From the NCBI RefSeq assembly GCF_008831545.1, contig NZ_CP044523.1, positions 3,472,001 to 3,536,000 on the forward strand: DNA of 64,000 nt, in the 5' to 3' direction. The stretch's first letter is position 1. Each line of letters opens with the position of its first letter. Shown one piece after another: positions 1-64,000 of the stretch. Made by a program: the position numbers and the translations under genes. The notes under the pieces were generated by a model, which was not told where the DNA came from, ran no database searches, and worked only from the letters and a program-made list of their open reading frames with translations. The stretch is from Halorussus halophilus (GTDB taxonomy: Archaea; Halobacteriota; Halobacteria; Halobacteriales; Haladaptataceae).

Positions 1-678
1 GTTCTCCCACGCGAGCGCGACCGCGAAGCCCATGAGCATGATACCGATGAGGAGCGCGCCGACTGCGTCGTAGAAGGGATTCCCAGTGGCTCGGGAGAGA
101 TAGACACCGAAGAGGGCGATACCGGCCCCGGCCATCGCGATTGTGTCTTCGGTGAACGCGGTGAGCGTCGTCACGTTGCTGGTCTTTCGGAACGCCTCGG
201 TGAGGCCGCTCCACTCGTGTTCTTCGATGTCCTTCTGCATCCCGGCGTAGGCTTTCTTGAGCGCGTACCCCTCGAAGAGGATTGCACCGATTAGGACGCT
301 GTAGTTGACCCACACTGCAGGGAACGTGTAGCCGAACAACTGGATCGGGTCGATGTGCTCGACGTGAGGGTGCATAATCGCGTTGTACCCGTGCTTCGCA
401 CTCTCCCAGCCAGCGATGCCGAACAGCAGGACGCTGACCAGAAAGCTGTAGAAGAACTCCGCTTTTCCGTACCCGAAGGGGTGGCCGCGACTCGCGTCCT
501 TCTTGCTGTAGCGAATGCCGATGAGAAGGAACACTTGGTTCCCGGTGTCCGAAATCGAGTGATACGTCTCCGAGAGCATCGCCGCACTCCCAGTCAGCGT
601 GAAGCCGATGAACTTCAAGATGGCTATCGCGCCGTTGGCTATCAGGGCGGCGATGACGACCGACTTACTTTCCGCCAT
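1..678 (-). CDS. Cation diffusion facilitator (CDF) metal transporter, 3' end outside window
   Basis: The first 226 codons are visible and the frame is open to the left edge, so the C-terminal part is missing. The protein begins MAESKSVVIAALIANGAIA, with a hydrophobic first helix. Helix 2 carries HSISDTGNQ, the HxxxD metal site of CDF proteins, followed by the positively charged HPFGYGK loop typical of the family. A later helix contains FTEDTIAMAG, the second metal-site helix. CDF proteins export divalent metals such as Zn or Fe by proton antiport across the cytoplasmic membrane. Substrate cannot be told from this fragment. The gene is divergent from the metallophosphoesterase to its right. 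Confidence 0.85.
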   Translation of the reverse strand, partial: MAESKSVVIAALIANGAIAILKFIGFTLTGSAAMLSETYHSISDTGNQVFLLIGIRYSKKDASRGHPFGYGKAEFFYSFLVSVLLFGIAGWESAKHGYNAIMHPHVEHIDPIQLFGYTFPAVWVNYSVLIGAILFEGYALKKAYAGMQKDIEEHEWSGLTEAFRKTSNVTTLTAFTEDTIAMAGAGIALFGVYLSRATGNPFYDAVGALLIGIMLMGFAVALAWEN

Positions 679-768
679 TGTTGTGGCTTTCTCGGCCGTC
701 CGATATGAAAGTAGTACAAGCGGAACGCTCCGACAGTATGAGGAAGCCCCCGTTCGTACGACGACGCA

Positions 769-1287
769 ATGATAACTATTCTCTCGGACACGCACAGCGC
801 GGCGGGCCATCGATTAGAGGGTCGTGCCGCGGAAGCCGTCCGCGAAGCGGACCTCGTCGTCCACGCGGGAGACTTCTACACCGAATCCGCGCTGGACGCG
901 TTCGAAGACGCGAGCAACCACCTCTACGGCGTCTACGGCAACAACGCCACCGATGGCGTTCGAGACCGTCTCCCTCCGGAGCGGACGTTCGAAGCTCACG
1001 GACTCCGGTTCGTCCTGACCCACGGGCAGAACCGTGGGGCGACCGGTCTCTCGCTACTGGGCCGTCAGCAGGACGCCGACGTAGTCGTCTTCGGACACTC
1101 GCATCGCCACCACGCCAGCGACGCAGGGGACGTGCTACTGCTCAATCCCGGCAGTCACGCCCAACCGCGCGGCGGCTTGCCGACGCATGTCGAACTCCGC
1201 GTTGCGGACGATGGTGCGGACTACCGCGTCACTGGGGAGATTCGACACCGCGACGGCTCGACAGTCGAAGAATTCCGAATCGAGTAG
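769..1287 (+). CDS. Metallophosphoesterase, YfcE/MJ0936 family
   Basis: A 172-residue calcineurin-like phosphoesterase of the short YfcE/MJ0936 type. Metal-binding motifs appear in the expected order: SDTHS near the N-terminus, HAGDF, YGNNA (the GNxD/N motif), THGQN, and GHSHRHH near the middle. Family members are cytoplasmic phosphodiesterases needing Mn or Ni; the physiological substrate is usually unknown. The length matches the family. The ATG is followed at once by the conserved MITILSDTHS strand, which supports this start. The gene stands alone, between a divergent CDF transporter and a convergent regulator. Confidence 0.85.
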   Translation: MITILSDTHSAAGHRLEGRAAEAVREADLVVHAGDFYTESALDAFEDASNHLYGVYGNNATDGVRDRLPPERTFEAHGLRFVLTHGQNRGATGLSLLGRQQDADVVVFGHSHRHHASDAGDVLLLNPGSHAQPRGGLPTHVELRVADDGADYRVTGEIRHRDGSTVEEFRIE

Positions 1288-1449
1288 GAGAGCGAGCGCT
1301 CGAAGCGCAACCAAAAGCGTTCGAGAAAAACCACGGCGTGTTCGAATCGTACCGAAAGGCGTTCGGGGGAGGGCCGAAGCGGGGCGGTACACCTCTACCT
1401 ACACGCCGGTATATCAAGTAGTTCCCGTAAGCTCAAAAACTCATTTTAG

Positions 1450-2088
1450 TTACTCACTTCGGTTCGCGTACCACCACGCGAACCCGAGCGAGAGGACCAG
1501 TGCGCCGCCTAAGAAGAAGAGGACGCCCGGTGGAAGCACTGAGCTTGCGGCGTCGGCCGCGGTCTGGGTAGACTCCGTAGACATCGTGCCCATGCCACCG
1601 TCGCTCGAACTACTCGAACCACCGGTCATACCGAACAGCGCGCCGACGCCGTCACCGAAGGCTTCCTGCACCGCGAGACTCAGCAGGCCGAGCGCGCCGA
1701 ACGCACCGAGCAAGCGCGAGAGCGCCGCCTTCAGTCCGGTCGTCTTCTCCTCGTTGCCCGCGAAGACGACCAGCGGCTGGTCGGCGGGCGCGTACACCTT
1801 CATCTCGCGGCCCTTCTCCGAGTAGATGGTGTCGATGACCTGTATCACGTCGGCGTCTTCGAGGTTGCCGAGGTGGTACTGGGCGTTCTGGAGCGACGTG
1901 TCGATTTCCTCTGCGAGTGCCGACGGCGTGGCCGGGTCCTCGTGGAGTGCCGCGAGTAGTTCGCGGGCCGTCTCCGAAGAGAGTGCCCCGAGCAGGTTGT
2001 CGGCGTCGTCGCTATCGACGCCGATGACCCGCGGCTCCGCAGTTTGGGGAGCCGACGCGTCCGAAGTTGAGGGCAAAAGGTCAGCCAT
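1450..2088 (-). CDS. Membrane-anchored winged-helix (ArsR-type) transcriptional regulator
   Basis: A 212-residue protein starting MADLLPSTSDAS. The frame stays open 30 bases further upstream, but this ATG sits just before the acidic linker normal in haloarchaeal regulators. Residues about 30-100 form an ArsR-like winged helix: a LGALSSETARELLAALHE helix, then ALAEEIDTSLQNAQYHLGNL as the recognition helix-turn-helix, then a YSEKGREMKVYAP wing. The second half holds two hydrophobic stretches separated by a Ser/Gly/Thr linker, ending with a C-terminal helix LFFLGGALVLSLGFAWWYA. DNA binding at the membrane is inferred from this architecture. The ligand is unknown. The architecture is recurrent in haloarchaea. 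Confidence 0.8.
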   Translation of the reverse strand: MADLLPSTSDASAPQTAEPRVIGVDSDDADNLLGALSSETARELLAALHEDPATPSALAEEIDTSLQNAQYHLGNLEDADVIQVIDTIYSEKGREMKVYAPADQPLVVFAGNEEKTTGLKAALSRLLGAFGALGLLSLAVQEAFGDGVGALFGMTGGSSSSSDGGMGTMSTESTQTAADAASSVLPPGVLFFLGGALVLSLGFAWWYANRSE

Positions 2089-2183
2089 GGGTCGGGTTAG
2101 ACACCCCTGAAATATCAACTTTGTTGCCTGCGACGGTCGGTCGCGTCGAAACGAATTTGTTCGGGGGACCGAAACAACCTCTC

Positions 2184-2333
2184 ATGTTAGACTTCGTCTT
2201 GGACTTCATGTCCAGCAACCCACTCGTCGTGGGCTTTATGGTCCTTCTGCTCGGTTTCGTGCTGTTCATGTACCTGTTCGTCCGCCGGACCCTCACCGGC
2301 TTCCAAGAGGGGATGGACAAGGGCCGACGATAA
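2184..2333 (+). CDS. Small single-pass membrane protein (49 aa)
   Basis: A short frame beginning MLDFVLDFMSSNPLVVG. One strong transmembrane helix covers roughly residues 13-34 (VVGFMVLLLGFVLFMYLFV), followed by a basic stop-transfer RR and a hydrophilic tail ending MDKGRR. Longer in-frame starts exist, but they would add a non-membrane leader overlapping the divergent regulator's 5' end. It resembles the tiny one-helix proteins common in haloarchaea (possibly DUF7859, from memory). No function can be assigned. Confidence 0.65.
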   Translation: MLDFVLDFMSSNPLVVGFMVLLLGFVLFMYLFVRRTLTGFQEGMDKGRR

Positions 2334-2426
2334 CCGCCGCCGCGTTCGACGGGCACGGTCCGGTTGCGCATGTCTCCTCGTAGCGTCTGCGCCCTAAAAC
2401 AGTTTGAGTAAACTCAAAGAACGACT

Positions 2427-3449
2427 TTACTCTTCGAGCGCGCTACGAACCTGTTCTGCGGCGCTCTCCACGTCCGATTTGTCTACGTCCCAGTGGGTAC
2501 AGAACCGCGCGACGTACGTGTCGAACTGCGTGCCTCGTACGCCCGCGTCCTCACAGACACCGAGGAACTCGTCGGCTTCCATGCCGGTCGCTTCGGTATC
2601 GACGAGGACGATGTTCGTTTCGGGTTCCTGTATCGTCAGTCCATCCACGTCGGACAGTTGCTCGGCCAGCACGCGGGCGTTCTCGTGGTCGTCCGCGAGT
2701 CGCTCGACGTTGTCGAGCGCGAGCATGCCCGGTCCCGCAATCATGCCGACTTGGCGCATTCCGCCACCGAACAGCTTCCGGTTGCGCCGAGCGCGCGAGA
2801 TGAACGCTTCGTCCCCGGCCAGCACGGACCCAACGGGCGCGCCGAGTCCCTTCGAGAGACAGAACATCACCGAATCGACGCGCTCGGTCATCCGACTCGC
2901 TGGTACGTCGTGGGCGACGGCGGCGTTGAACACGCGTGCGCCGTCGAGGTGGACCGGCAGGCCGAGTTCGTGGGCGGCGTCCGCTGCCGCGTCGATTTTC
3001 TCCGGTGCGATGGCGACCCCGCCCTTGCTGTTGTGCGTGTTTTCGAGCGTGACGAGTCCGGTTCCGGGCCGGTGGGCGTCCTCCTCGACGTAACCGTCAC
3101 GAATTTGTTCGGGGGTCGGAATCCCGCGCTTGCCGCCGTCGATGGTTCGGACTTGCAGACTCGACAGTTGTGCGAGACCACCTAACTCCCACTTGTAGAC
3201 GTGGCTTTCGTGTTCGATGAGGACTTCCTGACCGCGGTCGGTGTGGGTTCGGACCGCGACCTGATTACCCATCGTTCCCGTCGGGACGAACAGGGCGTCC
3301 TCCATTCCGACGAGGTCTGCGGCTTTGGCCTCCAGTTCGTTGACAGTCGGGTCCTCACCGTACACGTCGTCGCCCACGTCGGCGTTGCTCGCGGCTTCGC
3401 GCATCGCGTCGTCGGGCTTCGTCACCGTGTCGCTCCGCAGGTCTATCAT
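2427..3449 (-). CDS. ltaE: Low-specificity L-threonine aldolase (PLP-dependent, GntG/LtaE type)
   Basis: A 340-residue fold-type I PLP enzyme that splits threonine or allo-threonine into glycine and acetaldehyde. The N-terminus MIDLRSDTVTKPDDAM is the family signature that packs near the active site. Further hallmarks are TGTMGNQVAV, LENTHNSKGG, HLDGARVFNA (the cofactor aspartate) and SVMFCLSKGLGAPVG with the PLP-binding lysine. Length is typical. It is transcribed alone, divergent from the M29 aminopeptidase, with an 84-base gap between the two starts. Activity on other beta-hydroxy amino acids is possible. Confidence 0.9.
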   Translation of the reverse strand: MIDLRSDTVTKPDDAMREAASNADVGDDVYGEDPTVNELEAKAADLVGMEDALFVPTGTMGNQVAVRTHTDRGQEVLIEHESHVYKWELGGLAQLSSLQVRTIDGGKRGIPTPEQIRDGYVEEDAHRPGTGLVTLENTHNSKGGVAIAPEKIDAAADAAHELGLPVHLDGARVFNAAVAHDVPASRMTERVDSVMFCLSKGLGAPVGSVLAGDEAFISRARRNRKLFGGGMRQVGMIAGPGMLALDNVERLADDHENARVLAEQLSDVDGLTIQEPETNIVLVDTEATGMEADEFLGVCEDAGVRGTQFDTYVARFCTHWDVDKSDVESAAEQVRSALEE

Positions 3450-3533
3450 GCCTTGGCCTTTCGCGCGCCGAGTGAAATAACTGCCTCACGAGCAACCGAA
3501 AGCGGTTTCCCCTTCTCGGCAATCCTTGCGAGC

Positions 3534-4628
3534 ATGGACCCACGTATCGAAGACCACGCCGAGATTCTCGTCGATCACTCTGCTTCTGTCGAAGCGGGTG
3601 ACAACGTCGTCGTTAGCGCTCCCCCTGCCGCCGAAGACCTCACGCTCGCACTGTGTGAGACCATCGGCGAACGCGGTGCTTTCCCCTTCCACGTCTCCGG
3701 TCGTCGGGACAACACCCGCGCGACGTTCCTGAACGCAATCGCCGCGGAGGACCTCGACAACGCGGACCACGAACTCGCGCTCGCTGAGGCCGCGGACGTG
3801 TGGATTCACGTTCGCGCTCACGACAACGTCGCCAACATGAGCGCGGTCTCCTCGGAGACGATGGCGGCCTACCAGAAGGCCTACATGCCGATTCAGGAGG
3901 AGATTCTCGACACGACGTGGGTACTCACGCAGTTCCCTGCGGACGCGAACGCCCAGAACGCCGAGATGAGCACGCGGGAGTACGAGGACTTCGTCTACGG
4001 TGCCATCGGCAAGGACTGGGAGGAACAGGAACGGTTCCAAGAGCAGATGGTCGAAATCCTCGACGCTGGCTCCAAGGTCCACATCGTCAGCGGCGACTCG
4101 ACGGACGTGACGATGAGCGTCGAGGGTATGACTACCATCAACGACAAGGGTAAGAACAACCTCCCCGGTGGCGAGGTGTTCACCGCACCGGTCGCCGACT
4201 CCGTGGAGGGTGAAGTCCTGTTCGACAAGCCGCTCATCCACCAAGGCCACGAGGTCGAGGACGCTTACGTCCGCTTCGAGAACGGCAAGGTCGTCGAACA
4301 CAGCGCGAGCAAGAACGAGGACGTGCTGACGGAAGTCCTGAACACCGACGAGGGTGCGCGCTACCTCGGCGAACTCGGTATCGGCATGAACCGCGACATC
4401 GACCGGTTCACCTACAACATGCTGTTCGACGAGAAGATGGGCGACACCGTCCACATGGCAATCGGTCGCGCCTACGACGCCTGCCTGCCGGAGGGCGAGT
4501 CGGGCAACGAGTCGGCCGTCCACGTGGACATGATCGTAGACATGGCCGAGGACTCGTACATCGAGGTGGACGGCGAAGTCGTCCAGCGCAACGGCACGTT
4601 CAAGTTCGAGGACGGGTTCGAAGGCTGA
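3534..4628 (+). CDS. Aminopeptidase, peptidase family M29
   Basis: A 364-residue enzyme starting MDPRIEDHAEILVDHSAS, the usual N-terminus of family M29 (thermophilic aminopeptidase AmpS/AmpT). The frame is open far upstream, but that extension overlaps the divergent ltaE start and has no family match. Metal and catalytic motifs are visible: PGGE with Glu214, a later glutamate in YLGELGIGMN, the histidine of GDTVHMAIG, and HVD at residues 330-332. The role is cytoplasmic cleavage of N-terminal residues from peptides, using a two-metal site. No operon partner is evident. Confidence 0.9.
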   Translation: MDPRIEDHAEILVDHSASVEAGDNVVVSAPPAAEDLTLALCETIGERGAFPFHVSGRRDNTRATFLNAIAAEDLDNADHELALAEAADVWIHVRAHDNVANMSAVSSETMAAYQKAYMPIQEEILDTTWVLTQFPADANAQNAEMSTREYEDFVYGAIGKDWEEQERFQEQMVEILDAGSKVHIVSGDSTDVTMSVEGMTTINDKGKNNLPGGEVFTAPVADSVEGEVLFDKPLIHQGHEVEDAYVRFENGKVVEHSASKNEDVLTEVLNTDEGARYLGELGIGMNRDIDRFTYNMLFDEKMGDTVHMAIGRAYDACLPEGESGNESAVHVDMIVDMAEDSYIEVDGEVVQRNGTFKFEDGFEG

Positions 4629-4639
4629 GCGACCGGTTT

Positions 4640-4825
4640 TGCGGTTTGCGGTGCGGTCGCGGTTCGTGGTGCGGTTTTAGTCCAAGTACTTGTACCGCGA
4701 GCGAAGCGAGCGGACCAAGGAACCACCGAAGGTGGTGACGCCGTGTTTTTCATCAACGTTTTGCCAGCGAGGTCGTGTGGAAGCCAACGGCTTCCACCGA
4801 CCGAGCGCAGCAAAAGGTTGTGGGC
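4640..4825 (+). repeat. Modular intergenic element, copy G (diverged)
   Basis: Divergent member of the family described under the copy at 59943-60480. It starts in a run of GTGCGG-type words (4640-4680). It then holds the hairpins CGAGCGAAGCGAGCG, CCACCGAAGGTGG (4723-4735) and GTGGAAG...CTTCCAC (4777-4797). Between them lies TTTTTCATCAACGTTTTGC, nearly the same as the T-run block of the 60.2 kb copy. It ends CAGCAAAAGGTTGTGGG, a variant of the family right end AAAAAAGGTGGT. It has no coding potential in any frame and sits 63 bases before the next gene. Confidence 0.5.
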
Positions 4826-4887
4826 CGAAAGATTTGTCTATCAACCTTACACAGTAATTTAAGTGTTTGGGCCGTTCACGAAGAGTC

Positions 4888-5037
4888 GTGACGAAAGTAG
4901 CGTGTCCTGATTGTGGTCGAAGCATCGCCATGCACGAATTAGAAACGAGAACAGTCGCTCAGCGCAGCGAGTTCCAGACGAACTATCGCTGTCCGTTCTG
5001 CCGGAACGACATTCAAGACATCGGCACCCTTCTCTGA
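4888..5037 (+). CDS. Small zinc-finger microprotein, CPxC...CPFC (49 aa)
   Basis: A GTG-started frame of 49 codons reading MTKVACPDCGRSIAM through to CPFCRNDIQDIGTLL. Two CxxC knuckles (CPDC near residue 6, CPFC near residue 35) would hold one zinc ion, as in the many zinc-ribbon microproteins of haloarchaea. An AT-rich TATA-like block (TAATTTAAG, about 4855-4863) lies roughly 27 bases before the GTG, as expected for a leaderless haloarchaeal transcript. Function is unknown; such proteins are thought to bind proteins or nucleic acid. Confidence 0.7.
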   Translation: MTKVACPDCGRSIAMHELETRTVAQRSEFQTNYRCPFCRNDIQDIGTLL

Positions 5038-5055
5038 ACTGGTTTGTACTACGTC

Positions 5056-5220
5056 TCAGTTCCGAAGTCGTTGGAGAACTGACCGCAGTGACCGCGCTAC
5101 TAACTTAGTTCTCATTCTTTCAGGAGCAGCGCGACCGGACGGCCACTCGCCGAGCGATTCGTGTTCTTCTTTCGCCCAGTCGAGCGTCGCGGTGCAGAAT
5201 CGGTGGGGAGGGCTGGACAT
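5056..5220 (-). CDS. Possible small ORF, 54 aa, uncertain
   Basis: In the gap between the zinc microprotein and tRNA-Arg, the minus strand holds an ATG-started frame reading MSSPPHRFCTATLDWAKEEH and ending in a basic tail. The first 30 codons show the G/C-rich third positions of local genes; the last part does not. A weak TATA-like CTTACAA lies about 27 bases before the ATG. I recognise no family. It may be a real microprotein, a decayed gene end or chance. Apart from this I see nothing in 5038-5361. Confidence 0.25.
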   Translation of the reverse strand: MSSPPHRFCTATLDWAKEEHESLGEWPSGRAAPERMRTKLVARSLRSVLQRLRN

Positions 5221-5361
5221 GTTCCGAGCGTGCCCACGTTCGGGTTGTAAGCTTTCTCCTTGCGAGACGACCGTCAGAGAAGATAATTAGAAATGCGCAG
5301 GGCGAGCTGTGAATCCCCAACTGCGGTGCGGTTTCTGTTGCAGTGCTCGCGGCAAAATCAG

Positions 5362-5436
5362 CGGGCACGATGGGATTCGAACCCACGACCGTCGGATTAG
5401 AAGTCCGACGCTCTATCCAGACTGAGCTACGTGCCC
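5362..5436 (-). tRNA. tRNA-Arg (anticodon UCU)
   Basis: On the minus strand a complete cloverleaf can be folded. The acceptor stem pairs GGGCACG with CGTGCCC, with G as discriminator. The D-arm has GCTC/GAGC, the anticodon stem pairs TCGGA with TCCGA around loop CTTCTAA, and the T-arm is GTGGG-TTCGAAT-CCCAT (one wobble pair). The anticodon TCT reads AGA/AGG arginine codons. CCA is not encoded and no intron is seen. A T-run (TGATTTTGCC) follows the 3' end and could terminate transcription. Confidence 0.97.
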
Positions 5437-5609
5437 TCACTCAATCGTTCGTACTGCTTTGGCAAAAGGTCTTAGGATTGCTACGTGGCAAGTAGAGAAA
5501 AGAACTGTACGAATCGTGCATAGCTCGGCATATGGTACGTGTGCAAAACTGAACAGTGCAAACATCGGGAACACAGTGCTTATGCACATCTCCACATTAC
5601 CAGCATCCA

Positions 5610-6188
5610 ATGAAAGTTATCGGCATCGTCGGTCTGCCTGGCAGCGGCAAGAGCGAGGCCGCGGCCGTCGCCGAGGAACTCGGGATTCCGGTCGTGACGA
5701 TGGGCGACGTGATTCGCCAAGAGTGTCGTGACCGTGGACTCGACCCCGCCGAGCACCACGGGGAAATCGCGTCAGCACTCCGTGAGGAGAACGGACTCGA
5801 CGCTATCGCCCAGCGGTCGCTCCCCATCATCGAAGACGAACTCGAAGCGAGCGACACAGTTCTCGTGGACGGCATCCGTGCAGGCGTCGAAGCACAGCGA
5901 TTCGAGGAGGCCTTCGGCGACGCGTTCACGCTCGTCAGCATCGAAGCACCGTTCGAACTCCGTGCCGAGCGAATCGAGGCACGTGGGCGAGACAACACAG
6001 ACGCCGAGGCGCTGCGCGAACGCGACGAGCGCGAAATCGGGTTCGGTATGGACGAAGCTATCGCCAACGCCGACGTGAGAATCGACAACACCGCTAGTCT
6101 CGAAGCGTTTCGGACGAAGGTTCGGGCACTGCTCGAAGACGGGCCCGAAGCACTCGAACGCACGCAGACGGCGGAGGGAGAGCTATGA
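5610..6188 (+). CDS. UPF0200 family nucleoside/nucleotide kinase-like protein
   Basis: A 192-residue P-loop protein starting MKVIGIVGLPGSGKSEAAAV, with the Walker A GLPGSGKS at residues 8-15. It follows the NMP-kinase/dephospho-CoA-kinase plan: a VTMGDVIR segment after the first helix, a DGIR segment in the core, and a lid region EARGRDNTD. The start was chosen because the conserved strand begins there and a TATA-like GCTTATGC lies about 28 bases upstream. The next gene (UPF0201) overlaps its end by 4 bases (ATGA). The two families are fused in Archaeoglobus, so they probably act together. The substrate is unknown. Confidence 0.85.
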   Translation: MKVIGIVGLPGSGKSEAAAVAEELGIPVVTMGDVIRQECRDRGLDPAEHHGEIASALREENGLDAIAQRSLPIIEDELEASDTVLVDGIRAGVEAQRFEEAFGDAFTLVSIEAPFELRAERIEARGRDNTDAEALRERDEREIGFGMDEAIANADVRIDNTASLEAFRTKVRALLEDGPEALERTQTAEGEL

Positions 6189-6595
6189 TTTACAGCATCG
6201 ACCTCCAGATTACCGCGCCCGTTCGCGACACCGAACTCAGCGACCGAGTCGAAGACGCCATCACCAACATCTTTCCCGGCGCTGACGTGGAAGAACGCCA
6301 CGGCGAACTGCTCGCGGAGGTCCACGCGGTAGACCACTTCTCGCAACTGCTCCACGAACAGACAATTCTGGACACCGCTCGCGGTGAGTTCTTCGGCAAC
6401 CGAGACGGGGACACGTTCACTTTCGACTTGAAGAAACAGGCGGCGTTCCAAGGCGTCGTCAACTTCGCAGTCGGCAACCCCGACGAACTAGGCGACATTC
6501 ACGTTCGCGTCCGCGTCGAAGACCCGACCGTCGAAGAGTTCGTAGACTTCATCGCGCCGCCGACTCAGGACGGGAAACCAATTACGGACGAGTAG
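6185..6595 (+). CDS. UPF0201 family RNA-binding-domain-like protein
   Basis: A 136-residue protein starting MIYSIDLQITAPVRDTE. Members of UPF0201 (COG1325) adopt a ribosomal-protein-L5-like fold and are annotated as predicted exosome-associated or RNA-binding proteins. Typical features are the TILDTARGEFF segment and the DLKKQAAFQGVVNFAV stretch. It overlaps the upstream UPF0200 kinase-like gene by 4 bases and is surely co-translated with it. The stop codon is immediately adjacent to the stop of the convergent hydrolase gene. Confidence 0.85.
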   Translation: MIYSIDLQITAPVRDTELSDRVEDAITNIFPGADVEERHGELLAEVHAVDHFSQLLHEQTILDTARGEFFGNRDGDTFTFDLKKQAAFQGVVNFAVGNPDELGDIHVRVRVEDPTVEEFVDFIAPPTQDGKPITDE

Positions 6596-7522
6596 CTACA
6601 GATTTCGCAGTGTTTCTCCGACTGCCTCCAACGCCTCGTCTGCCACGCCGACCGACTCGCTCATACTGAGAAAGCCGTGTGGCATGTCGGGATGGTGGTC
6701 GTGGGAGACCTCCACGTCCGCCTCGCGCAGGCGCTCTACGTAGGCGACGCCCTCGTCGCGCAGTGGGTCGAATCCGCAGGTAAGGACCGTCGCAGGCGGG
6801 ACGCCCGAAAGGTCCGGTGCTCGAAGGGGTGACGCGTAGGGGTTCGCGCCGTCCACCTCGCTCCGGAGGTAGTGGTCCCAGAACCAGCGCATGTCGCGCT
6901 CGGTGAGGAGCGGTCCCTCGCCGTTTTCCGCGTACGAGTCGGTGTCGAAGGCGTAGTCGGTAATCGGATAGAAGAGGAACTGGTGGGCGACGTTCGCTTC
7001 GTCTGTCTCTCTGGTCCGCAACGCCGTCACGGTTGCCAGATTTCCGCCTGCGCTGGTACCACCGACCGCGACCTTCTCCGGGTCGCCGCCGAACGTTTCT
7101 GCGTTCTCGACGACCCACTCGACGGCCGCGTAGGCGTCGTCCACGGCGGCCGGAAAGGTGTTCTCTGGTGCGAGTCGGTAATCCACCGAGACGACGACGC
7201 ACTCTCCGCGACGGGCCAGTCGGCGGCAGACGCCCCCGATGGAGTCCAGCGTGCCCAGCACCCAGCCGCCGCCGTGGTAGTAGACCAGCACTGGCGCTTG
7301 CTCGTCAGGGTCGTCGTGGTAGACTCGAACTGGAATCTCTGTATTCGAACCGGGAATCGAGAGGTCCCGGACGAACGCGACCTCGGGCGGATTCCCACCT
7401 GAGAACACCTCGTCTTCGACCCGACGGGCCGACTCGACCGACATGGCAGACCACTCCGGGACGCCCGCCGCCTCGATTTCCTCGACCACGGCGGCCGCCT
7501 CCGGATGGAGTTCCGTGCGCAT
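6596..7522 (-). CDS. Alpha/beta hydrolase, hormone-sensitive-lipase type esterase
   Basis: A 308-residue esterase of the HSL family. It carries the oxyanion-hole motif YYHGGGWVLG, the nucleophile elbow GGTSAGGNLA, a GFDPLRDEG segment with the catalytic aspartate, and MPHGFLSM with the catalytic histidine. The start MRTELHPEAAAVV was preferred over longer in-frame starts, which would overlap the divergent kynureninase gene and add a basic leader unlike the family. The likely reaction is hydrolysis of short-chain esters or lactones in the cytoplasm. The natural substrate cannot be inferred. Confidence 0.9.
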   Translation of the reverse strand: MRTELHPEAAAVVEEIEAAGVPEWSAMSVESARRVEDEVFSGGNPPEVAFVRDLSIPGSNTEIPVRVYHDDPDEQAPVLVYYHGGGWVLGTLDSIGGVCRRLARRGECVVVSVDYRLAPENTFPAAVDDAYAAVEWVVENAETFGGDPEKVAVGGTSAGGNLATVTALRTRETDEANVAHQFLFYPITDYAFDTDSYAENGEGPLLTERDMRWFWDHYLRSEVDGANPYASPLRAPDLSGVPPATVLTCGFDPLRDEGVAYVERLREADVEVSHDHHPDMPHGFLSMSESVGVADEALEAVGETLRNL

Positions 7523-7582
7523 GTCGCGAGATTGGGTTCCGATTGGCAAACCCCTTTGGCCACCGGCACGCTCGATTCCTCC

Positions 7583-8854
7583 ATGGACGACTTCGAAGTG
7601 GGTCGCGAGTTCGCCGTCCAGCGAGACGAGACGGACCCGCTCGCGCCGCTCGCCGACCGATTCTACGACCCCGACGACGAGTGGTACATGGACGGCAACT
7701 CGCTCGGACTGCTCTCGGAGGACGCCGAGGAGGCCCTCGACCAAGCAGTCGAGGAGTGGCGCGAGCAGGCGATTCGTGGCTGGACGGACGCCGACCCGCC
7801 GTGGTTCTACTACGGCGAGCAGTTGGGCGACCGACTCGCGCCCCTCGTAGGGGCCAAACCGGAGGAAGTCGTCGTCGCCAACTCCACGACGGTCAACATC
7901 CACACGCTCGTCGGCACCTTCTACGACCAGACAGAGGGCGCCAAAATCGTCGTGGACGAACTCGACTTTCCGACGGACCACTACGCGATTCGCTCCCAGT
8001 TGCGCCAGCGCGGCGTGGACCCCGACGAGGCACTAACTGTCGTGGAGAGCAAGGACGGCCGAACCATCGAAGAGGAGGACGTAATCGACGCGCTGGACGA
8101 CGACACGGCGATGGTGTTTCTGCCCTCGGTTCTCTATCGGAGCGGCCAGTTACTCGACGTGGAGCGAATCACCAAGGCGGCCCACGAGAAGGACGTGCTG
8201 GCTGGCTTCGACCTCGCCCACTCCGTCGGCGTCGTTCCCCACGACCTCTCCGAAGTCGGCGTCGATTTTGCGGTCTGGTGTAGCTACAAGTACCTCAACG
8301 CCGGTCCCGGTGCAATCGCGGGTCTCTACGTCAACGAACGCCACTTCGGCGAGACGCCAGCACTCGCTGGCTGGTGGGGCCACGAGAAGGACACGCAGTT
8401 CGAGATGCGGACGACCTACACGCCAGCGCAGAGCGCGGGAGCGTTCCAAATCGGGACGATTCCGATTCTCTCGGCGGCCCCGCTCGCTGGCGCGCTCGAA
8501 ATCTTCGAGGAGACGAGTATCGAGGCGATTCGGGAAAAATCGGTCTCGCTTACGGAGTATCTCGTGTTTCTGGTTGACGAGCGATTGGACGACTGCGAAG
8601 TCGGCACGCCCCGAGACTCCGACCGACGAGGCGGCCACGTCGCCATCGAACATCCCGAAGCCTATCGCGTCGGCGAGGCACTGAAAGAGCGCGGCGTCGT
8701 CGTCGATTTCCGCCCCCCGAACGTGGTTCGACTATGCCCATCGCCGCTGTACGTCGGCTACGAGGACGTGTGGGAGGTCGCCGAGGAGTTGCAGGAGATT
8801 TTGGAGACCCGGGAGTACGAGGCGTTCGACACTCGTGGTGATGGGGTGACGTGA
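7583..8854 (+). CDS. kynU: Kynureninase
   Basis: A 423-residue PLP enzyme that cleaves kynurenine to anthranilate and alanine in tryptophan catabolism. The start MDDFEVGREFAVQRDETDPL precedes the family hallmark FYDPDDEWYMDGNSLG. Also visible are ANSTTVNIHTLVGTF, the cofactor-binding aspartate in LAGFDLAHSVG, and WCSYKYLNAGPGA with the PLP lysine at residue 236. Length fits bacterial and haloarchaeal KynU. It is divergent from the esterase by 60 bases. No tryptophan dioxygenase or formamidase gene is adjacent. Confidence 0.9.
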   Translation: MDDFEVGREFAVQRDETDPLAPLADRFYDPDDEWYMDGNSLGLLSEDAEEALDQAVEEWREQAIRGWTDADPPWFYYGEQLGDRLAPLVGAKPEEVVVANSTTVNIHTLVGTFYDQTEGAKIVVDELDFPTDHYAIRSQLRQRGVDPDEALTVVESKDGRTIEEEDVIDALDDDTAMVFLPSVLYRSGQLLDVERITKAAHEKDVLAGFDLAHSVGVVPHDLSEVGVDFAVWCSYKYLNAGPGAIAGLYVNERHFGETPALAGWWGHEKDTQFEMRTTYTPAQSAGAFQIGTIPILSAAPLAGALEIFEETSIEAIREKSVSLTEYLVFLVDERLDDCEVGTPRDSDRRGGHVAIEHPEAYRVGEALKERGVVVDFRPPNVVRLCPSPLYVGYEDVWEVAEELQEILETREYEAFDTRGDGVT

Positions 8855-8890
8855 GACACGAAGGAAGATTTCGCTCTTTTCACCAACCAC

Positions 8891-9022
8891 ACGGCGCGCG
8901 CTGACGAGACCCCCACAGGGTCTCGTCAAACCTGTGCGAGGGATGAGCGAACGAACGTGAGCGAATCGGTTGGGTGGTGTGTGGCCGTCGCGGTGCCGTG
9001 CGGAGCGGTGCGGTCTCATAGG
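8891..9022 (+). repeat. Modular intergenic element, copy A (left and central blocks only)
   Basis: Occupies most of the kynU to MgtE gap. It begins ACGGCGCGCGCTGACG, the family left end. Next come a perfect hairpin GACGAGACCC...GGGTCTCGTC, then GTGCGAGG, GATGAG and the block AATCGGTTGGGTGG. It ends with GTGTGGCCGTCGCGGTG and GTGCGGTCTCATAGG. The last 15 bases also close copy B at 47 kb with one mismatch. There is no open frame of note. The rest of 8855-9099 holds nothing I can identify. Confidence 0.6.
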
Positions 9023-9099
9023 CACCGGAAATAGCACGGTTCCCGTTGCTGTTCTCTACAATGAGTGTTACAGTTCTTGTCCACACTTCCAGAACCTCC

Positions 9100-9657
9100 T
9101 CACACCATCACCTGTACCACCAAGAATAGCACCAGCACACCCAGCACGTCGCAGATGTTCGTCACGACCGGTATCACCACGTCGTCGGGGTCCAACTCGA
9201 ACCGGTATGCGGCGTAGGTCGCCACGAGCGTCACACCAATCGCTACCACTGCCAGCGCCGCACCGCTCGCGAGTGCGACCACCACGACAGTGCCGAGCGG
9301 CAACTGCACACCACCGAGAACGAGTGTCACCGCCCACGCGCCAGCGCCGACGACTGGAAAGACAGTCAGTGCCAGCGCGACCGTCGCTACGGCGTTGCCA
9401 GCCAACTCGTCGTCCCTCGGGTCGAACGAGAGCGTGCCGAGGTGGAACGCCGTCGAGAGGCGCGCGGCCAGCACGCTCCCCAAATTCCCGGCGGTGCCGA
9501 TGATGACCGGCACGAGCGTGAGCAGGGCCGGATACTTGAGCAGTGTCGCCTCGAAACTGCCCAAGACGAGACCGGACAGAATCTCCACGACGGTCAGCGC
9601 GAGCAGGACTGGCAACATCGCTCGCGTGATGGCTCGAATCGTCCACTCCGTCTGCAT
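9100..9657 (-). CDS. MgtE-type magnesium transporter membrane half, second gene
   Basis: A 185-residue protein of about five transmembrane helices matching the MgtE/SLC41 integral membrane domain. It has VPVIIGTAGNLGSVLAARLS, the conserved loop with Gly-Asn that lines the ion pore, and DPDDVVIPVVTNICDVLG, carrying the acidic Mg site. The N-terminal cytosolic and CBS domains of bacterial MgtE are absent. Its ATG directly abuts the stop codon of the upstream half gene, so the two are co-translated and presumably form a heterodimer. Mg or another divalent cation is the likely substrate. Confidence 0.85.
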   Translation of the reverse strand: MQTEWTIRAITRAMLPVLLALTVVEILSGLVLGSFEATLLKYPALLTLVPVIIGTAGNLGSVLAARLSTAFHLGTLSFDPRDDELAGNAVATVALALTVFPVVGAGAWAVTLVLGGVQLPLGTVVVVALASGAALAVVAIGVTLVATYAAYRFELDPDDVVIPVVTNICDVLGVLVLFLVVQVMV

Positions 9658-10239
9658 CTACCCACCTCCGAGGCCGATTCGAAGGACGAATCTGACCGCC
9701 AGCAGGAGAAACGAGATACCGAACACGTCGCCGGTCGTCGTCACCAGCGGGCCGACCAGCGTGTCTGGGTTGTGCCCGCGCGAGAATCCCGCGAAGACGA
9801 CCGACACGACGGCGACGGTCAGCGCACCACCGGACAGCACGCCAGCGACGAGTGCGATGGCGAGGAGCGTCGTAAGCGACGCGACAGGCTCACCGAGAAT
9901 CGAGAGGACCAGAAACGCGACTACGGCGGCGAAACAACTCGCCAGCACACCGTTGCCGAGTGCCGCCAGCACCGCGGCGCGGACTCGGTCGTCCGGCATC
10001 CACTCGGGTTCGACCAGCCCCTGGTGGAGACCCGTGGAGAGTCGCGCGCCGAGCGACCCGTAGACGTTGCCGCGCGTGGCGAGCAATGCGGGCACGAGGA
10101 CAAGCAGTCCGGGGACTGCGCGCAACTCCGCCCGCATGCCGCCCAGCACCGCACCCGCGAACAGGCCCCCGACGACGCTCGTGGCGAGCGCCGGGAGGGC
10201 TTCGCGGTAGGCCTGCCGAGCGACGTCGCGGACTGACAT
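9658..10239 (-). CDS. MgtE-type magnesium transporter membrane half, first gene
   Basis: A 193-residue membrane protein, paralogous to the downstream gene. It has LVLVPALLATRGNVYGSLG as the pore-loop motif (RGN in place of GGN/AGN) and HNPDTLVGPLVTTTGDVFG as the acidic ion-binding helix. About five helices are predicted. No CBS domains are present. Together with the adjoining gene it would rebuild the ten-helix pore made by a homodimer of bacterial MgtE. It is read first in the pair. Confidence 0.85.
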   Translation of the reverse strand: MSVRDVARQAYREALPALATSVVGGLFAGAVLGGMRAELRAVPGLLVLVPALLATRGNVYGSLGARLSTGLHQGLVEPEWMPDDRVRAAVLAALGNGVLASCFAAVVAFLVLSILGEPVASLTTLLAIALVAGVLSGGALTVAVVSVVFAGFSRGHNPDTLVGPLVTTTGDVFGISFLLLAVRFVLRIGLGGG

Positions 10240-10312
10240 CTATCGGGAAATGGCGACCTGCATTCAAAAAACCGGTGTGTGGCGACTGGAGTCCGGTTTA
10301 CTCCAAAACGTC

Positions 10313-11263
10313 CTATTCGAACTGCTCGATAAGCTCAGGCACCACTTCGAACAGGTCGCCGACGATACCGTAGTCGGCGATGTCGAAGATAGGCGCGTTC
10401 GGGTCGGTGTTGATGGCGATAATCGTGTCCGAACCCTTCATGCCAGCGACGTGCTGGACCGCGCCGGAGATACCGATGGCGAGGTACACGTCGGGCGTGA
10501 CGACCTTGCCGGACTGGCCGACCTGCCGGTTCTTCGGCAACCAACCGTTGTCCACGATGGGGCGCGACGAGGAGAGCGTCGCGTCCGTCGCTTCCACGAG
10601 GTCCTCGATGAGCGGCAGGTTCTCCTCTTCCTCGATACCGCGGCCGATGGAAATCAGGAATTCTGCGTCGCTGATGTCCACGTCGCCGCCACCGACCTCT
10701 TCGAAACCGGTGACTCTCGACCCAGTGTCCGTGTCGATGTCGGCTTCGAACTCCGAAATCTCGGCATCGCCGACGCCCTCTGCGGCAGACCACTCCGCGC
10801 CGCGGATGGTGACGGCCTGCTGGTCGCCGCCGACTTCGACGGTCGTCTCGACCTTCGAACCGTACATCTCGCGGGTGACGGTGAGGCTGTCGCCGTACTC
10901 GATGCCGACGGCGTCGGTCGCCAGCGGCAGGTCGAGGCGGTTCGCCACGGCGGGCGCGTAGTCGAGGCCGTTGACGCTGTTAGGCATCAGGACGACCTCG
11001 GGGTCGAGTTCGGCGTGCAGGGCTTCGATGGCCTGCGTGTACACGTCGTGGTTGAACTCCTCGCCCTCGCTGACGGTGTGGACGTAATCGACGCCCTCGC
11101 GGTTCAGGTCGTCCGCGAAGCCAGTAGCATTGCCGCTGATGACGGCGAGATGCAGGTCGCCGCCGCTCTCGTCGGCGAGTTGTCGCCCGGCGGTGATGAC
11201 CTCGTAGCTCACGTCGCGCAGGTCGCCACGGCGGTGTTCGGTGATGGCGAGTACGTCCGTCAT
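10313..11263 (-). CDS. etfA: Electron transfer flavoprotein, alpha subunit
   Basis: A 316-residue EtfA/FixB protein. The N-terminal half (MTDVLAITEHRRGD) is the ETF domain shared with beta. The C-terminal half is the FAD-binding domain, with the signature VYLAIGISGAVQHVAGMKGS followed by IIAINTDPNAPIFDIADYG. It carries FAD and passes electrons from acyl-CoA dehydrogenases or similar enzymes to the quinone pool. It overlaps the upstream beta gene by 4 bases. No ETF:quinone oxidoreductase (FixC/FixX) genes are adjacent. Confidence 0.95.
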   Translation of the reverse strand: MTDVLAITEHRRGDLRDVSYEVITAGRQLADESGGDLHLAVISGNATGFADDLNREGVDYVHTVSEGEEFNHDVYTQAIEALHAELDPEVVLMPNSVNGLDYAPAVANRLDLPLATDAVGIEYGDSLTVTREMYGSKVETTVEVGGDQQAVTIRGAEWSAAEGVGDAEISEFEADIDTDTGSRVTGFEEVGGGDVDISDAEFLISIGRGIEEEENLPLIEDLVEATDATLSSSRPIVDNGWLPKNRQVGQSGKVVTPDVYLAIGISGAVQHVAGMKGSDTIIAINTDPNAPIFDIADYGIVGDLFEVVPELIEQFE

Positions 11264-12051
11264 TGTGCCACCCCCTTCTCGCGGAGGACTTCAGCGAGTT
11301 TCCCGGCGGTCTCGCTGGCGTCGCCTTCGAAGATTTCTGCGTCGCTCTCACTCTCGGGTTCGTACATCGACGTCATCGTCAGGTCGCTCTCGACCGCGTC
11401 GGCGTCGAGACCGATGTCGGCGAGCGTCTTCGGCGCGATTTCCTTGCTCTGAGCCTGTCGGATACCGCGCAGACTCGCGTAGCGCGGTTCGTTGATACCC
11501 GTCTGAATCGTCAGGACGGCCGGAACGTCGATGTCGGTCAGTTCCTCGACGCCACCTTCGAGTTCGCGGTGGACCGACGCGACGCCTTCGTCGGCGTCGA
11601 AGTCGAGCGCGTTGACGACCGCACCCCACTGGAAGCCGATTTCGTCGGCCAGCGAGACGCCCGTCGCACCGAACGCGTCGTCGCCCGCTTGGACGCCGGT
11701 CAGCACGAGGTCGGGCTCCTCTTCTTCGACGACGGCCGCGAGTAGGTTTGTCTTCGTCTCTACGTCGAGCAGGTCAACGCCCTCCAAGGCGTCGTCCCAC
11801 ACGCGAACCGCGCGGTCTGCTCCTTTTGCGAGGGCCATCCGAATCGTCTCGTCGGCACGTTCGGGGCCGATAGTAACGGAGACGACTTCGTCGGCGGGAC
11901 CGTCCTCTTTGAGTTGGACGGCCTCTTCGACGGCGTAGTCGTCCCACTCGTTCAAGTCGTATTCGAGGTAGCGTTCGCCTACCTCGGTCCCCTCGATCTC
12001 GAAGTCGTCAGCGACTTCGGCGACCTCCTTTACAGTCACCAGGACCTTCAT
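11260..12051 (-). CDS. etfB: Electron transfer flavoprotein, beta subunit
   Basis: A 263-residue EtfB/FixA protein beginning MKVLVTVKEVAEVADDFEIE. It shows the beta-subunit signatures ILTGVQAGDDAFG-like (here VLTGVQAGDDAFG), GFQWGAVVNAL and the basic stretch RYASLRGIRQAQSKEI. EtfB binds AMP structurally and contacts the partner dehydrogenase. It is the first gene of the etfBA operon; the 4-base overlap with etfA ensures coupled translation. Confidence 0.95.
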   Translation of the reverse strand: MKVLVTVKEVAEVADDFEIEGTEVGERYLEYDLNEWDDYAVEEAVQLKEDGPADEVVSVTIGPERADETIRMALAKGADRAVRVWDDALEGVDLLDVETKTNLLAAVVEEEEPDLVLTGVQAGDDAFGATGVSLADEIGFQWGAVVNALDFDADEGVASVHRELEGGVEELTDIDVPAVLTIQTGINEPRYASLRGIRQAQSKEIAPKTLADIGLDADAVESDLTMTSMYEPESESDAEIFEGDASETAGKLAEVLREKGVAQ

Positions 12052-12158
12052 GATAAATGGGTCTGCGGCGCGGGGGTAAACGTTTTCGAAACCCGCGACC
12101 GCATGTTAACCGTTTGCTCGCTAACTGACATCCGAAACGTGAACGTGGACTCGTCCGT

Positions 12159-13376
12159 TCAGTCTGTGTCGGTCACGTCCTCGTCGGGGAGCGTGATGAG
12201 GTTCTCGCGGCCGATGCGAAGTTTGTCTACCCTTCCTTCGTCGTTCATCTTCGACAGCAGTTGCGACACCTTCGCGTGCGACCAGTTGGTTTCTTTGACG
12301 ATGGTGCCCTGCTTCATGCGACCGTCGTTCTCGTCTAGCAGGCGCATCACGCGCTCTTCGTCACTCAGTAACTCTGTCGCCCGTTCTTCGTCGCTTGACT
12401 CGTCCGATTCCTCGGTGTCGTCCGCTTCGGCCGAGTCTGGAGACGAGGTAACTGGCCGCTCCGAGCGGTCGTCGGTGTCGGTCGGTTCCGTCTGGGCAGT
12501 GGGTGGCGTCGAATCGCGCTGAGACAGCATGTAGACGCCGCCTCCACCGAGTCCGACGAGTATCACGAGGAGGGCGATGCCCGGTAGGCTAGCGATTTCA
12601 CCCCACGGACCATCATCCGGTGTCGGAGTGTTCCCGGGTCCGTTCGGGTTGAACGTCACGGTCAAATCGGCAGGAGTGAACCGCTTCGGACCTTCGTATC
12701 GGATTTTCCCATCTACGAGATGCGGGTTCCCACTGTAGATTTGGTAGTCTTCGGGCGGATCGATGACGAGCGTCTGCTTTTCGGTCAGTGCTGGAAGCCA
12801 CAGCCCAGACTCCGTCGTGAACACGTCACCGAGCATCACTTGACGCCCAGAGGTACGCGTGAAATTCGTCCACGTGAACGACATTCGAAGCACGCCGACG
12901 CTCCCGTTCTGGGTGATTCGACCCGACCGGGAGACGTTCCGTATCGCCATCTCTCGACTCGTGTTCTCGGCGGCGCGGTCGGCGATTGTCTCGAACGTAT
13001 CTGCGGAGAACCCGACGTCGGAACTTCCTCGCTCGTACTCGCGTGCAAGGCTTTCAAACGCCTCTGTCTCGTTTTCGTCTTGGAGGTGGAATCGTGCAGT
13101 TACGTTCCAGTGTGCGCTCCCAGTCGAACGCAGCGAGATGTACATCGTCGTTCCGTCTCGAACAGTCTCGTTGGTCGCGTTCGACGTTTTGTCGGTACCG
13201 TTGGCTGTCGTCCCATTCGCCGCAGTGCCGGTGCCGTTCGCCGCGGTTCCGTTGACAGCATTCAGGGCAGGTCGTTGGTCTGAAACTGTGTGGTCCGTTG
13301 GCTGACCGACACCGGCACCCACGACGGCGCTCGGGACGAGGAGGAGGGACACGAAGAGGGCGGCAGACCACCGCAT
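12159..13376 (-). CDS. Membrane-spanning HTH regulator with secreted ectodomain (DUF7345/DUF7343-like)
   Basis: A 405-residue protein starting MRWSAALFVSLLLVPSAVVGA, a clear signal sequence. A low-complexity Asn-Gly-Thr stretch rich in N-glycosylation sequons follows. An extracellular domain (about residues 75-265) starts near YISLRSTGSAHWNVTARFHL. One transmembrane helix follows (IALLVILVGLGGGGVYML), then an acidic cytoplasmic linker. A winged helix at the C-terminus (ELLSDEERVMRLLDEN, then KETNWSHAKVSQLLSKMNDE) should bind DNA. The ectodomain resembles DUF7345 and the HTH DUF7343, from memory. This looks like a one-component signal transducer. A divergent secreted-protein gene begins 155 bases away. 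Confidence 0.8.
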   Translation of the reverse strand: MRWSAALFVSLLLVPSAVVGAGVGQPTDHTVSDQRPALNAVNGTAANGTGTAANGTTANGTDKTSNATNETVRDGTTMYISLRSTGSAHWNVTARFHLQDENETEAFESLAREYERGSSDVGFSADTFETIADRAAENTSREMAIRNVSRSGRITQNGSVGVLRMSFTWTNFTRTSGRQVMLGDVFTTESGLWLPALTEKQTLVIDPPEDYQIYSGNPHLVDGKIRYEGPKRFTPADLTVTFNPNGPGNTPTPDDGPWGEIASLPGIALLVILVGLGGGGVYMLSQRDSTPPTAQTEPTDTDDRSERPVTSSPDSAEADDTEESDESSDEERATELLSDEERVMRLLDENDGRMKQGTIVKETNWSHAKVSQLLSKMNDEGRVDKLRIGRENLITLPDEDVTDTD

Positions 13377-13400
13377 ACCGACGCATGAACGCGCCGACAA

Positions 13401-13406
13401 GAAAAT
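13401..13406 (-). promoter_or_regulatory. TATA box of the membrane HTH regulator
   Basis: On the minus strand the sequence GGAAAGTATTTTCTT puts TATTTT about 25-30 bases before the ATG at 13376, the spacing of a leaderless haloarchaeal promoter. Confidence 0.5.
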
Positions 13407-13491
13407 ACTTTCCATCCCGCGATAAAACGTCAGCGGCCTCTTTAAATCGTCTCGACTCCTCTCGGTCGCTCGCGGGGATGTTCATACTTCC

Positions 13492-13519
13492 GTGCGTATT
13501 TTATTGGTGGAGTACGCAC
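13492..13519. promoter_or_regulatory. Inverted repeat straddling the TATA box of the DUF7096-type gene
   Basis: GTGCGTA (13492-13498) and TACGCAC (13513-13519) form a perfect 7-base inverted repeat. The arm centres are 21 bases apart, two turns of the helix. The TATA-like ATTTTATT lies between the arms, and the ATG follows at 13532. This is a plausible repressor operator for a dimeric regulator such as the divergent HTH protein. The link is inference. Confidence 0.5.
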
Positions 13520-13531
13520 TGGACGTTTGTA

Positions 13532-14812
13532 ATGCGATTCGCCCCCGTTATTCTGGCATTACTGCTCGCCCTCTCTCCCGTTGCCGTTGCGACGCAAGCG
13601 ACCGGCCCTACCGACGTCCCAGAGAATTCTTCGGTTGGAAGCTTCGAAAACACCGGTACAACCCAACCAGCAGATAAAAATACGACTGCTGTCCTGACGC
13701 TGGGTACGGCCGAGAAGCGTACGTCGTTCGAGACGGCCTCGATTTCGCTCGGGAATACGTTGGCGACAGACCGAACCAATGTCGAGAACGAATTGAGCAT
13801 CCGCGAACTCGATCGGCAACTTCAGACTGCCGGGAGCAACACGGAGAAGAAACAGATTCTGAATCGGTACCGGTTCAGAATAGAAAACCGAGTCATCTCG
13901 CTGCAAGCGGAAGAACAGCGAGTAACCCAAGCGTTCACCAACGGATCGATCTCGGCGTCCGAGTACGTGCGGGAACTGGGCCGCATCGACGCAGAGGCCG
14001 GAGAGATACTTCGGACTACAGAGGAGTTGAAGCGACAATCTGAGTCGGTTCCTGGTTTTACGATGCCCAACATCAAAGGTACCATCCGAGGGAAACTACT
14101 CTTGGTTCTGGGACCAGTTCGCCATGAAGTGGGGGCATCTCTCCGAGGCGTGGGTGATGCGACTAGGGTGTATATCGCCGCGTCGGAATCCGGAATCGTC
14201 CTCACGACTATCGATGGCGGTCAGTACGTCCGGGAGGTCGTTCGGAGAGACCAACGCAAACCGGGAGCCTCGAAGCAGTTGCGGTTAGACGAAGCGAGGG
14301 CACTCGTCTTCGAACAGTACACGTGGGCTAAAAATCACCAGACGCGAGGGACGAGTACTTCCCCGTACGGCACGACGAACGCATACTCGGCGACGATTGG
14401 GCATCCTCACGGACAACTCACGGCCTACCTCGACAGTGGGACGGAAGCAGTCTTCAAAGAGGTTCAGTATAAGTCGCTGATGGGCAACCAACCACTTCCC
14501 CCAGGCCCCGGTGTGACAAACACCTCCGACAACGTCACGCTCGTCGTCAATCGCACGTATCCCGGCGGGCCGCTTCGCCTCGAACTCCGGAATGAGACCG
14601 GCAGTCCCGTGGACGGTGCAGTGACCGTCGCTGGACACCGAACGTTAGTGACAGGACAAGACGGAGTCGCGTGGACGCTCGGCCCGATTGGAAAGTTCCG
14701 CGTCAGTGGGACCCACGACGGAACGACTGTCAACGTGACTGCCCGTCCGACAAAGCCCAAAGCCGTTTCGCCCAACAATTCCACGAAATCGGCGAGCGCC
14801 ACACCAGCGTAA
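13532..14812 (+). CDS. Secreted DUF7096/DUF7094-like haloarchaeal protein
   Basis: A 426-residue protein with a signal peptide (MRFAPVILALLLALSPVAVA). A Thr/Asn-rich spacer is followed by a long helical, probably coiled-coil region (about 85-175, including SASEYVRELGRIDAEAGEIL). Next is a globular domain with IVLTTIDGGQYVREVV and ATIGHPHGQLTAYLDSGTE. The C-terminal part is beta-rich and Ig-like (about 335-410). It has many N-glycosylation sequons and no transmembrane anchor. The domain order resembles the haloarchaeal DUF7096-DUF7094 proteins, from memory. Function is unknown. It is divergent from the membrane HTH regulator and precedes a pilin-like gene. Confidence 0.75.
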   Translation: MRFAPVILALLLALSPVAVATQATGPTDVPENSSVGSFENTGTTQPADKNTTAVLTLGTAEKRTSFETASISLGNTLATDRTNVENELSIRELDRQLQTAGSNTEKKQILNRYRFRIENRVISLQAEEQRVTQAFTNGSISASEYVRELGRIDAEAGEILRTTEELKRQSESVPGFTMPNIKGTIRGKLLLVLGPVRHEVGASLRGVGDATRVYIAASESGIVLTTIDGGQYVREVVRRDQRKPGASKQLRLDEARALVFEQYTWAKNHQTRGTSTSPYGTTNAYSATIGHPHGQLTAYLDSGTEAVFKEVQYKSLMGNQPLPPGPGVTNTSDNVTLVVNRTYPGGPLRLELRNETGSPVDGAVTVAGHRTLVTGQDGVAWTLGPIGKFRVSGTHDGTTVNVTARPTKPKAVSPNNSTKSASATPA

Positions 14813-14854
14813 CCACACGAACATTCAAATCCGAAGCCGAGACGATTTCGTGAC

Positions 14855-15316
14855 GTGTCGTCTCGTGCGCTCTCCCCCGTTCTGGGAACTGTCCTCTTAC
14901 TGCTAGTTACGACCATCTTAGCCGGAGCTGTCGGCGTCGCTGCGCTCGGAACGACGATGCCGACGCCGCCACCGAACGTCGCTATCGACGTGCAAGTCGA
15001 TGGGACGACAAAGACACTAACGTTCGCTCATCGTGGAGGAGAGACGCTCGACGTGCGCGAACTCTCGATTCAAATCGCAATCGACGGCGTCGCGCTCGAC
15101 TCGCAACCGCCAGTGCCGTTCTTTTCCTCGGAGGGATTTCGACCCGGCCCAACTGGCCCGTTCAACAGCGCCGCCGACCCGAACTGGAGTGCGGGTGAGA
15201 CAGCGAGTTTCCGGCTTGCGAGCACCAACAGTCCCACACTCTCACGCGGGGCGCGCGTGACGGTGAAAATCTACGTTGGGGAGTCACTGATTGGGAGAGA
15301 AGAAACCACCGTTTGA
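14855..15316 (+). CDS. Type IV pilin-like / archaellin-like secreted protein
   Basis: A 153-residue protein with a GTG start: MSSRALSPVLGTVLLLLVTT. The short N-terminus followed by SPVLGT and a long hydrophobic helix is the haloarchaeal type IV pilin signature (DUF1628-type), processed by the prepilin peptidase PibD. The remaining 120 residues form a beta-rich head. The helix would insert in the membrane and build a filament or anchor the head. It lies 42 bases after the secreted DUF7096-like gene and is probably co-transcribed with it. Confidence 0.8.
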   Translation: MSSRALSPVLGTVLLLLVTTILAGAVGVAALGTTMPTPPPNVAIDVQVDGTTKTLTFAHRGGETLDVRELSIQIAIDGVALDSQPPVPFFSSEGFRPGPTGPFNSAADPNWSAGETASFRLASTNSPTLSRGARVTVKIYVGESLIGREETTV

Positions 15317-15357
15317 ATCGCTCGCTGGCGCGCAGAGCGCGCCGTCTCGCTCGCGTT

Positions 15358-15981
15358 CTACTCCTCAGGCACTTTTGCGACTGACGTGATGGCGATGTCG
15401 GGGTCGTAACTCGGCCCCATCTCGCGGTGTCGAACGTCCACGTAGCCCGCTTCTTCGAACATCCGGTCGGCCTCCTCGCGGTCGTAGAACAGCATGATGG
15501 CGTCCGCGAGCTTCTGGAAGACCGTACTCTCGGGGTAGTTCGGGCCGACGATGAGGACCTGCCCGCCGGGTTTGGTGATGCGGCGAATCTCCCGGAGTGC
15601 GAGGATGGGGTTGGGCCAGTACTCGATAGAGCCGGACGACCACACCACGTCGAAGCTGTCCGTCTGGAAGGGGAGGCGTTCGGCGTCGCCGCGCGTGAAA
15701 CTGACGGGGTCGTGTTTGCCGAGTTTCTGCCACGCCTTCTGGAGTTGGTGGACGCTCTGGTCGAGCGCGTAGACGTTGTCGCTGTGTTCGAGTAGGCCTT
15801 CTGTGGCGAATCCAGTGCCACAGCCAACGTCGAGTACTCTGTCGTCCTCGTCGATGTCGAGCATCGACAGCGACTCGTCGCGCATCTCCTCGTTCCAGAT
15901 GAACGGGTTGACTTGGTCGTACACCTTCGAGAGATACTTGTAGAAGAGCCGCGCGTTACTCTTGTTTTCGAGGATACCCAT
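15358..15981 (-). CDS. Class I SAM-dependent methyltransferase (UbiE/MPBQ-like)
   Basis: A 207-residue methyltransferase starting MGILENKSNARLFYKYLSKV. SAM-binding motif I is VLDVGCGTGFAT, followed by ALDQSVHQ (acidic loop position), RGDAERLPFQTDSFDVV and the post-motif GGQVLIVGPNYPEST. The N-terminal YDQVNPFIWNEEMR segment is typical of quinone-ring methyltransferases such as 2-methyl-6-phytylbenzoquinol methyltransferase. A role in menaquinone-type quinone synthesis is therefore possible but unproven. A longer in-frame start exists 39 bases upstream. Confidence 0.8.
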   Translation of the reverse strand: MGILENKSNARLFYKYLSKVYDQVNPFIWNEEMRDESLSMLDIDEDDRVLDVGCGTGFATEGLLEHSDNVYALDQSVHQLQKAWQKLGKHDPVSFTRGDAERLPFQTDSFDVVWSSGSIEYWPNPILALREIRRITKPGGQVLIVGPNYPESTVFQKLADAIMLFYDREEADRMFEEAGYVDVRHREMGPSYDPDIAITSVAKVPEE

Positions 15982-16173
15982 TGACGGCGCTTCGGGCCGC
16001 CAGCCAAATAATCCTGCCATTTCGCCCGGTCGAGTAGGAGCCTTCGAAACTGCTCGAATGCAGCGTCAGTTGGGATAGTAGCGGTACTTTTTCGGAGTTG
16101 GTACAGTGACCCACGCGAGTCACTGACTCACGCGAAAACGGGGAGAAAGTGTCGGGAGAAGGTTCCGCAAGTA

Positions 16174-16180
16174 GTTTATA
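16174..16180 (+). promoter_or_regulatory. TATA box of the A-type ATP synthase operon
   Basis: TTTATA in GTAGTTTATAGCC lies about 36 bases before the ATG of the first gene, predicting a transcript start near 16203 with a very short leader. Confidence 0.55.
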
Positions 16181-16212
16181 GCCGTTCGCGCAAACTTTCG
16201 GACGATTAGTAT

Positions 16213-16545
16213 ATGCCGAGGCCAGAGGTTCTCGAACGAATCAAGGAGGCCGAGCAAGAGGCCGACGAGATCGTCGAAGAGGCCGAGGAGAACCGCGAAG
16301 CGCGTATCTCCGAGGCTCGTAAGGAGGCAGAGGACATCCGAAACGAGGCCGAGGAGGAGGCTGCGGAGCTCCACGAGGAGCGCCTCGCCGACGCGCGTGA
16401 AGAGATAGAAGCCGAACGAGAGAAACTGCTCGCGGAGGGTGAACAGGAACGCGAGCAACTCGAAAACCGTGCGGAGCAGAACACGGAGGAGGTAGTCGAG
16501 TACGTCGTAGACCTGTTCCAGGAGGCGGTGCATGCTCAGACCTGA
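16213..16545 (+). CDS. atpH: A-type ATP synthase subunit H (peripheral stalk)
   Basis: A 110-residue, almost entirely helical and highly charged protein (MPRPEVLERIKEAEQEADEI) with heptad-like Ala/Glu/Arg patterns across its whole length. It matches AhaH/AtpH, which pairs with subunit E as a coiled coil to form the peripheral stalks of the archaeal A1Ao ATP synthase. It is the first gene of a nine-gene operon in the order H-I-K-E-C-F-A-B-D, the order known from other haloarchaea. Its last 14 bases overlap the atpI start. Confidence 0.9.
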   Translation: MPRPEVLERIKEAEQEADEIVEEAEENREARISEARKEAEDIRNEAEEEAAELHEERLADAREEIEAEREKLLAEGEQEREQLENRAEQNTEEVVEYVVDLFQEAVHAQT

Positions 16546-18706
16546 ACAAATGAGCAAGGTGTCCGTGACCGGCTCGCGCGCGGTCATGGACGACGTTATC
16601 GAGGCGATTCACGAATTGAACCTCGTCCACCTCTCGAACTACGACGGCTCGTGGGAGGGCTTCGCGCCCGGTAACCCCGTCGAGGGTGCCGAGGAAGCGT
16701 CCGACAAGCTCGTCACCGTCCGGTCCATCGAGAGCATCCTCGACATCGAGGCCGAGGACGCCGGACCGAGTCGCATCGTCACCGACGAGGCGCTCGAAGA
16801 CGAACTCGAATCGGTCCGAACCGAGGTCAACGAACTCGACGACCGTCGGAACGAAGTCGAGGAAGACCTCCGAGACGTCGAAGAGCGACTCGACTCGATG
16901 CAACCGTTCGCCGACCTCGGTATCGACCTCGACCTGCTGTCGGGCTACGACAACCTGCAGGTCGCAGTCGGCGAAGGCAACGAGGACGAAGTTCAGCAGG
17001 CACTCGCGGACACCGACGACATCGCCGAGTACGAGACGTTCAGCGAAGGTCGCACCGTCGCCGTCTTCGCGTACCCCGCAGACGACGGGGACGAAGACGC
17101 ACTCGACGAGACGCTCGTCGGCGTTGACTTTGCGATGCTGGAAATCCCGGACGCCGACGGGAGTCCCGAGGAGTACGTCGAAGAGCTGAAACACGACCGC
17201 CAAAAGCTCGAATCCAAACTCGACAGCGTCGAGAACGAACTCGAAGACATCAAGCTCGACACTGCGGGCTTCCTGTTGGCGGCCGAAGAGAAGCTCTCTA
17301 TCGACGTGCAGAAGTCCGAAGCGCCACTCAACTTCGCGACGACGGAGAACGCCTTTATCGCCGAGGGTTGGATTCCGTCCGAGCGCTACACCGAGTTCGC
17401 GACCGCACTCGGTGACGCAGTCGGCGACCACGTCGAAGTGGACGAACTCGAACGTGCAGAGTACGAGTCGATGGACGACCACACTCACGGGGAGCCCGAA
17501 GGTGAGCAAGAAGTCGCCGCAGACGGTGGGACGACGATGGGCGACGACCAGCCGCCGACCGTGCAGGACAACCCCGGCGCGGTCAAGCCGTTCGAACTGC
17601 TGGTCCAGACCATCAACCGACCGAAGTACTTCGAGTTCGACCCGACGGTCATACTGTTCCTCACGTTCCCGATTTTCTTCGGGTTCATGATCGGCGACGT
17701 CGGCTACGGAATCCTGTACGCGGGCATCGGTTACGCCCTGTACAGTCGCTTCGACAACCCCGCGTTCAAGAGTCTCGGCGGTATCGCGCTGTGGGCAGGC
17801 GGTTTCACCACGCTGTTCGGTATCCTGTACGGTGAAATCTTCGGCCTGCACCTCATCGGGACGCACCTGTGGGGCGGAAATCCGCCGCTCCACAAGGGAC
17901 TGCAGCCCGCTGAAGTCGGCTACGCGTACACGTGGCTGGTCGTGTCGATACTCGTCGGCCTGCTCCACATGACGCTGGGCTACGTCTTCGGTTTCATCGA
18001 GGAACTGAACCACAGCCCCGTCGATGCTGTGCTGGAGAAAGGCTCGTGGGTGCTGTTGTTCGGTGGCATCTGGACGTGGATCTTCAGTACGCAGGCGTCT
18101 GGTACGAAGCCCGACTTCATCTACAGTATCTTCGCAGGCGAACCCTTCGCGTTCGGATTCGAAGGATTCTCCGCAGGCGTCGGTACCCTCGGTCTCGCAA
18201 TCGGTCTGGTCGGAATGGCCCTCTACGTCGGGGGCGAAATCAAGCACTTGGGTGGTGCCGGTATTCTCATCGGCCTGCTCGAAAGCCTGAGCGTCCTCTC
18301 GGACGCCTTGTCGTACACCCGACTCGCCGCAGTGTTACTCGCCAAGGCAGGGATGGCCTTCGTGGTCAACCTCCTGTTCTTCGGTGTGTTCGTCACGCAG
18401 ACAGACCACGGTGCGACGTGGCACTTCGGACTCGGACATATGTACCACGTTGGGGATATGTATCACGGTCACGAAGTCACCAGCGTCATGTTCCCCGGTC
18501 TCATCCACTCGGGTATCGGTGGCGTCCTCGGTGGTCTGCTTATCCTCGTCCTCGGACACCTGCTCGTGCTGGCGCTCGGTATCACGAGTGCCGGACTGCA
18601 GGCGGTCCGTCTCGAATACGTCGAGTTCTTCGGCAAGTTCTACGAAGGTGGCGGCGAGGAGTACGAACCGTTCGGCTACGAACGCAAGTACACGACGCAG
18701 GACTGA
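16532..18706 (+). CDS. atpI: A-type ATP synthase subunit I (membrane subunit a)
   Basis: A 724-residue subunit. The N-terminal cytoplasmic half (about 1-360) has coiled coils and contacts the peripheral stalks. The C-terminal half has about eight transmembrane helices, starting near FDPTVILFLTFPIFFGFMIG. The helix LSDALSYTRLAAVLLAKAGM contains the essential arginine of the proton channel against the K ring. A glycine-rich acidic insert around residues 310-345 separates the halves. A start at MSKVSVTGS, five codons in, is an alternative. Overlap with atpH implies translational coupling. Confidence 0.93.
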   Translation: MLRPEQMSKVSVTGSRAVMDDVIEAIHELNLVHLSNYDGSWEGFAPGNPVEGAEEASDKLVTVRSIESILDIEAEDAGPSRIVTDEALEDELESVRTEVNELDDRRNEVEEDLRDVEERLDSMQPFADLGIDLDLLSGYDNLQVAVGEGNEDEVQQALADTDDIAEYETFSEGRTVAVFAYPADDGDEDALDETLVGVDFAMLEIPDADGSPEEYVEELKHDRQKLESKLDSVENELEDIKLDTAGFLLAAEEKLSIDVQKSEAPLNFATTENAFIAEGWIPSERYTEFATALGDAVGDHVEVDELERAEYESMDDHTHGEPEGEQEVAADGGTTMGDDQPPTVQDNPGAVKPFELLVQTINRPKYFEFDPTVILFLTFPIFFGFMIGDVGYGILYAGIGYALYSRFDNPAFKSLGGIALWAGGFTTLFGILYGEIFGLHLIGTHLWGGNPPLHKGLQPAEVGYAYTWLVVSILVGLLHMTLGYVFGFIEELNHSPVDAVLEKGSWVLLFGGIWTWIFSTQASGTKPDFIYSIFAGEPFAFGFEGFSAGVGTLGLAIGLVGMALYVGGEIKHLGGAGILIGLLESLSVLSDALSYTRLAAVLLAKAGMAFVVNLLFFGVFVTQTDHGATWHFGLGHMYHVGDMYHGHEVTSVMFPGLIHSGIGGVLGGLLILVLGHLLVLALGITSAGLQAVRLEYVEFFGKFYEGGGEEYEPFGYERKYTTQD

Positions 18707-18923
18707 CCCACACGCGACCCAGAACTGGCGACCAGCGGTACTTTCTTTCGTCTCTCTCTGTCAGCGGTCGAACCCCGATTCGGTAGCCATTGGTATTTGG
18801 TACCACAACCTCTGATTTCCGGCTCTACACCCCGTTTCTGGCCAACTCTTTTGGGAAGCTTTATGTCCACTGTGACGGGAAATACGACTGTTCGGTTACG
18901 AGAGCCATAGGAGAACTAAACCA
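18707..18923 (+). promoter_or_regulatory. 217-base gap inside the atp operon with an internal promoter
   Basis: No coding potential. It contains TTTGGGAAGCTTTAT (18850-18864), whose CTTTAT is a good TATA element. A Shine-Dalgarno-like TAGGAG lies at 18908-18913, ten bases before the atpK ATG, so a leader of about 35 bases is predicted. The same 15-base promoter string occurs before the DUF1931 gene (45792-45806). A separate promoter here would raise expression of the ring-forming K subunit and downstream genes. Confidence 0.55.
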
Positions 18924-19208
18924 ATGTTCGAATTTGTACTTGCGTTCGTCGACAGTGCGGTATTGCTCGCTCAGGAAGGTGGCGCACAGGCCGTCCCCGC
19001 CATCCCGCCGAAAGCTGCAGCGGCCCTCGCAGTCGGTCTGGCCGCGTTCGGCGCAGGTTACGCAGAGCGCGGTATCGGTGCCGCCGCAGTCGGTGCCATC
19101 GCAGAGGACGAGAGCCTCTTCGGTACGGGTCTCATCATGACGGTCCTGCCCGAGACGCTCGTCATTCTGGCGCTGGTCGTCGTGTTCCTCGTCCCGTCCA
19201 CGGTATAA
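18924..19208 (+). CDS. atpK: A-type ATP synthase subunit K (proteolipid c-ring)
   Basis: A 94-residue proteolipid. It starts with a hydrophobic signal-like segment (MFEFVLAFVDSAVLLAQ) that may be cleaved. Helix 1 follows (AAALAVGLAAFGAGYAERGIG), then a polar loop AEDESLF, and helix 2 (LIMTVLPETLVILALVVVFLV) with the ion-binding glutamate at residue 77. One hairpin per subunit means many copies per ring. A Glu without the sodium-binding Gln pattern fits proton coupling, though this is inference. It has its own likely promoter and ribosome binding site. Confidence 0.93.
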   Translation: MFEFVLAFVDSAVLLAQEGGAQAVPAIPPKAAAALAVGLAAFGAGYAERGIGAAAVGAIAEDESLFGTGLIMTVLPETLVILALVVVFLVPSTV

Positions 19209-19230
19209 CCGACTTTCCCCCTCTTAATCA

Positions 19231-19812
19231 ATGAGTCTGGACACGGTAGCAGAAGACATTAGAAACGAAGCCCGCGAGCGCGCGAAGGAGATTGAAGCCG
19301 AGGGCGAAGAGCGCGCAGCAGCAATTATCTCGGATGCGGAGTCGGACGCCGAAGAGATACTCGCGGAGCAAGAGAAGGAGACGGAACAAACAATCGCCCA
19401 AGAGCGCGAGCAGAAGCTTTCCAGCGCGAAGCTGGAAGCCAAGCAGAAGCGCCTCGAAGCTCGACGCGACGTGCTGCAGGACGTTCGCGCCTCTGTCGAA
19501 GACAGCATCGCTAACCTCGAAGGCGACGACCGCGAGGAGCTGACGCGAGAACTGCTCGACGACGCGGCCGAAGAGTTCGAGGACGGCGACACCGTCCACG
19601 TCTACGGTGCGGAAAGCGACGACGAGTTGCTGACCGACATCGTCACCGACTACGACGGCTACGAGTACGCCGGCGAGTACGACTGTCTCGGTGGCGTCGT
19701 CGTCGAGAGCGAACAGTCCCGACTGCGCGTGAACAACACGTTCGACTCGGTGCTGGAGAGCGTCTGGGAGGACAACCTCCAGAACATCAGCAACCGCCTC
19801 TTCGAGCAATGA
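19231..19812 (+). CDS. atpE: A-type ATP synthase subunit E (peripheral stalk)
   Basis: A 193-residue protein. The first half is a long charged helix (MSLDTVAEDIRNEARERAKE) that forms a coiled coil with subunit H. The C-terminal half is the globular head that binds the top of the A3B3 crown, with CLGGVVVESEQSRLRVNNTF as the conserved segment. It overlaps the atpC start by 4 bases. Confidence 0.93.
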   Translation: MSLDTVAEDIRNEARERAKEIEAEGEERAAAIISDAESDAEEILAEQEKETEQTIAQEREQKLSSAKLEAKQKRLEARRDVLQDVRASVEDSIANLEGDDREELTRELLDDAAEEFEDGDTVHVYGAESDDELLTDIVTDYDGYEYAGEYDCLGGVVVESEQSRLRVNNTFDSVLESVWEDNLQNISNRLFEQ

Positions 19813-20870
19813 GCGCCAAAGAGACTGAAGGAACGTCGAACTACGAGTACGTCACCGCGCGGGTCCGAACCCGCCGAGCTGCGCTGTTCGACGACGAGGA
19901 CTACCGGAAACTCCTCCGGATGGGTCCGGGCGAAATCGCCCGCTACATGGAGGAGACCGAGTACGAGACCGAAGTGAACGCGCTCGGTTCGCGGTACGAC
20001 GGCGTAGACCTCATCGAATACGCCCTCAACCGTAACCTGGCCAAACACTTCGAGGACCTGCTCCGGTGGTCCGACGGGCAACTGTACGCGATGATCGCCC
20101 GGTACCTTCGGAAGTTCGACGCGTGGAACGTCAAGACGGTTATTCGCGGCATCTACTCCGATTCGTCACGTGATTCGGTCGAGTCCGACCTCATCCGCGC
20201 GGGTGAGTTCGACGACCGACTCCTCGAACGCCTGCTCGAAGCGGGCACCATCGAAGAAGCCGTCGAACTGCTCGACGGCACCCGGTACGGCGACTCGCTG
20301 GAAGCCGCCTACGACGACTACGAGACGACTGGGACGCTAGTGCCGCTCGAAAACGCCATCGACCGAGCGTACTACGAAGGGCTGATGGAGGGCGTCACCG
20401 ACGAATCGAGTCGCGCAATCGAACTGTACGTCGAATTCTTGCAAGCGGAGATCGACTTCCGGAACGTTCGGAACGCACTCCGCATCGCGCGGAGCGGCGC
20501 GAACATCGACCCCTCGGAGTACTTCATCGAAGGCGGTCGGTTGTTCGACGCGAGCGAACTCGGTCAACTCGCGGGTAACACCGACGAGTTGGTCGCACGC
20601 ATCCGCGACAGTACGTACGGCGACGAACTGTCGGACGCACTCGACGAACTAGAGCGCGCGGACAGCCTCATCGGTTTCGAACACGCGCTCGACGCGGCGT
20701 TGCTCGAATACTCCGAGCATCTGTCGCACGTGTTCCCGCTGTCGGTGTGTCCCGTCTTGGCGTACGTACTCGCCAAAGAGCGGGAAGTAGACAACATCCG
20801 CGCAATCGCTCGCGGCCGCGAGGCCGGACTGAGCGAGGACGAAATCGAGAACGAACTGGTGGTACTATGA
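19809..20870 (+). CDS. atpC: A-type ATP synthase subunit C (central stalk cap)
   Basis: A 353-residue, mostly helical protein starting MSAKETEGTSNYEYVTARVR. Subunit C is the funnel that couples the central axle (D, F) to the rotating K ring. The conserved N-terminal YVTARVRTRRAALF, the FLQAEIDFRNVRNALRI segment and the terminal LAKEREVDNIRAIARGRE helix match the family. It overlaps atpE by 4 bases at the start and atpF by 4 bases (ATGA) at the end. Confidence 0.93.
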   Translation: MSAKETEGTSNYEYVTARVRTRRAALFDDEDYRKLLRMGPGEIARYMEETEYETEVNALGSRYDGVDLIEYALNRNLAKHFEDLLRWSDGQLYAMIARYLRKFDAWNVKTVIRGIYSDSSRDSVESDLIRAGEFDDRLLERLLEAGTIEEAVELLDGTRYGDSLEAAYDDYETTGTLVPLENAIDRAYYEGLMEGVTDESSRAIELYVEFLQAEIDFRNVRNALRIARSGANIDPSEYFIEGGRLFDASELGQLAGNTDELVARIRDSTYGDELSDALDELERADSLIGFEHALDAALLEYSEHLSHVFPLSVCPVLAYVLAKEREVDNIRAIARGREAGLSEDEIENELVVL

Positions 20871-21211
20871 GCCAAGAGATTGCCGTCGTCGGCAGTCCCG
20901 AGTTCACCACCGGCTTCCGCCTCGCGGGCGTTCGGAAGTTCGAGAACGTCCCGGACGACGAGAAAGACGACGAACTCGACGACGCCGTCACCCGCGTCCT
21001 CGAAGACGAGGAAATCGGCATCATCGTGATGCACGACGGCGACCTCGACCACCTCTCCCGAAAGGTACGAAACGAAGTCGAGACGAGCGTCGAACCGACG
21101 ATGGTCGCCATCGGCGGAAGCGGTGCGGGCAGCGGCGGACTGCGCGACAAGATCAAGCGCGCAATCGGTATCGACCTTATGGACGAAGACGAACAAGGTG
21201 AGAACGAATGA
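20867..21211 (+). CDS. atpF: A-type ATP synthase subunit F (central axle)
   Basis: A 114-residue protein starting [20 protein letters not shown]. The N-terminal Rossmann-like domain carries the family motif [15 protein letters not shown]. The C-terminal segment ([17 protein letters not shown]) is the helix that packs on subunit D. A longer open frame exists upstream but the overlap ATGA with atpC defines this start. Subunit F is part of the rotor and modulates ATPase activity. It overlaps atpA by 4 bases. Confidence 0.92.
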
Positions 21212-22968
21212 GCCAAGCTACTGAAAGCGAGAGCGTCCGCGAGGACGGTCTCATCGAGAGCGTAAGTGGACCGGTCGTGACCGCCACTGACCTCGACGCC
21301 CGGATGAACGACGTCGTCTACGTCGGCGAGGAAGGACTGATGGGCGAGGTCATCGAAATCGAGGGGAACCTGACCACGATTCAGGTGTACGAGGAAACCT
21401 CGAACGTCGCGCCCGGCGAACCAGTCGAGAACACCGGCGACCCGCTGTCCGTGGACCTCGGGCCGGGCATGATGGACTCCATCTACGACGGCGTCCAGCG
21501 CCCGCTCGCTGTCCTCGAAGACAAGATGGGTGCCTTCCTCGACCGCGGTGTTGACGCACCCGGTATCGACCTCGAAAAGACGTGGGAGTTCACTCCCGAA
21601 GTCAGCGAGGGCGACGAAGTCGAACCCGGTCAAATCGTCGGCACGGTCCCCGAGACCGAGAGCATCGAACACAAAGTGATGGTCCCGCCGGACTACGAGG
21701 GTGGCGAAGTCGTCTCCATCGAGAGCGGTAACTTCGACGTCACCGAGACGGTTGCCGAACTCGACAACGGCGAGGAGATTCAGATGCGCCAGGAGTGGCC
21801 GGTCCGTGAGGCCCGTCCCGCCAAAGAGAAGGAGACCCCGACGACGCCGCTGGTCTCCGGACAGCGCATCCTCGACGGCCTGTTCCCGATTGCGAAGGGT
21901 GGGACGGCCGCGATTCCGGGTCCGTTCGGGTCCGGGAAGACCGTCACGCAGCACCAACTCGCGAAGTGGGCCGACGCGGACATCGTCGTCTACGTCGGCT
22001 GTGGCGAGCGTGGCAACGAGATGACCGAAGTCATCGACGACTTCCCGGAACTGGAAGACCCAGTTACCGGGAAGCCGCTGATGTCCCGCACTTGCCTCAT
22101 CGCCAACACGTCGAACATGCCCGTCGCGGCGCGTGAATCCTGCGTGTACACGGGTATCACCATCGCGGAGTACTACCGCGACATGGGGTACGACGTGGCG
22201 CTGATGGCCGACTCCACCTCCCGGTGGGCAGAGGCCATGCGCGAGATTTCCTCGCGTCTCGAAGAGATGCCCGGCGAAGAGGGGTACCCCGCGTACCTCG
22301 CCGCGCGTCTCAGCGAGTTCTACGAGCGAGCAGGCTACTTCCAGAACATCAACGGCACCGAGGGTTCGGTCTCCGCAATCGGCGCGGTTTCGCCGCCGGG
22401 CGGCGACTTCTCGGAGCCTGTCACGCAGAACACCCTGCGTATCGTGAAGTGCTTCTGGGCGCTCGACGCCGACCTCGCCGAGCGACGACACTTCCCATCC
22501 ATCAACTGGGACGAGTCCTACTCGCTGTACAAGGACCAGCTCGACCCGTGGTACCGAGAGGAAGTCGCGGAGGACTTCCCCGAGCGACGCCAGTGGGCAG
22601 TTGACGTGCTCGACGAGGAGGGCGAACTGCAGGAGATCGTCCAACTCGTCGGTAAGGACGCCCTGCCGGAGGACCAGCAGCTCACGCTCGAAGTCGCGCG
22701 GTACATCCGCGAAGCGTGGCTCCAGCAGAACGCGTTCCACGACGTGGACACGTACTGCTCCCCGGAGAAGACCTACGCGATGCTCGGCGCTATCAAGACG
22801 TTCAACGACGAGGCGTTCGAAGCGCTCGAAGCCGGTGTCCCGGTCGAGGAGATTCAGGACATCGACGCCGCGCCGCGCCTCAACCGTATCAACGTCCAAG
22901 AGGAGTGGGAGGAGTACATCGAGGACGTGGAAGCAAACATCAAAGAGCAGCTTAGGGAGAAGTACTAA
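21208..22968 (+). CDS. atpA: A-type ATP synthase catalytic subunit A
   Basis: A 586-residue catalytic subunit with no intein. The P-loop GPFGSGKT spans residues 238-245, with the catalytic lysine at 244. Upstream lies the non-homologous A-type insertion (about 110-200) seen only in archaeal and vacuolar A subunits. Downstream are [33 protein letters not shown] and the arginine-bearing [17 protein letters not shown] segment. It hydrolyses or makes ATP in three alternating sites with subunit B. Confidence 0.96.
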
Positions 22969-22971
22969 ACA

Positions 22972-24390
22972 ATGAAAGAATACCAGACTATCACTGAAAT
23001 CAGCGGTCCGCTGGTGTTCGCCGAAGTAGACGAGCCGATTGGCTACGACGAAATCGTCGAAATCGAGACGCCAGACGGCGAGACCAAGCGCGGACAGGTA
23101 CTCGAATCGAGCAAAGGCCTCGTCGCGATTCAGGTGTTCGAAGGCACCGAGGGTATCGACACGAAGAGTTCGGTTCGGTTCCTCGGCGAGACGATGAAGA
23201 TGCCGGTCACCGAAGACCTGCTCGGACGCGTCCTCGACGGTTCCGGCCAGCCTATCGACGGCGGTCCGGAAATCGTCCCGGACGACCGTCACGACATCGT
23301 CGGCGCGGCAATCAACCCGTACGCCCGCGAGTACCCCGAAGAGTTCATTCAGACCGGCGTGTCCGCCATCGACGGCATGAACACGCTGGTTCGCGGCCAG
23401 AAGCTCCCCATCTTCTCGGGGTCCGGTCTCCCGCACAACGAACTCGCGCTCCAGATTGCGCGACAGGCGACGGTGCCGGAAGAAGACGAAGCCTCGGATG
23501 ACGACGAAGGCTCCGAATTCGCAGTCATCTTCGGCGCGATGGGCATCACGCAGGAGGAGGCGAACGAGTTCATGCAGGACTTCGAGCGCACGGGCGCACT
23601 CGAACGCTCTGTGGTCTTCATGAACCTCGCGGACGACCCCGCAGTCGAGCGGACGGTCACGCCGCGGATGGCACTCACCACTGCGGAGTACCTCGCGTTC
23701 GAGAAGGACTACCACGTGCTGGTCATCCTGACGGACATGACCAACTACTGTGAGGCGCTGCGTGAAATCGGTGCCGCGCGTGAAGAGGTGCCGGGTCGCC
23801 GTGGCTACCCCGGTTACATGTACACCGACCTCGCACAACTCTACGAGCGTGCGGGTCGTATCGAGGGCCGTGACGGGTCTGTCACGCAGATTCCCATCCT
23901 CACGATGCCGGGCGACGACGACACCCACCCGATTCCGGACCTGACCGGATACATCACCGAGGGTCAGATCTACGTGGACCGCGACCTCAACTCGCAGGGC
24001 GTCGTCCCGCCGATTCAGGTGCTGCCGAGCCTCTCACGCCTGATGGACGACGGTATCGGCGAGGGACTCACCCGCGAGGACCACGCCGACGTCTCCGACC
24101 AGATGTACGCGGCGTACGCGGAAGGTGAAGACCTCCGCGACCTCGTGAACATCGTCGGCCGCGAAGCACTGAGCGAACGTGACAACAAGTACCTCGACTT
24201 CGCCGACCGCTTCGAAGAGGAGTTCGTGGACCAAGGCTTCGAGACGGACCGCTCCATCGAGGAGACGCTCGACCTCGGTTGGGAACTGCTCGGCATGCTC
24301 CCCACGGAGGAACTCAACCGCGTGGACGAGGAGTTCATCGAGGAGTACTACCCAGAAGAAGCAGCCGCAGAAGTCTCGGCGGACGACTGA
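22972..24390 (+). CDS. atpB: A-type ATP synthase regulatory subunit B
   Basis: A 472-residue non-catalytic subunit. It lacks the canonical GxxxxGKT: the equivalent region reads [20 protein letters not shown], as in other A/V-type B subunits. [20 protein letters not shown] and [20 protein letters not shown] are conserved, and the latter contributes the arginine finger to the A subunit. An acidic insert near residue 170 ([13 protein letters not shown]) is a halophilic addition. It follows atpA by 3 bases. Confidence 0.96.
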
Positions 24391-24535
24391 TTCAGGCTCT
24401 CGATTTTCTCTCTTTCAGCACGCTACCTAGTCGCGACGCTGTCACCACGAGACAGTAGGAACGTGTCGTTTCGTACCGCGCCGACGCCGACGACTGTAAA
24501 AGGTTAACCCTGTCGAGCTATTATCACCCCTCAAG
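24391..24535 (+). other. 145-base spacer between atpB and atpD
   Basis: No coding sequence. A TATA-like GTAAAAGGTTAACC (about 24496-24509) lies 27-40 bases before the atpD ATG, so atpD may have a second promoter. Nothing else is evident. Confidence 0.35.
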
Positions 24536-25228
24536 ATGGCCAAGGACGTCAAACCGACTCGGAAGAACTTGATGCAGATAGAGGACCGCATCGAACTCTC
24601 CGAGCGGGGACACGACACGCTTGAACAGAAACGAGACGGGCTCATCATGGAGTTCATGGACATCCTCGACCAGGCGCAGGACGTGCGCTCGGACCTGGAG
24701 GACAACTACGAGGAGGCCCAGCAGAAGATCAACATGGCGCGCGCCATGGAAGGTGACGTCGCAGTGCGCGGAGCCGCCGCGGCACTCAAGGAACACCCCG
24801 AAATCACGACCGAGTCGAAGAACATCATGGGCGTCGTCGTACCCCAGATCGAGTCGAGCAAGGTCCAGAAGTCGCTGGACGAGCGCGGCTACGGCGTTCT
24901 CGGAACGAGCGCCCGTATCGACGAGGCCGCGGAGGCCTACGAGGAACTGCTCGAAAGCATCATCCTCGCCGCAGAGGTCGAGACGGCGATGAAGAAGATG
25001 CTGACCGAAATCGAGACGACCAAGCGCCGCGTCAACGCGCTGGAGTTCAAACTCCTCCCCGAACTCAACGAGAACAAAGAGTACATCGAGCAGAAACTCG
25101 AAGAACAGGAGCGCGAGGAGATCTTCCGCCTGAAGAAGATCAAGTCCAAGAAGGAAGAAGAGGAGAAAGAAGAGCGCGAACGCGAGGCCGAGTCGGCCGA
25201 AGCGGAAGAACCAGTCACTGCGGACTGA
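24536..25228 (+). CDS. atpD: A-type ATP synthase subunit D (central axle)
   Basis: A 230-residue protein with long N- and C-terminal helices that form the coiled-coil axle inside the A3B3 crown. The N-terminus [20 protein letters not shown] and the C-terminal [20 protein letters not shown] are family signatures. The extreme C-terminus is a strongly charged, low-complexity Lys/Glu tail, longer than in bacteria. It is separated from atpB by 145 bases, unlike the tightly packed upstream genes. Confidence 0.94.
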
Positions 25229-25279
25229 GGACGTTTCTCTCTCACCTACGTTTTTCTCCCTGCCGCTCTACCCTCTGGT

Positions 25280-25681
25280 ATGTCCTGCTCCGAATGCGGC
25301 GGCGAGCAACTCGACTTTACAGTTCCCGAGGAGTTACGCGAGTTCCTCCGGGGCGACTCGGCACACGTCGCGCTCTGCACGCGCTGTCTCACCCTCGACC
25401 CAATCGAAGACGCGCCAGACGACTTGCCGGACTTCACTACGATTAGCGACGCGTTTCCGAACGACGACGAGACGGCCGCGACGCTCGCGCTCGCAGTCGG
25501 CCTGCTCGCCGACTCGCTGACGCTCCACCGTGCCGAAATCGAGTCGCTACTGGAGCGCGTCGAGCGCGCGGGCACAGACCCACTGCTGGCTATCGACTAT
25601 CTCGCCACCGACCCGAATCTCGAACCGGCATTCGATTGGGAGCGCCGGCAGGTGCAACTGGAGCAACTCTTGTACGAGTGA
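25280..25681 (+). CDS. Small zinc-site protein, DUF6276-like
   Basis: A 133-residue protein starting MSCSECGGEQLDFTVPEEL. Cys pairs CSEC and CTRC, about 30 residues apart, probably hold a zinc ion. The rest is helical and acidic. It follows atpD by 51 bases with a T-rich stretch between. I recall a DUF6276 family encoded near atpD in haloarchaea; the name is from memory. Function is unknown and a link to the ATP synthase is only positional. Confidence 0.7.
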   Translation: MSCSECGGEQLDFTVPEELREFLRGDSAHVALCTRCLTLDPIEDAPDDLPDFTTISDAFPNDDETAATLALAVGLLADSLTLHRAEIESLLERVERAGTDPLLAIDYLATDPNLEPAFDWERRQVQLEQLLYE

Positions 25682-25714
25682 GCAACTGCGGTCGGCGCGC
25701 GCAAGCAACGGAAT

Positions 25715-25871
25715 GCTGTGCGGAAGAAGTCTCAATGCACCGAAGACGTGCGAAATCTGTGCGCGACGCGCACAGATTTCGTCGCGTCCCTTTTTGGTCC
25801 AGATTTTTGTGCGAGAGGTGGCCAGCGCGCTCCGCGCGCTGAGCCACCCGAGCGAAAAAAGGTGGTGTCGG
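25715..25871 (+). repeat. Modular intergenic element, copy E (central and right blocks)
   Basis: Runs from GCTGTGCGGAAG to GGTGGTGTCGG, stopping one base short of the carS stop codon. It holds CACCGAAGACG, then a near-perfect hairpin at 25751-25781 (CGAAATCTGTGCGC with its complement). Next come CGCGTCC with a T-run, a second T-run, the hairpin CAGCGCGC...GCGCGCTG, and finally GAAAAAAGGTGGTGTCG. Read on the minus strand, the T6 tract falls just after the carS stop and may serve as its terminator. Confidence 0.65.
25855..25860 (-). terminator. T6 tract after carS
   Basis: Six T residues on the minus strand begin 12 bases past the carS stop codon. U-rich tracts downstream of stop codons terminate transcription in haloarchaea. 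The tract is the right end of intergenic element copy E. Confidence 0.4.
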
Positions 25872-25872
25872 C

Positions 25873-26418
25873 TTACCAGGGTTCGTCCTTCAGCCCCAGC
25901 AGATACGCGATGCCGTTCGTCACCAGATGGAGCAGTGGCGTCACGACCACGATGACGACCAACACCGGCACGGTGAACACGTCGCCGAACCACGCAGGCG
26001 CGGCCAGCAACGTCAGCAGAAGCGCGAACACGACGAAGTCCAACTGGTCGAGGAGCGGGAAGGCCGCCCCCCGCTGGCGACCCGTCCGGCGCTTGATGAA
26101 CGACGCCGCGATGTCACCTAGCATCGCTCCCGCAGGCAGTGCGAACATCGCGGCGAGTGGGAACTCCGGGAGAGCGATGTCGGAGGTTCGAACGACCACT
26201 GGTGCGAGCGCGTTCAGAATTGCCGCCAGCACTGCACCCGCCGCGATGCCGACCGCGGTGCCGCGCCACGTCTTGCCGTCGCCCAACACTCGCCGCCCAC
26301 CCCACGTGCGTCCGCCGTCGATAGGGCGGCCGCCGCCCGCCAACACCGCCGCGTTGTTCGGCACGTAGGCGGGGAGCATCGCCCAGAGTGCGACTACAAT
26401 CGTCTCGAAGATATCCAT
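25873..26418 (-). CDS. carS: CDP-archaeol synthase
   Basis: A 181-residue integral membrane protein with about five helices. It converts 2,3-di-O-geranylgeranylglyceryl phosphate and CTP to CDP-archaeol, the branch-point intermediate of archaeal phospholipids. Conserved family motifs are LPAYVPNNAAVL near the N-terminus, the basic loop VLGDGKTWRGTAVG, GAMLGDIAASFIKRR with the catalytic acid, and FPLLDQLDFVVFALL. It is transcribed alone and is convergent with the atp operon. Confidence 0.93.
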   Translation of the reverse strand: MDIFETIVVALWAMLPAYVPNNAAVLAGGGRPIDGGRTWGGRRVLGDGKTWRGTAVGIAAGAVLAAILNALAPVVVRTSDIALPEFPLAAMFALPAGAMLGDIAASFIKRRTGRQRGAAFPLLDQLDFVVFALLLTLLAAPAWFGDVFTVPVLVVIVVVTPLLHLVTNGIAYLLGLKDEPW

Positions 26419-26523
26419 GTCAGTGTTCCCGAACTACGGGGTCTTAAGGGCGGGCGATTCGTCTCCGTATTCGCTCGCGGAAATAGTCCCTTTTAATGTC
26501 CGGGGTAGAAAAAAGAACGACCA

Positions 26524-27357
26524 ATGATTCCCCCCATCGCCAGCAAGTTCGTCGCTGGCGAGTCGCCAGCGGAGGCGCTCGAACACACGCGGCACCTCAA
26601 CGACCGGAACGTCAAGGCGATTCTCAACCTGCTCGGAGAGCACTACCACGAGCGCGGCCCCGCGGACGAGGACGCGGAGGCCTACGTTCGTCTCTTAGAG
26701 GATATCGACACCGCCGAGGCAGAGGCTTGCATCTCGGTGAAGCCCTCGCAGGTCGGTCTCGACGTGGAAACGACCGTCTTCCGGGAAAATATGGAGCGCA
26801 TCACCGACGCCGCCGCGAAGAAAGACGTGTTCGTCTGGATAGACATGGAGGACCACGAGACGACCGACGCGACTCTCGACACCTTCGAAGAACTGACTCG
26901 CAAGCACGAGGGCGGCGTCGGGGTCTGCATACAGGCGAATTTGAAGCGCACCGAGGAAGACCTGAAACGACTTGCAGACTTGCCCGGGAAAGTCCGACTC
27001 GTCAAGGGTGCCTACGACGAACCGGAGTCAATCGCGTTGAAGGAGAAAGAGGAGGTCAACGCGGCCTACCGCGAGTATCTGGAGTTCATGTTCGAGGAGT
27101 TCGACGGCGGCATCGCGGTCGGCAGTCACGACCCCGCGATGATAGAGTACGCGAAGGAACTCCACGAGGAGCACGGCACGGACTTCGAGATTCAGATGTT
27201 GATGGGCGTGCGCGAGGACGCTCAGTACGAGTTGGCCGAGGAGTACGAAGTCTACCAGTACGTCCCCTACGGCGGCAAATGGCTCTCGTACTTCTACCGA
27301 CGAATCATGGAGCGCAAGGAGAACCTGTTGTTCGCGGTGCGGGCGATTCTCTCCTGA
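26524..27357 (+). CDS. Proline dehydrogenase
   Basis: A 277-residue FAD-dependent TIM-barrel enzyme that oxidises proline to pyrroline-5-carboxylate. Characteristic segments are ISVKPSQVGLDVE, VFVWIDMEDHETTDATLD, GVCIQANLKRTEEDL, RLVKGAYDEPESIA, GSHDPAMIEYA, and the C-terminal VPYGGKWLSYFYRRIMERKEN with the substrate-binding arginines. It corresponds to the single-domain enzyme (PRODH/PutB type), without the fused aldehyde dehydrogenase of PutA. The carS gene lies divergently upstream. Confidence 0.92.
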   Translation: MIPPIASKFVAGESPAEALEHTRHLNDRNVKAILNLLGEHYHERGPADEDAEAYVRLLEDIDTAEAEACISVKPSQVGLDVETTVFRENMERITDAAAKKDVFVWIDMEDHETTDATLDTFEELTRKHEGGVGVCIQANLKRTEEDLKRLADLPGKVRLVKGAYDEPESIALKEKEEVNAAYREYLEFMFEEFDGGIAVGSHDPAMIEYAKELHEEHGTDFEIQMLMGVREDAQYELAEEYEVYQYVPYGGKWLSYFYRRIMERKENLLFAVRAILS

Positions 27358-27381
27358 CTCGCACCGACGGATAGCATCTAA

Positions 27382-27389
27382 TTTATAAT
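27382..27389 (+). promoter_or_regulatory. TATA box of the DUF502 gene
   Basis: TTTATAAT lies 25-32 bases before the ATG at 27414, an ideal leaderless haloarchaeal promoter. It decides the start in favour of this ATG over one six codons upstream. Confidence 0.7.
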
Positions 27390-27413
27390 GCTGGGGTGGG
27401 ATACACCGTACAA

Positions 27414-28019
27414 ATGTCGTCGTGGAAACGGGACGCGGCCAGTGGTCTCGTGGTCCTCCTCCCGATACTCGTCACGCTCTACATCGTCGCTTGGGTCTAC
27501 CAGCAACTCGCAAAGATACCGTTGCCCGAGGGAATCGAGGCTCCGTATGGCGTCTTGCTCATCATCGTCGTCTTCTCTATGCTCGTGTTGAGCGTCGGGT
27601 ACATGATGCGCACCGCAGTCGGGTCGCTCTTCGAGGGCGCTATCGACGGCGTGATGAACCGCGTACCGGGGTTCCGGGTCATCTACAACGCCTCGAAGAT
27701 GGCCGCCGAAACGGCGCTCTCGGACACCAGCGACCTACAAGCCCCCGTCAAGATAAACACGTTCGGCGGGATGCGGATGACGGCGTTCAAGACGGGGAAG
27801 AAGACCAACGACGGCCGCGAACTGCTTTTCATGCCGACTGCACCGAACATCACCACTGGATTCGTCATCGAAGCCAAGCCCGAAGAGTTCGAAGAGACCG
27901 ACGAATCCGTCGAGGACGCACTGACGCGCATCCTCAGTGCCGGGTTCGGCGACACCGGCGACTCGGGCATCCCTATCGACGTGCAGGACGAGAAAGAGAT
28001 CAAGTCGCCGTCGCAGTAA
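27414..28019 (+). CDS. DUF502 family membrane protein
   Basis: A 201-residue protein starting MSSWKRDAASGLVVLLPILV. Two transmembrane helices occupy the first 70 residues. A soluble C-terminal part holds the DUF502 features: RVPGFRVIYNASKMAAETAL, the FMPTAPNITTGFVIEA segment, and an acidic tail with ESVEDALTRILSAGFG. Members are widespread in bacteria, archaea and plants (COV family) and have no firmly established function; membrane trafficking has been suggested. The gene appears to be monocistronic. Confidence 0.85.
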   Translation: MSSWKRDAASGLVVLLPILVTLYIVAWVYQQLAKIPLPEGIEAPYGVLLIIVVFSMLVLSVGYMMRTAVGSLFEGAIDGVMNRVPGFRVIYNASKMAAETALSDTSDLQAPVKINTFGGMRMTAFKTGKKTNDGRELLFMPTAPNITTGFVIEAKPEEFEETDESVEDALTRILSAGFGDTGDSGIPIDVQDEKEIKSPSQ

Positions 28020-28021
28020 CC

Positions 28022-28240
28022 CAGCGACCTTTTTTCGCGTCGAGTGCGCTGAGGGCCGGAGGCCCTCACGCACCGCTCCGCCAAAAAATGTCGATCAAAA
28101 AACGGACGCGGCGAAATCTGGCCGCGCCGCGGCCAGATTTCGAGCGTCTTCGGTGTGCTGGTACGACTACCATCACTGGGACAACGACCGCACACCGCTC
28201 GCACGATTTCGCCGCACAGTGACTCTCACCCAGCACACGT
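28022..28240 (-). repeat. Modular intergenic element, copy D (central and right blocks, reversed)
   Basis: Read on the minus strand it runs from a CTGTGCGG-containing centre through CACCAGCA-like ACCAGCACACCGAAGACG. The hairpin at 28112-28142 follows (CGAAATCTGGCCGC with its complement). Next are CGTCC with a T6 run, GATCGACA with a second T6 run, the hairpin GAGGGCC...GGCCCTC, and the right end GCGAAAAAAGGTCGC. It starts two bases after the DUF502 stop codon. No gene overlaps it, and 28241-28270 holds nothing recognisable. Confidence 0.65.
28030..28035 (+). terminator. T6 tract after the DUF502 gene
   Basis: A run of six T begins 11 bases past the stop codon, formed by the right end of element copy D. 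It is a plausible U-tract terminator. Confidence 0.4.
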
Positions 28241-28270
28241 ACCACGACCGAGGGGAGTTATACCAATGGA

Positions 28271-30019
28271 GTGTTTCAACGCGCACGATACGTGACAGTG
28301 CCGTTACCCGCGCTCGGAGCACTCCTCTCGGGCGTCCTCTCACTCTTCCTCATTCGGTATCTCTGGTCGTATCGGGACACTCCGGGCGCACGCTTTTTCG
28401 TCGGTGTCATCGCCTGCGAGGCTCTCTGGGCACTCTCGTACGGCGCGGCGCTGTTCGTCTTCGACCCGGCACTCCGACGACTGTTCGAGATACCTATCTG
28501 GGTCGGCATCAACTTCATCGGTGTCTTCTTTCTGGCGTTCGCGTTGGAGTACACCGGTCGCGGGCGTCTCGTCCGGTCGCGGGAGTTCGGCCTGCTCGTC
28601 GCTCTCCAGACGGTCCACACCGCACTCGTCGTGACGAATCCGTGGCATCACGTCGCGTGGAGTAACTACAACGTCGCCCCCGTCTTCGGGTCGGCGACCG
28701 TCCTCTACAGCCACCAACCGTGGCTGTTCCTGAATCTGGGCACCATCTTCCTGCTGGTCTCGGCGGCCATCTTCCTGCTGCTGGAAACGTTCCTCAGCTA
28801 CGGGCCGCTGTATCGCGCTCAAACCGTCGCCGTCGCGCTCTCGCCGCTCCCCGTGGTGCTGGCGATTCTCGTCTGGTTGTTCAAACTCGGCCCGGTGCCC
28901 CAACTGCACCTGACGACGCTCGTCTTCCCGCTCCACCTCGCGCTGGACACGTACGCGTTCTTCCGGCGCGACATGTTCGAGTTGACGCCAGCGGCACGGC
29001 GTGCGGGCGAACGCGCGGCCCTAGACGACCTCGGCAGTCCCGTCGTCGTCGTGGACGACGACCGGCGCATCATCAACCTCAACGAGAAAGTCCGGCGACT
29101 GTTCGGCATCGGTTCTCAGCAGGTCCTCGGCCGGACGTTCGACGCGTTCTTCGAGGATATCGACCTCGACGCGGACGACCAGACGGTGACGATTACGGCC
29201 GGGAACGAACACCGCGAGTACGCGATAAACACGTCGTCCATCGAGGATTCCGGCGGGAACCACGTCGGCTACACCGTCGCGTTTCAGGACGTCACGGCTG
29301 AGAAACGGCGCGAGCAACGTCTCGCGGTCCTCAACCGCGTCCTCCGGCACAACTTGCGCAACGACCTGAACGTCGTGCAGGGCTACCTTGAAATTGCAGG
29401 CCAGCGCGTGAACGACGACGAGATTGGGGGGTTGCTCGCCACTGCGGAGTCGAAGACGAACGGACTCATCGAGTTGGGCGAGAAGGCCCAGACCATCGAC
29501 CAAGCGATGCGCACCGACGAGGTGCCGCCCGAAGTAATCGGTGTCCGCGACCTGATCGACGAGATTGCGTCCGACTTGGAGGGCGCAGGCGGAGAAGGTG
29601 GAGCAGACGGAAGGAAGGAAAAGGATGGCGAGAGTCACATCGACAATCACGTTCCCAAGGAGCTACAAGTGCGTGCGAGTCGCCGACTCCTCCGGGGCGT
29701 CTTCGACAACTTGCTGGAGAACGCGCTCGAACACGGCGGCGGGAGTGGGGACTCGCAGGTCGAGGTGGAACTGGTCGAAACCGACCACGAAGACTCTACC
29801 GCGACGTTCGAACTCCGCGACGACGGGCCGGGAATCCCCGACCACGAACTCGCGGTCCTCGACAAAGGACAGGAGACTGCCCTCGAACACGGGAGCGGCC
29901 TCGGTCTGTGGGTCGTCAAGTGGAGCGTCGCTTCGCTCGGCGGCGAGGTGTCCTTCGAGACTGGCGAGGATGGCGGAACGACAGCTACGTTGCGAGTGGC
30001 GGGTCTGGTCGCAGAATAG
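28271..30019 (+). CDS. Membrane sensor histidine kinase (7TM-PAS-HATPase)
   Basis: A 582-residue kinase with a GTG start (MFQRARYVTVPLPALGALLS). Seven hydrophobic helices fill the first 220 residues, matching the histidine-kinase N-terminal 7TM region. A PAS domain (about 245-345) starts near VVVVDDDRRIINLNEKV. The H-box VLRHNLRNDLNVVQGYLE follows, with the phosphorylated His at 360. The HATPase domain has an N-box NLLENALEHGG and G-boxes DDGPGIPD and GSGLGLWVVKW. No receiver domain is fused and no response regulator gene is adjacent. The signal is unknown. Confidence 0.9.
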   Translation: MFQRARYVTVPLPALGALLSGVLSLFLIRYLWSYRDTPGARFFVGVIACEALWALSYGAALFVFDPALRRLFEIPIWVGINFIGVFFLAFALEYTGRGRLVRSREFGLLVALQTVHTALVVTNPWHHVAWSNYNVAPVFGSATVLYSHQPWLFLNLGTIFLLVSAAIFLLLETFLSYGPLYRAQTVAVALSPLPVVLAILVWLFKLGPVPQLHLTTLVFPLHLALDTYAFFRRDMFELTPAARRAGERAALDDLGSPVVVVDDDRRIINLNEKVRRLFGIGSQQVLGRTFDAFFEDIDLDADDQTVTITAGNEHREYAINTSSIEDSGGNHVGYTVAFQDVTAEKRREQRLAVLNRVLRHNLRNDLNVVQGYLEIAGQRVNDDEIGGLLATAESKTNGLIELGEKAQTIDQAMRTDEVPPEVIGVRDLIDEIASDLEGAGGEGGADGRKEKDGESHIDNHVPKELQVRASRRLLRGVFDNLLENALEHGGGSGDSQVEVELVETDHEDSTATFELRDDGPGIPDHELAVLDKGQETALEHGSGLGLWVVKWSVASLGGEVSFETGEDGGTTATLRVAGLVAE

Positions 30020-30059
30020 TGAGAAAACGAAACCGCACCGAAATTCGGGGTGATGCGGT

Positions 30060-30995
30060 CTATTCCTCGACGTACTCGAACCACTCTTCGTGGTCGTCGG
30101 TGCGCCGCTCCACGAGGTCGAAGAAGGCGGTCTGAATCTCTTCGGTGACGGGACCGCGCGACCCGTTGCCGATTTCGACGTTGTCCACCTGCCGAATCGG
30201 GGTGACTTCCGCGGCAGAGCCAGTGAAGAACAGTTCGTCGGCGGTGTTGAGTTCGCCACGGGAGATGGTCGCGTCGTCGTGGACCGTGTAGCCCATCTCT
30301 TCGGCGAGCGTGATGACGGTGTCTCGGGTGATGCCGTCGAGGATGCTCTCGGCGAGGCCGGGCGTGTAAATCTCGTCGTCGCGAACGAGGAAGATGTTCT
30401 CGCCGGGGCCTTCGGCGACGTTGCCCTCTTTGTTGAGGACGATTGCCTCTACGAAGCCGTTGCGGCGGGCTTCCTCGCCAGCGAGCAGGCTGTTGACGTA
30501 CAGGCCGGTCGTCTTCGCGTTGGTCGGAATCTGGCTCGAAGAGTGCTTGCGCCACGAGGAGACCATCACTTCGACGCCGTTTTCGAGGGCGTCCTCGCCG
30601 AGGTACGCGCCCCACGGCCACGCGGCGATGGTCGTCTCGGTCGGACAGTCGCCCGGACTCACGCCGAGGCTATCGTAGCCGTAGTAGGCGATGGGCCGGA
30701 TGTAACAACCGCCGAGGTCTTGGCGACGGATGAGTTCCTTCGTCGCCTCGGTCAGTTCCTCGGGGTCGTGCTGGATTTCGAGGTCGTACGGTTTGCACGA
30801 CTCGTACAGTCGGTCGAGGTGTTCCTCCCAGCGGAAGATAGCCGGACCGTTCTCGGTGTCGTAGCAACGGACGCCTTCGAAGACGCCGGTACCGTAGTGC
30901 AGGCCGTGGGTCAGGACGTGAATGTTCGCGTCGTCCCAATCGACGAACTCGCCGTCCATCCAGATGGTGTCTACGTCCATCTCGTCGAAGCTCAT
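30060..30995 (-). CDS. ilvE: Branched-chain amino acid aminotransferase
   Basis: A 311-residue class IV PLP aminotransferase that carries out the last step of Val, Leu and Ile synthesis. Start MSFDEMDVDTIWMDGEFVDW was chosen because the conserved WMDGEFV strand begins there; longer frames add a leader unlike the family. Seen are HYGTGVFEGVRCY, the PLP lysine in TNAKTTGLYVNSLLA, EGPGENIFLV and FFTGSAAEVTPI. It resembles E. coli IlvE closely in motif order. It is convergent with the histidine kinase gene. Confidence 0.95.
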   Translation of the reverse strand: MSFDEMDVDTIWMDGEFVDWDDANIHVLTHGLHYGTGVFEGVRCYDTENGPAIFRWEEHLDRLYESCKPYDLEIQHDPEELTEATKELIRRQDLGGCYIRPIAYYGYDSLGVSPGDCPTETTIAAWPWGAYLGEDALENGVEVMVSSWRKHSSSQIPTNAKTTGLYVNSLLAGEEARRNGFVEAIVLNKEGNVAEGPGENIFLVRDDEIYTPGLAESILDGITRDTVITLAEEMGYTVHDDATISRGELNTADELFFTGSAAEVTPIRQVDNVEIGNGSRGPVTEEIQTAFFDLVERRTDDHEEWFEYVEE

Positions 30996-31167
30996 ACGAC
31001 GAGACCAACACAGGCCATCGTAATCAGTGTTGGCGATTATCGCCGGAGGTTCGTGTGAGATTACTCGAAAGAGAGTAAGTCTATGGCTCTTAAACTCTGG
31101 TGAACGCACCACTCCTGACGCTATTCGTGTGTCTAGTTACGGCCCGCAAAAAAGAGGGCGACGAAGC

Positions 31168-33957
31168 CTACGCGTTTTTGACCTGCTTCAGCACGTCCGG
31201 CGCGTCTTCGAGCGCCTCGTCAAGCTTACTTCCGTCGGGTCCGCCACCCTGCGCGAAGTCGGCCGGGCCACCGCCGCCGCCACCGACCTTTCCGGCCAGT
31301 TCGGAGACGACTGCGCCAGCGTTCACTTCGACGCCGTCCGGTACCGCGACGACGAAGGTCGCACCGTCGGCACCACTACCCAGTACTGCGACTTTGCCTT
31401 CCTCAGCGAGCGCATTGGCAGTCGCGCGCAGTTCCTCCATGTCGGCGTCGATTCGCTGAACGACTGCGGTCACGTCGCCGAGTTCGACCTCTTCGCCGCT
31501 CCCGCCGCCGCTGGCGCGGGCCTCCGCGAGTTGTTCTTTCAAGTCGTCGATCTGCTTGCCACGGGCCTTCCACTCCTCGAAGAAGCGTTCGGCCGTTTCG
31601 GGAACTTCTTCGGTGGACACGTCCAGAATCTCCGCCGCGTCGGCGAGCGCCGTCTCTGTTCGCTGGGTCGCTTCGATGGCGGCGTCGCCAGCGGCGAAGG
31701 TCAGGCGTTCGACGCCGTCCTGCACGCGCTCGGTGTTCAGTATTTTGATAGTTCCGATGTCGCCAGTTCGTCGAACGTGGGTGCCACCGCAGGCCTGCAC
31801 GTCCTCGGCGACGTGGATGAGGCGGATGTTCGTTCCCGGCGGGATACCACCCTGATACAGGTCGAAGCCGTACTCCTCTTCGGCCTCGTGGCGGTTCGGC
31901 CACTCCTGTTGGACCGTCGTGTTCTCCATGACGAGTTCGTTCGCTACGAGTTCGATTTCGTTCTTCGTCTCGCGGTCGATGCGGTCGTAGTGGCGTACGT
32001 CGATGCGTGAACTATCGACGCCCTTCTGCGCACCGGCCTGTCGGACGTGTTCGCCGAGTACCTGTCGCGCGGCGTGGATGACGACGTGCGTCGCCGTGTG
32101 GTGGCGCATCAGGCGTCGGCGGCGCTCCACGTCGATTTGACCCCGCACGATGTCGCCCTTGTCGATTTCTTCGTCCGTGCGGTGGAGGATGACGCCGTCC
32201 TCTATCTGCGTGTCTTCGACCTGTACGCTCTTGTCGTCGGTCGTCAACGTCCCGTGGTCGGCCGGTTGGCCACCGCCTTCGGGGTAGAACATCGTCTGGT
32301 CGAGGACGATGTCGTAGACGGGTTCGCCTTCGCCGTCTCCGTCGCGCTCGAACACGTCGAGGACGACCGCTTCGAAGTCCGTACCGAGTTGGTCTTCGTA
32401 GTACTGGCGTTCGGTCTTCGGGAGGTCGGCGAGTCGGTCGTCCTCGTCTTGCTCTTCTTCGAAGGCTTGCCCGGAGTCGTGGCGCGAGGCGACCACGCTG
32501 TAGAAGTCGTCGGGCACCTCGACTTTCGCACCGAAGTCCTCGGCGATTTCTTCGACCATGTCCGGTTGGATGCCGTGGCTGTCGTACAGTTCGACCAACT
32601 CCTCGGTCGGAATCGGTTCACCCTTCTCGGCGTGTTCCTTGGCGAGTCGCTGGACCTTTCGGCCGCCTTGTTCGAGCGTCTCGCGGTACTTTTCGCCCTC
32701 GGTGCGGACGATGTCTCGAATTGTATCGCGATTCTGGTAGTCGAGGCGTTCGGCCTGCATGTCAACCAGTTCGTCCAGCGGAGCGTCCACGCCGACGTTG
32801 TCACAGAGGCGCTTCGTGCGCCGGAGGACCATCCGGGCGAGGTAGCCCGTGCCGACGTTGCTCGGGACGATGCCGTCGCCGAACATGTACGCCAGCGTCC
32901 GGCAGTGGTCCGCGATGGCGTAGATGTCTTCGAGCGGTTCGAGCAGTTCCACGAGTCGCGTCGTGGGCACGTCCAACTGGTCGGCAATGTTGTCGCGGGC
33001 GGCCTCCATGTCCTCGGCCTCGTCGATGTCCATGTGGCCCGCGAGCTTCGAAGCGCGGTGGACGAGTTGTTCTTCCTCCTCGGAGAGGTCGATGCCCGCA
33101 TTGTCCTTCAGGAAGGCAATCATGTCCGGATACACCGCCTCGTAGACGGTCGGCGTGCCTTGGGACATCCACGTCCAGCGTTCGAGTCCGTAGCCGGTGT
33201 CCACGATGTAGGTGTCCATCTTGGAGTACCGGTTGCCGTCCTTCATCTCGTACTCGCCGTCGGGGTCCTGCTCCATCGACATGAAGACCAGCGTCGCGAG
33301 CTCCGCGCCCTTGTAGATGACTTCGATAGCGGGTCCGGCGTTGCCGCCGCCGACCCACGGGTCCTCGATGTAGACGATTTCGTCCAGATTCGCGCCCATC
33401 GACTCGAAGAACTCGTCGCAGTACTGGACCGTCTCGTCTTTCCAGTAAACTTCACCCGAGTAGGCGTACTCGTCGCCGACTTCCTCACGGGCGTTGAACG
33501 CGTGGTGGGCCATCATCTCGAAGGCCATCGTGTGCCGTCCGGTCTTGCCGACGTTGTCGATGTCCTGCATTCGGATGCAGGGCTGAGAGATAGTGAGCGG
33601 GTTCGCGGGCGGCGGGGTCTGGCCCGACGTGACGAGCGGCTGAAAGTCGTAGATAGAAGCCTGCGTGAGAAGCACGTCGTCTCGCCAGCGGTTCGCCGCA
33701 ACAGGATAGGGTTCGATACGCTCGTGGTCGTTCTCCTCGAAGAAGGAGAGGAACGCCTCGCGCATCTCTTCGAGCGTGTAGGACTCGGGGAAGCCGGGGT
33801 CGTCGATAAACTGGTAGGTCTCACAGGGCGGTTCGCCACAGGTTTCGCGGTCGTGGTCGCGCGTCCAGAAGTGCGCGCCACACTCGGAGCACTCCTTACG
33901 AACGAAGTCGTTCTCCTCGAAATAATCGAGGCGGTACTCCTCTTCGAGTTCACTCAT
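31168..33957 (-). CDS. alaS: Alanyl-tRNA synthetase
   Basis: A 929-residue class II synthetase of the archaeal type. The N-terminal extension has Cys pairs (CSECGAHF and CGEPPCET) that may bind zinc. The aminoacylation domain follows with [16 protein letters not shown] and [14 protein letters not shown]. The editing domain contains [17 protein letters not shown] and [17 protein letters not shown], whose His and Cys bind the catalytic zinc. The C-terminal glycine-rich C-Ala domain has [15 protein letters not shown]. It is essential for charging tRNA-Ala and hydrolysing mischarged Ser or Gly. Confidence 0.97.
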
Positions 33958-34079
33958 ATTGTTCGTATTTCGCCAACGAGAGCGTAAAACAGTTCCGCAA
34001 CCGTGGTACGCTCCCCGACTCCGCCCCGCCTAAATCCGGCGGCGAACGTCTCGAACAACTCGACGACGAACGACGCTCG

Positions 34080-35813
34080 CTACTCGACGACGTACGTCTC
34101 GAACTGCCGACTCGCGTAGCGGTAGGCGACCGTCGGACCGACCAGTCCGACCAGTACCGCGACGACGCCACCGACCACTTGTGCCGCGCCTGCGGAAATC
34201 GCGTTCGCCGACGTGCTGGACGCGAGCGCGCTGGCCAGCGCACCAATCATTGTCGCGCCGACCGAGGCGTACGCGGGAACGAGCGCGACCACTGCACCGG
34301 CCGCACCGCCGAACAGCACCAGCGAGTAGGCCACGAACGCGCCCTTGCTCGGCATGACGACCTCGCGGCTCTGGAACACTTCGACGGTGCTGAACCGGGG
34401 GAACAGCGTGCCGACACCGATAGCCAGTACCGTGCCAGCCACGACGAACAGCGCACTCAGCACGCCCAACAACAGCGACTGGCCGAGCGCCAGCGAACTC
34501 ACGACTCCCACCACAGTCGTCATCGTCGCCACGACAGGCACGCCGACGAGCGCGGCCGAGAGGACGTGCCCGGCAACGAACTCTCGTCCACTGACGCCGG
34601 AGAGGAGCGTCGTCGGCAACACGGCCCCTTCGTCGCCGAGTGGATTCAGCACCGTCGCGCCAGCGGCCCACGCGCCGTAGAGCGCGACCAGCGGCGGGAG
34701 CGACTTCGGCACGACGCCAGTCTCGAACGCCGTCCGGAGCGGGCCGTAGAGGAAGAAGAGTGGATACGCGACGTACAGCAGTTTGATGGGCGAGCGTTTC
34801 GCGCGCCGCCACGCACCGCGCGTCACGGTCAGCGTCGGCCGGGAGACCACAGACGAGAGCGCGCGGGCGACTGCGCTGGTCTCGCCGCTACTACGCGTTT
34901 CGCCGCTGTAACTGTCACGCTCGCGGTGATTGCGCTCCGTCGTCTCCGTCTCTTCTCTCACCGCATCGTCGTCTACCGTGGTCTGCGCCCGGTCGGTGTA
35001 CCACAGCGTGACCGTCGCGCGGACGCTCAGACTCCCGACGACGACGAGCAGGACGACAGTCATCGCAACTGCGGCGACTGCGTAGGTCGGATTAGCCTCG
35101 ATGCCCGGCAGACCGAGCAACACTGCGTCACCGAACCAGGCCAGCGGCGTGCCTCGGAGCGCGCCCGAGAGTAGCGCCACCACGTCGCCGAAGGTGTTCG
35201 AGACGATGGCGAACATATACGCGAAGAACGCCACCGCGAACAGTGCGGTCCGATGTTTTGCCAACCACGGCGTCCGAATCGTCACCCACTTGACGGCGAC
35301 GCCGCCGAGAAAGCCGACGGCCGTCGCCAAGGCAAATACCAATATGGCCGTCGCGGGGACGACGAGAAGCGACAGGAAAACACCGCTTCCAGCCACGAGC
35401 GCGACAGTAATCGCTATTACGGGCACCGAAGCGACGAGCACGATTCGGCCGTACTCCGCCAGCAACAGGCCGAGAGCGGCGTCGCGTGCCGGAACCGTCG
35501 TGAGAATCCCTTCCGGATGGTCGAGTTCGCCGCGCTTGCCCGCTGTTCGGGCGGTGACCAACACCGCCACGCCGACCCACCAGACAGCCGCCCCGCCTCG
35601 AATCGCCGACAATACCTCGAACGGCGCGTCCGGCAGTGCCTGCCCGAGGCTATACGCGGCGAACCCGCCGACGAGCGTCGGGATGACGGTCCAGAACAGC
35701 AGCGCGAACCCCATCGCGACGGTCCTGGTGCCACTCCCTCGAATCGCGCGAACGCCTCGAATCACCTCGACGCGGGCGATTCGGGCCGCGTGATCGAAGT
35801 TCGGCCGCTTCAT
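34080..35813 (-). CDS. ABC-2-type transporter permease, haloarchaeal
   Basis: A 577-residue membrane protein with about twelve hydrophobic helices in two blocks, separated by a charged linker of some 60 residues around position 290 (including a run of Glu, Thr, Arg and Ser). Two similar half-modules suggest a fused pair of six-helix ABC-2 domains. It overlaps the upstream ATPase gene by 4 bases, which makes it that protein's partner. Direction is probably export. The substrate is unknown; the motif-poor sequence gives no guide. Confidence 0.8.
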   Translation of the reverse strand: MKRPNFDHAARIARVEVIRGVRAIRGSGTRTVAMGFALLFWTVIPTLVGGFAAYSLGQALPDAPFEVLSAIRGGAAVWWVGVAVLVTARTAGKRGELDHPEGILTTVPARDAALGLLLAEYGRIVLVASVPVIAITVALVAGSGVFLSLLVVPATAILVFALATAVGFLGGVAVKWVTIRTPWLAKHRTALFAVAFFAYMFAIVSNTFGDVVALLSGALRGTPLAWFGDAVLLGLPGIEANPTYAVAAVAMTVVLLVVVGSLSVRATVTLWYTDRAQTTVDDDAVREETETTERNHRERDSYSGETRSSGETSAVARALSSVVSRPTLTVTRGAWRRAKRSPIKLLYVAYPLFFLYGPLRTAFETGVVPKSLPPLVALYGAWAAGATVLNPLGDEGAVLPTTLLSGVSGREFVAGHVLSAALVGVPVVATMTTVVGVVSSLALGQSLLLGVLSALFVVAGTVLAIGVGTLFPRFSTVEVFQSREVVMPSKGAFVAYSLVLFGGAAGAVVALVPAYASVGATMIGALASALASSTSANAISAGAAQVVGGVVAVLVGLVGPTVAYRYASRQFETYVVE

Positions 35814-36613
35814 CGAATCTGCTCCGACTGTTCTCGCTCCGAGGGGTCCTCGCTCGTCACGTCGAGGAACACGGATTCGAGCGTCGTCTCCTCGCCCGAT
35901 TCCGCCCGGCGCGTCAACTCGGCAGGCGCGCCCTCCGCGACGAGGCGGCCGTCGTGGAGAACGCCGACAGTGTCTGCCAGTTCCTCCACGACCGGAAGAA
36001 TGTGTGTCGAGAGGAAGACGGTCATCCCCTCCTCGGAGAGTTCGGAGACGAGGTCACGAACTGTGCGGGCCGCCCGCGGGTCGAGTCCCGAGGTCGGCTC
36101 GTCCAAAAAGAGAACCTCCGGCTCGTGCAACACTGCCTGAATCAGCGCGGTCTTCTGTTTCATCCCCTTCGAGTACGTCGAGATGCGGTCGTCGGCGTCG
36201 GCCGCGAGGTCGAATCGTGAAAGTAGCGTCTCGATTCGCTCGTGTGCGTCGAGGTCCCGCAATCCGGCGACGTAGGACAGTTGCTCGCGCGCGGTCAACT
36301 CCTCGTGAATCGGCGGCGTCTCCGGCAGATAGCCGAGTCGGCCGACCACTGCATCACGATTTTCCACCGACTCACCGGCCACCCACGCCTCGCCGTTGCT
36401 CGGCGTCGTCAGCGTCGTCAGCATCCGCATCGTGGTGGTCTTGCCCGCGCCATTCGGGCCGAGGAAGCCGAACACGTCGCCGCGTTCGACCGAGATAGAG
36501 AGGTCACTGACGGCAGTCGCGTCGCCGTACTGCTTCGTCAACGACTCGGCCCGAATCGCTGGTCCGTGGCCGTGGGTCGCCTGCTCGTACTCCGCGCTAA
36601 CGCGGTCGCTCAT
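35810..36613 (-). CDS. ABC transporter ATP-binding protein (ABC-2 exporter type)
   Basis: A 267-residue ATPase starting MSDRVSAEYEQATHGHGPAI. Walker A is GPNGAGKTT, the Q-loop GYLPETPPIHEELT, the signature YSKGMKQKTAL, and Walker B VLFLDEPTSGLDPRA, followed by the H-switch STHILPVVEEL. The KGMKQ signature is typical of CcmA/DrrA-type exporters. A longer in-frame start would reach into the zinc-ribbon gene and lacks support. It is the first gene of the pair. Confidence 0.92.
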   Translation of the reverse strand: MSDRVSAEYEQATHGHGPAIRAESLTKQYGDATAVSDLSISVERGDVFGFLGPNGAGKTTTMRMLTTLTTPSNGEAWVAGESVENRDAVVGRLGYLPETPPIHEELTAREQLSYVAGLRDLDAHERIETLLSRFDLAADADDRISTYSKGMKQKTALIQAVLHEPEVLFLDEPTSGLDPRAARTVRDLVSELSEEGMTVFLSTHILPVVEELADTVGVLHDGRLVAEGAPAELTRRAESGEETTLESVFLDVTSEDPSEREQSEQIR

Positions 36614-36671
36614 ACCCACTGATTGGCGAACGACTGGCAAAAACCCCTTCCTCGGAAAATCGACGTTCGTC

Positions 36672-36854
36672 TCAGTCGTCGGCGGTAGCGTCTGCGACTT
36701 CGACCGACGCGTTCGGTCGCTCCGAGCGCGCACTTAGTGGCGCGTTCCCGCAACTCACGCACGCGTACTCTCCGTCTACGGTCTCGACGACGGGGGCGTT
36801 GCACTCGATGCACTTCACGCGTGCGGCTCGTGACTTTCTTGGATAACGTCCCAT
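36672..36854 (-). CDS. Zinc-ribbon microprotein (60 aa)
   Basis: Reads MGRYPRKSRAARVKCIECNA and continues with CVSCGNAPLS. CIEC and CVSC pairs 17 residues apart form a compact zinc ribbon, and the N-terminus is strongly basic, suggesting nucleic-acid contact. A start 11 codons upstream is possible. The TATA-like CTTATGTA at 36882-36889 lies about 30 bases before this ATG, which favours the shorter form. The acidic C-terminal tail is typical of haloarchaea. Function is unknown. Confidence 0.6.
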   Translation of the reverse strand: MGRYPRKSRAARVKCIECNAPVVETVDGEYACVSCGNAPLSARSERPNASVEVADATADD

Positions 36855-36887
36855 GCTCTCGCCTTCGACTACATCGACCCGATACAT

Positions 36888-37037
36888 AAGCGGGGCGGCC
36901 GTTTCGAACTGTTCGTGAGGGTATGACGCACTTTCACCGTGAGCACGGCGTTTGCGGCACTGTCGGTCGTCTAGACGGAGCGTTACGAACGGTTCGATCC
37001 GCCTGATAGCCGCTGAAACGTGCGGTTTCCGGGGTGT
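36888..37037. other. Spacer without recognisable features
   Basis: This stretch between the zinc-ribbon gene and the hairpin series at 37076-37336 holds no convincing open frame, repeat or promoter apart from the TATA-like block for the zinc-ribbon gene. Confidence 0.4.
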
Positions 37038-37075
37038 AAGTCGAGAACTAACTCCGTCTGCGTTTCGCCCCGTTT

Positions 37076-37336
37076 CGAGACCCGTACTCCCTACGGTCGT
37101 ACGCGTCTCGCTTACTCGCGGGTCGCGTTGCGAGAGTTCTGTGAACTCTCGCGGCTCCCCGCTCGTTGTTTCGAGGTTTTCACTCTCCGCACCGCCCGCT
37201 CAAACCTCGCCTACTCCGCGACTCCGTCGCTCCGTTTCGAGACCCGCCTCGCTAACGCTCGGCGCGTCTCGCTATCGTTCCGCGGTTTCACCGCTCCACA
37301 TCGAGACCCGTACTCCCTGCGGTCGTACGAGTCTCG
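37076..37336. repeat. Series of five hairpins with a repeated CGAGAC...GTCTCG frame
   Basis: Three hairpins share outer arms CGAGAC and GTCTCG: 37076-37110, 37238-37271 and 37302-37336. The inner stem is GTAC/GTAC in the first and third but GCC/GGC in the second, a paired change. Between them lie GCGAGAGTTC-TGT-GAACTCTCGC (37130-37152) and CGAGGTTT...AAACCTCG (about 37171-37208). The linkers also share CTACTCC-like and CTCCGTTTCGAGACC words. The last hairpin ends on the base before the rfcS stop codon, so it forms the 3' end of the rfcS transcript. Confidence 0.7.
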
Positions 37337-38323
37337 CTACTCCCCAAGCGACAACGACGCCAACAACGCTTCCAACTGCACGCGCTCGTTCGCACCCTCG
37401 CTGATTCGATAATCGACCTCGCCGATTTTGTCCATCAGGCGAACCGCGTCGGCCTCGTCCAAGTCGAACTCCCAGACCGACCGGTGGAGTTGGTCGATGA
37501 TATCGCCGCCAGCCATCCCCTTGTCGGTCAACAGGTCGTCCAGAATCGAGCGGGCCTTGCTGAAATCGCCGTCGATTGCGTGGCCGACCATCTCCTCGAT
37601 GTCCTCTGGCCGAGCAGTGGCCGTGATGGTGTAGACTGCTTCCTCGTCTACAACCTCGTCCATCACCGCGGCGGCTTGCAGAGCGTTGATGGCCTTGCGC
37701 ATGTCGCCGTCGGCGGCGTAGACGAGCGCGTCGATGCCGTCTTCCGTCGTTTCGATGTCCTCCGCTTCGGCGATCTTCTGAATCTGCGTGGCAACTGCTT
37801 CGCTCTCGATAGGTCGGAAGCGGAACGTCGCACACCGCGACTGAATCGGGTCGATGATTTTACTGGAGTAGTTACACGAGAGGATGAACCGCGTGTTGTT
37901 CGAGAACTGCTCCATCGTCCGGCGGAGCGCAGACTGTGCGTCCGACGTGAGAGAGTCGGCCTCGTCCAAGAAGATGATTCGGTAGTCGTGACCGCCGAAA
38001 CTCGACCGCGCGAAGTTCTTGATGCGGTCCCGAACCACGTCGATGCCGCGCTGGTCGGAGGCGTTCAGTTCGAGGAAGTTCGTCTCCCAGTCGTCGCCGT
38101 ACAGTTCCTTGGCGATTGCCACCGCACAGGTCGTCTTCCCCACGCCCGCTGGCCCCGAAAAGAGCAGGTTGGGCAGGTCGTTGCGCTCGACGTAGCGCGC
38201 GAGGCGACTGACGATGTCCTCGTGGCCGACCACGTCGTCTAGTTCCTGCGGTCGGTACTTCTCGATCCAGATTTCCCCGCGTCCGGCCGTCTCCTCTTCG
38301 GAGACGTTGTCGGCCTCGCTCAT
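37337..38323 (-). CDS. rfcS: Replication factor C small subunit (clamp loader)
   Basis: A 328-residue AAA+ protein starting [20 protein letters not shown]; a GTG three codons upstream is a weaker alternative. Walker A GPAGVGKT is at residues 57-64, Walker B is [13 protein letters not shown] (DEAD), and the arginine finger lies in the SRC motif of [11 protein letters not shown]. Four copies with one large subunit load the PCNA clamp onto primer-template junctions. The conserved [18 protein letters not shown] start matches archaeal RfcS. No intein is present, unlike in some haloarchaea. Confidence 0.96.
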
Positions 38324-38466
38324 GATGTCCACGAGGGACTAGCCGCTCTTAACTTCTGCGAGAACCGCCTCCCTCGCCCTCGTCGGTCGGTCGCAGGTCG
38401 CGCTTAACCCCGTCCGAGACGAGCAACGACTCAATTACTATCCGCTACGTTGTCGTGACCGCGCCT

Positions 38467-39546
38467 ATGAGACGGCGCACTCGAACCGCAGTTTTCGCAG
38501 TACTACTCGCGGCGTTCGTGTCGCTCGCGGCGATTCCAGCACCGGTCGCGGCCGAGCAACGTTCGGGGGGCACGATAGTCGTCGAAGAGGGCGAGACGAT
38601 AACCGAGGACCTCACCGCGTTCGGCGGGACGCTTATCGTCCGCGGAACGGTCGAAGGCGACGTGAGCGCGTTCACCGGCAACGTCTTCATCGACGGCCAA
38701 GTGAACGGCAACCTCGAAGCCTTCTCCGGCAACGTCCGAATCAACGGCACGGTGAACGGCGACGTGGGCGCCTTCGGCGGGAACGTCGTGCTGGCCGACG
38801 ACGGCCGCATCGGCGGTGCGCTGGAAACCGCGGCGGGCAACGTCATCGTCGACGGGCAAGTCGGCGGTGACGCCACAATCGGTGCCGGAACCATCACCGT
38901 TGGACCCACCGCGACCATCGACGGCGACCTCACCTACGACGGCGAACTGACCCAAGCAGAGGGAGCGAGCATCGGAGGGCAGGTCAGCCAGAGCGACGAC
39001 CTCACCATCGGCCCGCAGGCGCCGGTCTTGCCCGGCTGGTTCGGCTTCGTCTACGGCCTGCTGGTCAACCTCCTTCTCGGCGCGGTGCTGTTGCTAATCT
39101 TCCCGACGTTCTCCCGGGAGGTCGCCGGAAAGGCCAGCGACGACCCACTGCGCTCGGCGGGCGTCGGCCTACTGCTGTTCGTCGCCATCCCTATCGCCCT
39201 CTTCCTTATCGCGCTCACTGTCATCGGTATCCCGCTGTCGCTGACCGGCATCTTAGTTTACTTCCTCCTGCTCTGGCTCGCGGGCATCTACGGCGCGTAC
39301 TCCGTCGGCACGTGGTTGCTCTCGCTGGCCGACACCGACAATCGATGGCTCGCGCTCGTCGGCGGCGTCTTCCTCGTCGCGGTCCTCACCCAGATTCCGA
39401 TACTCGGCGGATTGGTCCAGTTCGTCGTCCTCCTGCTCGGGTTCGGCGCATTGGCGCTGAACCTCCGTGACCGGTATCGGGGACGACGCGCCTCTCGTCG
39501 CGGGACCACCGCGACGCCAGCGAGTAGCACTGACACGGCGCGATAG
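38467..39546 (+). CDS. Bactofilin-like polymer-forming membrane protein
   Basis: A 359-residue protein with a signal sequence (MRRRTRTAVFAVLLAAFVSL). A right-handed beta-helix of short repeats follows (about 35-175): VRGTVEGDVSAFTGNV, IDGQVNGNLEAFSGNV, INGTVNGDVGAFGGNV, resembling the polymer-forming cytoskeletal (bactofilin) domain. About four or five transmembrane helices fill the rest. The repeats carry a GxVxGdVxAFxGNV period of about 20 residues. With a signal sequence, the beta-helix should lie outside the membrane, unlike classical cytoplasmic bactofilins. Function is unknown. Confidence 0.8.
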   Translation: MRRRTRTAVFAVLLAAFVSLAAIPAPVAAEQRSGGTIVVEEGETITEDLTAFGGTLIVRGTVEGDVSAFTGNVFIDGQVNGNLEAFSGNVRINGTVNGDVGAFGGNVVLADDGRIGGALETAAGNVIVDGQVGGDATIGAGTITVGPTATIDGDLTYDGELTQAEGASIGGQVSQSDDLTIGPQAPVLPGWFGFVYGLLVNLLLGAVLLLIFPTFSREVAGKASDDPLRSAGVGLLLFVAIPIALFLIALTVIGIPLSLTGILVYFLLLWLAGIYGAYSVGTWLLSLADTDNRWLALVGGVFLVAVLTQIPILGGLVQFVVLLLGFGALALNLRDRYRGRRASRRGTTATPASSTDTAR

Positions 39547-39597
39547 CGCTACCAGCCAACGACACGCTTACGGCCCGCGCGGGCAAATTTTCGCACC

Positions 39598-39801
39598 ATG
39601 CACGTCACCGTCGAGGTCGTCGGCGAGGAGAGCTACGACCTCGAAGTCGAAGACGCGACCTACGCGGACCTCCTTCGGGAAGTGGACCTCAGTCCCCACG
39701 AGGTGTCCGTCATGGTCGATGGTCGCCCAGTCCCCGAAGACCAACCGGTCGAGACCGACCACGTGAAAGTCCTGCGACTCATCAAGGGGGGAGCGGTGTG
39801 A
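39598..39801 (+). CDS. samp2: Ubiquitin-like small archaeal modifier, SAMP2-like
   Basis: A 67-residue beta-grasp protein, MHVTVEVVGEESYDLEVEDA to LIKGGAV. Sequence and length match SAMP2 of Haloferax volcanii, used both for protein conjugation to lysines and for tRNA thiolation after activation by the E1-like UbaA. The active form ends in Gly-Gly. Here the frame adds Ala-Val after the GG because its last codons (GTG TGA) overlap the GTG start of the next gene. The extra residues would have to be removed before activation. Confidence 0.85.
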   Translation: MHVTVEVVGEESYDLEVEDATYADLLREVDLSPHEVSVMVDGRPVPEDQPVETDHVKVLRLIKGGAV

Positions 39802-40346
39802 GTGGCAGAAGCGGTGGGCGCGGAACGACTGGCGGTTGGGAACTCGGCGTCACGGAGACCGACTTCGAACTGCCGAACGCGGGCACTGGTCCCGACCCGC
39901 TCCGACTCTCGGAATTCGCTACCGACCACGACGCAGTCGTGCTGTTCTTCCAGCGCGACTACCGCAGCGGCGACTGCAAAGAGCAGGCCCAAACTCTCGC
40001 CGACCGCTACGGCGAGTTCCGTGACCGAGACACAGTCGTCGTCTCGGTGCTTCCTGAATCCGAGAAACGCGCCAACAAGTGGCAGAAGAAGCTTCACCTC
40101 CCGTTTCCGCTGGTCGCCGACGAAGACAAAGCGGTCGCCGAGCAGTACGGGCAACCGACGCGCTGGGGCAAACTCGGTAGTCTCCACGACCTTCTCGGAA
40201 GACTCCCCGAAGTCGCCATCCTCGACGCCCGAGACGGCCTCCAACTGTGGAGCATCCACCGCGGCGAGAAACCGGACGACAGGCCGACAGTAGACGAGGT
40301 ACTCCAACGCCTCGACACCCTGCTCGGCGACGACCGCGGACTCTGA
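39798..40346 (+). CDS. Peroxiredoxin-like (AhpC/TSA) redoxin
   Basis: A 182-residue thioredoxin-fold protein with a GTG start overlapping the modifier gene by 4 bases. The domain begins at VTETDFELPNAGTGPDPLRL. The peroxidatic cysteine lies in QRDYRSGDCKEQAQTLA; the usual P-x-x-x-T/S-x-x-C motif keeps the Ser and Cys but has Arg where Pro is expected. No second conserved cysteine is visible, so a 1-Cys or unusual mechanism is possible. Coupling to a SAMP gene suggests a sulfur or oxidative-stress link, which is inference. Confidence 0.75.
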   Translation: MSGRSGGRGTTGGWELGVTETDFELPNAGTGPDPLRLSEFATDHDAVVLFFQRDYRSGDCKEQAQTLADRYGEFRDRDTVVVSVLPESEKRANKWQKKLHLPFPLVADEDKAVAEQYGQPTRWGKLGSLHDLLGRLPEVAILDARDGLQLWSIHRGEKPDDRPTVDEVLQRLDTLLGDDRGL

Positions 40347-40360
40347 AACCGAACAAAAGA

Positions 40361-40789
40361 ATGCAGGTCCGCGAAGCAACCGACGACGACGCGCTCGACG
40401 TTCGCCGCGTCCTCGACGCCGCGATGCTGGAGGTGCGCGAGGACCTGTCCGAGTGTATCGACTCGGGAGACGTGCTGGTCGCCGAGGAAGGCGAGTCGAT
40501 TCTCGGCGCGCTCGTACTCGTTCCCAAATCCGGCGAAGACGCCGCCTACATCGACGCCGTGGCCGTCCGCCGCGCTCGCCGCGCGCAGGGCGTCGGCACC
40601 GCGCTCGTCGGGCGAGCGGCCGAGCGCGAAGGCCAACTCACCGCTGAGTTCGACGCGGACGTACGACCGTTCTACGAGGCGCTCGGATTCGACGTTTCGC
40701 CGGTCGAAGGTGCAGACGGAGAGCGAGGAGAGCAGGAAGAGAGCGGCGAACGAGAAGAACGAGACCGATTCTGGGGCGTCCTCGACTGA
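40361..40789 (+). CDS. GNAT family N-acetyltransferase
   Basis: A 142-residue GNAT protein starting MQVREATDDDALDVRRVLDA. The acetyl-CoA loop is RRARRAQGVGTALVGRAAE (Q/RxxGxG/A type), preceded by the YIDAVAV strand. FYEALGF marks the C-terminal strand. The last 25 residues are a charged Glu/Arg tail. It follows the peroxiredoxin by 14 bases and is likely co-transcribed. The substrate is unknown. Confidence 0.85.
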   Translation: MQVREATDDDALDVRRVLDAAMLEVREDLSECIDSGDVLVAEEGESILGALVLVPKSGEDAAYIDAVAVRRARRAQGVGTALVGRAAEREGQLTAEFDADVRPFYEALGFDVSPVEGADGERGEQEESGEREERDRFWGVLD

Positions 40790-41437
40790 CTACTCCGCTC
40801 GAACGGCGGTCAGGACTTCCAACTCGTCGTTCGCTCCGGCGTCCACGCAGTTCTCGATGCGATACCCCATCGCTTCGAGTGCGGCCTCGGAGTCCGCAGA
40901 CGGGACCCCGATTGGCTCGTGGGTCTCGACCACGACGACCCGAGGGCGGGCTTCGAGGTTCTGCAGAACCTCGACTTCGCTTCCCTCGCAGTCCAGTTCC
41001 AGTACGTCACAGTCCGGAATCGCGCTCGGGTCGCGCCGGTCCCCGTCCGGTGGTCCGAACGTCTCCTTCGACCCCTCCTGTACGGGCCCGACTGCGGCGT
41101 GTTCCAGCGTCACCCGGTCCGTCACTCGGTTGGCGAGAATTGTCCGCTGGAGCGTCTGGAGCATCTCGGCGTTCGCCTCGTACGTCGTCACGCTGCCCTC
41201 GGGTCCCGTCGCACGCGCCGCCGAGACGGTCGTGATACCTCGCCCGCCACCGACGACCACCACGTCGTCGCCGGGTCGAACTCGACGGCGGAGTGCCGAA
41301 CTCGTCCCGTCCTCGTACTCCGGAAAGTAGTCGATTCCTTCCTCGGGTTCGACCGTCGGGACGGCGACGCCGTTGAACACCTGCGTTCGTGGTTTCGAAT
41401 CGTTCGATTGCTCAGAGTTGTTCGAGTCGTCTGGCAC
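40790..41437 (-). CDS. FkbM family methyltransferase
   Basis: A 215-residue class I methyltransferase. Motif I is VVVVGGGRGITTVSAARATG, followed by the acidic loop VTTYEANAEML and the FkbM-type ...NRVTDRVTLEHAAVG segment. DVLELDCEGSEVEVLQNLEA is the family hallmark (D-x-E-G-x-E). The first 20 residues are a Ser/Asn/Asp-rich leader. FkbM enzymes O-methylate sugars or polyketides, so a role in surface glycan modification is possible. It converges with the GNAT gene. Confidence 0.85.
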   Translation of the reverse strand: MPDDSNNSEQSNDSKPRTQVFNGVAVPTVEPEEGIDYFPEYEDGTSSALRRRVRPGDDVVVVGGGRGITTVSAARATGPEGSVTTYEANAEMLQTLQRTILANRVTDRVTLEHAAVGPVQEGSKETFGPPDGDRRDPSAIPDCDVLELDCEGSEVEVLQNLEARPRVVVVETHEPIGVPSADSEAALEAMGYRIENCVDAGANDELEVLTAVRAE

Positions 41438-41553
41438 GAGTCGGATGAGTTCCGCCCCGGCAAAAATGCTGTCGGGAGCTTGTCAGACACTCGCGTGGAA
41501 GTATCGTGAATGGGAGTACGAAGATTCAACTCGGTGATGGACCAACGACCGCT

Positions 41554-41754
41554 ATGAACGAGACGAAACGCCGCCGCCTCGCCATCGTCTGGGTGACGTT
41601 CGCGCTCGCGTTGGGTTACGTAGCGCTCGCAGATGGACTCACGTTCGGTCTCGAAGACCTTCTCGTGCTGCTGGTCGCGCTATTCGGTCTCGGTCTCGCG
41701 TGGGTGTACTACGCGAATCCGCGGGACGTGCTGACGTTCGGCAGTAAGGAGTGA
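41554..41754 (+). CDS. Small two-helix membrane protein (66 aa)
   Basis: Begins MNETKRRRLAIVWVTFALAL. Two hydrophobic segments (about 9-24 and 32-52) are joined by the short loop DGLTFGLED, and the protein ends in YYANPRDVLTFGSKE. Arg-rich residues before helix 1 suggest the N-terminus faces the cytoplasm. A GTG sixteen codons upstream is a less likely start. No family recognised and no operon partner. Confidence 0.6.
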   Translation: MNETKRRRLAIVWVTFALALGYVALADGLTFGLEDLLVLLVALFGLGLAWVYYANPRDVLTFGSKE

Positions 41755-41774
41755 TTGGGCGACGGGACTGAATC

Positions 41775-43157
41775 TCACACCAACGGTTCGACCAACTCAC
41801 GACCCGCACTCAACAACTCCTCGACGCGCTCCTCGCTTCCCGCCTCGGCGTAGACGCGCATCTTCGGCTCCGTGCCGCTCGGGCGAACCAGCAACCACGA
41901 CCCATCTTCCAGCAAAATCTTGAACCCGTCCGTCGTGTTGACGTTCTCGACGTGTTCGCCCGCGACTTCGTCGGGGAGGTTGGCTTCCAAGTCCGTGAGA
42001 ACGCGCGACTTCTCGTCGTCCGCACAATCGACACTCACCTTGCTTTGATGAATCTCGCCGTGTTCGTCTAGCAACCTATCGACGCGCTCGTCGAACGACT
42101 CCTCGCTCTCGGCCGCGGCCGCGACGAGCGCCATCAACACGCCGTCTTTCTCGCGGTTGTGGCCGCGAATCGAGAAGCCGCCGGACTCCTCGCCGCCGAT
42201 GAGCGCGTCGTGTTCGCCCATCGCTTGGGCGACCCACTTGTAGCCGACTGCGGTCTCGTACACGTCTTCGCCGTGGGCTTCGGCCACGCGGTCGATGAGG
42301 AAGGTGGTCGAGACGGTCCTGACGGCCGGACCAGATTGGGTCTCCAAGAGGTGGTCGTACACCGCCGCGAAGAAGAGGTTCTCGTCCAAGAAGCCCCTCT
42401 CTGGCGTGACGACCGCGATGCGGTCGGAGTCGCCGTCGTTGGCGATACCGAGGTCGGCGTCACGCTCGCGGATTTCCTCCACGAGACCCTGCAAATTCTC
42501 GGCGCTCGGTTCGGGGTTCGTCCCACCGAACTCGGCGTCCTGTTCGCAGCGGCGTCGATGAACCGTCGCACCTGCTCGCTCTAACAGTTCGTCGGTGAAG
42601 CCGCGACCGGAGCCGTGAATCGCGTCGTAGACGACCGTGAGGTCCGAGAGGTCGGCGTCCACGAGGTCGAAGACGTGTTCGGCGTACGGTTCGAGGAAGT
42701 CCTCTTCTCGGACGCTCCCGTGCTCAGACTCCGGAAGCGGGTCCGGTTCCGCGATGCGGGCCATGATTTCGTCGGTGACCTCAGGGAGCGCGGGCGCGGC
42801 GTCGTGGGGGAAGAACTTCACGCCGTTGTAGTTCGGCGGGTTGTGACTCGCCGAGACGACCAGCGCGCCAGCGAGGTCGCGGTCGGCGATGGTCCACACG
42901 GCGAGCGGCGTCGGACAGTCTCGCGGCGGAATCAACGCGTCGAAGCCGTTGGCCGCCAGCACTCGACACAACTCCTCGGCGAATCCGCGGGAGGTGTCGC
43001 GGGCGTCGTAGCCGACGGCGACGGTCCCCGACTCTCGGTCTTCGACCTCCCGGAGGTAGTCGGCGACCGCTTGGCCGACCATGCGTACGCGGGGGGCAGT
43101 GAACTCGTCTAACGTCGCGCGCCAACCGTCGGTCCCGAACGAAATCGGCGTCTCCAT
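41775..43157 (-). CDS. Phosphoglucomutase/phosphomannomutase family protein
   Basis: A 460-residue alpha-D-phosphohexomutase starting METPISFGTDGWRATLDEFT. The phosphoserine loop is VVSASHNPPNYNGVK, the Mg-binding loop IANDGDSDRIAVV, the sugar-specificity loop GGEESGGFSIRGH, and the C-terminal phosphate loop VRPSGTEPKMRVY. It interconverts hexose 1- and 6-phosphates; glucose, mannose or glucosamine cannot be distinguished by eye. Supply of sugar nucleotides for glycosylation is a likely role. Element copy F lies just upstream of its promoter. Confidence 0.93.
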   Translation of the reverse strand: METPISFGTDGWRATLDEFTAPRVRMVGQAVADYLREVEDRESGTVAVGYDARDTSRGFAEELCRVLAANGFDALIPPRDCPTPLAVWTIADRDLAGALVVSASHNPPNYNGVKFFPHDAAPALPEVTDEIMARIAEPDPLPESEHGSVREEDFLEPYAEHVFDLVDADLSDLTVVYDAIHGSGRGFTDELLERAGATVHRRRCEQDAEFGGTNPEPSAENLQGLVEEIRERDADLGIANDGDSDRIAVVTPERGFLDENLFFAAVYDHLLETQSGPAVRTVSTTFLIDRVAEAHGEDVYETAVGYKWVAQAMGEHDALIGGEESGGFSIRGHNREKDGVLMALVAAAAESEESFDERVDRLLDEHGEIHQSKVSVDCADDEKSRVLTDLEANLPDEVAGEHVENVNTTDGFKILLEDGSWLLVRPSGTEPKMRVYAEAGSEERVEELLSAGRELVEPLV

Positions 43158-43199
43158 ACGGGAATTCTCACCAGCCAGTGCGAAAAAACCTACCGGCCC

Positions 43200-43505
43200 A
43201 CGCGACCACCTTTTTTCGCGTCGGGTGCGCTGGGAGCCGATGGCTCCCGCGTACCGCTCCTCGAAAAAATGTGCACCGAAAGAGCTTGCTCTTTCGAGCC
43301 TTGCTTCGCTTCGCTCAGCAAGAGATCAAAAAACGGACGCTCGAAATCCGAGCGCGGAGCGCACGGATTTCTCACGTCTGCGGCTTGCTGGTGCGACTGC
43401 CGCACAGCCCCGCGAGACCGCTCAGCGACCGCACAGCACAGTTCCGCGACCGCACCGTACGGGCCACACGCTCGCGGCCTAAACGCCGCGACCAGCGTGC
43501 GCCGG
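43200..43505 (-). repeat. Modular intergenic element, copy F (left, central and right blocks)
   Basis: On the minus strand it starts CCGGCGCACGCTGGTCGCGG and the hairpin GGTCGCGGCG...CCGCG. The centre GTGTGGCCCGTACGGTGCGG and GGGCTGTGCGG follow. The right block has AGTCGCACCAGCA and CAGACG, a hairpin at 43342-43371 (GAAATCCGTGCGC with its complement, one mismatch), and CGTCC with a T6 run. Extra nested hairpins (43270-43327) split the second T-run block. A hairpin GGGAGCC...GGCTCCC and GCGAAAAAAGGTGGTCGCG close it. The rest of 43158-43616 holds the phosphohexomutase promoter region and nothing else recognised. Confidence 0.65.
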
Positions 43506-43616
43506 ATGCAAGATTCCCTCGCTTCGTTCGGTCGTTCTTGCCTTACGTAGCGAAAACGTTACAAAAATCGGCTTCCGCAAAGTGTTTTTCCCCTCTAGAC
43601 CCTAGCAACAGCTAAG

Positions 43617-44207
43617 ATGAACACAACCCCCAAAGTCGTCGCACTCTCTGGAAGCATGCGCGACGGCAGTTACACCCGTGCCGCACTGAAACACGTCCTT
43701 GACGCCGCCGAAGAGAAGGGTGCCGAGACGAAGCTCCTCGACGTCCGCGAGTACGACCTCCCCATCTTCGACCCCGACGAGAACGAACCCGAGGCCGCGA
43801 CCGAACTCAAGCGCGAGATTCGAGAGGCCGACTCGGTCATCTGGGGCAGTCCCGTCTACCACGGCTCGTACTCCTCTGCGTTCCGCAACGTCCACGACTA
43901 CTGTGGCTTCGACGAGTACGAAGACACAACTGTCGGCCTGCTGACGGTCGCTGGCGGCGGGTCGTTCGCAAGCACGCTCGACCACATGCGCGTGACTGCT
44001 CGCGGAGTCCACGCGTGGGTCCTCCCCCACCAAGTCGGCATCCGGAACGCCCGCAATCGCATCGAAGACGGCGAGTTCCTGGAAGAAGACCTCGAAGAGC
44101 GCGTCCGTAAACTTGGCGAGCAAGCAGTCGAATACGCCTTCATCACGCCGGACGTGACGACGGAGAACACCGAGGCCGATAGCGCGGAGAGCGCAGCCGA
44201 CGACTAA
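43617..44207 (+). CDS. NADPH-dependent FMN reductase family protein
   Basis: A 196-residue flavodoxin-fold oxidoreductase. The FMN phosphate loop is ALSGSMRDGSYTRAAL (GSxRxxSxT type), and the FMN-contacting segment WGSPVYHGSYSSAFRNVHDY matches the family's SPxYxGSxxxxxKN motif. LLTVAGGGSFASTLDHMRV is the third flavin loop. Family members reduce FMN, quinones, azo compounds or chromate with NAD(P)H. The acidic C-terminal tail is halophilic. It converges with a GIY-YIG gene, whose stop is adjacent. Confidence 0.88.
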   Translation: MNTTPKVVALSGSMRDGSYTRAALKHVLDAAEEKGAETKLLDVREYDLPIFDPDENEPEAATELKREIREADSVIWGSPVYHGSYSSAFRNVHDYCGFDEYEDTTVGLLTVAGGGSFASTLDHMRVTARGVHAWVLPHQVGIRNARNRIEDGEFLEEDLEERVRKLGEQAVEYAFITPDVTTENTEADSAESAADD

Positions 44208-44465
44208 TCACGGCTCCGACTCCTCGAAAATCAACTGCTCTTTCTGCCGCCGCGACAACTGCTTGAGTTCGTACTCGCGGGACATCGCCGCCGACTTCGA
44301 GTCGAACTCCTCGGTGTGAATCAGTTCGACGGGCGTCCGACCGCGCGTGTACTTTGCACCCTCGCCGTCGTCGTGTTCTCGCACGCGGCGCTCTACGTCG
44401 GTGGTGTAGCCAGTATAAAAGGTTCCGTCGCTACATTCGAGCACGTACACGAAGTGGACCGGCAC
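44208..44465 (-). CDS. GIY-YIG domain protein, YhbQ/URI type
   Basis: An 85-residue single-domain protein, [20 protein letters not shown]. The GIY-YIG signature appears as YVLECSDG and [15 protein letters not shown], with the catalytic Tyr and Arg, and a downstream Glu in [20 protein letters not shown]. Such stand-alone domains are putative DNA-repair or structure-specific nucleases. It is alone on this strand. Confidence 0.88.
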
Positions 44466-44524
44466 GCCTGACAGGCTTCGCGTGGTGGTTCTTAGTGTTT
44501 CGGTTCCCGCCCATCTTCGACGGG

Positions 44525-44680
44525 CTATGCGTTGGCCTTCTCGGCGCGCTGGCGCGCGACTTCTGCAATCCCGGCGTTCGCCGAGCAGGAGACGCAGGCT
44601 CGAACCCGGCCCTGCTCGTCGGCGAATACTCGAACGAATCGCTCGGAGACGTGCGCGCCGCAGTGGTCACACGTTGGCAT
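44525..44680 (-). CDS. Zinc microprotein, DUF7563-like (51 aa)
   Basis: Starts [20 protein letters not shown] and has a second pair in [24 protein letters not shown] and CVSC about 29 residues apart form a treble-clef or ribbon zinc site. The [12 protein letters not shown] segment is, from memory, typical of the haloarchaeal DUF7563 family. A longer in-frame start would add 27 residues without similarity. Function is unknown. Confidence 0.7.
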
Positions 44681-44862
44681 GTTCTGGTCTGGCAGGAGGG
44701 CCTGCCAGTGACCAAAACTTTGTTCCGAGACACCAAAAACGCTTTTCCAACTTTGACCCAAATTTGGCGAACATCCAGAGACTCTTCCGCAATTACCCTC
44801 TGACTACTGGTCAGAAAGATAAATTCGGTGGCAGTAACGAGCCATTGTCCGCGAGTATCGCC

Positions 44863-45654
44863 TTATTCTGTCTCGCTCGAACTCGGCGAATCAGCTGTCC
44901 GAGCACCGACCGTGCGAGCGATGAGACCGGCCTGTGCGCCTGCGACGAACCCGGCATCGACGTTCACGGACGACAGCACCGTACAGGACTGGAGCATCCC
45001 CGAGAGCGCGGCCTCGCCTTCTCCGCCGTGTCCGTAGCCAGTCGAGACAGGCAGTCCGATGACGGGCGAATCCACCAACCCGGCTACGACGGTCGGTAAC
45101 GCGCCCTCTCGCCCGGCGGCGACGATTAGGGCGTCAGCCTCACGAAGTCGGTCCAGTTGGTCTACGATGCGCGTCAACGCGGCGACGCCTACGTCGGAGA
45201 CGCGCTTGACGCTCGCACCCATCTCCTCGGCGACGACCGCCGCTTCGCCAGCAGGAACGGCGTCGCTCGTGCCCGCCGTGACGACGCCGACCGTCGCATC
45301 GACCGTGGGTGCCTCGAAGTCCGCCGCGTGAGCGACGACGACGTTCGACCGTTCGTGGGTCGTCACTTCGGCGTCGGGAAACTCCTCGGCCAGTTCGTCA
45401 CGGAGCGCGCGCCGCTGGTCTGCGTCGGTTCGCGTCACGATTGCGCGGCCGGTGGTCTCGACGGCAGTGGTCGCCAGCGTTGCGACTTCGTTGGGCGTCT
45501 TGCCGTCGCTCAGAATCGCTTCAGGCACGCCACGGCGCGTCTCGCGCGCCGCGTCGAATCGCCCGGCCTCGCTCGTCGCGTAGCCTGCGAGTTCGCTCTC
45601 GGCCTCCGCGACGCTCAGTTCGCCCGCGGCGACAGCCTCCAATATCTCGCGCAT
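44863..45654 (-). CDS. larB: Nickel-pincer cofactor biosynthesis protein LarB
   Basis: A 263-residue LarB. The protein carboxylates and hydrolyses nicotinic acid adenine dinucleotide to give the pyridinium dicarboxylate mononucleotide precursor of the lactate racemase cofactor. The C-terminal domain resembles AIR carboxylase (PurE-like) with VGVVTAGTSDAVPAGEAAVV, AALTRIVDQLDRLREADALI, REGALPTVVAGL and PVSTGYGHGGEGEAAL. The N-terminal segment carries RRGVPEAILSDGKTPNEV. larE lies 10 kb away at 55568; larC and larA are not in the window. Confidence 0.92.
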   Translation of the reverse strand: MREILEAVAAGELSVAEAESELAGYATSEAGRFDAARETRRGVPEAILSDGKTPNEVATLATTAVETTGRAIVTRTDADQRRALRDELAEEFPDAEVTTHERSNVVVAHAADFEAPTVDATVGVVTAGTSDAVPAGEAAVVAEEMGASVKRVSDVGVAALTRIVDQLDRLREADALIVAAGREGALPTVVAGLVDSPVIGLPVSTGYGHGGEGEAALSGMLQSCTVLSSVNVDAGFVAGAQAGLIARTVGARTADSPSSSETE

Positions 45655-45791
45655 ACCCCTCTCTGGGTGGTCTGTGTACTCGTATCCTCCGACCTAACCT
45701 GCGGCCGCACACGATTCACTAGTACTTATAATTTTTGGCCCAGTGTAGAGATAACCGGTTACCACGCGACATGCCGCCGTTCACCCGATAA

Positions 45792-45806
45792 TTTGGGAAG
45801 CTTTAT
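45792..45806 (+). promoter_or_regulatory. Promoter of the DUF1931 gene, shared 15-mer
   Basis: TTTGGGAAGCTTTAT includes the TATA element CTTTATT, placed about 27 bases before the ATG at 45834, so the mRNA is leaderless. The identical 15 bases lie before atpK. Confidence 0.6.
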
Positions 45807-45833
45807 TAGGAGGGCCGGGAAAGAACAGGGCGT

Positions 45834-46001
45834 ATGGCAGACCTCATCGTCAAAGCCGCTGTCAAGGACGCACTGGACGACAAGAACGTGGCCTCCGACT
45901 TCTACGACGCGCTCGACGAGCGAGTCGAGGACCTCCTCGACGACGCTGCCCGACGAGCCGAGGCCAACGACCGGAAGACCGTCCAGCCGCGCGACCTGTA
46001 G
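45834..46001 (+). CDS. DUF1931 family histone-fold protein (55 aa)
   Basis: A 55-residue protein, MADLIVKAAVKDALDDKNVA through to DRKTVQPRDL. It matches the DUF1931 family, whose members adopt a histone-like fold. The alternation of short helices (VKAAVKDAL, SDFYDALDERVEDLLDDAAR) and the C-terminal NDRKTVQPRDL resemble half of an archaeal histone pair. Strong promoter features suggest abundant expression. It is one of the small proteins easily missed because of its length. DNA binding is a family-based inference; the strong negative charge argues for caution. Confidence 0.85.
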   Translation: MADLIVKAAVKDALDDKNVASDFYDALDERVEDLLDDAARRAEANDRKTVQPRDL

Positions 46002-46112
46002 ACTGGACGAGTACCGTTTCAATTTTTTCGAGCGCTACGTGCCCAGAGCCGTCTGTAGCGCCAGCATCGCTCGTGCCGCGACGACATCGTCGTACCGCGA
46101 AAACAGACCTCG

Positions 46113-46799
46113 TTAGAACTCGGTGACTTCCACGCCGTCCTCGCTTCCGACGTGTATCTCGTCGGCGAGTCCGACGAACAGACCGTGTTCGACCGCGCCG
46201 GGAATCGCCGAGAGGTCGTCTGCGAGGTTCGCTGGCTCGGAAATCGGCCCGAACGAGGCGTCGAGGACCAGGTTTCCGTTGTCGGTCACGACCGGTCCGT
46301 CCTTGCACTCGGCCGCCCGGAGCTGTGGGTCGCCGCCCAGTGCGCGCACGTCGGCTGAAACCGTCGTCCGCGCGTCGGGAAGCACTTCGACCGGAACAGG
46401 GTGGTCCAGCCGCTTGGCGGCCTTGCTCGGGTCTGCGACGACGAGCAAGCGGTCTGCGGCCGCGTCTACGATTTTCTCCCTCGCGTGGGCCGCGCCGCCG
46501 CCCTTGACGAGGTGCGGGCCAGAGAACTGGTCTGCGCCGTCGATAGCGAGGTCCACGCCGTCTACTTCGTCCAAGCCGACCAGCGGGATGGCCGCCTCCT
46601 TGGCGAGTTCGCGCGACTGGAAGGAGGTCGGGACACCGCGCACGTCAAGGCCCGAATCGACCATCCGGCCGATTGCCCGAATCGCGTGGGCCGCGGTGCT
46701 TCCGGTGCCGAGGCCGACGACCATGCCGTCTTCGACTGCTTCGGCCGCGCTCTCGCCCGCCGCGCGCTTCGCCGCGTCGCTTCCACCGGTCGATTTCAT
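46113..46799 (-). CDS. rpiA: Ribose-5-phosphate isomerase A
   Basis: A 228-residue enzyme interconverting ribose 5-phosphate and ribulose 5-phosphate. Start MKSTGGSDAAKRAAGESAAE precedes the phosphate loop VVGLGTGSTAAHAI. Catalytic residues sit in DLAIDGADQFSGPHLVKGGGAAHAR (with the DGAD and KGGG motifs). VTDNGNLVLDASFG is the conserved C-terminal motif. The open frame extends much further upstream but only into the non-coding element. Used for nucleotide sugar supply. Confidence 0.94.
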   Translation of the reverse strand: MKSTGGSDAAKRAAGESAAEAVEDGMVVGLGTGSTAAHAIRAIGRMVDSGLDVRGVPTSFQSRELAKEAAIPLVGLDEVDGVDLAIDGADQFSGPHLVKGGGAAHAREKIVDAAADRLLVVADPSKAAKRLDHPVPVEVLPDARTTVSADVRALGGDPQLRAAECKDGPVVTDNGNLVLDASFGPISEPANLADDLSAIPGAVEHGLFVGLADEIHVGSEDGVEVTEF

Positions 46800-46886
46800 A
46801 CTCGCTGGTGGGTCGCGCGTCCCCAAAAGTGTGGGCGAATTTCGAGCGTCCGGAAACCATACGTCTCGTGTATTTTCACTACCGGA

Positions 46887-47124
46887 ACGGCGCGCGCGGC
46901 GTGGCGTTCGCGCGAAGCGCGCGACCGTCGAGCCATTCCGTGCGAGGTCTGCGCGAACGAAGTGAGTGCAGGCTCGAAAGACGAGTGGACGCGAGTCTTT
47001 CGGTGGATGAGGACCGCAACTCGGAAAACGCGGCACGCCGCGTTTTCCAGAATTGAGGACCACAATCGGCTGGGGAGGCGTGTGGCTGTTGCGGAGCGGT
47101 TGCGGTGCTGTGCGGTCTCATTGG
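46887..47124 (+). repeat. Modular intergenic element, copy B (left and central blocks)
   Basis: Starts ACGGCGCGCGCGGCG and contains TCCGTGCGAGGTCTGCG, GAACGAAGTGAGTGCAGGCT, a hairpin from CGAAAGACG...CGAGTCTTTCG, and CGGTGGATGAGGACCGCA. Next are a strong hairpin GGAAAACGCGGCACGCCGCGTTTTCC (as 47023-47048), CAATCGGCTGGGGAGGCGTGTGGCTG, and the end GTGCTGTGCGGTCTCATTGG. Blocks and their order match copy C at 60.1 kb. The remaining 47125-47331 holds no recognised feature other than the promoter region of the ABC genes. Confidence 0.65.
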
Positions 47125-47331
47125 TTTCGGGAGTAGCTATTTTGCTTCTCGATGTTCTTCGTCAAGTTGCCGTCGCCGATTCCCTCGATTATCTCTTCTC
47201 GCCCGTTCTCTCACGCTGCTCACTTGGAAGAGACGATCGCACACAGGACTTGCTTACACCACGAACAAGCCCTCGTTTCCGGCCAGAACAGGCACCAGCG
47301 TTTTGGTACTGTCGCGCGTACTGAGTTCGAC

Positions 47332-48108
47332 ATGGCTGCAAGCCACTCGGACTCCTCGGCCGACGCTGACTTCTCGGACCCCGCTGGCGACTCCGGACAA
47401 GCGGTGGCGCTCCGCGAAGTTCGGAAGACATACGTCCTCGGTGGCGAGGAAGTCCACGCGCTCGACGGCGTCACTCTCTGGATTCCGAATGGCTCGTACA
47501 CGGCCGTCATGGGTCCGAGTGGCTCCGGGAAATCGACGCTGCTCAACCTCATCGGCTGTCTCGACACGCCCACAGAAGGTTCAGTTTGGGTCAACGGCCG
47601 AGAAGTGTCGGCGATGTCCGACCGAGACCGCACCCGCGTCCGCGGCGAGGAAATCGGCTTCGTCTTCCAGACGTTCAACCTCATGCCGAAACTCACCGCG
47701 GCCGAGAACGTCGCGCTCCCACTCGTCTTTCAGGGCGTCTCGCGCTCCGAGCGCCGTGAGCGCGCCAGAGAACTCCTCGAAGACGTCGGCCTCGGTGACC
47801 GTGCCGACCACCGCCCCAACGAACTCTCGGGTGGTCAGCGCCAGCGCGTCGCCATCGCTCGCGCGCTGGCGGCCGACCCCGCCATCATCCTCGCCGACGA
47901 ACCGACTGGTAATCTCGACCAAGAGACTGGCAAGCAAATCATGGGGCTGTTCCAGCGACTCCACGACGAGGGCAACACCATCCTGATGGTTACCCACGAG
48001 CGGCCAATCGCGGAACACGCGGAGCGAGTCGTCCACGTCCTCGACGGTACCTTAGAACGTGTCGAGGAGATAGAGTCGCCCCGACGAGTCGAAGCGGAAC
48101 TGGACTGA
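47332..48108 (+). CDS. ABC transporter ATP-binding protein, MacB/LolD type
   Basis: A 258-residue ATPase starting [20 protein letters not shown]. After a Ser/Asp leader the nucleotide-binding domain has Walker [10 protein letters not shown], the Q-loop [20 protein letters not shown], the signature [15 protein letters not shown], Walker [14 protein letters not shown] and the H-loop VTHERPI. The ADEPTGNLD and FNLMP words are typical of the MacB/LolD/FtsE group, which energises mechanotransmission or lipoprotein export. The permease starts on the very next base after its stop codon. Confidence 0.93.
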
Positions 48109-49353
48109 ATGGACGCCGTCGAGAGCCTGCGACTGAGTTGGCGCGCGATTCGGAGCCACAAGCTTCGCTCAGCGCTGACGACGCTCGGGGTCATCATCGG
48201 CGTCGCGGCGGTCATCACCTTCGTCACGCTCGGCACGAGTCTGCGCGCGGACGTACTCGGGCAGGTCGGGGCCGACCGTACGCCGAACGTCTACGCGTGG
48301 GCCAGTCCGGAGGGCGAGGGCGGCGGCGCACCCGGAGCGGGCGCACAGCCAGTTTTCACCGAACGCGACCTCCAGGAACTCCAGAACATCTCGACCGTCG
48401 AGTCCGTCGTCCCGCGGGGGGTGGTACCCACCGCAGGCCTCTCTGCGGGCGGCGAGACGGTCGCACAGCGACAGGTGATAGCCACCTCACCCTCCTACTT
48501 CGACACGCAGGATTTCGTGGCTGGGCGTCCCTTTCAGCAGGGCCAGCGCGAAGTCGTGCTGAACGAGCAGGCCGCGAAGCTGTTCGATTCGCAGGTCGTC
48601 GTGGGGGAGAACGTCACGCTCAGGTTGGCTTCTGGGGACTCAGTCGAGGCGGAGGTCGTCGGCCTGCTCAACTCCTCGGCGGCGGGCAGTGCTTTCGAAG
48701 GATTCGGCTCACAACCGCTCGTGTTCACTCCGACCGACCCGTTCTACCGGACGACCATCGAAAGTCCGACCACGGGCGAGAGCGTGCGCGTCTACCCGAC
48801 GATAACGGTCGTCGCAGATAGCTTCGAGTCCGTCTCGGAGACCAAGGAGGGCGTCCGGAATTATCTCACCAATCGCTCCGACGCCGCGCAACTCGCGCCC
48901 GACAATTATGCGTTCTCGGTCTCGACCGACCAAGACCTCGTGAACCAACTCGAAGAGCTGATTAGCACGCTCACGAACTTCATCACCGGTATCGCGGTCA
49001 TCTCCTTGATTGTGGGGTCAATCGGCATCGCGAACATCATGCTCGTCTCCGTCACCGAGCGCACGAAGGAGATCGGCATCATGAAAGCCGTCGGCGCACA
49101 GCGCCGCGACGTGCTCCAACTGTTCCTCTTCGAGGCGGTCATGCTCGGCGTCGTCGGCGCAGTCGTCGGCATTCCGGTGGGCGTCCTCGGAGCCTACGCG
49201 GCGGGCGAGTACATCGGACTCTCGCTCGTGTTACCTTACGACTGGTTCGCCATCGCGGTGGCAGTCGGGGTCTTAGTGGGCGTCGTTGCAGGCCTCTATC
49301 CGGCGTGGAACGCATCGCGGACCGACCCTATCGACGCGCTGCGGTACGAATAG
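48109..49353 (+). CDS. ABC transporter permease, MacB/FtsX type
   Basis: A 414-residue permease with the MacB layout. One N-terminal helix (TTLGVIIGVAAVITFVTLG) is followed by a periplasm-side MacB-PCD-like domain of about 230 residues, then three C-terminal helices starting near FITGIAVISLIVGSIGIANI. The coupling motif SVTERTKEIGIMKAVGAQRRDVL is diagnostic. Glycine/alanine-rich insert about residues 65-80. It forms a unit with the adjoining ATPase. Substrate unknown. Confidence 0.93.
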   Translation: MDAVESLRLSWRAIRSHKLRSALTTLGVIIGVAAVITFVTLGTSLRADVLGQVGADRTPNVYAWASPEGEGGGAPGAGAQPVFTERDLQELQNISTVESVVPRGVVPTAGLSAGGETVAQRQVIATSPSYFDTQDFVAGRPFQQGQREVVLNEQAAKLFDSQVVVGENVTLRLASGDSVEAEVVGLLNSSAAGSAFEGFGSQPLVFTPTDPFYRTTIESPTTGESVRVYPTITVVADSFESVSETKEGVRNYLTNRSDAAQLAPDNYAFSVSTDQDLVNQLEELISTLTNFITGIAVISLIVGSIGIANIMLVSVTERTKEIGIMKAVGAQRRDVLQLFLFEAVMLGVVGAVVGIPVGVLGAYAAGEYIGLSLVLPYDWFAIAVAVGVLVGVVAGLYPAWNASRTDPIDALRYE

Positions 49354-49359
49354 TGGAGT

Positions 49360-49965
49360 CTACCACGAACTGTACCGCTCTTCTTGCCACGGATTCGCCG
49401 TGTTCGAGTAGCCACGCTTCTCCCAGTAGCCTCGCTTCGGCTCCGTCAGAAATTCCACGCTCGTCACCCACTTCGCGCCCTTGTAGGCGTACTTGTGGGG
49501 CGTGACGACCCGAAGCGGCCCGCCGTGTTCAGAGGGAAGCGGTTGCCCGTCGAGTTCCCGGACGAACAGCACTTCCTCGCGCATGCACTCCTCCAGCGGG
49601 AGATTCGTCGTGTAGCCGTCGAGCGACCCGAACAGGACGTGAACTGCCTCGTCCTCCACATCCGCCTCCTCGGCAATCGTCGGGAACGTCACGCCGGTAA
49701 ATTCGTTGTCGAAGCGACTCCACCCCGTAACACAGTGGAAGTCCTGTTTCTGGGTCTCGCTCGGCAGGTCACAGAACTCCTGCCACGAGAGGTCGAGTTC
49801 GTCTTCGACGGCCCCCGTGACCGTAAACCGCCACGACTCCATGTCCCACCCCGGTGTCCCGCTCTTCGAGAGGACCGGGAACTGCTGTGTCTGGCGCTGG
49901 CCGGGCGGCAGTCGTTCGCCGTCGAACTCCTCGTGTGTCGCGGTCTTGTCTTTACTCGCTGGCAT
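49360..49965 (-). CDS. Sulfite-oxidase-like molybdopterin oxidoreductase
   Basis: A 201-residue enzyme with the sulfite-oxidase core, without a cytochrome or dimerisation domain. The Mo-ligating cysteine sits in QDFHCVTGWSRFDNEFTGV. TVTGAVEDELDLSWQEFCDLP precedes it, and HGGPLRVVTPHKYAYKGAKWV binds the cofactor. Size and layout resemble YedY/MsrP-like and haloarchaeal sulfite-oxidase-like proteins. No Tat signal is seen, so it is probably cytoplasmic. It converges with the MacB-type permease; the substrate is unknown. Confidence 0.85.
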   Translation of the reverse strand: MPASKDKTATHEEFDGERLPPGQRQTQQFPVLSKSGTPGWDMESWRFTVTGAVEDELDLSWQEFCDLPSETQKQDFHCVTGWSRFDNEFTGVTFPTIAEEADVEDEAVHVLFGSLDGYTTNLPLEECMREEVLFVRELDGQPLPSEHGGPLRVVTPHKYAYKGAKWVTSVEFLTEPKRGYWEKRGYSNTANPWQEERYSSW

Positions 49966-50068
49966 TGCTCTCTTCTCCCATTCCCCGGAGTCGCCACGCC
50001 GCGCGGATGTATAGAAATGTGGGCCGACCGCTTTATCAGAACACTCGTCGTACCACCGCCGATTCACG

Positions 50069-50320
50069 ATGCCGCTCATCCACTTCGAAACCGCCGACTC
50101 GACGGAACGAACGCAAATCGGGGAGGGACTCGTCCGGTTCGCGGTGCAGGCAGGGCGACTCGAAACTGGCCGCGAGGAGGGCAAATACTTCCTGAACCAC
50201 GCCGATGGCTGTGGCGAAGACGGCACGCACATCGCGCCGGGCGATGCCTTCTTCTTCCACACCGAGACGGGTGACATACTCTGTCGAGACCACGGCGAAG
50301 AGCGAAGCAACGAGGAATAG
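50069..50320 (+). CDS. Conserved haloarchaeal hypothetical protein (83 aa)
   Basis: Reads MPLIHFETADSTERTQIGEG and continues LVRFAVQAGRLETGREEGKYFLNHA. It ends with FFFHTETGDILCRDHGEERSNEE. No transmembrane segment, signal or metal cluster. The GIEEG-like turns and the single HADGCGEDG motif with Cys do not match a family I know. It lies between the divergent sulfite-oxidase-like gene and the convergent orc gene. Codon use and acidic composition are those of a real gene. Confidence 0.65.
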   Translation: MPLIHFETADSTERTQIGEGLVRFAVQAGRLETGREEGKYFLNHADGCGEDGTHIAPGDAFFFHTETGDILCRDHGEERSNEE

Positions 50321-50345
50321 CGGTGGAAAGCAGGAGCGAGAAAAA

Positions 50346-51479
50346 CTAGTTCCCGTCGAGTCGGTTCAGCACGGCCTCGGGTTCGTAGCGAAGGGAGAGT
50401 TGCCGCGAGCGCCCGCGACCCTCGACGTTCGTGTACGTCGCGTCGATGATGCCGAGTTGGTCGAGTTTGTTGATGATTTCGGAGTAACGCGTGTAGCCCA
50501 GCCCCGTCTGCTCGTGGAAGGCGTCGTACACGTCGCCTGCGCGCTGGCCGTCGTGTTCGGCGATGACGCGCAAGAGGTCGATTTCGCTCTCGCTGAGTGC
50601 CCGCAGACTGTGGCTCAGGTGGACGTACTTGGACTTCTCGTAGGCCTCCTCTACGTCCTCGATTTCGACCGAGCGACTCGCGCGCATCTCGGCGTTCAGT
50701 CCGGCACGCCTGAGCAGGTCGATACCGACGCGCAGGTCGCCGCTCTCGGCAGTTAGCTCCGCGACCCTGTCGAGGACCTGCGAATCGACCACGCCCTCGT
50801 GGAAGCCGCGCTCGACGCGCTTGCGCAGGATGTCTACGATTTCCGTGCTGTCGTACACCGGGAAGTACACTTCCTCGGGGCGGAAGACGCTTTGGACGCG
50901 GCCGTCCAACTCCTCGATGACGTCCAAGTTCATGTCCGAGGAGACGACGATGACGCCTATCTTCGCGCCGCTGTGGGCCTCGTGAGCGCGCAGCAGCGAG
51001 TAGAGCGTGTCCGACGCCTCGCTCTCGTAGAAGAGGTAGTTCACGTCGTCTAACGCGACGACGAGGACTTCGTCCTCTTCGACCAGTTTCTCGGTAATTT
51101 GGCGGAAGAGTTTCTTGAACGAGATGCCCGACGAGGGCGGTTCGTACTCGAATATTCCTTCGAAGATGCGGGAGAAGACGGAGTAGCGCGTCGAATCGAC
51201 CTGACAGTTGATGCGTACCGTCCGAACGTCCGTCTGGGCGGACAGTTCGCTGAACAGTTTCTGGACGGCCGTCGTCTTCCCTGTGCCCGGTGGGCCACGC
51301 GAGATGACGTTCAGCGGCCGGGAACCGCGCGCAGCAGGTCGCAGTGCGTACTTGAGGCTCTGCAGTTGGCTCTCCCTGTGGGCGAACGACTCGGGGACGT
51401 AGTCTATCTCGAAGACGTGTTCGTCACGGAACACGGACTCGTCCCACGAAAGCATCCCCTCTTCGGGGTCGTCTGCCAT
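50346..51479 (-). CDS. orc: Orc1/Cdc6 family replication initiator
   Basis: A 377-residue AAA+ protein starting MADDPEEGMLSWDESVFRDE; a GTG four codons upstream is an alternative. Walker A is RGPPGTGKTTAVQ (lysine at residue 68), Walker B VVALDDVNYLFYESE, sensor motif VIVVSSDMNL. A C-terminal winged helix (about 290-377) includes QTGLGYTRYSEIINKLDQLG for DNA contact. Haloarchaea carry several such genes; only some mark origins. No origin recognition boxes or AT-rich unwinding region are visible on either side, so this is probably not an origin-linked copy. Confidence 0.92.
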   Translation of the reverse strand: MADDPEEGMLSWDESVFRDEHVFEIDYVPESFAHRESQLQSLKYALRPAARGSRPLNVISRGPPGTGKTTAVQKLFSELSAQTDVRTVRINCQVDSTRYSVFSRIFEGIFEYEPPSSGISFKKLFRQITEKLVEEDEVLVVALDDVNYLFYESEASDTLYSLLRAHEAHSGAKIGVIVVSSDMNLDVIEELDGRVQSVFRPEEVYFPVYDSTEIVDILRKRVERGFHEGVVDSQVLDRVAELTAESGDLRVGIDLLRRAGLNAEMRASRSVEIEDVEEAYEKSKYVHLSHSLRALSESEIDLLRVIAEHDGQRAGDVYDAFHEQTGLGYTRYSEIINKLDQLGIIDATYTNVEGRGRSRQLSLRYEPEAVLNRLDGN

Positions 51480-51564
51480 CACTTTCACCACGCTCGCGCA
51501 ACTACTTAACCTTTCGCCGTCGAAAAATGTCTGTCGGAGCGACTAGTCCCGAATTGGGCCGCTT

Positions 51565-51723
51565 TCAGGCCTGCTGCATCGCATTCTGGATGTCGCCGCG
51601 GTCCATCGACATCCCGTGTTTGTTCTGTGCGTGTTCCCGGACCATGTCTACGACTTCGTTCTCGTCGTTCGCTCGGACCATGAACTCACAGTCTTGTTGT
51701 GTGCATTCGAATTGGTGTGCCAT
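51565..51723 (-). CDS. DUF1059 family small protein (52 aa)
   Basis: Starts MAHQFECTQQDCEFMVRAND and ends DRGDIQNAMQQA. DUF1059 proteins share a CxxxxCxF...H...H arrangement: here Cys in ECTQQDCEF and His in REHAQNKHGM, fitting a C2H2-like zinc site. They are small, widespread in haloarchaea and of unknown function. An in-frame upstream extension of 30 residues is basic and unlike the family. Confidence 0.8.
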   Translation of the reverse strand: MAHQFECTQQDCEFMVRANDENEVVDMVREHAQNKHGMSMDRGDIQNAMQQA

Positions 51724-51820
51724 GATTTTCTCCCCCGTTAGGGCGAATACTCTGGACGCCAGCCAACGGCAAAACTCCACCGGCCACGAGCGGGTTCGTC
51801 GAACTACCAGCAAACTGGTC

Positions 51821-53797
51821 TCAGAACTTCTCCAGCAGTCGCCCGTAGAACTCGGTGTCGCCCTCTTCCGACAGTTTCTCCACGATGAGTTCCGGCGTCG
51901 AGCGCGCGAGGTGGTCCTTCACCGGCGAGCGGTTGACGACCAGTTCGCCATCGACTAGTCCCTCGGCTTCGATGCCGTCCACGGCGACTTCGTAGTCGGC
52001 TACGTCGCGAATCTCGGCGGCGAGGTGCGAGACGAACACGCCGGTCACTTCCCGGCCACGAAGCTCCTCCAATATCCCGGCGATAATCTTGGCGCTCGCG
52101 CCTGGTTCGGTGATGCTCTCCAACTCGTCCACCAGCACCAATCGGTCTGCGCTCCCGTCCGCGAGCGAGGAGAACTCTCTGAGCGTACTCTCGAACGCGC
52201 CCGCGTCGAGGGTTCCCTGCGTTTTGGCGTGGTAGTGCAATTCGCCGAACTGCTCGATGCGCACCTTCTCGGCAGGCACGGGAAGCCCCATGTGCGCCAG
52301 AATCGCGACGAGCGCGACCAAATCGAGCGTCGAGGTCTTGCCACCACTGTTGACCCCCGAGAGCAGTGCAACGTCCGAGACGCCGTAATCGACCGGGTCC
52401 ACGTCTTCGAAGTCCACGTCGAGCAGTGGCGAGCGACCCGCCACAATCTCGAACCCGCTCTCCGGGTCACCGAACTCCGGTAGGACACAGTCGAAGTCCC
52501 GAGCAAAGCGAGAGATAGCCAGCTTCACGTCCAGTTCGAGTGCCGTCCGAACTAACTCCTCGGCGTCCTCGCGCCGGTCCGCGAGATTTGCGGCCAACTC
52601 GCGCTTGCGACTCGCCGCGCGGCGGTCCTTGGCGGCGTTCAAATCGTCGCGAAGCCGCGAGATGGCTTCCTCGTCGTGTTCGACCGGGAACGTTGGTTCT
52701 TCGGGGAACGCGCGCCGCGCGACTTCTGCCTCTCCGGAGTCGAGGTTCAGTGACTCGACGAGGTGGTCGCGGGCCGCTGCGATTGCCGCGGCGTACTGGT
52801 CGCTCAACTCTCTGGAGAGCAGTGAATCGACGCCCGCGCCCTGTTCGACCAGCGACAGCAGGTCCGACCCTTCGATGGTCACGTCCTGTTCTTCGATGGC
52901 GTCACGTAGCTTGTCGTTGGCGACGCTTTCGGCCGTCGAGACTGCGGCGTCTAAGTCGTCCACGGCGCGAGTGAGTCTGTCCAGTTCCTCGTCGCCGACG
53001 ACGGTGCCGTCCGAATCGACCCGCTCCACGGCCGTTTCGAGCGCGTCTAAGTCGAGCGGTGGGTCGATTCCGGCCGCACGATGCACTGCGGCCGCGGCGC
53101 GCAGACTCTCGCGGTTCGCCGCGTAGAACCCCAGCACGCGCTCGGGGACAATTTCGGCGGGTCGCTCCAACGCGTCGGGTTCGACGCGCACGTCTCCGTC
53201 CACGGTGACGCCCGCGAACTCCTCGTCCAGCGCGACGACCGTCGAATAGCCACGTGCGAGGTCCGCCAAGTCGCGGGCGTCTTCGACGACTTCGACGCTC
53301 AACTCCGGTATCGTCTGTTGGGCCTCTGTGTAACGCTCTGCGTCCGTCGTCGCCAGACAGCGGTCTCGAACTGTGAGGTCGCCAGGCTCCGAGAGCGGTT
53401 CGACGTCGGTCAGCGCGTCGAGTACTGCCTCGTCTGGGTCGCGCTCCATCGCGCGCTCGGCGAACGCCTGCACTTCTTCGACGCGCGAGGGGACGCCGCT
53501 CGGGTACAGTGTTTCGAGTCGCTTCTCGCCGTAGGTCGTCACGGCCCGCGATTCCAGCAAGGCGAGCACGTCCCGGTAGAGTTCTTTCGCGCGGTCGGTC
53601 GCGAGGAAGTCGCCGGGGTCGTCGTGACGCTCCCGAATAGCGCCGCGAGCGATGGCCGCCGCTCGACTCTCCGTGATTCCGGGGGCGCTGGCGAGTTCGG
53701 CCACGTCGCCGGTTTCGAGCGCGCTCTCGGGGTCGTCCAGTTTCGCGAGCGCCGCCGCCGTCTTCGACCCGACGCCCGGTATCGACTCCAACTCCAT
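51821..53797 (-). CDS. MutS-like ATPase with N-terminal helix-hairpin-helix domain
   Basis: A 658-residue protein. The first 55 residues hold two helix-hairpin-helix units (MELESIPGVGSKTAAALAKL and VAELASAPGITESRAAAIAR). A long helical clamp/lever region follows. The C-terminal MutS ATPase domain has Walker A LLSGVNSGGKTSTLDLVAL, Walker B RLVLVDELESITEPG and a final VFVSHLAAEIRDV. The mismatch-recognition and connector domains of MutS1 are missing, as in MutS2/MutS5-type archaeal proteins. HhH at the N-terminus suggests binding to branched or damaged DNA. No nuclease (Smr) domain is present. Confidence 0.87.
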   Translation of the reverse strand: MELESIPGVGSKTAAALAKLDDPESALETGDVAELASAPGITESRAAAIARGAIRERHDDPGDFLATDRAKELYRDVLALLESRAVTTYGEKRLETLYPSGVPSRVEEVQAFAERAMERDPDEAVLDALTDVEPLSEPGDLTVRDRCLATTDAERYTEAQQTIPELSVEVVEDARDLADLARGYSTVVALDEEFAGVTVDGDVRVEPDALERPAEIVPERVLGFYAANRESLRAAAAVHRAAGIDPPLDLDALETAVERVDSDGTVVGDEELDRLTRAVDDLDAAVSTAESVANDKLRDAIEEQDVTIEGSDLLSLVEQGAGVDSLLSRELSDQYAAAIAAARDHLVESLNLDSGEAEVARRAFPEEPTFPVEHDEEAISRLRDDLNAAKDRRAASRKRELAANLADRREDAEELVRTALELDVKLAISRFARDFDCVLPEFGDPESGFEIVAGRSPLLDVDFEDVDPVDYGVSDVALLSGVNSGGKTSTLDLVALVAILAHMGLPVPAEKVRIEQFGELHYHAKTQGTLDAGAFESTLREFSSLADGSADRLVLVDELESITEPGASAKIIAGILEELRGREVTGVFVSHLAAEIRDVADYEVAVDGIEAEGLVDGELVVNRSPVKDHLARSTPELIVEKLSEEGDTEFYGRLLEKF

Positions 53798-53854
53798 TCG
53801 CCGCTACGTACTGACCCCTCCGTTAAAAAACGTTCGCGGACGGGGACGTGCGAC

Positions 53855-54484
53855 TTAGCTACAGCAGGCTCCACAGCAACCTTCGTCCGACCAGGCCGTA
53901 CAATCGGTTCCGTCGCCGTAGTTCGTACAGCACGTCCGCTCTTGGTAGACGCAGGAGTTGAGGTCACAGGGGTCGCACGTACAGCGCGATTCGGTGACGC
54001 AGGCCTCCGTCGTCACCTCGCCACCCTCGTCGCGGACGGTGATGGGGTCGGCGTCGGCCAGCGGTTTCGCGGAGGCGTAGCTCTCGCCGAGTTGCGGATG
54101 CACGACGACGGTGACTTCGTGAGTCTCGGTTTCGACGCTCGCTTTCACCTCTGCCGTCGCCCGCTCGTCTTTGTAGAGACTCATCACGCTCGCGTCCTTC
54201 GCGTCGGTACCGACCGCCGAGAAGTCGAACGCGTCGGCCCCGCGGGCGTCGAGATAGCCTCGGTCTGCGAGTTCCGCGAGGACCGTGTCCGCGTGTTCGG
54301 CGACGGCCCACTGGGCACGAACCGAGTCGCTGTACGCCGCCTCGACGTGATTCATTTCGCTCGTCGGCACCGTCGCGCTCACTGACCCTGTCGCGGCGAG
54401 ACCGGCTGCTGCACTCGCCCCGACTGTCTTCAGCATCGACCGGCGGTCGAACGTCTTTTCGTGGGTCTTGTTATCCTTCGACAT
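53855..54484 (-). CDS. Tat-exported cysteine-rich peptide precursor (halocin-like)
   Basis: A 209-residue protein. The N-terminus has a twin-arginine motif DRRSMLKTVG (Arg 14 and 15) and an Ala-rich h-region, a classical Tat signal. Residues 40-157 form a pro-domain without cysteine. The last 52 residues contain 12 cysteines (162, 168, 170, 173, 178, 185, 186, 195, 203, 204, 207, 208) with three CC pairs, ending CCGACCS. This layout resembles halocin C8-type precursors, in which the C-terminal Cys-rich part is released as an antimicrobial peptide. No close family is proven. The 61 bases upstream are markedly AT-rich. Confidence 0.7.
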   Translation of the reverse strand: MSKDNKTHEKTFDRRSMLKTVGASAAAGLAATGSVSATVPTSEMNHVEAAYSDSVRAQWAVAEHADTVLAELADRGYLDARGADAFDFSAVGTDAKDASVMSLYKDERATAEVKASVETETHEVTVVVHPQLGESYASAKPLADADPITVRDEGGEVTTEACVTESRCTCDPCDLNSCVYQERTCCTNYGDGTDCTAWSDEGCCGACCS

Positions 54485-54545
54485 ACATAGATACGGACGA
54501 ACTAAGAATTAATTAAATTTACTACTAGATAACTAGGTTAGAAAT
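54485..54545. other. AT-rich leader upstream of the cysteine-rich precursor
   Basis: Sixty bases including AATTAATTAAATTT are much richer in A and T than the surroundings. It contains TATA-like words and probably the promoter, but also looks like DNA of different origin. Confidence 0.5.
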
Positions 54546-54579
54546 TGGACTGCACTTCACCCCCGACGAATCAGACGCC

Positions 54580-54921
54580 TCACGCTATCTCGTGGTCGAA
54601 CTCCGAGTGGGCGAGGTCTTCACAGATGTCTTCGACCTGCTCCTTGGTTTCGTCGTCGATGCCATCGACGGCTTCGACGCTGTGTGCCCCACCGTGAGCA
54701 GTTTCGAGCGCGTTCAGGTTGAGGTTTCCCTCGGGGTCTACGACTGGCAGTTTCAAGTCACCGTACTTGTCGGGGTCCTCGAATCCGGAGGCAGACAGCA
54801 GGAAGTGGGCTGCTATTTTGCTCAGGTCGTCGGTGTCGAAGTCCTGTTCGTCGGGCGCGCTCCAATCGTCGGTGGTCGTTCCGGAGTACTCGGGTCGATG
54901 GACGTCGTAACTCGTTGCCAT
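54580..54921 (-). CDS. Hypothetical protein with prohead-protease-like C-terminus (113 aa)
   Basis: Starts MATSYDVHRPEYSGTTTDDW. The first half is acidic and disordered. The second half (KLPVVDPEGNLNLNALETAH, then GGAHSVEAVDGIDDETKEQV) resembles the short YPIxDxxHARNALARVxQH-type tail seen in phage prohead proteases and their host relatives. Here it is divergent, so the comparison is tentative. Longer in-frame starts would overlap the divergent DoxX gene. Function is unknown. Confidence 0.55.
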   Translation of the reverse strand: MATSYDVHRPEYSGTTTDDWSAPDEQDFDTDDLSKIAAHFLLSASGFEDPDKYGDLKLPVVDPEGNLNLNALETAHGGAHSVEAVDGIDDETKEQVEDICEDLAHSEFDHEIA

Positions 54922-55041
54922 CCTTTCACCCGGTGACTCTCTGACGACGTCGTCGGAGAAAGAGTTTGTCGCCGAAGTCTGGCGCGAAACCCCGAATACC
55001 GCCACAAGGGTTTTCGCCGAAATCGACGTACTGTGACGGTC

Positions 55042-55494
55042 ATGCCAGAAACTCGGTCCACGTCTACCGACTGGGGAATCGCGCTCGTCCGACTCGCGCT
55101 CGGCGTCATCTTCGTGGTCCACGGTGTCGGCAAACTGTTCGGTCTCGGGCCGACTGCGACCGGTCTCGACGGCTTCGCCGGGTTTCTCGGCGGGTTGGGC
55201 GTCCCACTCCCCGAACTCGCCGCAGTCGGCGTCGCACTGGTCGAGACGGTCGGTGGTCTGTTCGTCCTCGCAGGGTTGCTGACCAGATACGCCGCCGCGC
55301 TGATTGCGGTCGATATGCTGGTGGCGACAATTCTCGTTCACTTCCCGCAGGGTTTCGCCGTCTCGAACGGCGGCTACGAGTTCACGCTGACACTGTTTCT
55401 TGTCGCGCTCGCGTTGGTCTTTCTGGGTTCCGGCGCGCTTTCGGTGGACAGGGCTGTCCTCGGCCGTGGACGGACCGTTCCGACAGTCGGATGA
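55042..55494 (+). CDS. DoxX family membrane protein
   Basis: A 150-residue protein starting MPETRSTSTDWGIALVRLAL, with four transmembrane helices. Typical DoxX features are ALGVIFVVHGVGKLFGLG in helix 1 and ALVETVGGLFVLAGLLTRYAA in helix 2-3. HFPQGFAVSNGGYEFTLTL is the conserved loop before helix 4. DoxX relates to the small subunit of thiosulfate:quinone oxidoreductase; most haloarchaeal members have no assigned substrate. A GTG three codons upstream is an alternative start. Confidence 0.88.
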   Translation: MPETRSTSTDWGIALVRLALGVIFVVHGVGKLFGLGPTATGLDGFAGFLGGLGVPLPELAAVGVALVETVGGLFVLAGLLTRYAAALIAVDMLVATILVHFPQGFAVSNGGYEFTLTLFLVALALVFLGSGALSVDRAVLGRGRTVPTVG

Positions 55495-55567
55495 GGAACT
55501 CGTTCGCTCCGCTCGTGAGCGTGCCGTGGTCCAACGCGCTTTTGTCCTCCCGACCCAATCCCCGAGT

Positions 55568-56446
55568 ATGGTTTCTGTCGAGGAGCGAGCGCAGTCAGTT
55601 CGAGACGACCTCGCCGACCGTGACGGCGTCCTCGTCGCCTTCTCCGGTGGCGTCGATTCCAGTGTCGTCGCCACGCTGGCCCACGAGGCACTCGGCGACG
55701 ACGCCGTCGCCTGCACCGCGAAGAGCGAGACGCTTCCGGAAGCGGAACTGGACGACGCCAAGCGAGTGGCCGAAGAAATCGGCATCCGCCACGAAATCGT
55801 GGAGTTCTCCGAACTCGACGACCCGAACTTCGTCGAGAACGACGGCGACCGGTGTTACCACTGTCGGACCATGCGACTCGGCAAGATGTTCGACGCCGCC
55901 GAACGACTCGACATTCCGGTCGTCTGCGACGGCACGAACGCCAGCGACGCCGACAGCGGGCATCGACCCGGACTGCAAGCCGTCGAGGAACTAGACGCCT
56001 ATTCGCCACTGCTCGCCCACGACATCGACAAGGACGACGTTCGGGAGATTGCCGATGCACGTGACCTCTCGGTCGCGGACAAACCGTCGATGGCCTGTCT
56101 CTCTTCGCGGATTCCGACCGGTCTGGAAGTCACCGAGTCGAAACTCTCGCGGGTCGAGCAAGCCGAAACCCTGCTCCGCCAGTGGGGCTTCTCGCAGTTC
56201 CGCGTCCGAGACCACGACGGGTTGGCCCGAATCGAAGTCGCTCGCGAAGAACTTGACGCGGCACTCAATCCCGACTTCGTGGAAGCGGCGCGCGACCACC
56301 TGACGGACCTCGGGTTCGACCACGTGACCCTCGACCTGCACGGCTACCAGACTGGGAGCGTGAGTCCAGAGAGCGAGTCCGACCCGGCCGGAGACGAACC
56401 ACTCGTCGAAAACGTCTTCGACTCCGACTACCCGACCGCAGAGTAA
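55568..56446 (+). CDS. larE: ATP-dependent sacrificial sulfur transferase LarE
   Basis: A 292-residue PP-loop enzyme that donates cysteine sulfur to the pyridinium dicarboxylate precursor of the nickel-pincer nucleotide. Start MVSVEERAQSVRDDLADRDG. The ATP-pyrophosphatase loop is AFSGGVDSSVVATLA, and VENDGDRCYHCRTMRLGKMF and CDGTNASDADSGHRPG are LarE signatures. KPSMACLSSRIPTGLEVTES carries the region of the sacrificial or cluster cysteine in various LarE types. larB lies 10 kb upstream on the other strand; larC and larA are not nearby. Confidence 0.92.
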   Translation: MVSVEERAQSVRDDLADRDGVLVAFSGGVDSSVVATLAHEALGDDAVACTAKSETLPEAELDDAKRVAEEIGIRHEIVEFSELDDPNFVENDGDRCYHCRTMRLGKMFDAAERLDIPVVCDGTNASDADSGHRPGLQAVEELDAYSPLLAHDIDKDDVREIADARDLSVADKPSMACLSSRIPTGLEVTESKLSRVEQAETLLRQWGFSQFRVRDHDGLARIEVAREELDAALNPDFVEAARDHLTDLGFDHVTLDLHGYQTGSVSPESESDPAGDEPLVENVFDSDYPTAE

Positions 56447-56564
56447 CGCTCGCAGCACCGACTGCGACGTTTCGCTTCTCGCGCACCTAACTGTGGCGTA
56501 ACGCTCGTTGCCGTCGCTGACGAACTAGTTCTCAGGAAATGGCATGGGCGTTCGCACCCAGGGT

Positions 56565-56637
56565 GGCAGTTTGCTGGCACGCGAACTGCGATTTGTAGCT
56601 TGCTGGCACGCGAGCTATGTAGCAGGCACGAACGCTA
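56565..56637. repeat. Three tandem hairpins with a common GGCACG loop
   Basis: Hairpin 1 (56565-56588) is GCAGTT / AACTGC and hairpin 2 (56595-56616) is TAGCT / AGCTA; both enclose the same 12-base loop TGCTGGCACGCG. Hairpin 3 (56618-56637) is GTAGC / GCTAC around AGGCACGAAC. Stems differ while the loop core GGCACG stays fixed. It lies in the 284-base gap between convergent larE and tatC, which otherwise holds nothing recognisable. Confidence 0.6.
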
Positions 56638-56730
56638 CTATCTGCTTATCATCGAACGCCCTTAGTTATACGCCGATTATCGCCTTGGAAACCTCGCGTT
56701 GAAACGGACGGAACGGACGAAAAAGTCGGG

Positions 56731-57552
56731 TCAGTTACCCGTCCACTTCAGTAGGAACAGGGTACTCTCGAACAGGGCGACCATCGTAATCGTGACGATG
56801 ATGGGTGCCATCCCGGTCGGGTCGGGCGTGAAGAGGAACGAGATGCCCAAGAACGCGCCCCAGAACAGGAGTCGTCTGTCCGCGAGCCACTGACGGGTGG
56901 TCAGTCCCATCATGATGGCGAGCATGATGAACAGCGGAATCTGGAAGACGACGGCGAGGTAGCCCATCAGCATCAAGATGAGGTTGAACGTCTTCGTCAG
57001 GCCGAACGCGAGGATGGCCACGTCTTTCGTGTAGTAGACGAAGTACGTGAAAATCGCCGGAAGGACGAGGAAGTACGCGAAGCTCACGCCGATGAACGCG
57101 AGGACGAGACTCGTCGGGACCGCCGCGAGGTAGTATTTACGCTCGTTGGGGTACAGTCCCGGACGCATGAACAGATACGTCTGATAGACGAAGAACGGAA
57201 GCGCGACGATGACGCCCGCGAGGCTCGCAACCTTTAGCTTCGTCAGCACGAGCGCGAGCGGGTGGTAGATTTTCGGTCGAGCCTCCTGCCCGAGTTGTTC
57301 GAGCGGGATGACTTGGTACCACAGGAAGTTGATAATCTCCTCGGAGAACGGCAGGGCAATCGCGGTGATGCCTCCCGCTACGACGACGACCACTGCCAGC
57401 CGCTTGATCATCTCCTCGATGTGGTCGGCCAACGGCATCTCCTCGTCCTGAATCGGGTCCTCCGGCGTCGCTGGCTCGGGGTCCCGCAACGACTCCGGCG
57501 TCTCGTTGGCAGGCGAGATGTTGCTGGCCGTCGCCTCCGATTCGTCAGCCAT
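56731..57552 (-). CDS. tatC: Twin-arginine translocase subunit TatC
   Basis: A 273-residue TatC with a halophilic acidic N-terminal extension of about 40 residues. Six helices follow. The TatC signature segments are MPLADHIEEMIKRLAVVVV (cytoplasmic N-domain, here HIEEMIKR for the usual HLEELR), YQTYLFMRPGLYPNERKY (the first cytosolic loop), and KTFNLILMLMGYLAVVFQIP. TatC binds the twin-arginine signal peptide. Haloarchaea use Tat for most secretion and typically carry TatCo and TatCt. The gene diverges from tatCt by 93 bases. Confidence 0.93.
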   Translation of the reverse strand: MADESEATASNISPANETPESLRDPEPATPEDPIQDEEMPLADHIEEMIKRLAVVVVVAGGITAIALPFSEEIINFLWYQVIPLEQLGQEARPKIYHPLALVLTKLKVASLAGVIVALPFFVYQTYLFMRPGLYPNERKYYLAAVPTSLVLAFIGVSFAYFLVLPAIFTYFVYYTKDVAILAFGLTKTFNLILMLMGYLAVVFQIPLFIMLAIMMGLTTRQWLADRRLLFWGAFLGISFLFTPDPTGMAPIIVTITMVALFESTLFLLKWTGN

Positions 57553-57645
57553 TCACCCGAACTAGGTATCGTGGCTGTTATAGGCTTTGTTCTCTTGGCA
57601 GGACGATAAGATTGATAACTGCCACAGGGCTACCCCTTCTAAGGA

Positions 57646-59892
57646 ATGTCTGGAGGAAGTAGCATCGTCGACGAGGACACCGCTCGCGCCGTCAATAGCG
57701 GCCGTGAAACTGTCGGCGCGATGCTTTCGACGGCTCAGGACCACTTACGGAAAGTTTTCATCGTCTTCCTACTCGGTTTCTTGGGGTCGTTCTACGCACT
57801 GCGCATCGCTATCTGGCCGTTTCTCAAGGAAGTCACCCGGTCCCAGATGTCCGCAAGAATCGCGGGCGACGTGCAGTTCATCGCGGTGACTCCCTTCGAC
57901 GTCATCCTCTTACAGGCGAAGATCGGGGCTATCTTCGGCATCATCATCGCGCTTCCAGTGCTTCTGTACTACGCACGCGACTCGTTCCGCCAACGCTCGT
58001 GGTACCCAGAACACGGCGTTCCGCTGTGGAAGCTCTTCTTGATAGGACTGCTCGGGTTCGCGCTCTTCTTCGGTGGCATCCTCTACGGCTACGGGGTCTT
58101 CTTCCCCATCATGTTCGACTTCCTCGCCGGAAACGCCATCAACGCGGGGCTCGAACCGAGGTACTCCATCGTCAAGTGGACGGAGTTCATCGCGTTCCTC
58201 TCGCTGTCGTTCGGACTCGCGGCCGAACTCCCGCTCGCTATGAGCGGTCTCGCGTACACGGGCATCGTCCCGTACGAGACGTTCCGCGACAAGTGGCGAT
58301 ACGCCGTCGTCGGTATCTTCGCCTTCGGCGCAATCGCGTCGCCGCCGGACCCGTTCACCCAAATCATGTGGGCTGCGCCGCTCGTCCTCTTGTACGCGTT
58401 TAGCCTCTATCTGACGAAGATAGTCGTCACGCTGAAGCGCGGTAGCGAGCGCCTGAGTTTCTTCGGCGTGATTCGTGACAACGGGATTCGAACCATCGGT
58501 TCCGCCGCGTTCGTCTTCCTCGCAGTTCGGATGTTCTTCGCGGAGTTCGGTCTCACGTACTTCAACACCTCTCTCCCGGCGAAGTGGCAACTCCTGCCCA
58601 TCTCGGAGTGGACTGGAATGCCGCGAACGCAGTCCATCAACCTCGTCGCTGGCGGGTTCGCGTTCGTCGCCTTCGTCGTGGCGTTCCTCTACTACCTGAC
58701 GCAGGCACTGAACGAGATTTCGGTCGAATCTGCCGCCCCCCCGACTGCGGGCGCTCCGGCCGACATCGACATCGAGACCCTCGACGCTGGCGCGGTTCGG
58801 GCCGCACCGCCCGAAGCGTTCACCGACATGACCGAGGAAGAAGCCGTCGGCCACGCTCGCGAAGCGATGGAGGCCGACGACGCCGCGAAGGCCCAAGCAA
58901 TCCTCGACCGGTACGACGAACTCCACCCCGACGAGGACGAAGAGGCGGAGGGCGAAGCGGCAGGAGACGACGGTGAGGGTGGCGACGGCGAAGGCGGTGA
59001 GGGTGGCGAAGAGGCCACCTTCCCGCGGGAACCCGAGCGACCCGACCGCTCGGACAACGTCGTCCAGAGTACGGCCGCGGGCATGGCCGACGCCTTCACC
59101 GAGGACGAGACCACCGAGGACGACATCGGCGGGTGGTTCTACGACATCCGGTTCATCTTCGAGAGTCTCACCTCGAAGATGTTCCGCATCGTCGCGGTGT
59201 TCATGGCCGTCCTCGCCGGGACGTTCTACTTCCTCTACTCCGGCGGTATCGGTGACATCAAGGAGGATTTCCTCCAGCGACTGCCCGCAGCGGTGCGCCC
59301 CGAGACCGGTTCGTCCCAGCAGGTTCTGGACATCGTCACGCTTCACCCCGTCGAGGCGCTCGTCTTCGAGGTCAAGATTTCGACCCTACTCGGTGCGGTG
59401 GCGGTCCTCCCGCTCATCACCTACTACGCGTGGCCCGCGCTGAAGGAGCGCGGACTGGCGAGCGGCAACCGCAACGTGTTCGTCCTGTGGGCTGGGACGC
59501 TCACGGTCGGTCTCGTCGCCGGGAGCGCCATCGGCTACGCGTACGTCGCCCCGGAGATTATCTCTTATCTCGTCGCCGACGCTCGGCGGGCGGAGATGAT
59601 TATCTCCTACCGGGTCAGCAACTTCTTCTGGCTCGTGTTCTTCACGACGGCGGGTATCGGCCTGCTCGCGGACATTCCGCTGTCGATGGTGCTGTTCGAA
59701 CGCGGCGGCATCGTCTCGTTCGACGCCATGAAGGACCGCTGGCGCGAGGTCACCATCGCCGTCTTCGCCGTCGCCGGACTCGCCACGCCCGACAGCCTCT
59801 ACACGATGTTCCTGCTCGCCATCCCGCTCTCGCTGGCGTACCTGCTCGGGTTGGGCATCCTGTGGGTGATTACGCTCGGCGGTAGGTGGTAG
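57646..59892 (+). CDS. tatCt: Double-length TatC fusion, TatCt
   Basis: A 748-residue protein containing two TatC-like domains. The first (about 35-355) has QDHLRKVFIVFLLGFLGSFY and YYARDSFRQRSWYPEHGVPL; the second (about 490-748) has TSKMFRIVAVFMAVLAG and ITYYAWPALKERGLA. An acidic linker of over 100 residues rich in Glu, Asp and Gly joins them. TatCt is reported only in haloarchaea, with 14 predicted helices and an essential role in Haloferax. It shares a divergent promoter region with tatC. Confidence 0.95.
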   Translation: MSGGSSIVDEDTARAVNSGRETVGAMLSTAQDHLRKVFIVFLLGFLGSFYALRIAIWPFLKEVTRSQMSARIAGDVQFIAVTPFDVILLQAKIGAIFGIIIALPVLLYYARDSFRQRSWYPEHGVPLWKLFLIGLLGFALFFGGILYGYGVFFPIMFDFLAGNAINAGLEPRYSIVKWTEFIAFLSLSFGLAAELPLAMSGLAYTGIVPYETFRDKWRYAVVGIFAFGAIASPPDPFTQIMWAAPLVLLYAFSLYLTKIVVTLKRGSERLSFFGVIRDNGIRTIGSAAFVFLAVRMFFAEFGLTYFNTSLPAKWQLLPISEWTGMPRTQSINLVAGGFAFVAFVVAFLYYLTQALNEISVESAAPPTAGAPADIDIETLDAGAVRAAPPEAFTDMTEEEAVGHAREAMEADDAAKAQAILDRYDELHPDEDEEAEGEAAGDDGEGGDGEGGEGGEEATFPREPERPDRSDNVVQSTAAGMADAFTEDETTEDDIGGWFYDIRFIFESLTSKMFRIVAVFMAVLAGTFYFLYSGGIGDIKEDFLQRLPAAVRPETGSSQQVLDIVTLHPVEALVFEVKISTLLGAVAVLPLITYYAWPALKERGLASGNRNVFVLWAGTLTVGLVAGSAIGYAYVAPEIISYLVADARRAEMIISYRVSNFFWLVFFTTAGIGLLADIPLSMVLFERGGIVSFDAMKDRWREVTIAVFAVAGLATPDSLYTMFLLAIPLSLAYLLGLGILWVITLGGRW

Positions 59893-59942
59893 TTGGTTTG
59901 AGTAGGTGTTCTCCGTTTTTTCTGACTACTGAATTAGCGGCC

Positions 59943-60480
59943 ACGGCGCACGCTGGCGTCATCACGACTCAGTCGTGATTGCTCGACGGACGCGGCTTGT
60001 CCGTCGGCGTCTTGGTGAGCGGAGCGAACCAAGGCTCGTCAGAGATTGCTCTGACGGCGCGGACCGCAGAGCGTGTCGCGCCAACTCCGTGCGAGGTCTT
60101 CGTGAACGGAGTGAACGAAGGCTGTCACGAGCGAAGCGAAGTGACGGTGGATGAGTAACGCAGGCCGTAGGCCGAGTAACGCAATCAGTTAGGGCGGTGT
60201 GTGGTTCTGCTGGTGCTGTGCGGAAGTCGCACCAGCACACAGAAGACGCGAGAAATCTGGCCGCTCAACGGCCAGATTTCTCCGCGTCCATTTTTTCATC
60301 GACGTTTTGCAGTGCCGAGGGACTACGTCCCTCGAACCATGCGAATAGCGCGGAACGACGTTCCGCGGACCGTGCGAGCGGCGAAGCCGCGAGCAGACGG
60401 CCTGCGGCCGTGAGCAGAGAGTGGTCGCAAAGCGCGGCGAAGCCGCGCACAGCCACCCGACGAGAAAAAAGGTGGTGTCG
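59943..60480 (+). repeat. Modular intergenic element, copy C (most complete)
   Basis: Fills nearly all of the 622-base gap between tatCt and the RHH gene and shows every module. Left end ACGGCGCACGCTGGCG; hairpin ATCACGACTCAGTCGTGAT; further hairpins; CTCCGTGCGAGGTCTTCG and GTGAACGAAGGCT; hairpin CGTCACTTCG-type; CGGTGGATGAGTAACGCA; CAATCAGTTAGGGCGGTG. Centre GTGTGGTTCTGCTGGTG and CTGTGCGG. Right block AAGTCGCACCAGCACAC, GAAGACG, hairpin at 60251-60280 (GAAATCTGGCCG with its complement), CGTCC with T6, ATCGACGTTTTGC. Several hairpins with GAAGCCGCG cores follow, then GAGAAAAAAGGTGGTGTCG. No coding potential. It ends four bases before the TATA box of the next gene. Confidence 0.7.
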
Positions 60481-60483
60481 AAC

Positions 60484-60492
60484 GATTTAAAC
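60484..60492 (+). promoter_or_regulatory. TATA box of the RHH gene
   Basis: GATTTAAAC lies 23-31 bases before the ATG at 60515, a leaderless promoter immediately next to the right end of element copy C. Confidence 0.6.
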
Positions 60493-60514
60493 GAACCGCA
60501 GATAATACTCCAGT

Positions 60515-60688
60515 ATGAGCAAGATAAGCGTCGAAGTACCCGACGAACTTCTCGACGACTTGGACGGCCACGTCGGCGAGGACGGCAAGTTCGTCAACCG
60601 TAGCGAGGCCATCCGGGCCTCTGTGCGAAAGATGTTGGACGTACTGGACGAGATAGACGAGCGGCACGGACGACTCGAAGATGACTAG
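60515..60688 (+). CDS. Ribbon-helix-helix (CopG-type) regulator (57 aa)
   Basis: Reads MSKISVEVPDELLDDLDGHV to ERHGRLEDD. The first strand (KISVEVPDEL), helix A, and helix B with NRSEAIRASVRKML fit the RHH fold, which binds DNA as a dimer by the strand. The start is fixed by the TATA spacing. The last 8 bases overlap the start of the transporter gene, so both are made together and the regulator may control that operon. Confidence 0.85.
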   Translation: MSKISVEVPDELLDDLDGHVGEDGKFVNRSEAIRASVRKMLDVLDEIDERHGRLEDD

Positions 60689-61433
60689 CGAGGCCCAACG
60701 GGCCTCGGACGCTCGCAAGGAAAGCCCGCGAGGACTCCCGACCAGTCGAATCGCGCTCGTCGCGCTGTTCGTCACCGCGCTCGTCACGGCCCAACTGACC
60801 GCATCGAAGCTGTTGATGTTCACCATCCCGTTCAGTCTGCCGTTCACGCAGGACGCGCTGGTCATGCCCGGCGCGGCACTGGCCTACGCGGTGACGTTTT
60901 TCGCCTCCGACTGCTACTCCGAACTGTACGGTCCAGACGAAGCCCGGAAGGTAGTCAACGTCGGCTTCGTGATGAACTTCGTCCTGCTCGCGCTCGTCTG
61001 GTCTACCATCGCAGCGCCCGCCGCACCGTTCAGTTCGGTGGACCCCGCAACTTTCCGCAACGTCCTCGGTGCGAGTACGAACATCGTCGTGGCCAGTCTG
61101 CTGGCCTACGTCGTCAGCCAGAACTGGGACGTGGTCGTCTTCCACAGAATTCGAGAAGCGACCGACGGCGACCACCTCTGGGCGCGAAACGTCGGTTCGA
61201 CGGCGACGAGCCAACTGCTGGACACGCTCATTTTCGTCAGCGTCGGCTTCGCCGTGATGCCCGCGCTCCGGGGCGGCGACCCCACGGGGACGAACGCCCT
61301 GCTCGGCCTCATCGTCGGCCAGTACATTCTGAAACTCCTCATCGCACTCGCCGACACGCCGTTCGTCTACGCCGTCGTCGGCTACCTCCGCTCGCAGGGC
61401 CACGCCGCGGCGTCGCCGCAGTTCGCAGACTGA
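60681..61433 (+). CDS. Queuosine precursor transporter family membrane protein (YhhQ type)
   Basis: A 250-residue integral membrane protein with about six helices. It matches the YhhQ/VUT family: MPGAALAYAVTFFASDCYSELYGPDEARKVV is spread over the region near residue 60 with the family SDxxxExYG word. DHLWARNVGSTATSQLLDTLIF (the RxxxST...Q..D motif) and the ILKLLIALADTPFVY end are also seen. YhhQ imports preQ0 or preQ1. In archaea preQ0 feeds archaeosine synthesis, so a salvage role is likely but inferred. Overlaps the RHH gene by 8 bases. Confidence 0.87.
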   Translation: MTSEAQRASDARKESPRGLPTSRIALVALFVTALVTAQLTASKLLMFTIPFSLPFTQDALVMPGAALAYAVTFFASDCYSELYGPDEARKVVNVGFVMNFVLLALVWSTIAAPAAPFSSVDPATFRNVLGASTNIVVASLLAYVVSQNWDVVVFHRIREATDGDHLWARNVGSTATSQLLDTLIFVSVGFAVMPALRGGDPTGTNALLGLIVGQYILKLLIALADTPFVYAVVGYLRSQGHAAASPQFAD

Positions 61434-61516
61434 CTGTCGCACCGCCGTACGTGGCGGAGTGACATCCGAGGCTGGGTCCGATACCTCTTTCCTGCTCGCC
61501 TCTCACGGTTCCACGT

Positions 61517-62269
61517 ATGCGAAAGAATGCCCTCCTACTGCTCGCCGTCGGCTGTCTCGTCGCCCTCGCGGGCTGTTCGGGCGCGCTGACGGGCGGCACG
61601 GACAACGAGATGACGTACCCAGACGGCGTCTCCGAGAATGGGACGAACGTCTCGAAACTCACCCAGAGCCACGACGCCGTCCTGAACGGTAGTAGCTTCA
61701 CACTCCGACTGAACACGACGACGAACACGTCGATGGGGAACCAGTCGCTCGCGCTGGACGCGAAAGTCGGCCAGAATCGCGACCAAGTGCTAGTGAACGT
61801 CTCCGGCGGCGGCCGGAACGTCACGTCGTACCAGACCGCCGAGAAGCGCTACACGAGACTTTCGATGGGCGGTCAGACCGTCTACCGCGCCGACGACCGG
61901 ACGCCGCAGGGCCAGCAGTTCGTGACGGGGTCGTACTCGGGGTCGATGTACGTGGACCAGTTCGCGCAGAACGCCAACTTCACGCCGAACGGCACGACGC
62001 AGTTCAACGGCGAGACGGTCGTCGTCCTCGAAGCGGACGGCAGTAACGTGAGCGACCCGCAAAGCGCGAACCTCACCGACTACGAAGCGACGATGCTCGT
62101 AGACGAACAGGGCGTCGTCCGCAAGTTCGACGCGACCGTTCGAACCGAGGCGAACGGCGCGTACAACCGCGTCTCGCTCACGATGACGATTTCGAACGTC
62201 AACGAGACGAGCGTACCGGAACCGAACTGGCTCGACGAGGCGCGCAATCAGTCGAACTCGGACGCCTGA
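61517..62269 (+). CDS. Lipoprotein, DUF7537-like
   Basis: A 250-residue lipoprotein. Signal MRKNALLLLAVGCLVALAGC has a lipobox LAGC with the lipidated cysteine at residue 20. The mature part carries about ten N-glycosylation sequons and repeats of the motif N-x-T. It resembles the LppX/LprG-like haloarchaeal lipoproteins (DUF7537 from memory), beta-rich folds that may bind lipids or hold ligands outside the membrane. No operon partner is clear; it follows the YhhQ-type gene by 83 bases. Confidence 0.75.
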   Translation: MRKNALLLLAVGCLVALAGCSGALTGGTDNEMTYPDGVSENGTNVSKLTQSHDAVLNGSSFTLRLNTTTNTSMGNQSLALDAKVGQNRDQVLVNVSGGGRNVTSYQTAEKRYTRLSMGGQTVYRADDRTPQGQQFVTGSYSGSMYVDQFAQNANFTPNGTTQFNGETVVVLEADGSNVSDPQSANLTDYEATMLVDEQGVVRKFDATVRTEANGAYNRVSLTMTISNVNETSVPEPNWLDEARNQSNSDA

Positions 62270-62406
62270 ATCTCTCTGCGGAGAGTCGGCACGCTGAACT
62301 GTCAGCTTCACCGGGAAAAATCGTTTTTCTTGTGTCACTCTCTCCCAGAGCCGTGCGAAAGTTAGTCGGCGTCGGTGCGAGACTCTGAGATAAAAAGAAG
62401 TCCTAC

Positions 62407-63168
62407 TCAGTCCAGTCGCTCGGCGAACCCGTAGTTCGGCTTCACGTCCGTCACTTTCACTTCGACGGTGTCGCCCTGCTCGACGCCGGAGACGAACAGC
62501 GTGTAACCATCGACCTTCGCCACGCCGTCGCCTTCGCTACCGATGTCTTCGATTTCGACTTCGACGGTGTCGCCTTCTCGAAGCGGCGAGGTGAGTCGCC
62601 CCTTGGCGACGAGGTAGAGTTCCGAGGATTCGTCGCGGGAGGCGTCCGGCCCCATCGTGCGGACGTACTCGAACTCGTCTTCGATGTCTTCGCGGAGGCC
62701 CGGAAGGTCCTGTCCTTCGAACACCTTCACGGCGAAGTCACCGCCAGCGTCCAACACGTCGGTGGCCGTCTCGAACGCCTGTCGAGCGAGGTAAATCGAG
62801 CGAGCGTGGTCGAGGTTGTACTCGCCGGTCATGTTCGGGGCCATGTCGGAGACCACGACATCGACGCCCTCGCCAGCGATTTCTCGCACTTCGTCTTTCG
62901 TCTCTTCCTCGGTCATGTCTCCCCGAACGGTCTCGACGTTGTCCAGCGGGTCGATTCGCTGGAGGTCAACGCCGATGACGGTGCCGGACTCGCCGACTTC
63001 TTGGGCGGCAACTTGGAGCCAGCCGCCGGGGGCCGCACCGAGGTCCACGACGGTCTTGCCCTCGCCGAGGAGGTTCTCCTCGCGGTCCAACTGTTTGAGT
63101 TTGTAGGCGGCCCGAGAGCGGTAGCCCTCCTGCTTGGCCTTGTTGTAGTAGTGGTCTTTTCGCGCCAT
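62407..63168 (-). CDS. rlmE: 23S rRNA (uridine-2'-O)-methyltransferase RlmE with TRAM domain
   Basis: A 253-residue FtsJ/RrmJ methyltransferase that modifies U2552-equivalent in the ribosomal A-loop. The K-D-K-E tetrad is visible: Lys in YRSRAAYKLKQLD, Asp in VVSDMAPNMTG, Lys in FAVKVFEGQDL, Glu in SRDESSELYLVAKG. SAM motif I is VVDLGAAPGGWLQVA. The C-terminal 60 residues form a TRAM domain (GDTVEVEIEDIGSEGDGVAK to EVKVTDVKPNYGFAERLD), an RNA-binding addition common in archaea and missing in E. coli RlmE. Confidence 0.94.
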   Translation of the reverse strand: MARKDHYYNKAKQEGYRSRAAYKLKQLDREENLLGEGKTVVDLGAAPGGWLQVAAQEVGESGTVIGVDLQRIDPLDNVETVRGDMTEEETKDEVREIAGEGVDVVVSDMAPNMTGEYNLDHARSIYLARQAFETATDVLDAGGDFAVKVFEGQDLPGLREDIEDEFEYVRTMGPDASRDESSELYLVAKGRLTSPLREGDTVEVEIEDIGSEGDGVAKVDGYTLFVSGVEQGDTVEVKVTDVKPNYGFAERLD

Positions 63169-63242
63169 ACTGATTCGTTGGCGGAGAATAGCGGTTCGAG
63201 CGGTTTACCCGCTTCGGGTCGGAACTCGTGGCGTCTGAGTTC

Positions 63243-64000
63243 CTACGGCAACGGCACCCACGCTGAAGTTGGGAACACTCCCACTATCGCCAGCAAGCCG
63301 ATAAGAAGCGACGTGAGGACGATGCTCGCCGCGGGTGGGTCGAGGTGGGTGTCCGCGTGTGCGTAGAAGACGCGCTGGCTGACTTCGCCCAACAGCGCGC
63401 CGACTGCACCGAAGACGGCACCGAGTACGACTGCTTCGCCGAGCGAGAGCGTGGCGGCGACAGCGGAGGGTCTCATCATCCCGTAAGGTGGATTAACCAT
63501 CGCCAGCACGGCCGTACTCGCGGGGAGTGTCATGTGATGCGTGACGGGAATCTCGGGCGTGCCAGCGTTGATATAGATTAGCGCGACGACGCTGATGCCG
63601 AACGCGAGGAACGCGCTCGCGGTCAGGTAAGCGACGTAGCCGCCCAGAATTCCCATCACGAGACCGAGAACGAGGACGTTCGACCAGTGGTACTGGTGGG
63701 GGAGCCACGGTTCGACTGGGAGTCCGGCGTTCGTCTTCGCTCCGCCGTCCGTCTCTACTTTGCCACCGTCTGTCCCGACGCCCGTCCCGCGCTCGAACGG
63801 CGTCATGTCGAACAGTTTCCCCGGCGCGGCACCGATGATGCTGTAGCCGAACACTGCCCGGTGGGCGAGTGCGGAGACCACCACGCCGAGCGCGACGGGG
63901 TCGGTCGGAATTCTGAGGGTCCCCGACAGCGTGGCGACCCAGTAGCCCAGAATGCCGAAGAGGCCCCCAACAGCCAACACGTCTGGCTTACTCCCGAGGC
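63243..64000 (-). CDS. Multi-pass membrane protein, 5' end outside window
   Basis: The frame stays open past the right edge, so the N-terminus is missing; about 250 residues are visible. At least seven hydrophobic helices are seen, with LGVVVSALAHRAVFGYSIIG and VTHHMTLPASTAVLAMVNPP as the most conserved-looking segments. A hydrophilic, Gly/Thr-rich loop of about 35 residues follows the second helix. I believe it belongs to an uncharacterised haloarchaeal membrane family (perhaps DUF7973), but cannot name a function. Confidence 0.65.
   Translation of the reverse strand, partial: LGSKPDVLAVGGLFGILGYWVATLSGTLRIPTDPVALGVVVSALAHRAVFGYSIIGAAPGKLFDMTPFERGTGVGTDGGKVETDGGAKTNAGLPVEPWLPHQYHWSNVLVLGLVMGILGGYVAYLTASAFLAFGISVVALIYINAGTPEIPVTHHMTLPASTAVLAMVNPPYGMMRPSAVAATLSLGEAVVLGAVFGAVGALLGEVSQRVFYAHADTHLDPPAASIVLTSLLIGLLAIVGVFPTSAWVPLP

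What the first reader, a model, noticed from the sequence alone, without database searches (positions are those of the whole stretch)
53855..54484. Candidate antimicrobial peptide precursor: Tat signal, cysteine-free pro-domain, 12-Cys tail
Twelve cysteines are packed into the last 47 residues, with three CC pairs, in a proteome normally poor in cysteine. Tat signal plus pro-domain plus Cys-rich C-terminus is the plan of halocin C8, whose precursor also carries its immunity part at the N-terminus. The AT-rich upstream stretch suggests recent arrival.
Basis: partly seen in the sequence, partly recalled or inferred. Interest (0 to 1): 0.65.

Follow-up and report, generated by a model that had tools for sequence, protein, structure and literature searches.

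The report
Secreted cysteine-rich peptide precursor, new family
This salt-loving archaeon carries an unnamed gene family whose members are shipped out of the cell carrying a small tail densely packed with paired cysteines, built like known archaeal antibiotic peptides but unrelated to them, and one branch of the family sits beside enzymes of the kind that attach lipids to a terminal tryptophan.

Summary
A 209-aa ORF on the minus strand (53855-54484) has a Tat signal, a Cys-free middle domain and 12 Cys in its last 48 residues, with three CC pairs. It belongs to a large family missing from Pfam and NCBIfam: 62 collected members share the middle domain, 61 of 62 have an even Cys count, and 17 of 86 sampled haloarchaeal genera have it. 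Even counts point to disulfides rather than metal storage. It is not halocin C8 by family model, and it is not a recent arrival: orthologues lie at the same locus in five congeners, codon use is native, and the AT-rich stretch is a promoter with a CTAG-N4-CTAG box. Elsewhere, seven loci pair members ending in C-terminal Trp with a PalQ/ComQ-like isoprenoid synthase (Fisher p about 1e-7), several lie beside HExxH lipoproteins, and the promoter box also precedes other Tat/Cys-rich peptides and an M23 peptidoglycan hydrolase. Best reading: precursor of a secreted disulfide-rich bioactive peptide, halocin-like in plan only. Its activity is untested.

The parts
53855..54484 (-). CDS, 209 aa, Tat-exported Cys-rich-tail precursor (stop codon 53855-53857)
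   Evidence: translation; homologues in 18 of 28 genomes of its family; protein-level conservation
54368..54484 (-). Tat signal region, residues 1-39 (DRRSMLK)
   Evidence: sequence; RR invariant in 24 relatives; sub-threshold TAT_signal matches
54002..54367 (-). Cys-free middle (pro-) domain, residues 40-161: three helices then beta-strands; family motif VxPxxxxSYAxxxP
   Evidence: AlphaFold model, mean pLDDT 90; middle-domain-only HMM matches 38 further members, E 5e-6 to 3e-32 at Z=1e5
53999..54019 (-). Junction motif EVTTEAC (V-x-T/P-x-x-C), candidate processing site
   Evidence: related motif in 35 of 62 members against 19% background; VTP before the first Cys also in the short Tat/Cys-rich peptides. 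Cleavage itself not shown
53858..54001 (-). 12-Cys tail, residues 162-209
   Evidence: sequence; even Cys count in 61 of 62 members; tail dN 0.16 vs middle-domain dN 0.38 against the closest orthologue
54525..54536 (-). CTAG-N4-CTAG operator-like box
   Evidence: with the TATA-like spacing it is the only site in the 4.45-Mb genome; conserved upstream of orthologues and of paralogues at another locus
54512..54517 (-). TATA-like TTTAAT about 28 nt upstream of the ATG (fits a leaderless transcript)
   Evidence: sequence; AT-content peak at -35 to -26 across 62 members and almost no Shine-Dalgarno

Best explanation
The gene encodes the precursor of a secreted, disulfide-cross-linked mini-protein. 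The Tat system exports it folded. The middle domain serves as folding scaffold or leader for the 48-residue tail. An extracellular or membrane protease then separates them near the EVTT/AC junction, and the tail (six predicted disulfides) acts outside the cell as a bioactive peptide. The most likely action is antagonism of neighbours (halocin-like in function); peptide signalling is the main alternative. Shown here: the family, the even Cys rule, the conserved promoter and locus, and slower change of the tail than of the middle domain in the more distant orthologue pairs. Inferred: disulfide formation, cleavage, site of action and activity.
For: Tat signal and tail confirmed. The family is defined by the middle domain alone. 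Even Cys count in 45 of 47 non-redundant tails, p=8e-12; the two exceptions are one member with its eighth Cys in the middle domain and one true odd case. Tail dN 0.16 vs middle 0.38 (window vs G024) and 0.08 vs 0.19 (G013 vs G012). Relatives sit beside an isoprenoid-synthase-fold gene with ComQ/PalQ-type motifs at 7 loci, all with members ending in Trp; beside HExxH lipoproteins in four genomes (0.13 adjacent pairs expected among the genomes and five observed); and once beside an ABC ATPase/permease pair. The CTAG-N4-CTAG promoter also precedes four other short Tat/Cys-rich peptides and one Tat M23 peptidoglycan hydrolase-like protein, a kind shown to kill bacteria (PMC12352652). Proteolytic release of a C-terminal active fragment is established for halocins C8 and H4 (PMC12893001).
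Against: The window gene itself stands alone, with no modifying, immunity or transport gene recognised beside it. The AlphaFold model runs one long strand (protein residues 156-172) across the proposed cleavage site, so tail and middle domain may stay one unit. Within orthologues the tail is constrained, not fast-changing as expected of an arms-race toxin. The M23 and ABC links are single cases. No activity, processing or disulfide data exist.
Confidence: 0.55

Rival explanations
1. Secreted signalling peptide (pheromone): the tail, in some relatives prenylated, is sensed by the same or related cells.
For: C-terminal-Trp members pair with a ComQ/PalQ-like enzyme, and ComX/ComQ is a pheromone system (PMC10853753). 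Constraint on tails among orthologues suits a ligand that matches a receptor.
Against: No histidine kinase recognised by eye beside the seven enzyme-linked loci; no receptor identified; the window member lacks a C-terminal Trp and its genome lacks the enzyme.
Confidence: 0.2
2. Uncleaved secreted or surface protein whose Cys-rich tail is a disulfide-stabilised part of one beta-rich domain (adhesion, cell-envelope or inhibitor role).
For: AlphaFold models tail and middle domain as one beta structure with good confidence; each tail is conserved among orthologues.
Against: Tails differ strongly between paralogues while the middle domain stays recognisable; the C-terminal-Trp/enzyme branch and the HExxH neighbours fit peptide maturation better.
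Confidence: 0.2
3. Secreted metal-binding (metallothionein-like) protein.
For: High Cys density and CxC/CC motifs.
Against: No Pfam or NCBIfam metal-storage match. Even-only Cys counts are not required for metal binding. An exported location in an oxidising medium favours disulfides (general knowledge).
Confidence: 0.05

Closest known systems
Halocin C8 (ProC8/HalI-HalC8; NCBIfam TIGR04449)
   Same: Haloarchaeal, Tat-exported precursor; N-terminal domain followed by a C-terminal mature peptide (PMC11509114), Cys-rich as recalled
   Different: No match to TIGR04449 in the protein, in 24 relatives or in the genome; tail 48 aa with 12 Cys against 76 aa; no evidence of an immunity role for the N-terminal domain
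PalX/PalQ and ComX/ComQ (Trp-prenylated RiPPs of Bacillota)
   Same: In one branch, precursors end in Trp (often GW) next to an isoprenoid-synthase-fold enzyme with intact FARM and an invariant Q...D in place of the SARM; PalQ needs a C-terminal Trp and prefers GW (PMC13290415, PMC10853753)
   Different: Archaeal, Tat signal, disulfide-rich tail, unrelated precursor domain; no adjacent kinase recognised; the window member has neither C-terminal Trp nor the enzyme
Halocin H4 / halolysin HlyR4 activation
   Same: Secreted haloarchaeal precursor with an active C-terminal fragment released by an extracellular protease (PMC12893001)
   Different: No sequence link tested; the protease for this family is unknown
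Archaeal lanthipeptides (archalans)
   Same: Cys-containing haloarchaeal peptides, common in Halorussus (PMC12144867)
   Different: Those are short precursors modified by LanM; no such enzyme recognised beside this gene, and even Cys counts suggest disulfides

Membership tests
Halocin C8 family | Match to the halocin C8 domain model TIGR04449 | tested here: not met
   No match at E<=1, none in 24 relatives, none in the genome while Haloferax volcanii rings
Halocin C8 family | Tat-exported precursor with Cys-rich C-terminal peptide | tested here: met
   By sequence only:
Halocin C8 family | N-terminal part confers immunity | not testable with these tools
   needs expression in a sensitive strain
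Halocin C8 family | Antimicrobial activity of the mature C-terminal peptide | not testable with these tools
   needs purified peptide
This haloarchaeal Tat/Cys-tail family (new) | Homologous middle domain independent of Tat signal and Cys tail | tested here: met
   HMM of the middle domain alone, which includes the window protein, finds 38 further members
This haloarchaeal Tat/Cys-tail family (new) | Even number of tail Cys | tested here: met
   12 in the window protein; 60 of 62 by tail count, 61 of 62 when the middle-domain Cys of one member is included
PalX/ComX-type Trp-prenylated RiPP | C-terminal Trp and adjacent ComQ/PalQ-like enzyme | tested here: not met
   Window tail ends CCGACCS; no enzyme in its genome at E<=1e-8. 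Met at seven other loci of the family
PalX/ComX-type Trp-prenylated RiPP | Prenyl group on Trp | not testable with these tools
   needs mass spectrometry
Lanthipeptide | Adjacent LanM/LanB/LanC | tested here: inconclusive
   none recognised by eye among the neighbours; the whole genome was not searched
Metallothionein / metal-storage proteins | Match to a metal-storage family model | tested here: not met
   No Pfam or NCBIfam match

The most novel reading that the evidence does not exclude
Haloarchaea possess a broad, co-regulated repertoire of Tat-exported, disulfide-rich peptides built on several unnamed precursor types. One branch has its C-terminal Trp prenylated by an archaeal PalQ/ComQ-like enzyme, which would be a tryptophan-prenylated peptide system in Archaea. 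The window gene is a core, syntenically conserved member of the repertoire, though not of the prenylated branch.
Probability: 0.4. Interest if true: 0.8.

Novelty: new variant of a known kind. Interest (0 to 1): 0.62.

Why it matters
Only a few halocins are known at gene level, so archaeal peptide weapons and signals are hard to find by homology. This family gives a sequence rule (Tat + middle domain + even Cys tail, CTAG-N4-CTAG promoter in its genus, VxT/P-C junction) that exposes dozens of candidates in haloarchaeal genomes. Its Trp-ending branch makes a concrete, testable prediction of tryptophan prenylation in Archaea.

Tried and rejected
Close-relative scans of genome contigs and viral contigs and a plasmid tblastn with the window protein found nothing; relatives appeared only with the genome search. 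Foldseek and VIA-align 2 of the window model against the PDB gave no convincing match (best E 0.93; best Z 5.2). A single SsgA Pfam hit (E 0.001 in one of 24 members) was taken as chance. 'Recent arrival' was rejected on synteny and GC3. No histidine kinase was recognised by eye at the Trp/enzyme loci. An alignment-based genome-contig search with the whole family failed for lack of conserved stretches. Of the ten complete enzyme genes, three (G096, G197, G248) have no adjacent member in the stretches fetched. Literature searches found no description of this family in the open papers held; subscription papers were not searched.

Full report
OBSERVATION. The gene is on the minus strand, 54484 to 53855, 209 aa. 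It has an N-terminal twin-arginine signal, no Cys in residues 1-161, and 12 Cys in residues 162-208 with CC pairs at 185, 203 and 207. The chance of so many Cys at the local frequency is about 2e-14. Pfam and NCBIfam give only sub-threshold Tat-signal matches.

A FAMILY, NOT A SINGLETON. A search of 28 genomes of its taxonomic family found relatives in 18. An alignment of 24 members shows the same plan in all: Tat signal, middle domain with an invariant Pro and the motif VQPExxxAYAxVEP, and a Cys-rich tail. With the Tat part removed from the query, the profile finds members in 36 of 391 sampled genomes and 17 of 86 genera of the class (E<=1e-6). A profile of the middle domain alone, without Tat signal or tail, matches the 38 members not used to build it (E 5e-6 to 3e-32 at Z=1e5). 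The own genome has three members. None of the 24 aligned members matches a curated functional family.

DISULFIDES. Tail Cys counts run from 6 to 22. They are even in 60 of 62 members, and in 45 of 47 members left after removing similar tails (binomial p = 8e-12). One of the two exceptions has its eighth Cys in the middle domain, leaving one true odd case. Related sequences are not independent trials, but the parity rule holds across very different tails. An even-only rule is expected for disulfides; metal binding, lanthionines or sactionines do not need it. Disulfides themselves were not measured.

CONSERVATION AND AGE. The gene lies between a MutS-like gene and a LarE-like/TatC gene block in the window, and its relatives do so in G024, G013, G012, G026 and G021 (the neighbour names are my reading of the sequences). 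GC3 (0.79) equals that of its neighbours (0.75-0.85). So it is not a recent arrival. Against its closest orthologue the tail has dN 0.16 and the middle domain 0.38; for G013/G012 the values are 0.08 and 0.19. In two closer pairs the gap is small (0.028 vs 0.037 and 0.037 vs 0.060). Synonymous sites are near saturation in the distant pairs, so only dN is compared. Within an orthologue group the tail is therefore at least as constrained as the middle domain; between paralogues the tails differ greatly.

PROMOTER. The AT-rich stretch holds a TATA-like TTTAAT about 28 nt before the ATG, with a CTAG-N4-CTAG box just upstream. CTAG occurs upstream of 25 of 62 members, against 10.2 expected from shuffles and 10 of 98 AT-rich control upstream regions. 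CTAG-N4-CTAG plus TATA-like spacing occurs once in the own genome, at this gene. Across 28 genomes about 18 sites were found, against 11 for the reversed control pattern. Seven precede members of this family (one of them, in G026, frameshifted after the Tat signal). Four precede short (100-126 aa) Tat proteins with Cys-rich tails of a different precursor type. One precedes a Tat-signal protein with a strong M23 peptidase match (E=4e-25) and a weak SH3 match, whose best NCBIfam match is a peptidoglycan hydrolase model, below that model's own cut-off. Archaeal M23 enzymes can kill bacteria (PMC12352652). The M23 case is a single instance.

NEIGHBOURS OF RELATIVES. (a) At seven loci in six genomes (G107 twice, G078, G208, G260, G263, G352) a member lies within about 250 bp of a gene of the isoprenoid-synthase fold. 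The AlphaFold model of that protein has mean pLDDT 89, and its top Foldseek matches are polyprenyl diphosphate synthases at E about 4e-6. Its alignment keeps the first Asp-rich motif (EY[YF]DIxDDxxDxD) and replaces the second with an invariant Q-x3-D-x2-Q. Tryptophan prenyltransferases of the ComQ/PalQ type keep the first motif, alter the second and share a Gln just upstream of it; PalQ requires a C-terminal Trp and works better with Gly before it (PMC13290415, PMC10853753). At all seven loci a member ends in Trp (GWW, PGW, SNW, CGW, GGW, VGW, DGW). Eight of nine enzyme-adjacent members end in Trp, against 2 of 53 others (Fisher p about 1e-7). With one enzyme as query, 195 genomes held only four copies, three of them beside a Trp-ending member. 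G260 appears to be Haloarchaeobius iranensis (contig of identical length). The window genome has no such enzyme. (b) HExxH lipoproteins lie next to members in G035 (three genes), G022, G025 and G355. Among the genomes, 0.13 adjacent pairs were expected and five observed. The same lipoproteins also occur without members nearby. (c) One 16-Cys member (G250) is followed about 15 bp later by an ABC ATPase and a permease.

STRUCTURE. The window protein without its Tat part is modelled with mean pLDDT 90 as three helices followed by beta-strands that continue into the tail; the last 20 residues are less certain. A strand crosses the proposed junction. This suits either a folding scaffold cleaved afterwards or an uncleaved domain.

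MECHANISM. My preferred reading is Tat export of a folded precursor, with the middle domain as scaffold, release of the disulfide-rich tail near V-x-T/P-x-x-C, and activity outside the cell. The plan parallels halocin C8 and the protease-activated halocin H4 (PMC11509114, PMC12893001). Antagonism is favoured by the shared promoter with a peptidoglycan hydrolase and by the ABC pair. Signalling is favoured by the ComX-like branch and by tail conservation. The data do not decide between them.

MEMBERSHIP. It works like halocin C8 in plan, but it is not a member by TIGR04449, which finds nothing in this genome while it rings in Haloferax volcanii. It is not a ComX/PalX-type peptide itself. The family is, as far as the libraries and open papers held here show, undescribed.

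Noticed in passing
L148:3739-5396, L149:3458-5041, L154:3361-5181, L167:3157-4788, L120:7100-9295, L126:6061-7829, L127:5631-8996: Relatives ending in C-terminal Trp lie next to a ComQ/PalQ-like isoprenoid-synthase-fold gene: candidate Trp-prenylated peptides in Archaea.
   Followed up: partly
L227-L234; L194, L196, L199, L204: A second, unrelated-looking set of short (85-126 aa) Tat proteins with Cys-rich tails, one to four copies at one conserved chromosomal spot in the genus, often with the junction LVTPxxxC; neighbours look like CitE, MaoC and glutamate dehydrogenase genes (read by eye).
   Followed up: partly
L202:1563-2309 (+), genome G011: Tat-signal M23 peptidase (weak SH3 match) behind the same CTAG-N4-CTAG promoter; best NCBIfam match is a peptidoglycan hydrolase model, below its cut-off.
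   Followed up: partly
L119:5727-6962 and 9554-10774, L124:6078-7361, L151:2838-4088, L153:3634-4887: HExxH lipoproteins (those scanned have no Pfam match) adjacent to family members; candidate processing peptidases. Two homologues exist in the window's genome at other places.
   Followed up: partly
L123:7210-9598: A 16-Cys member followed about 15 bp later by an ABC ATPase and a membrane permease, as in bacteriocin self-protection or export operons.
   Followed up: no
L200 (G026:C1 near 157446): The orthologue of the window gene in G026 is frameshifted just after the Tat signal while its tail remains intact in another frame (pseudogene or sequencing error).
   Followed up: no
   Followed up: no
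window 56731-57552 (-) and 57646-59892 (+): Two genes that look like TatC (one a double-length fusion) lie 2-5 kb from this Tat substrate; probably coincidence of a conserved gene order.
   Followed up: no
window 55033-55494 (+): DoxX family membrane protein (Pfam E 1e-21) close to the gene, with no clear link.
   Followed up: no
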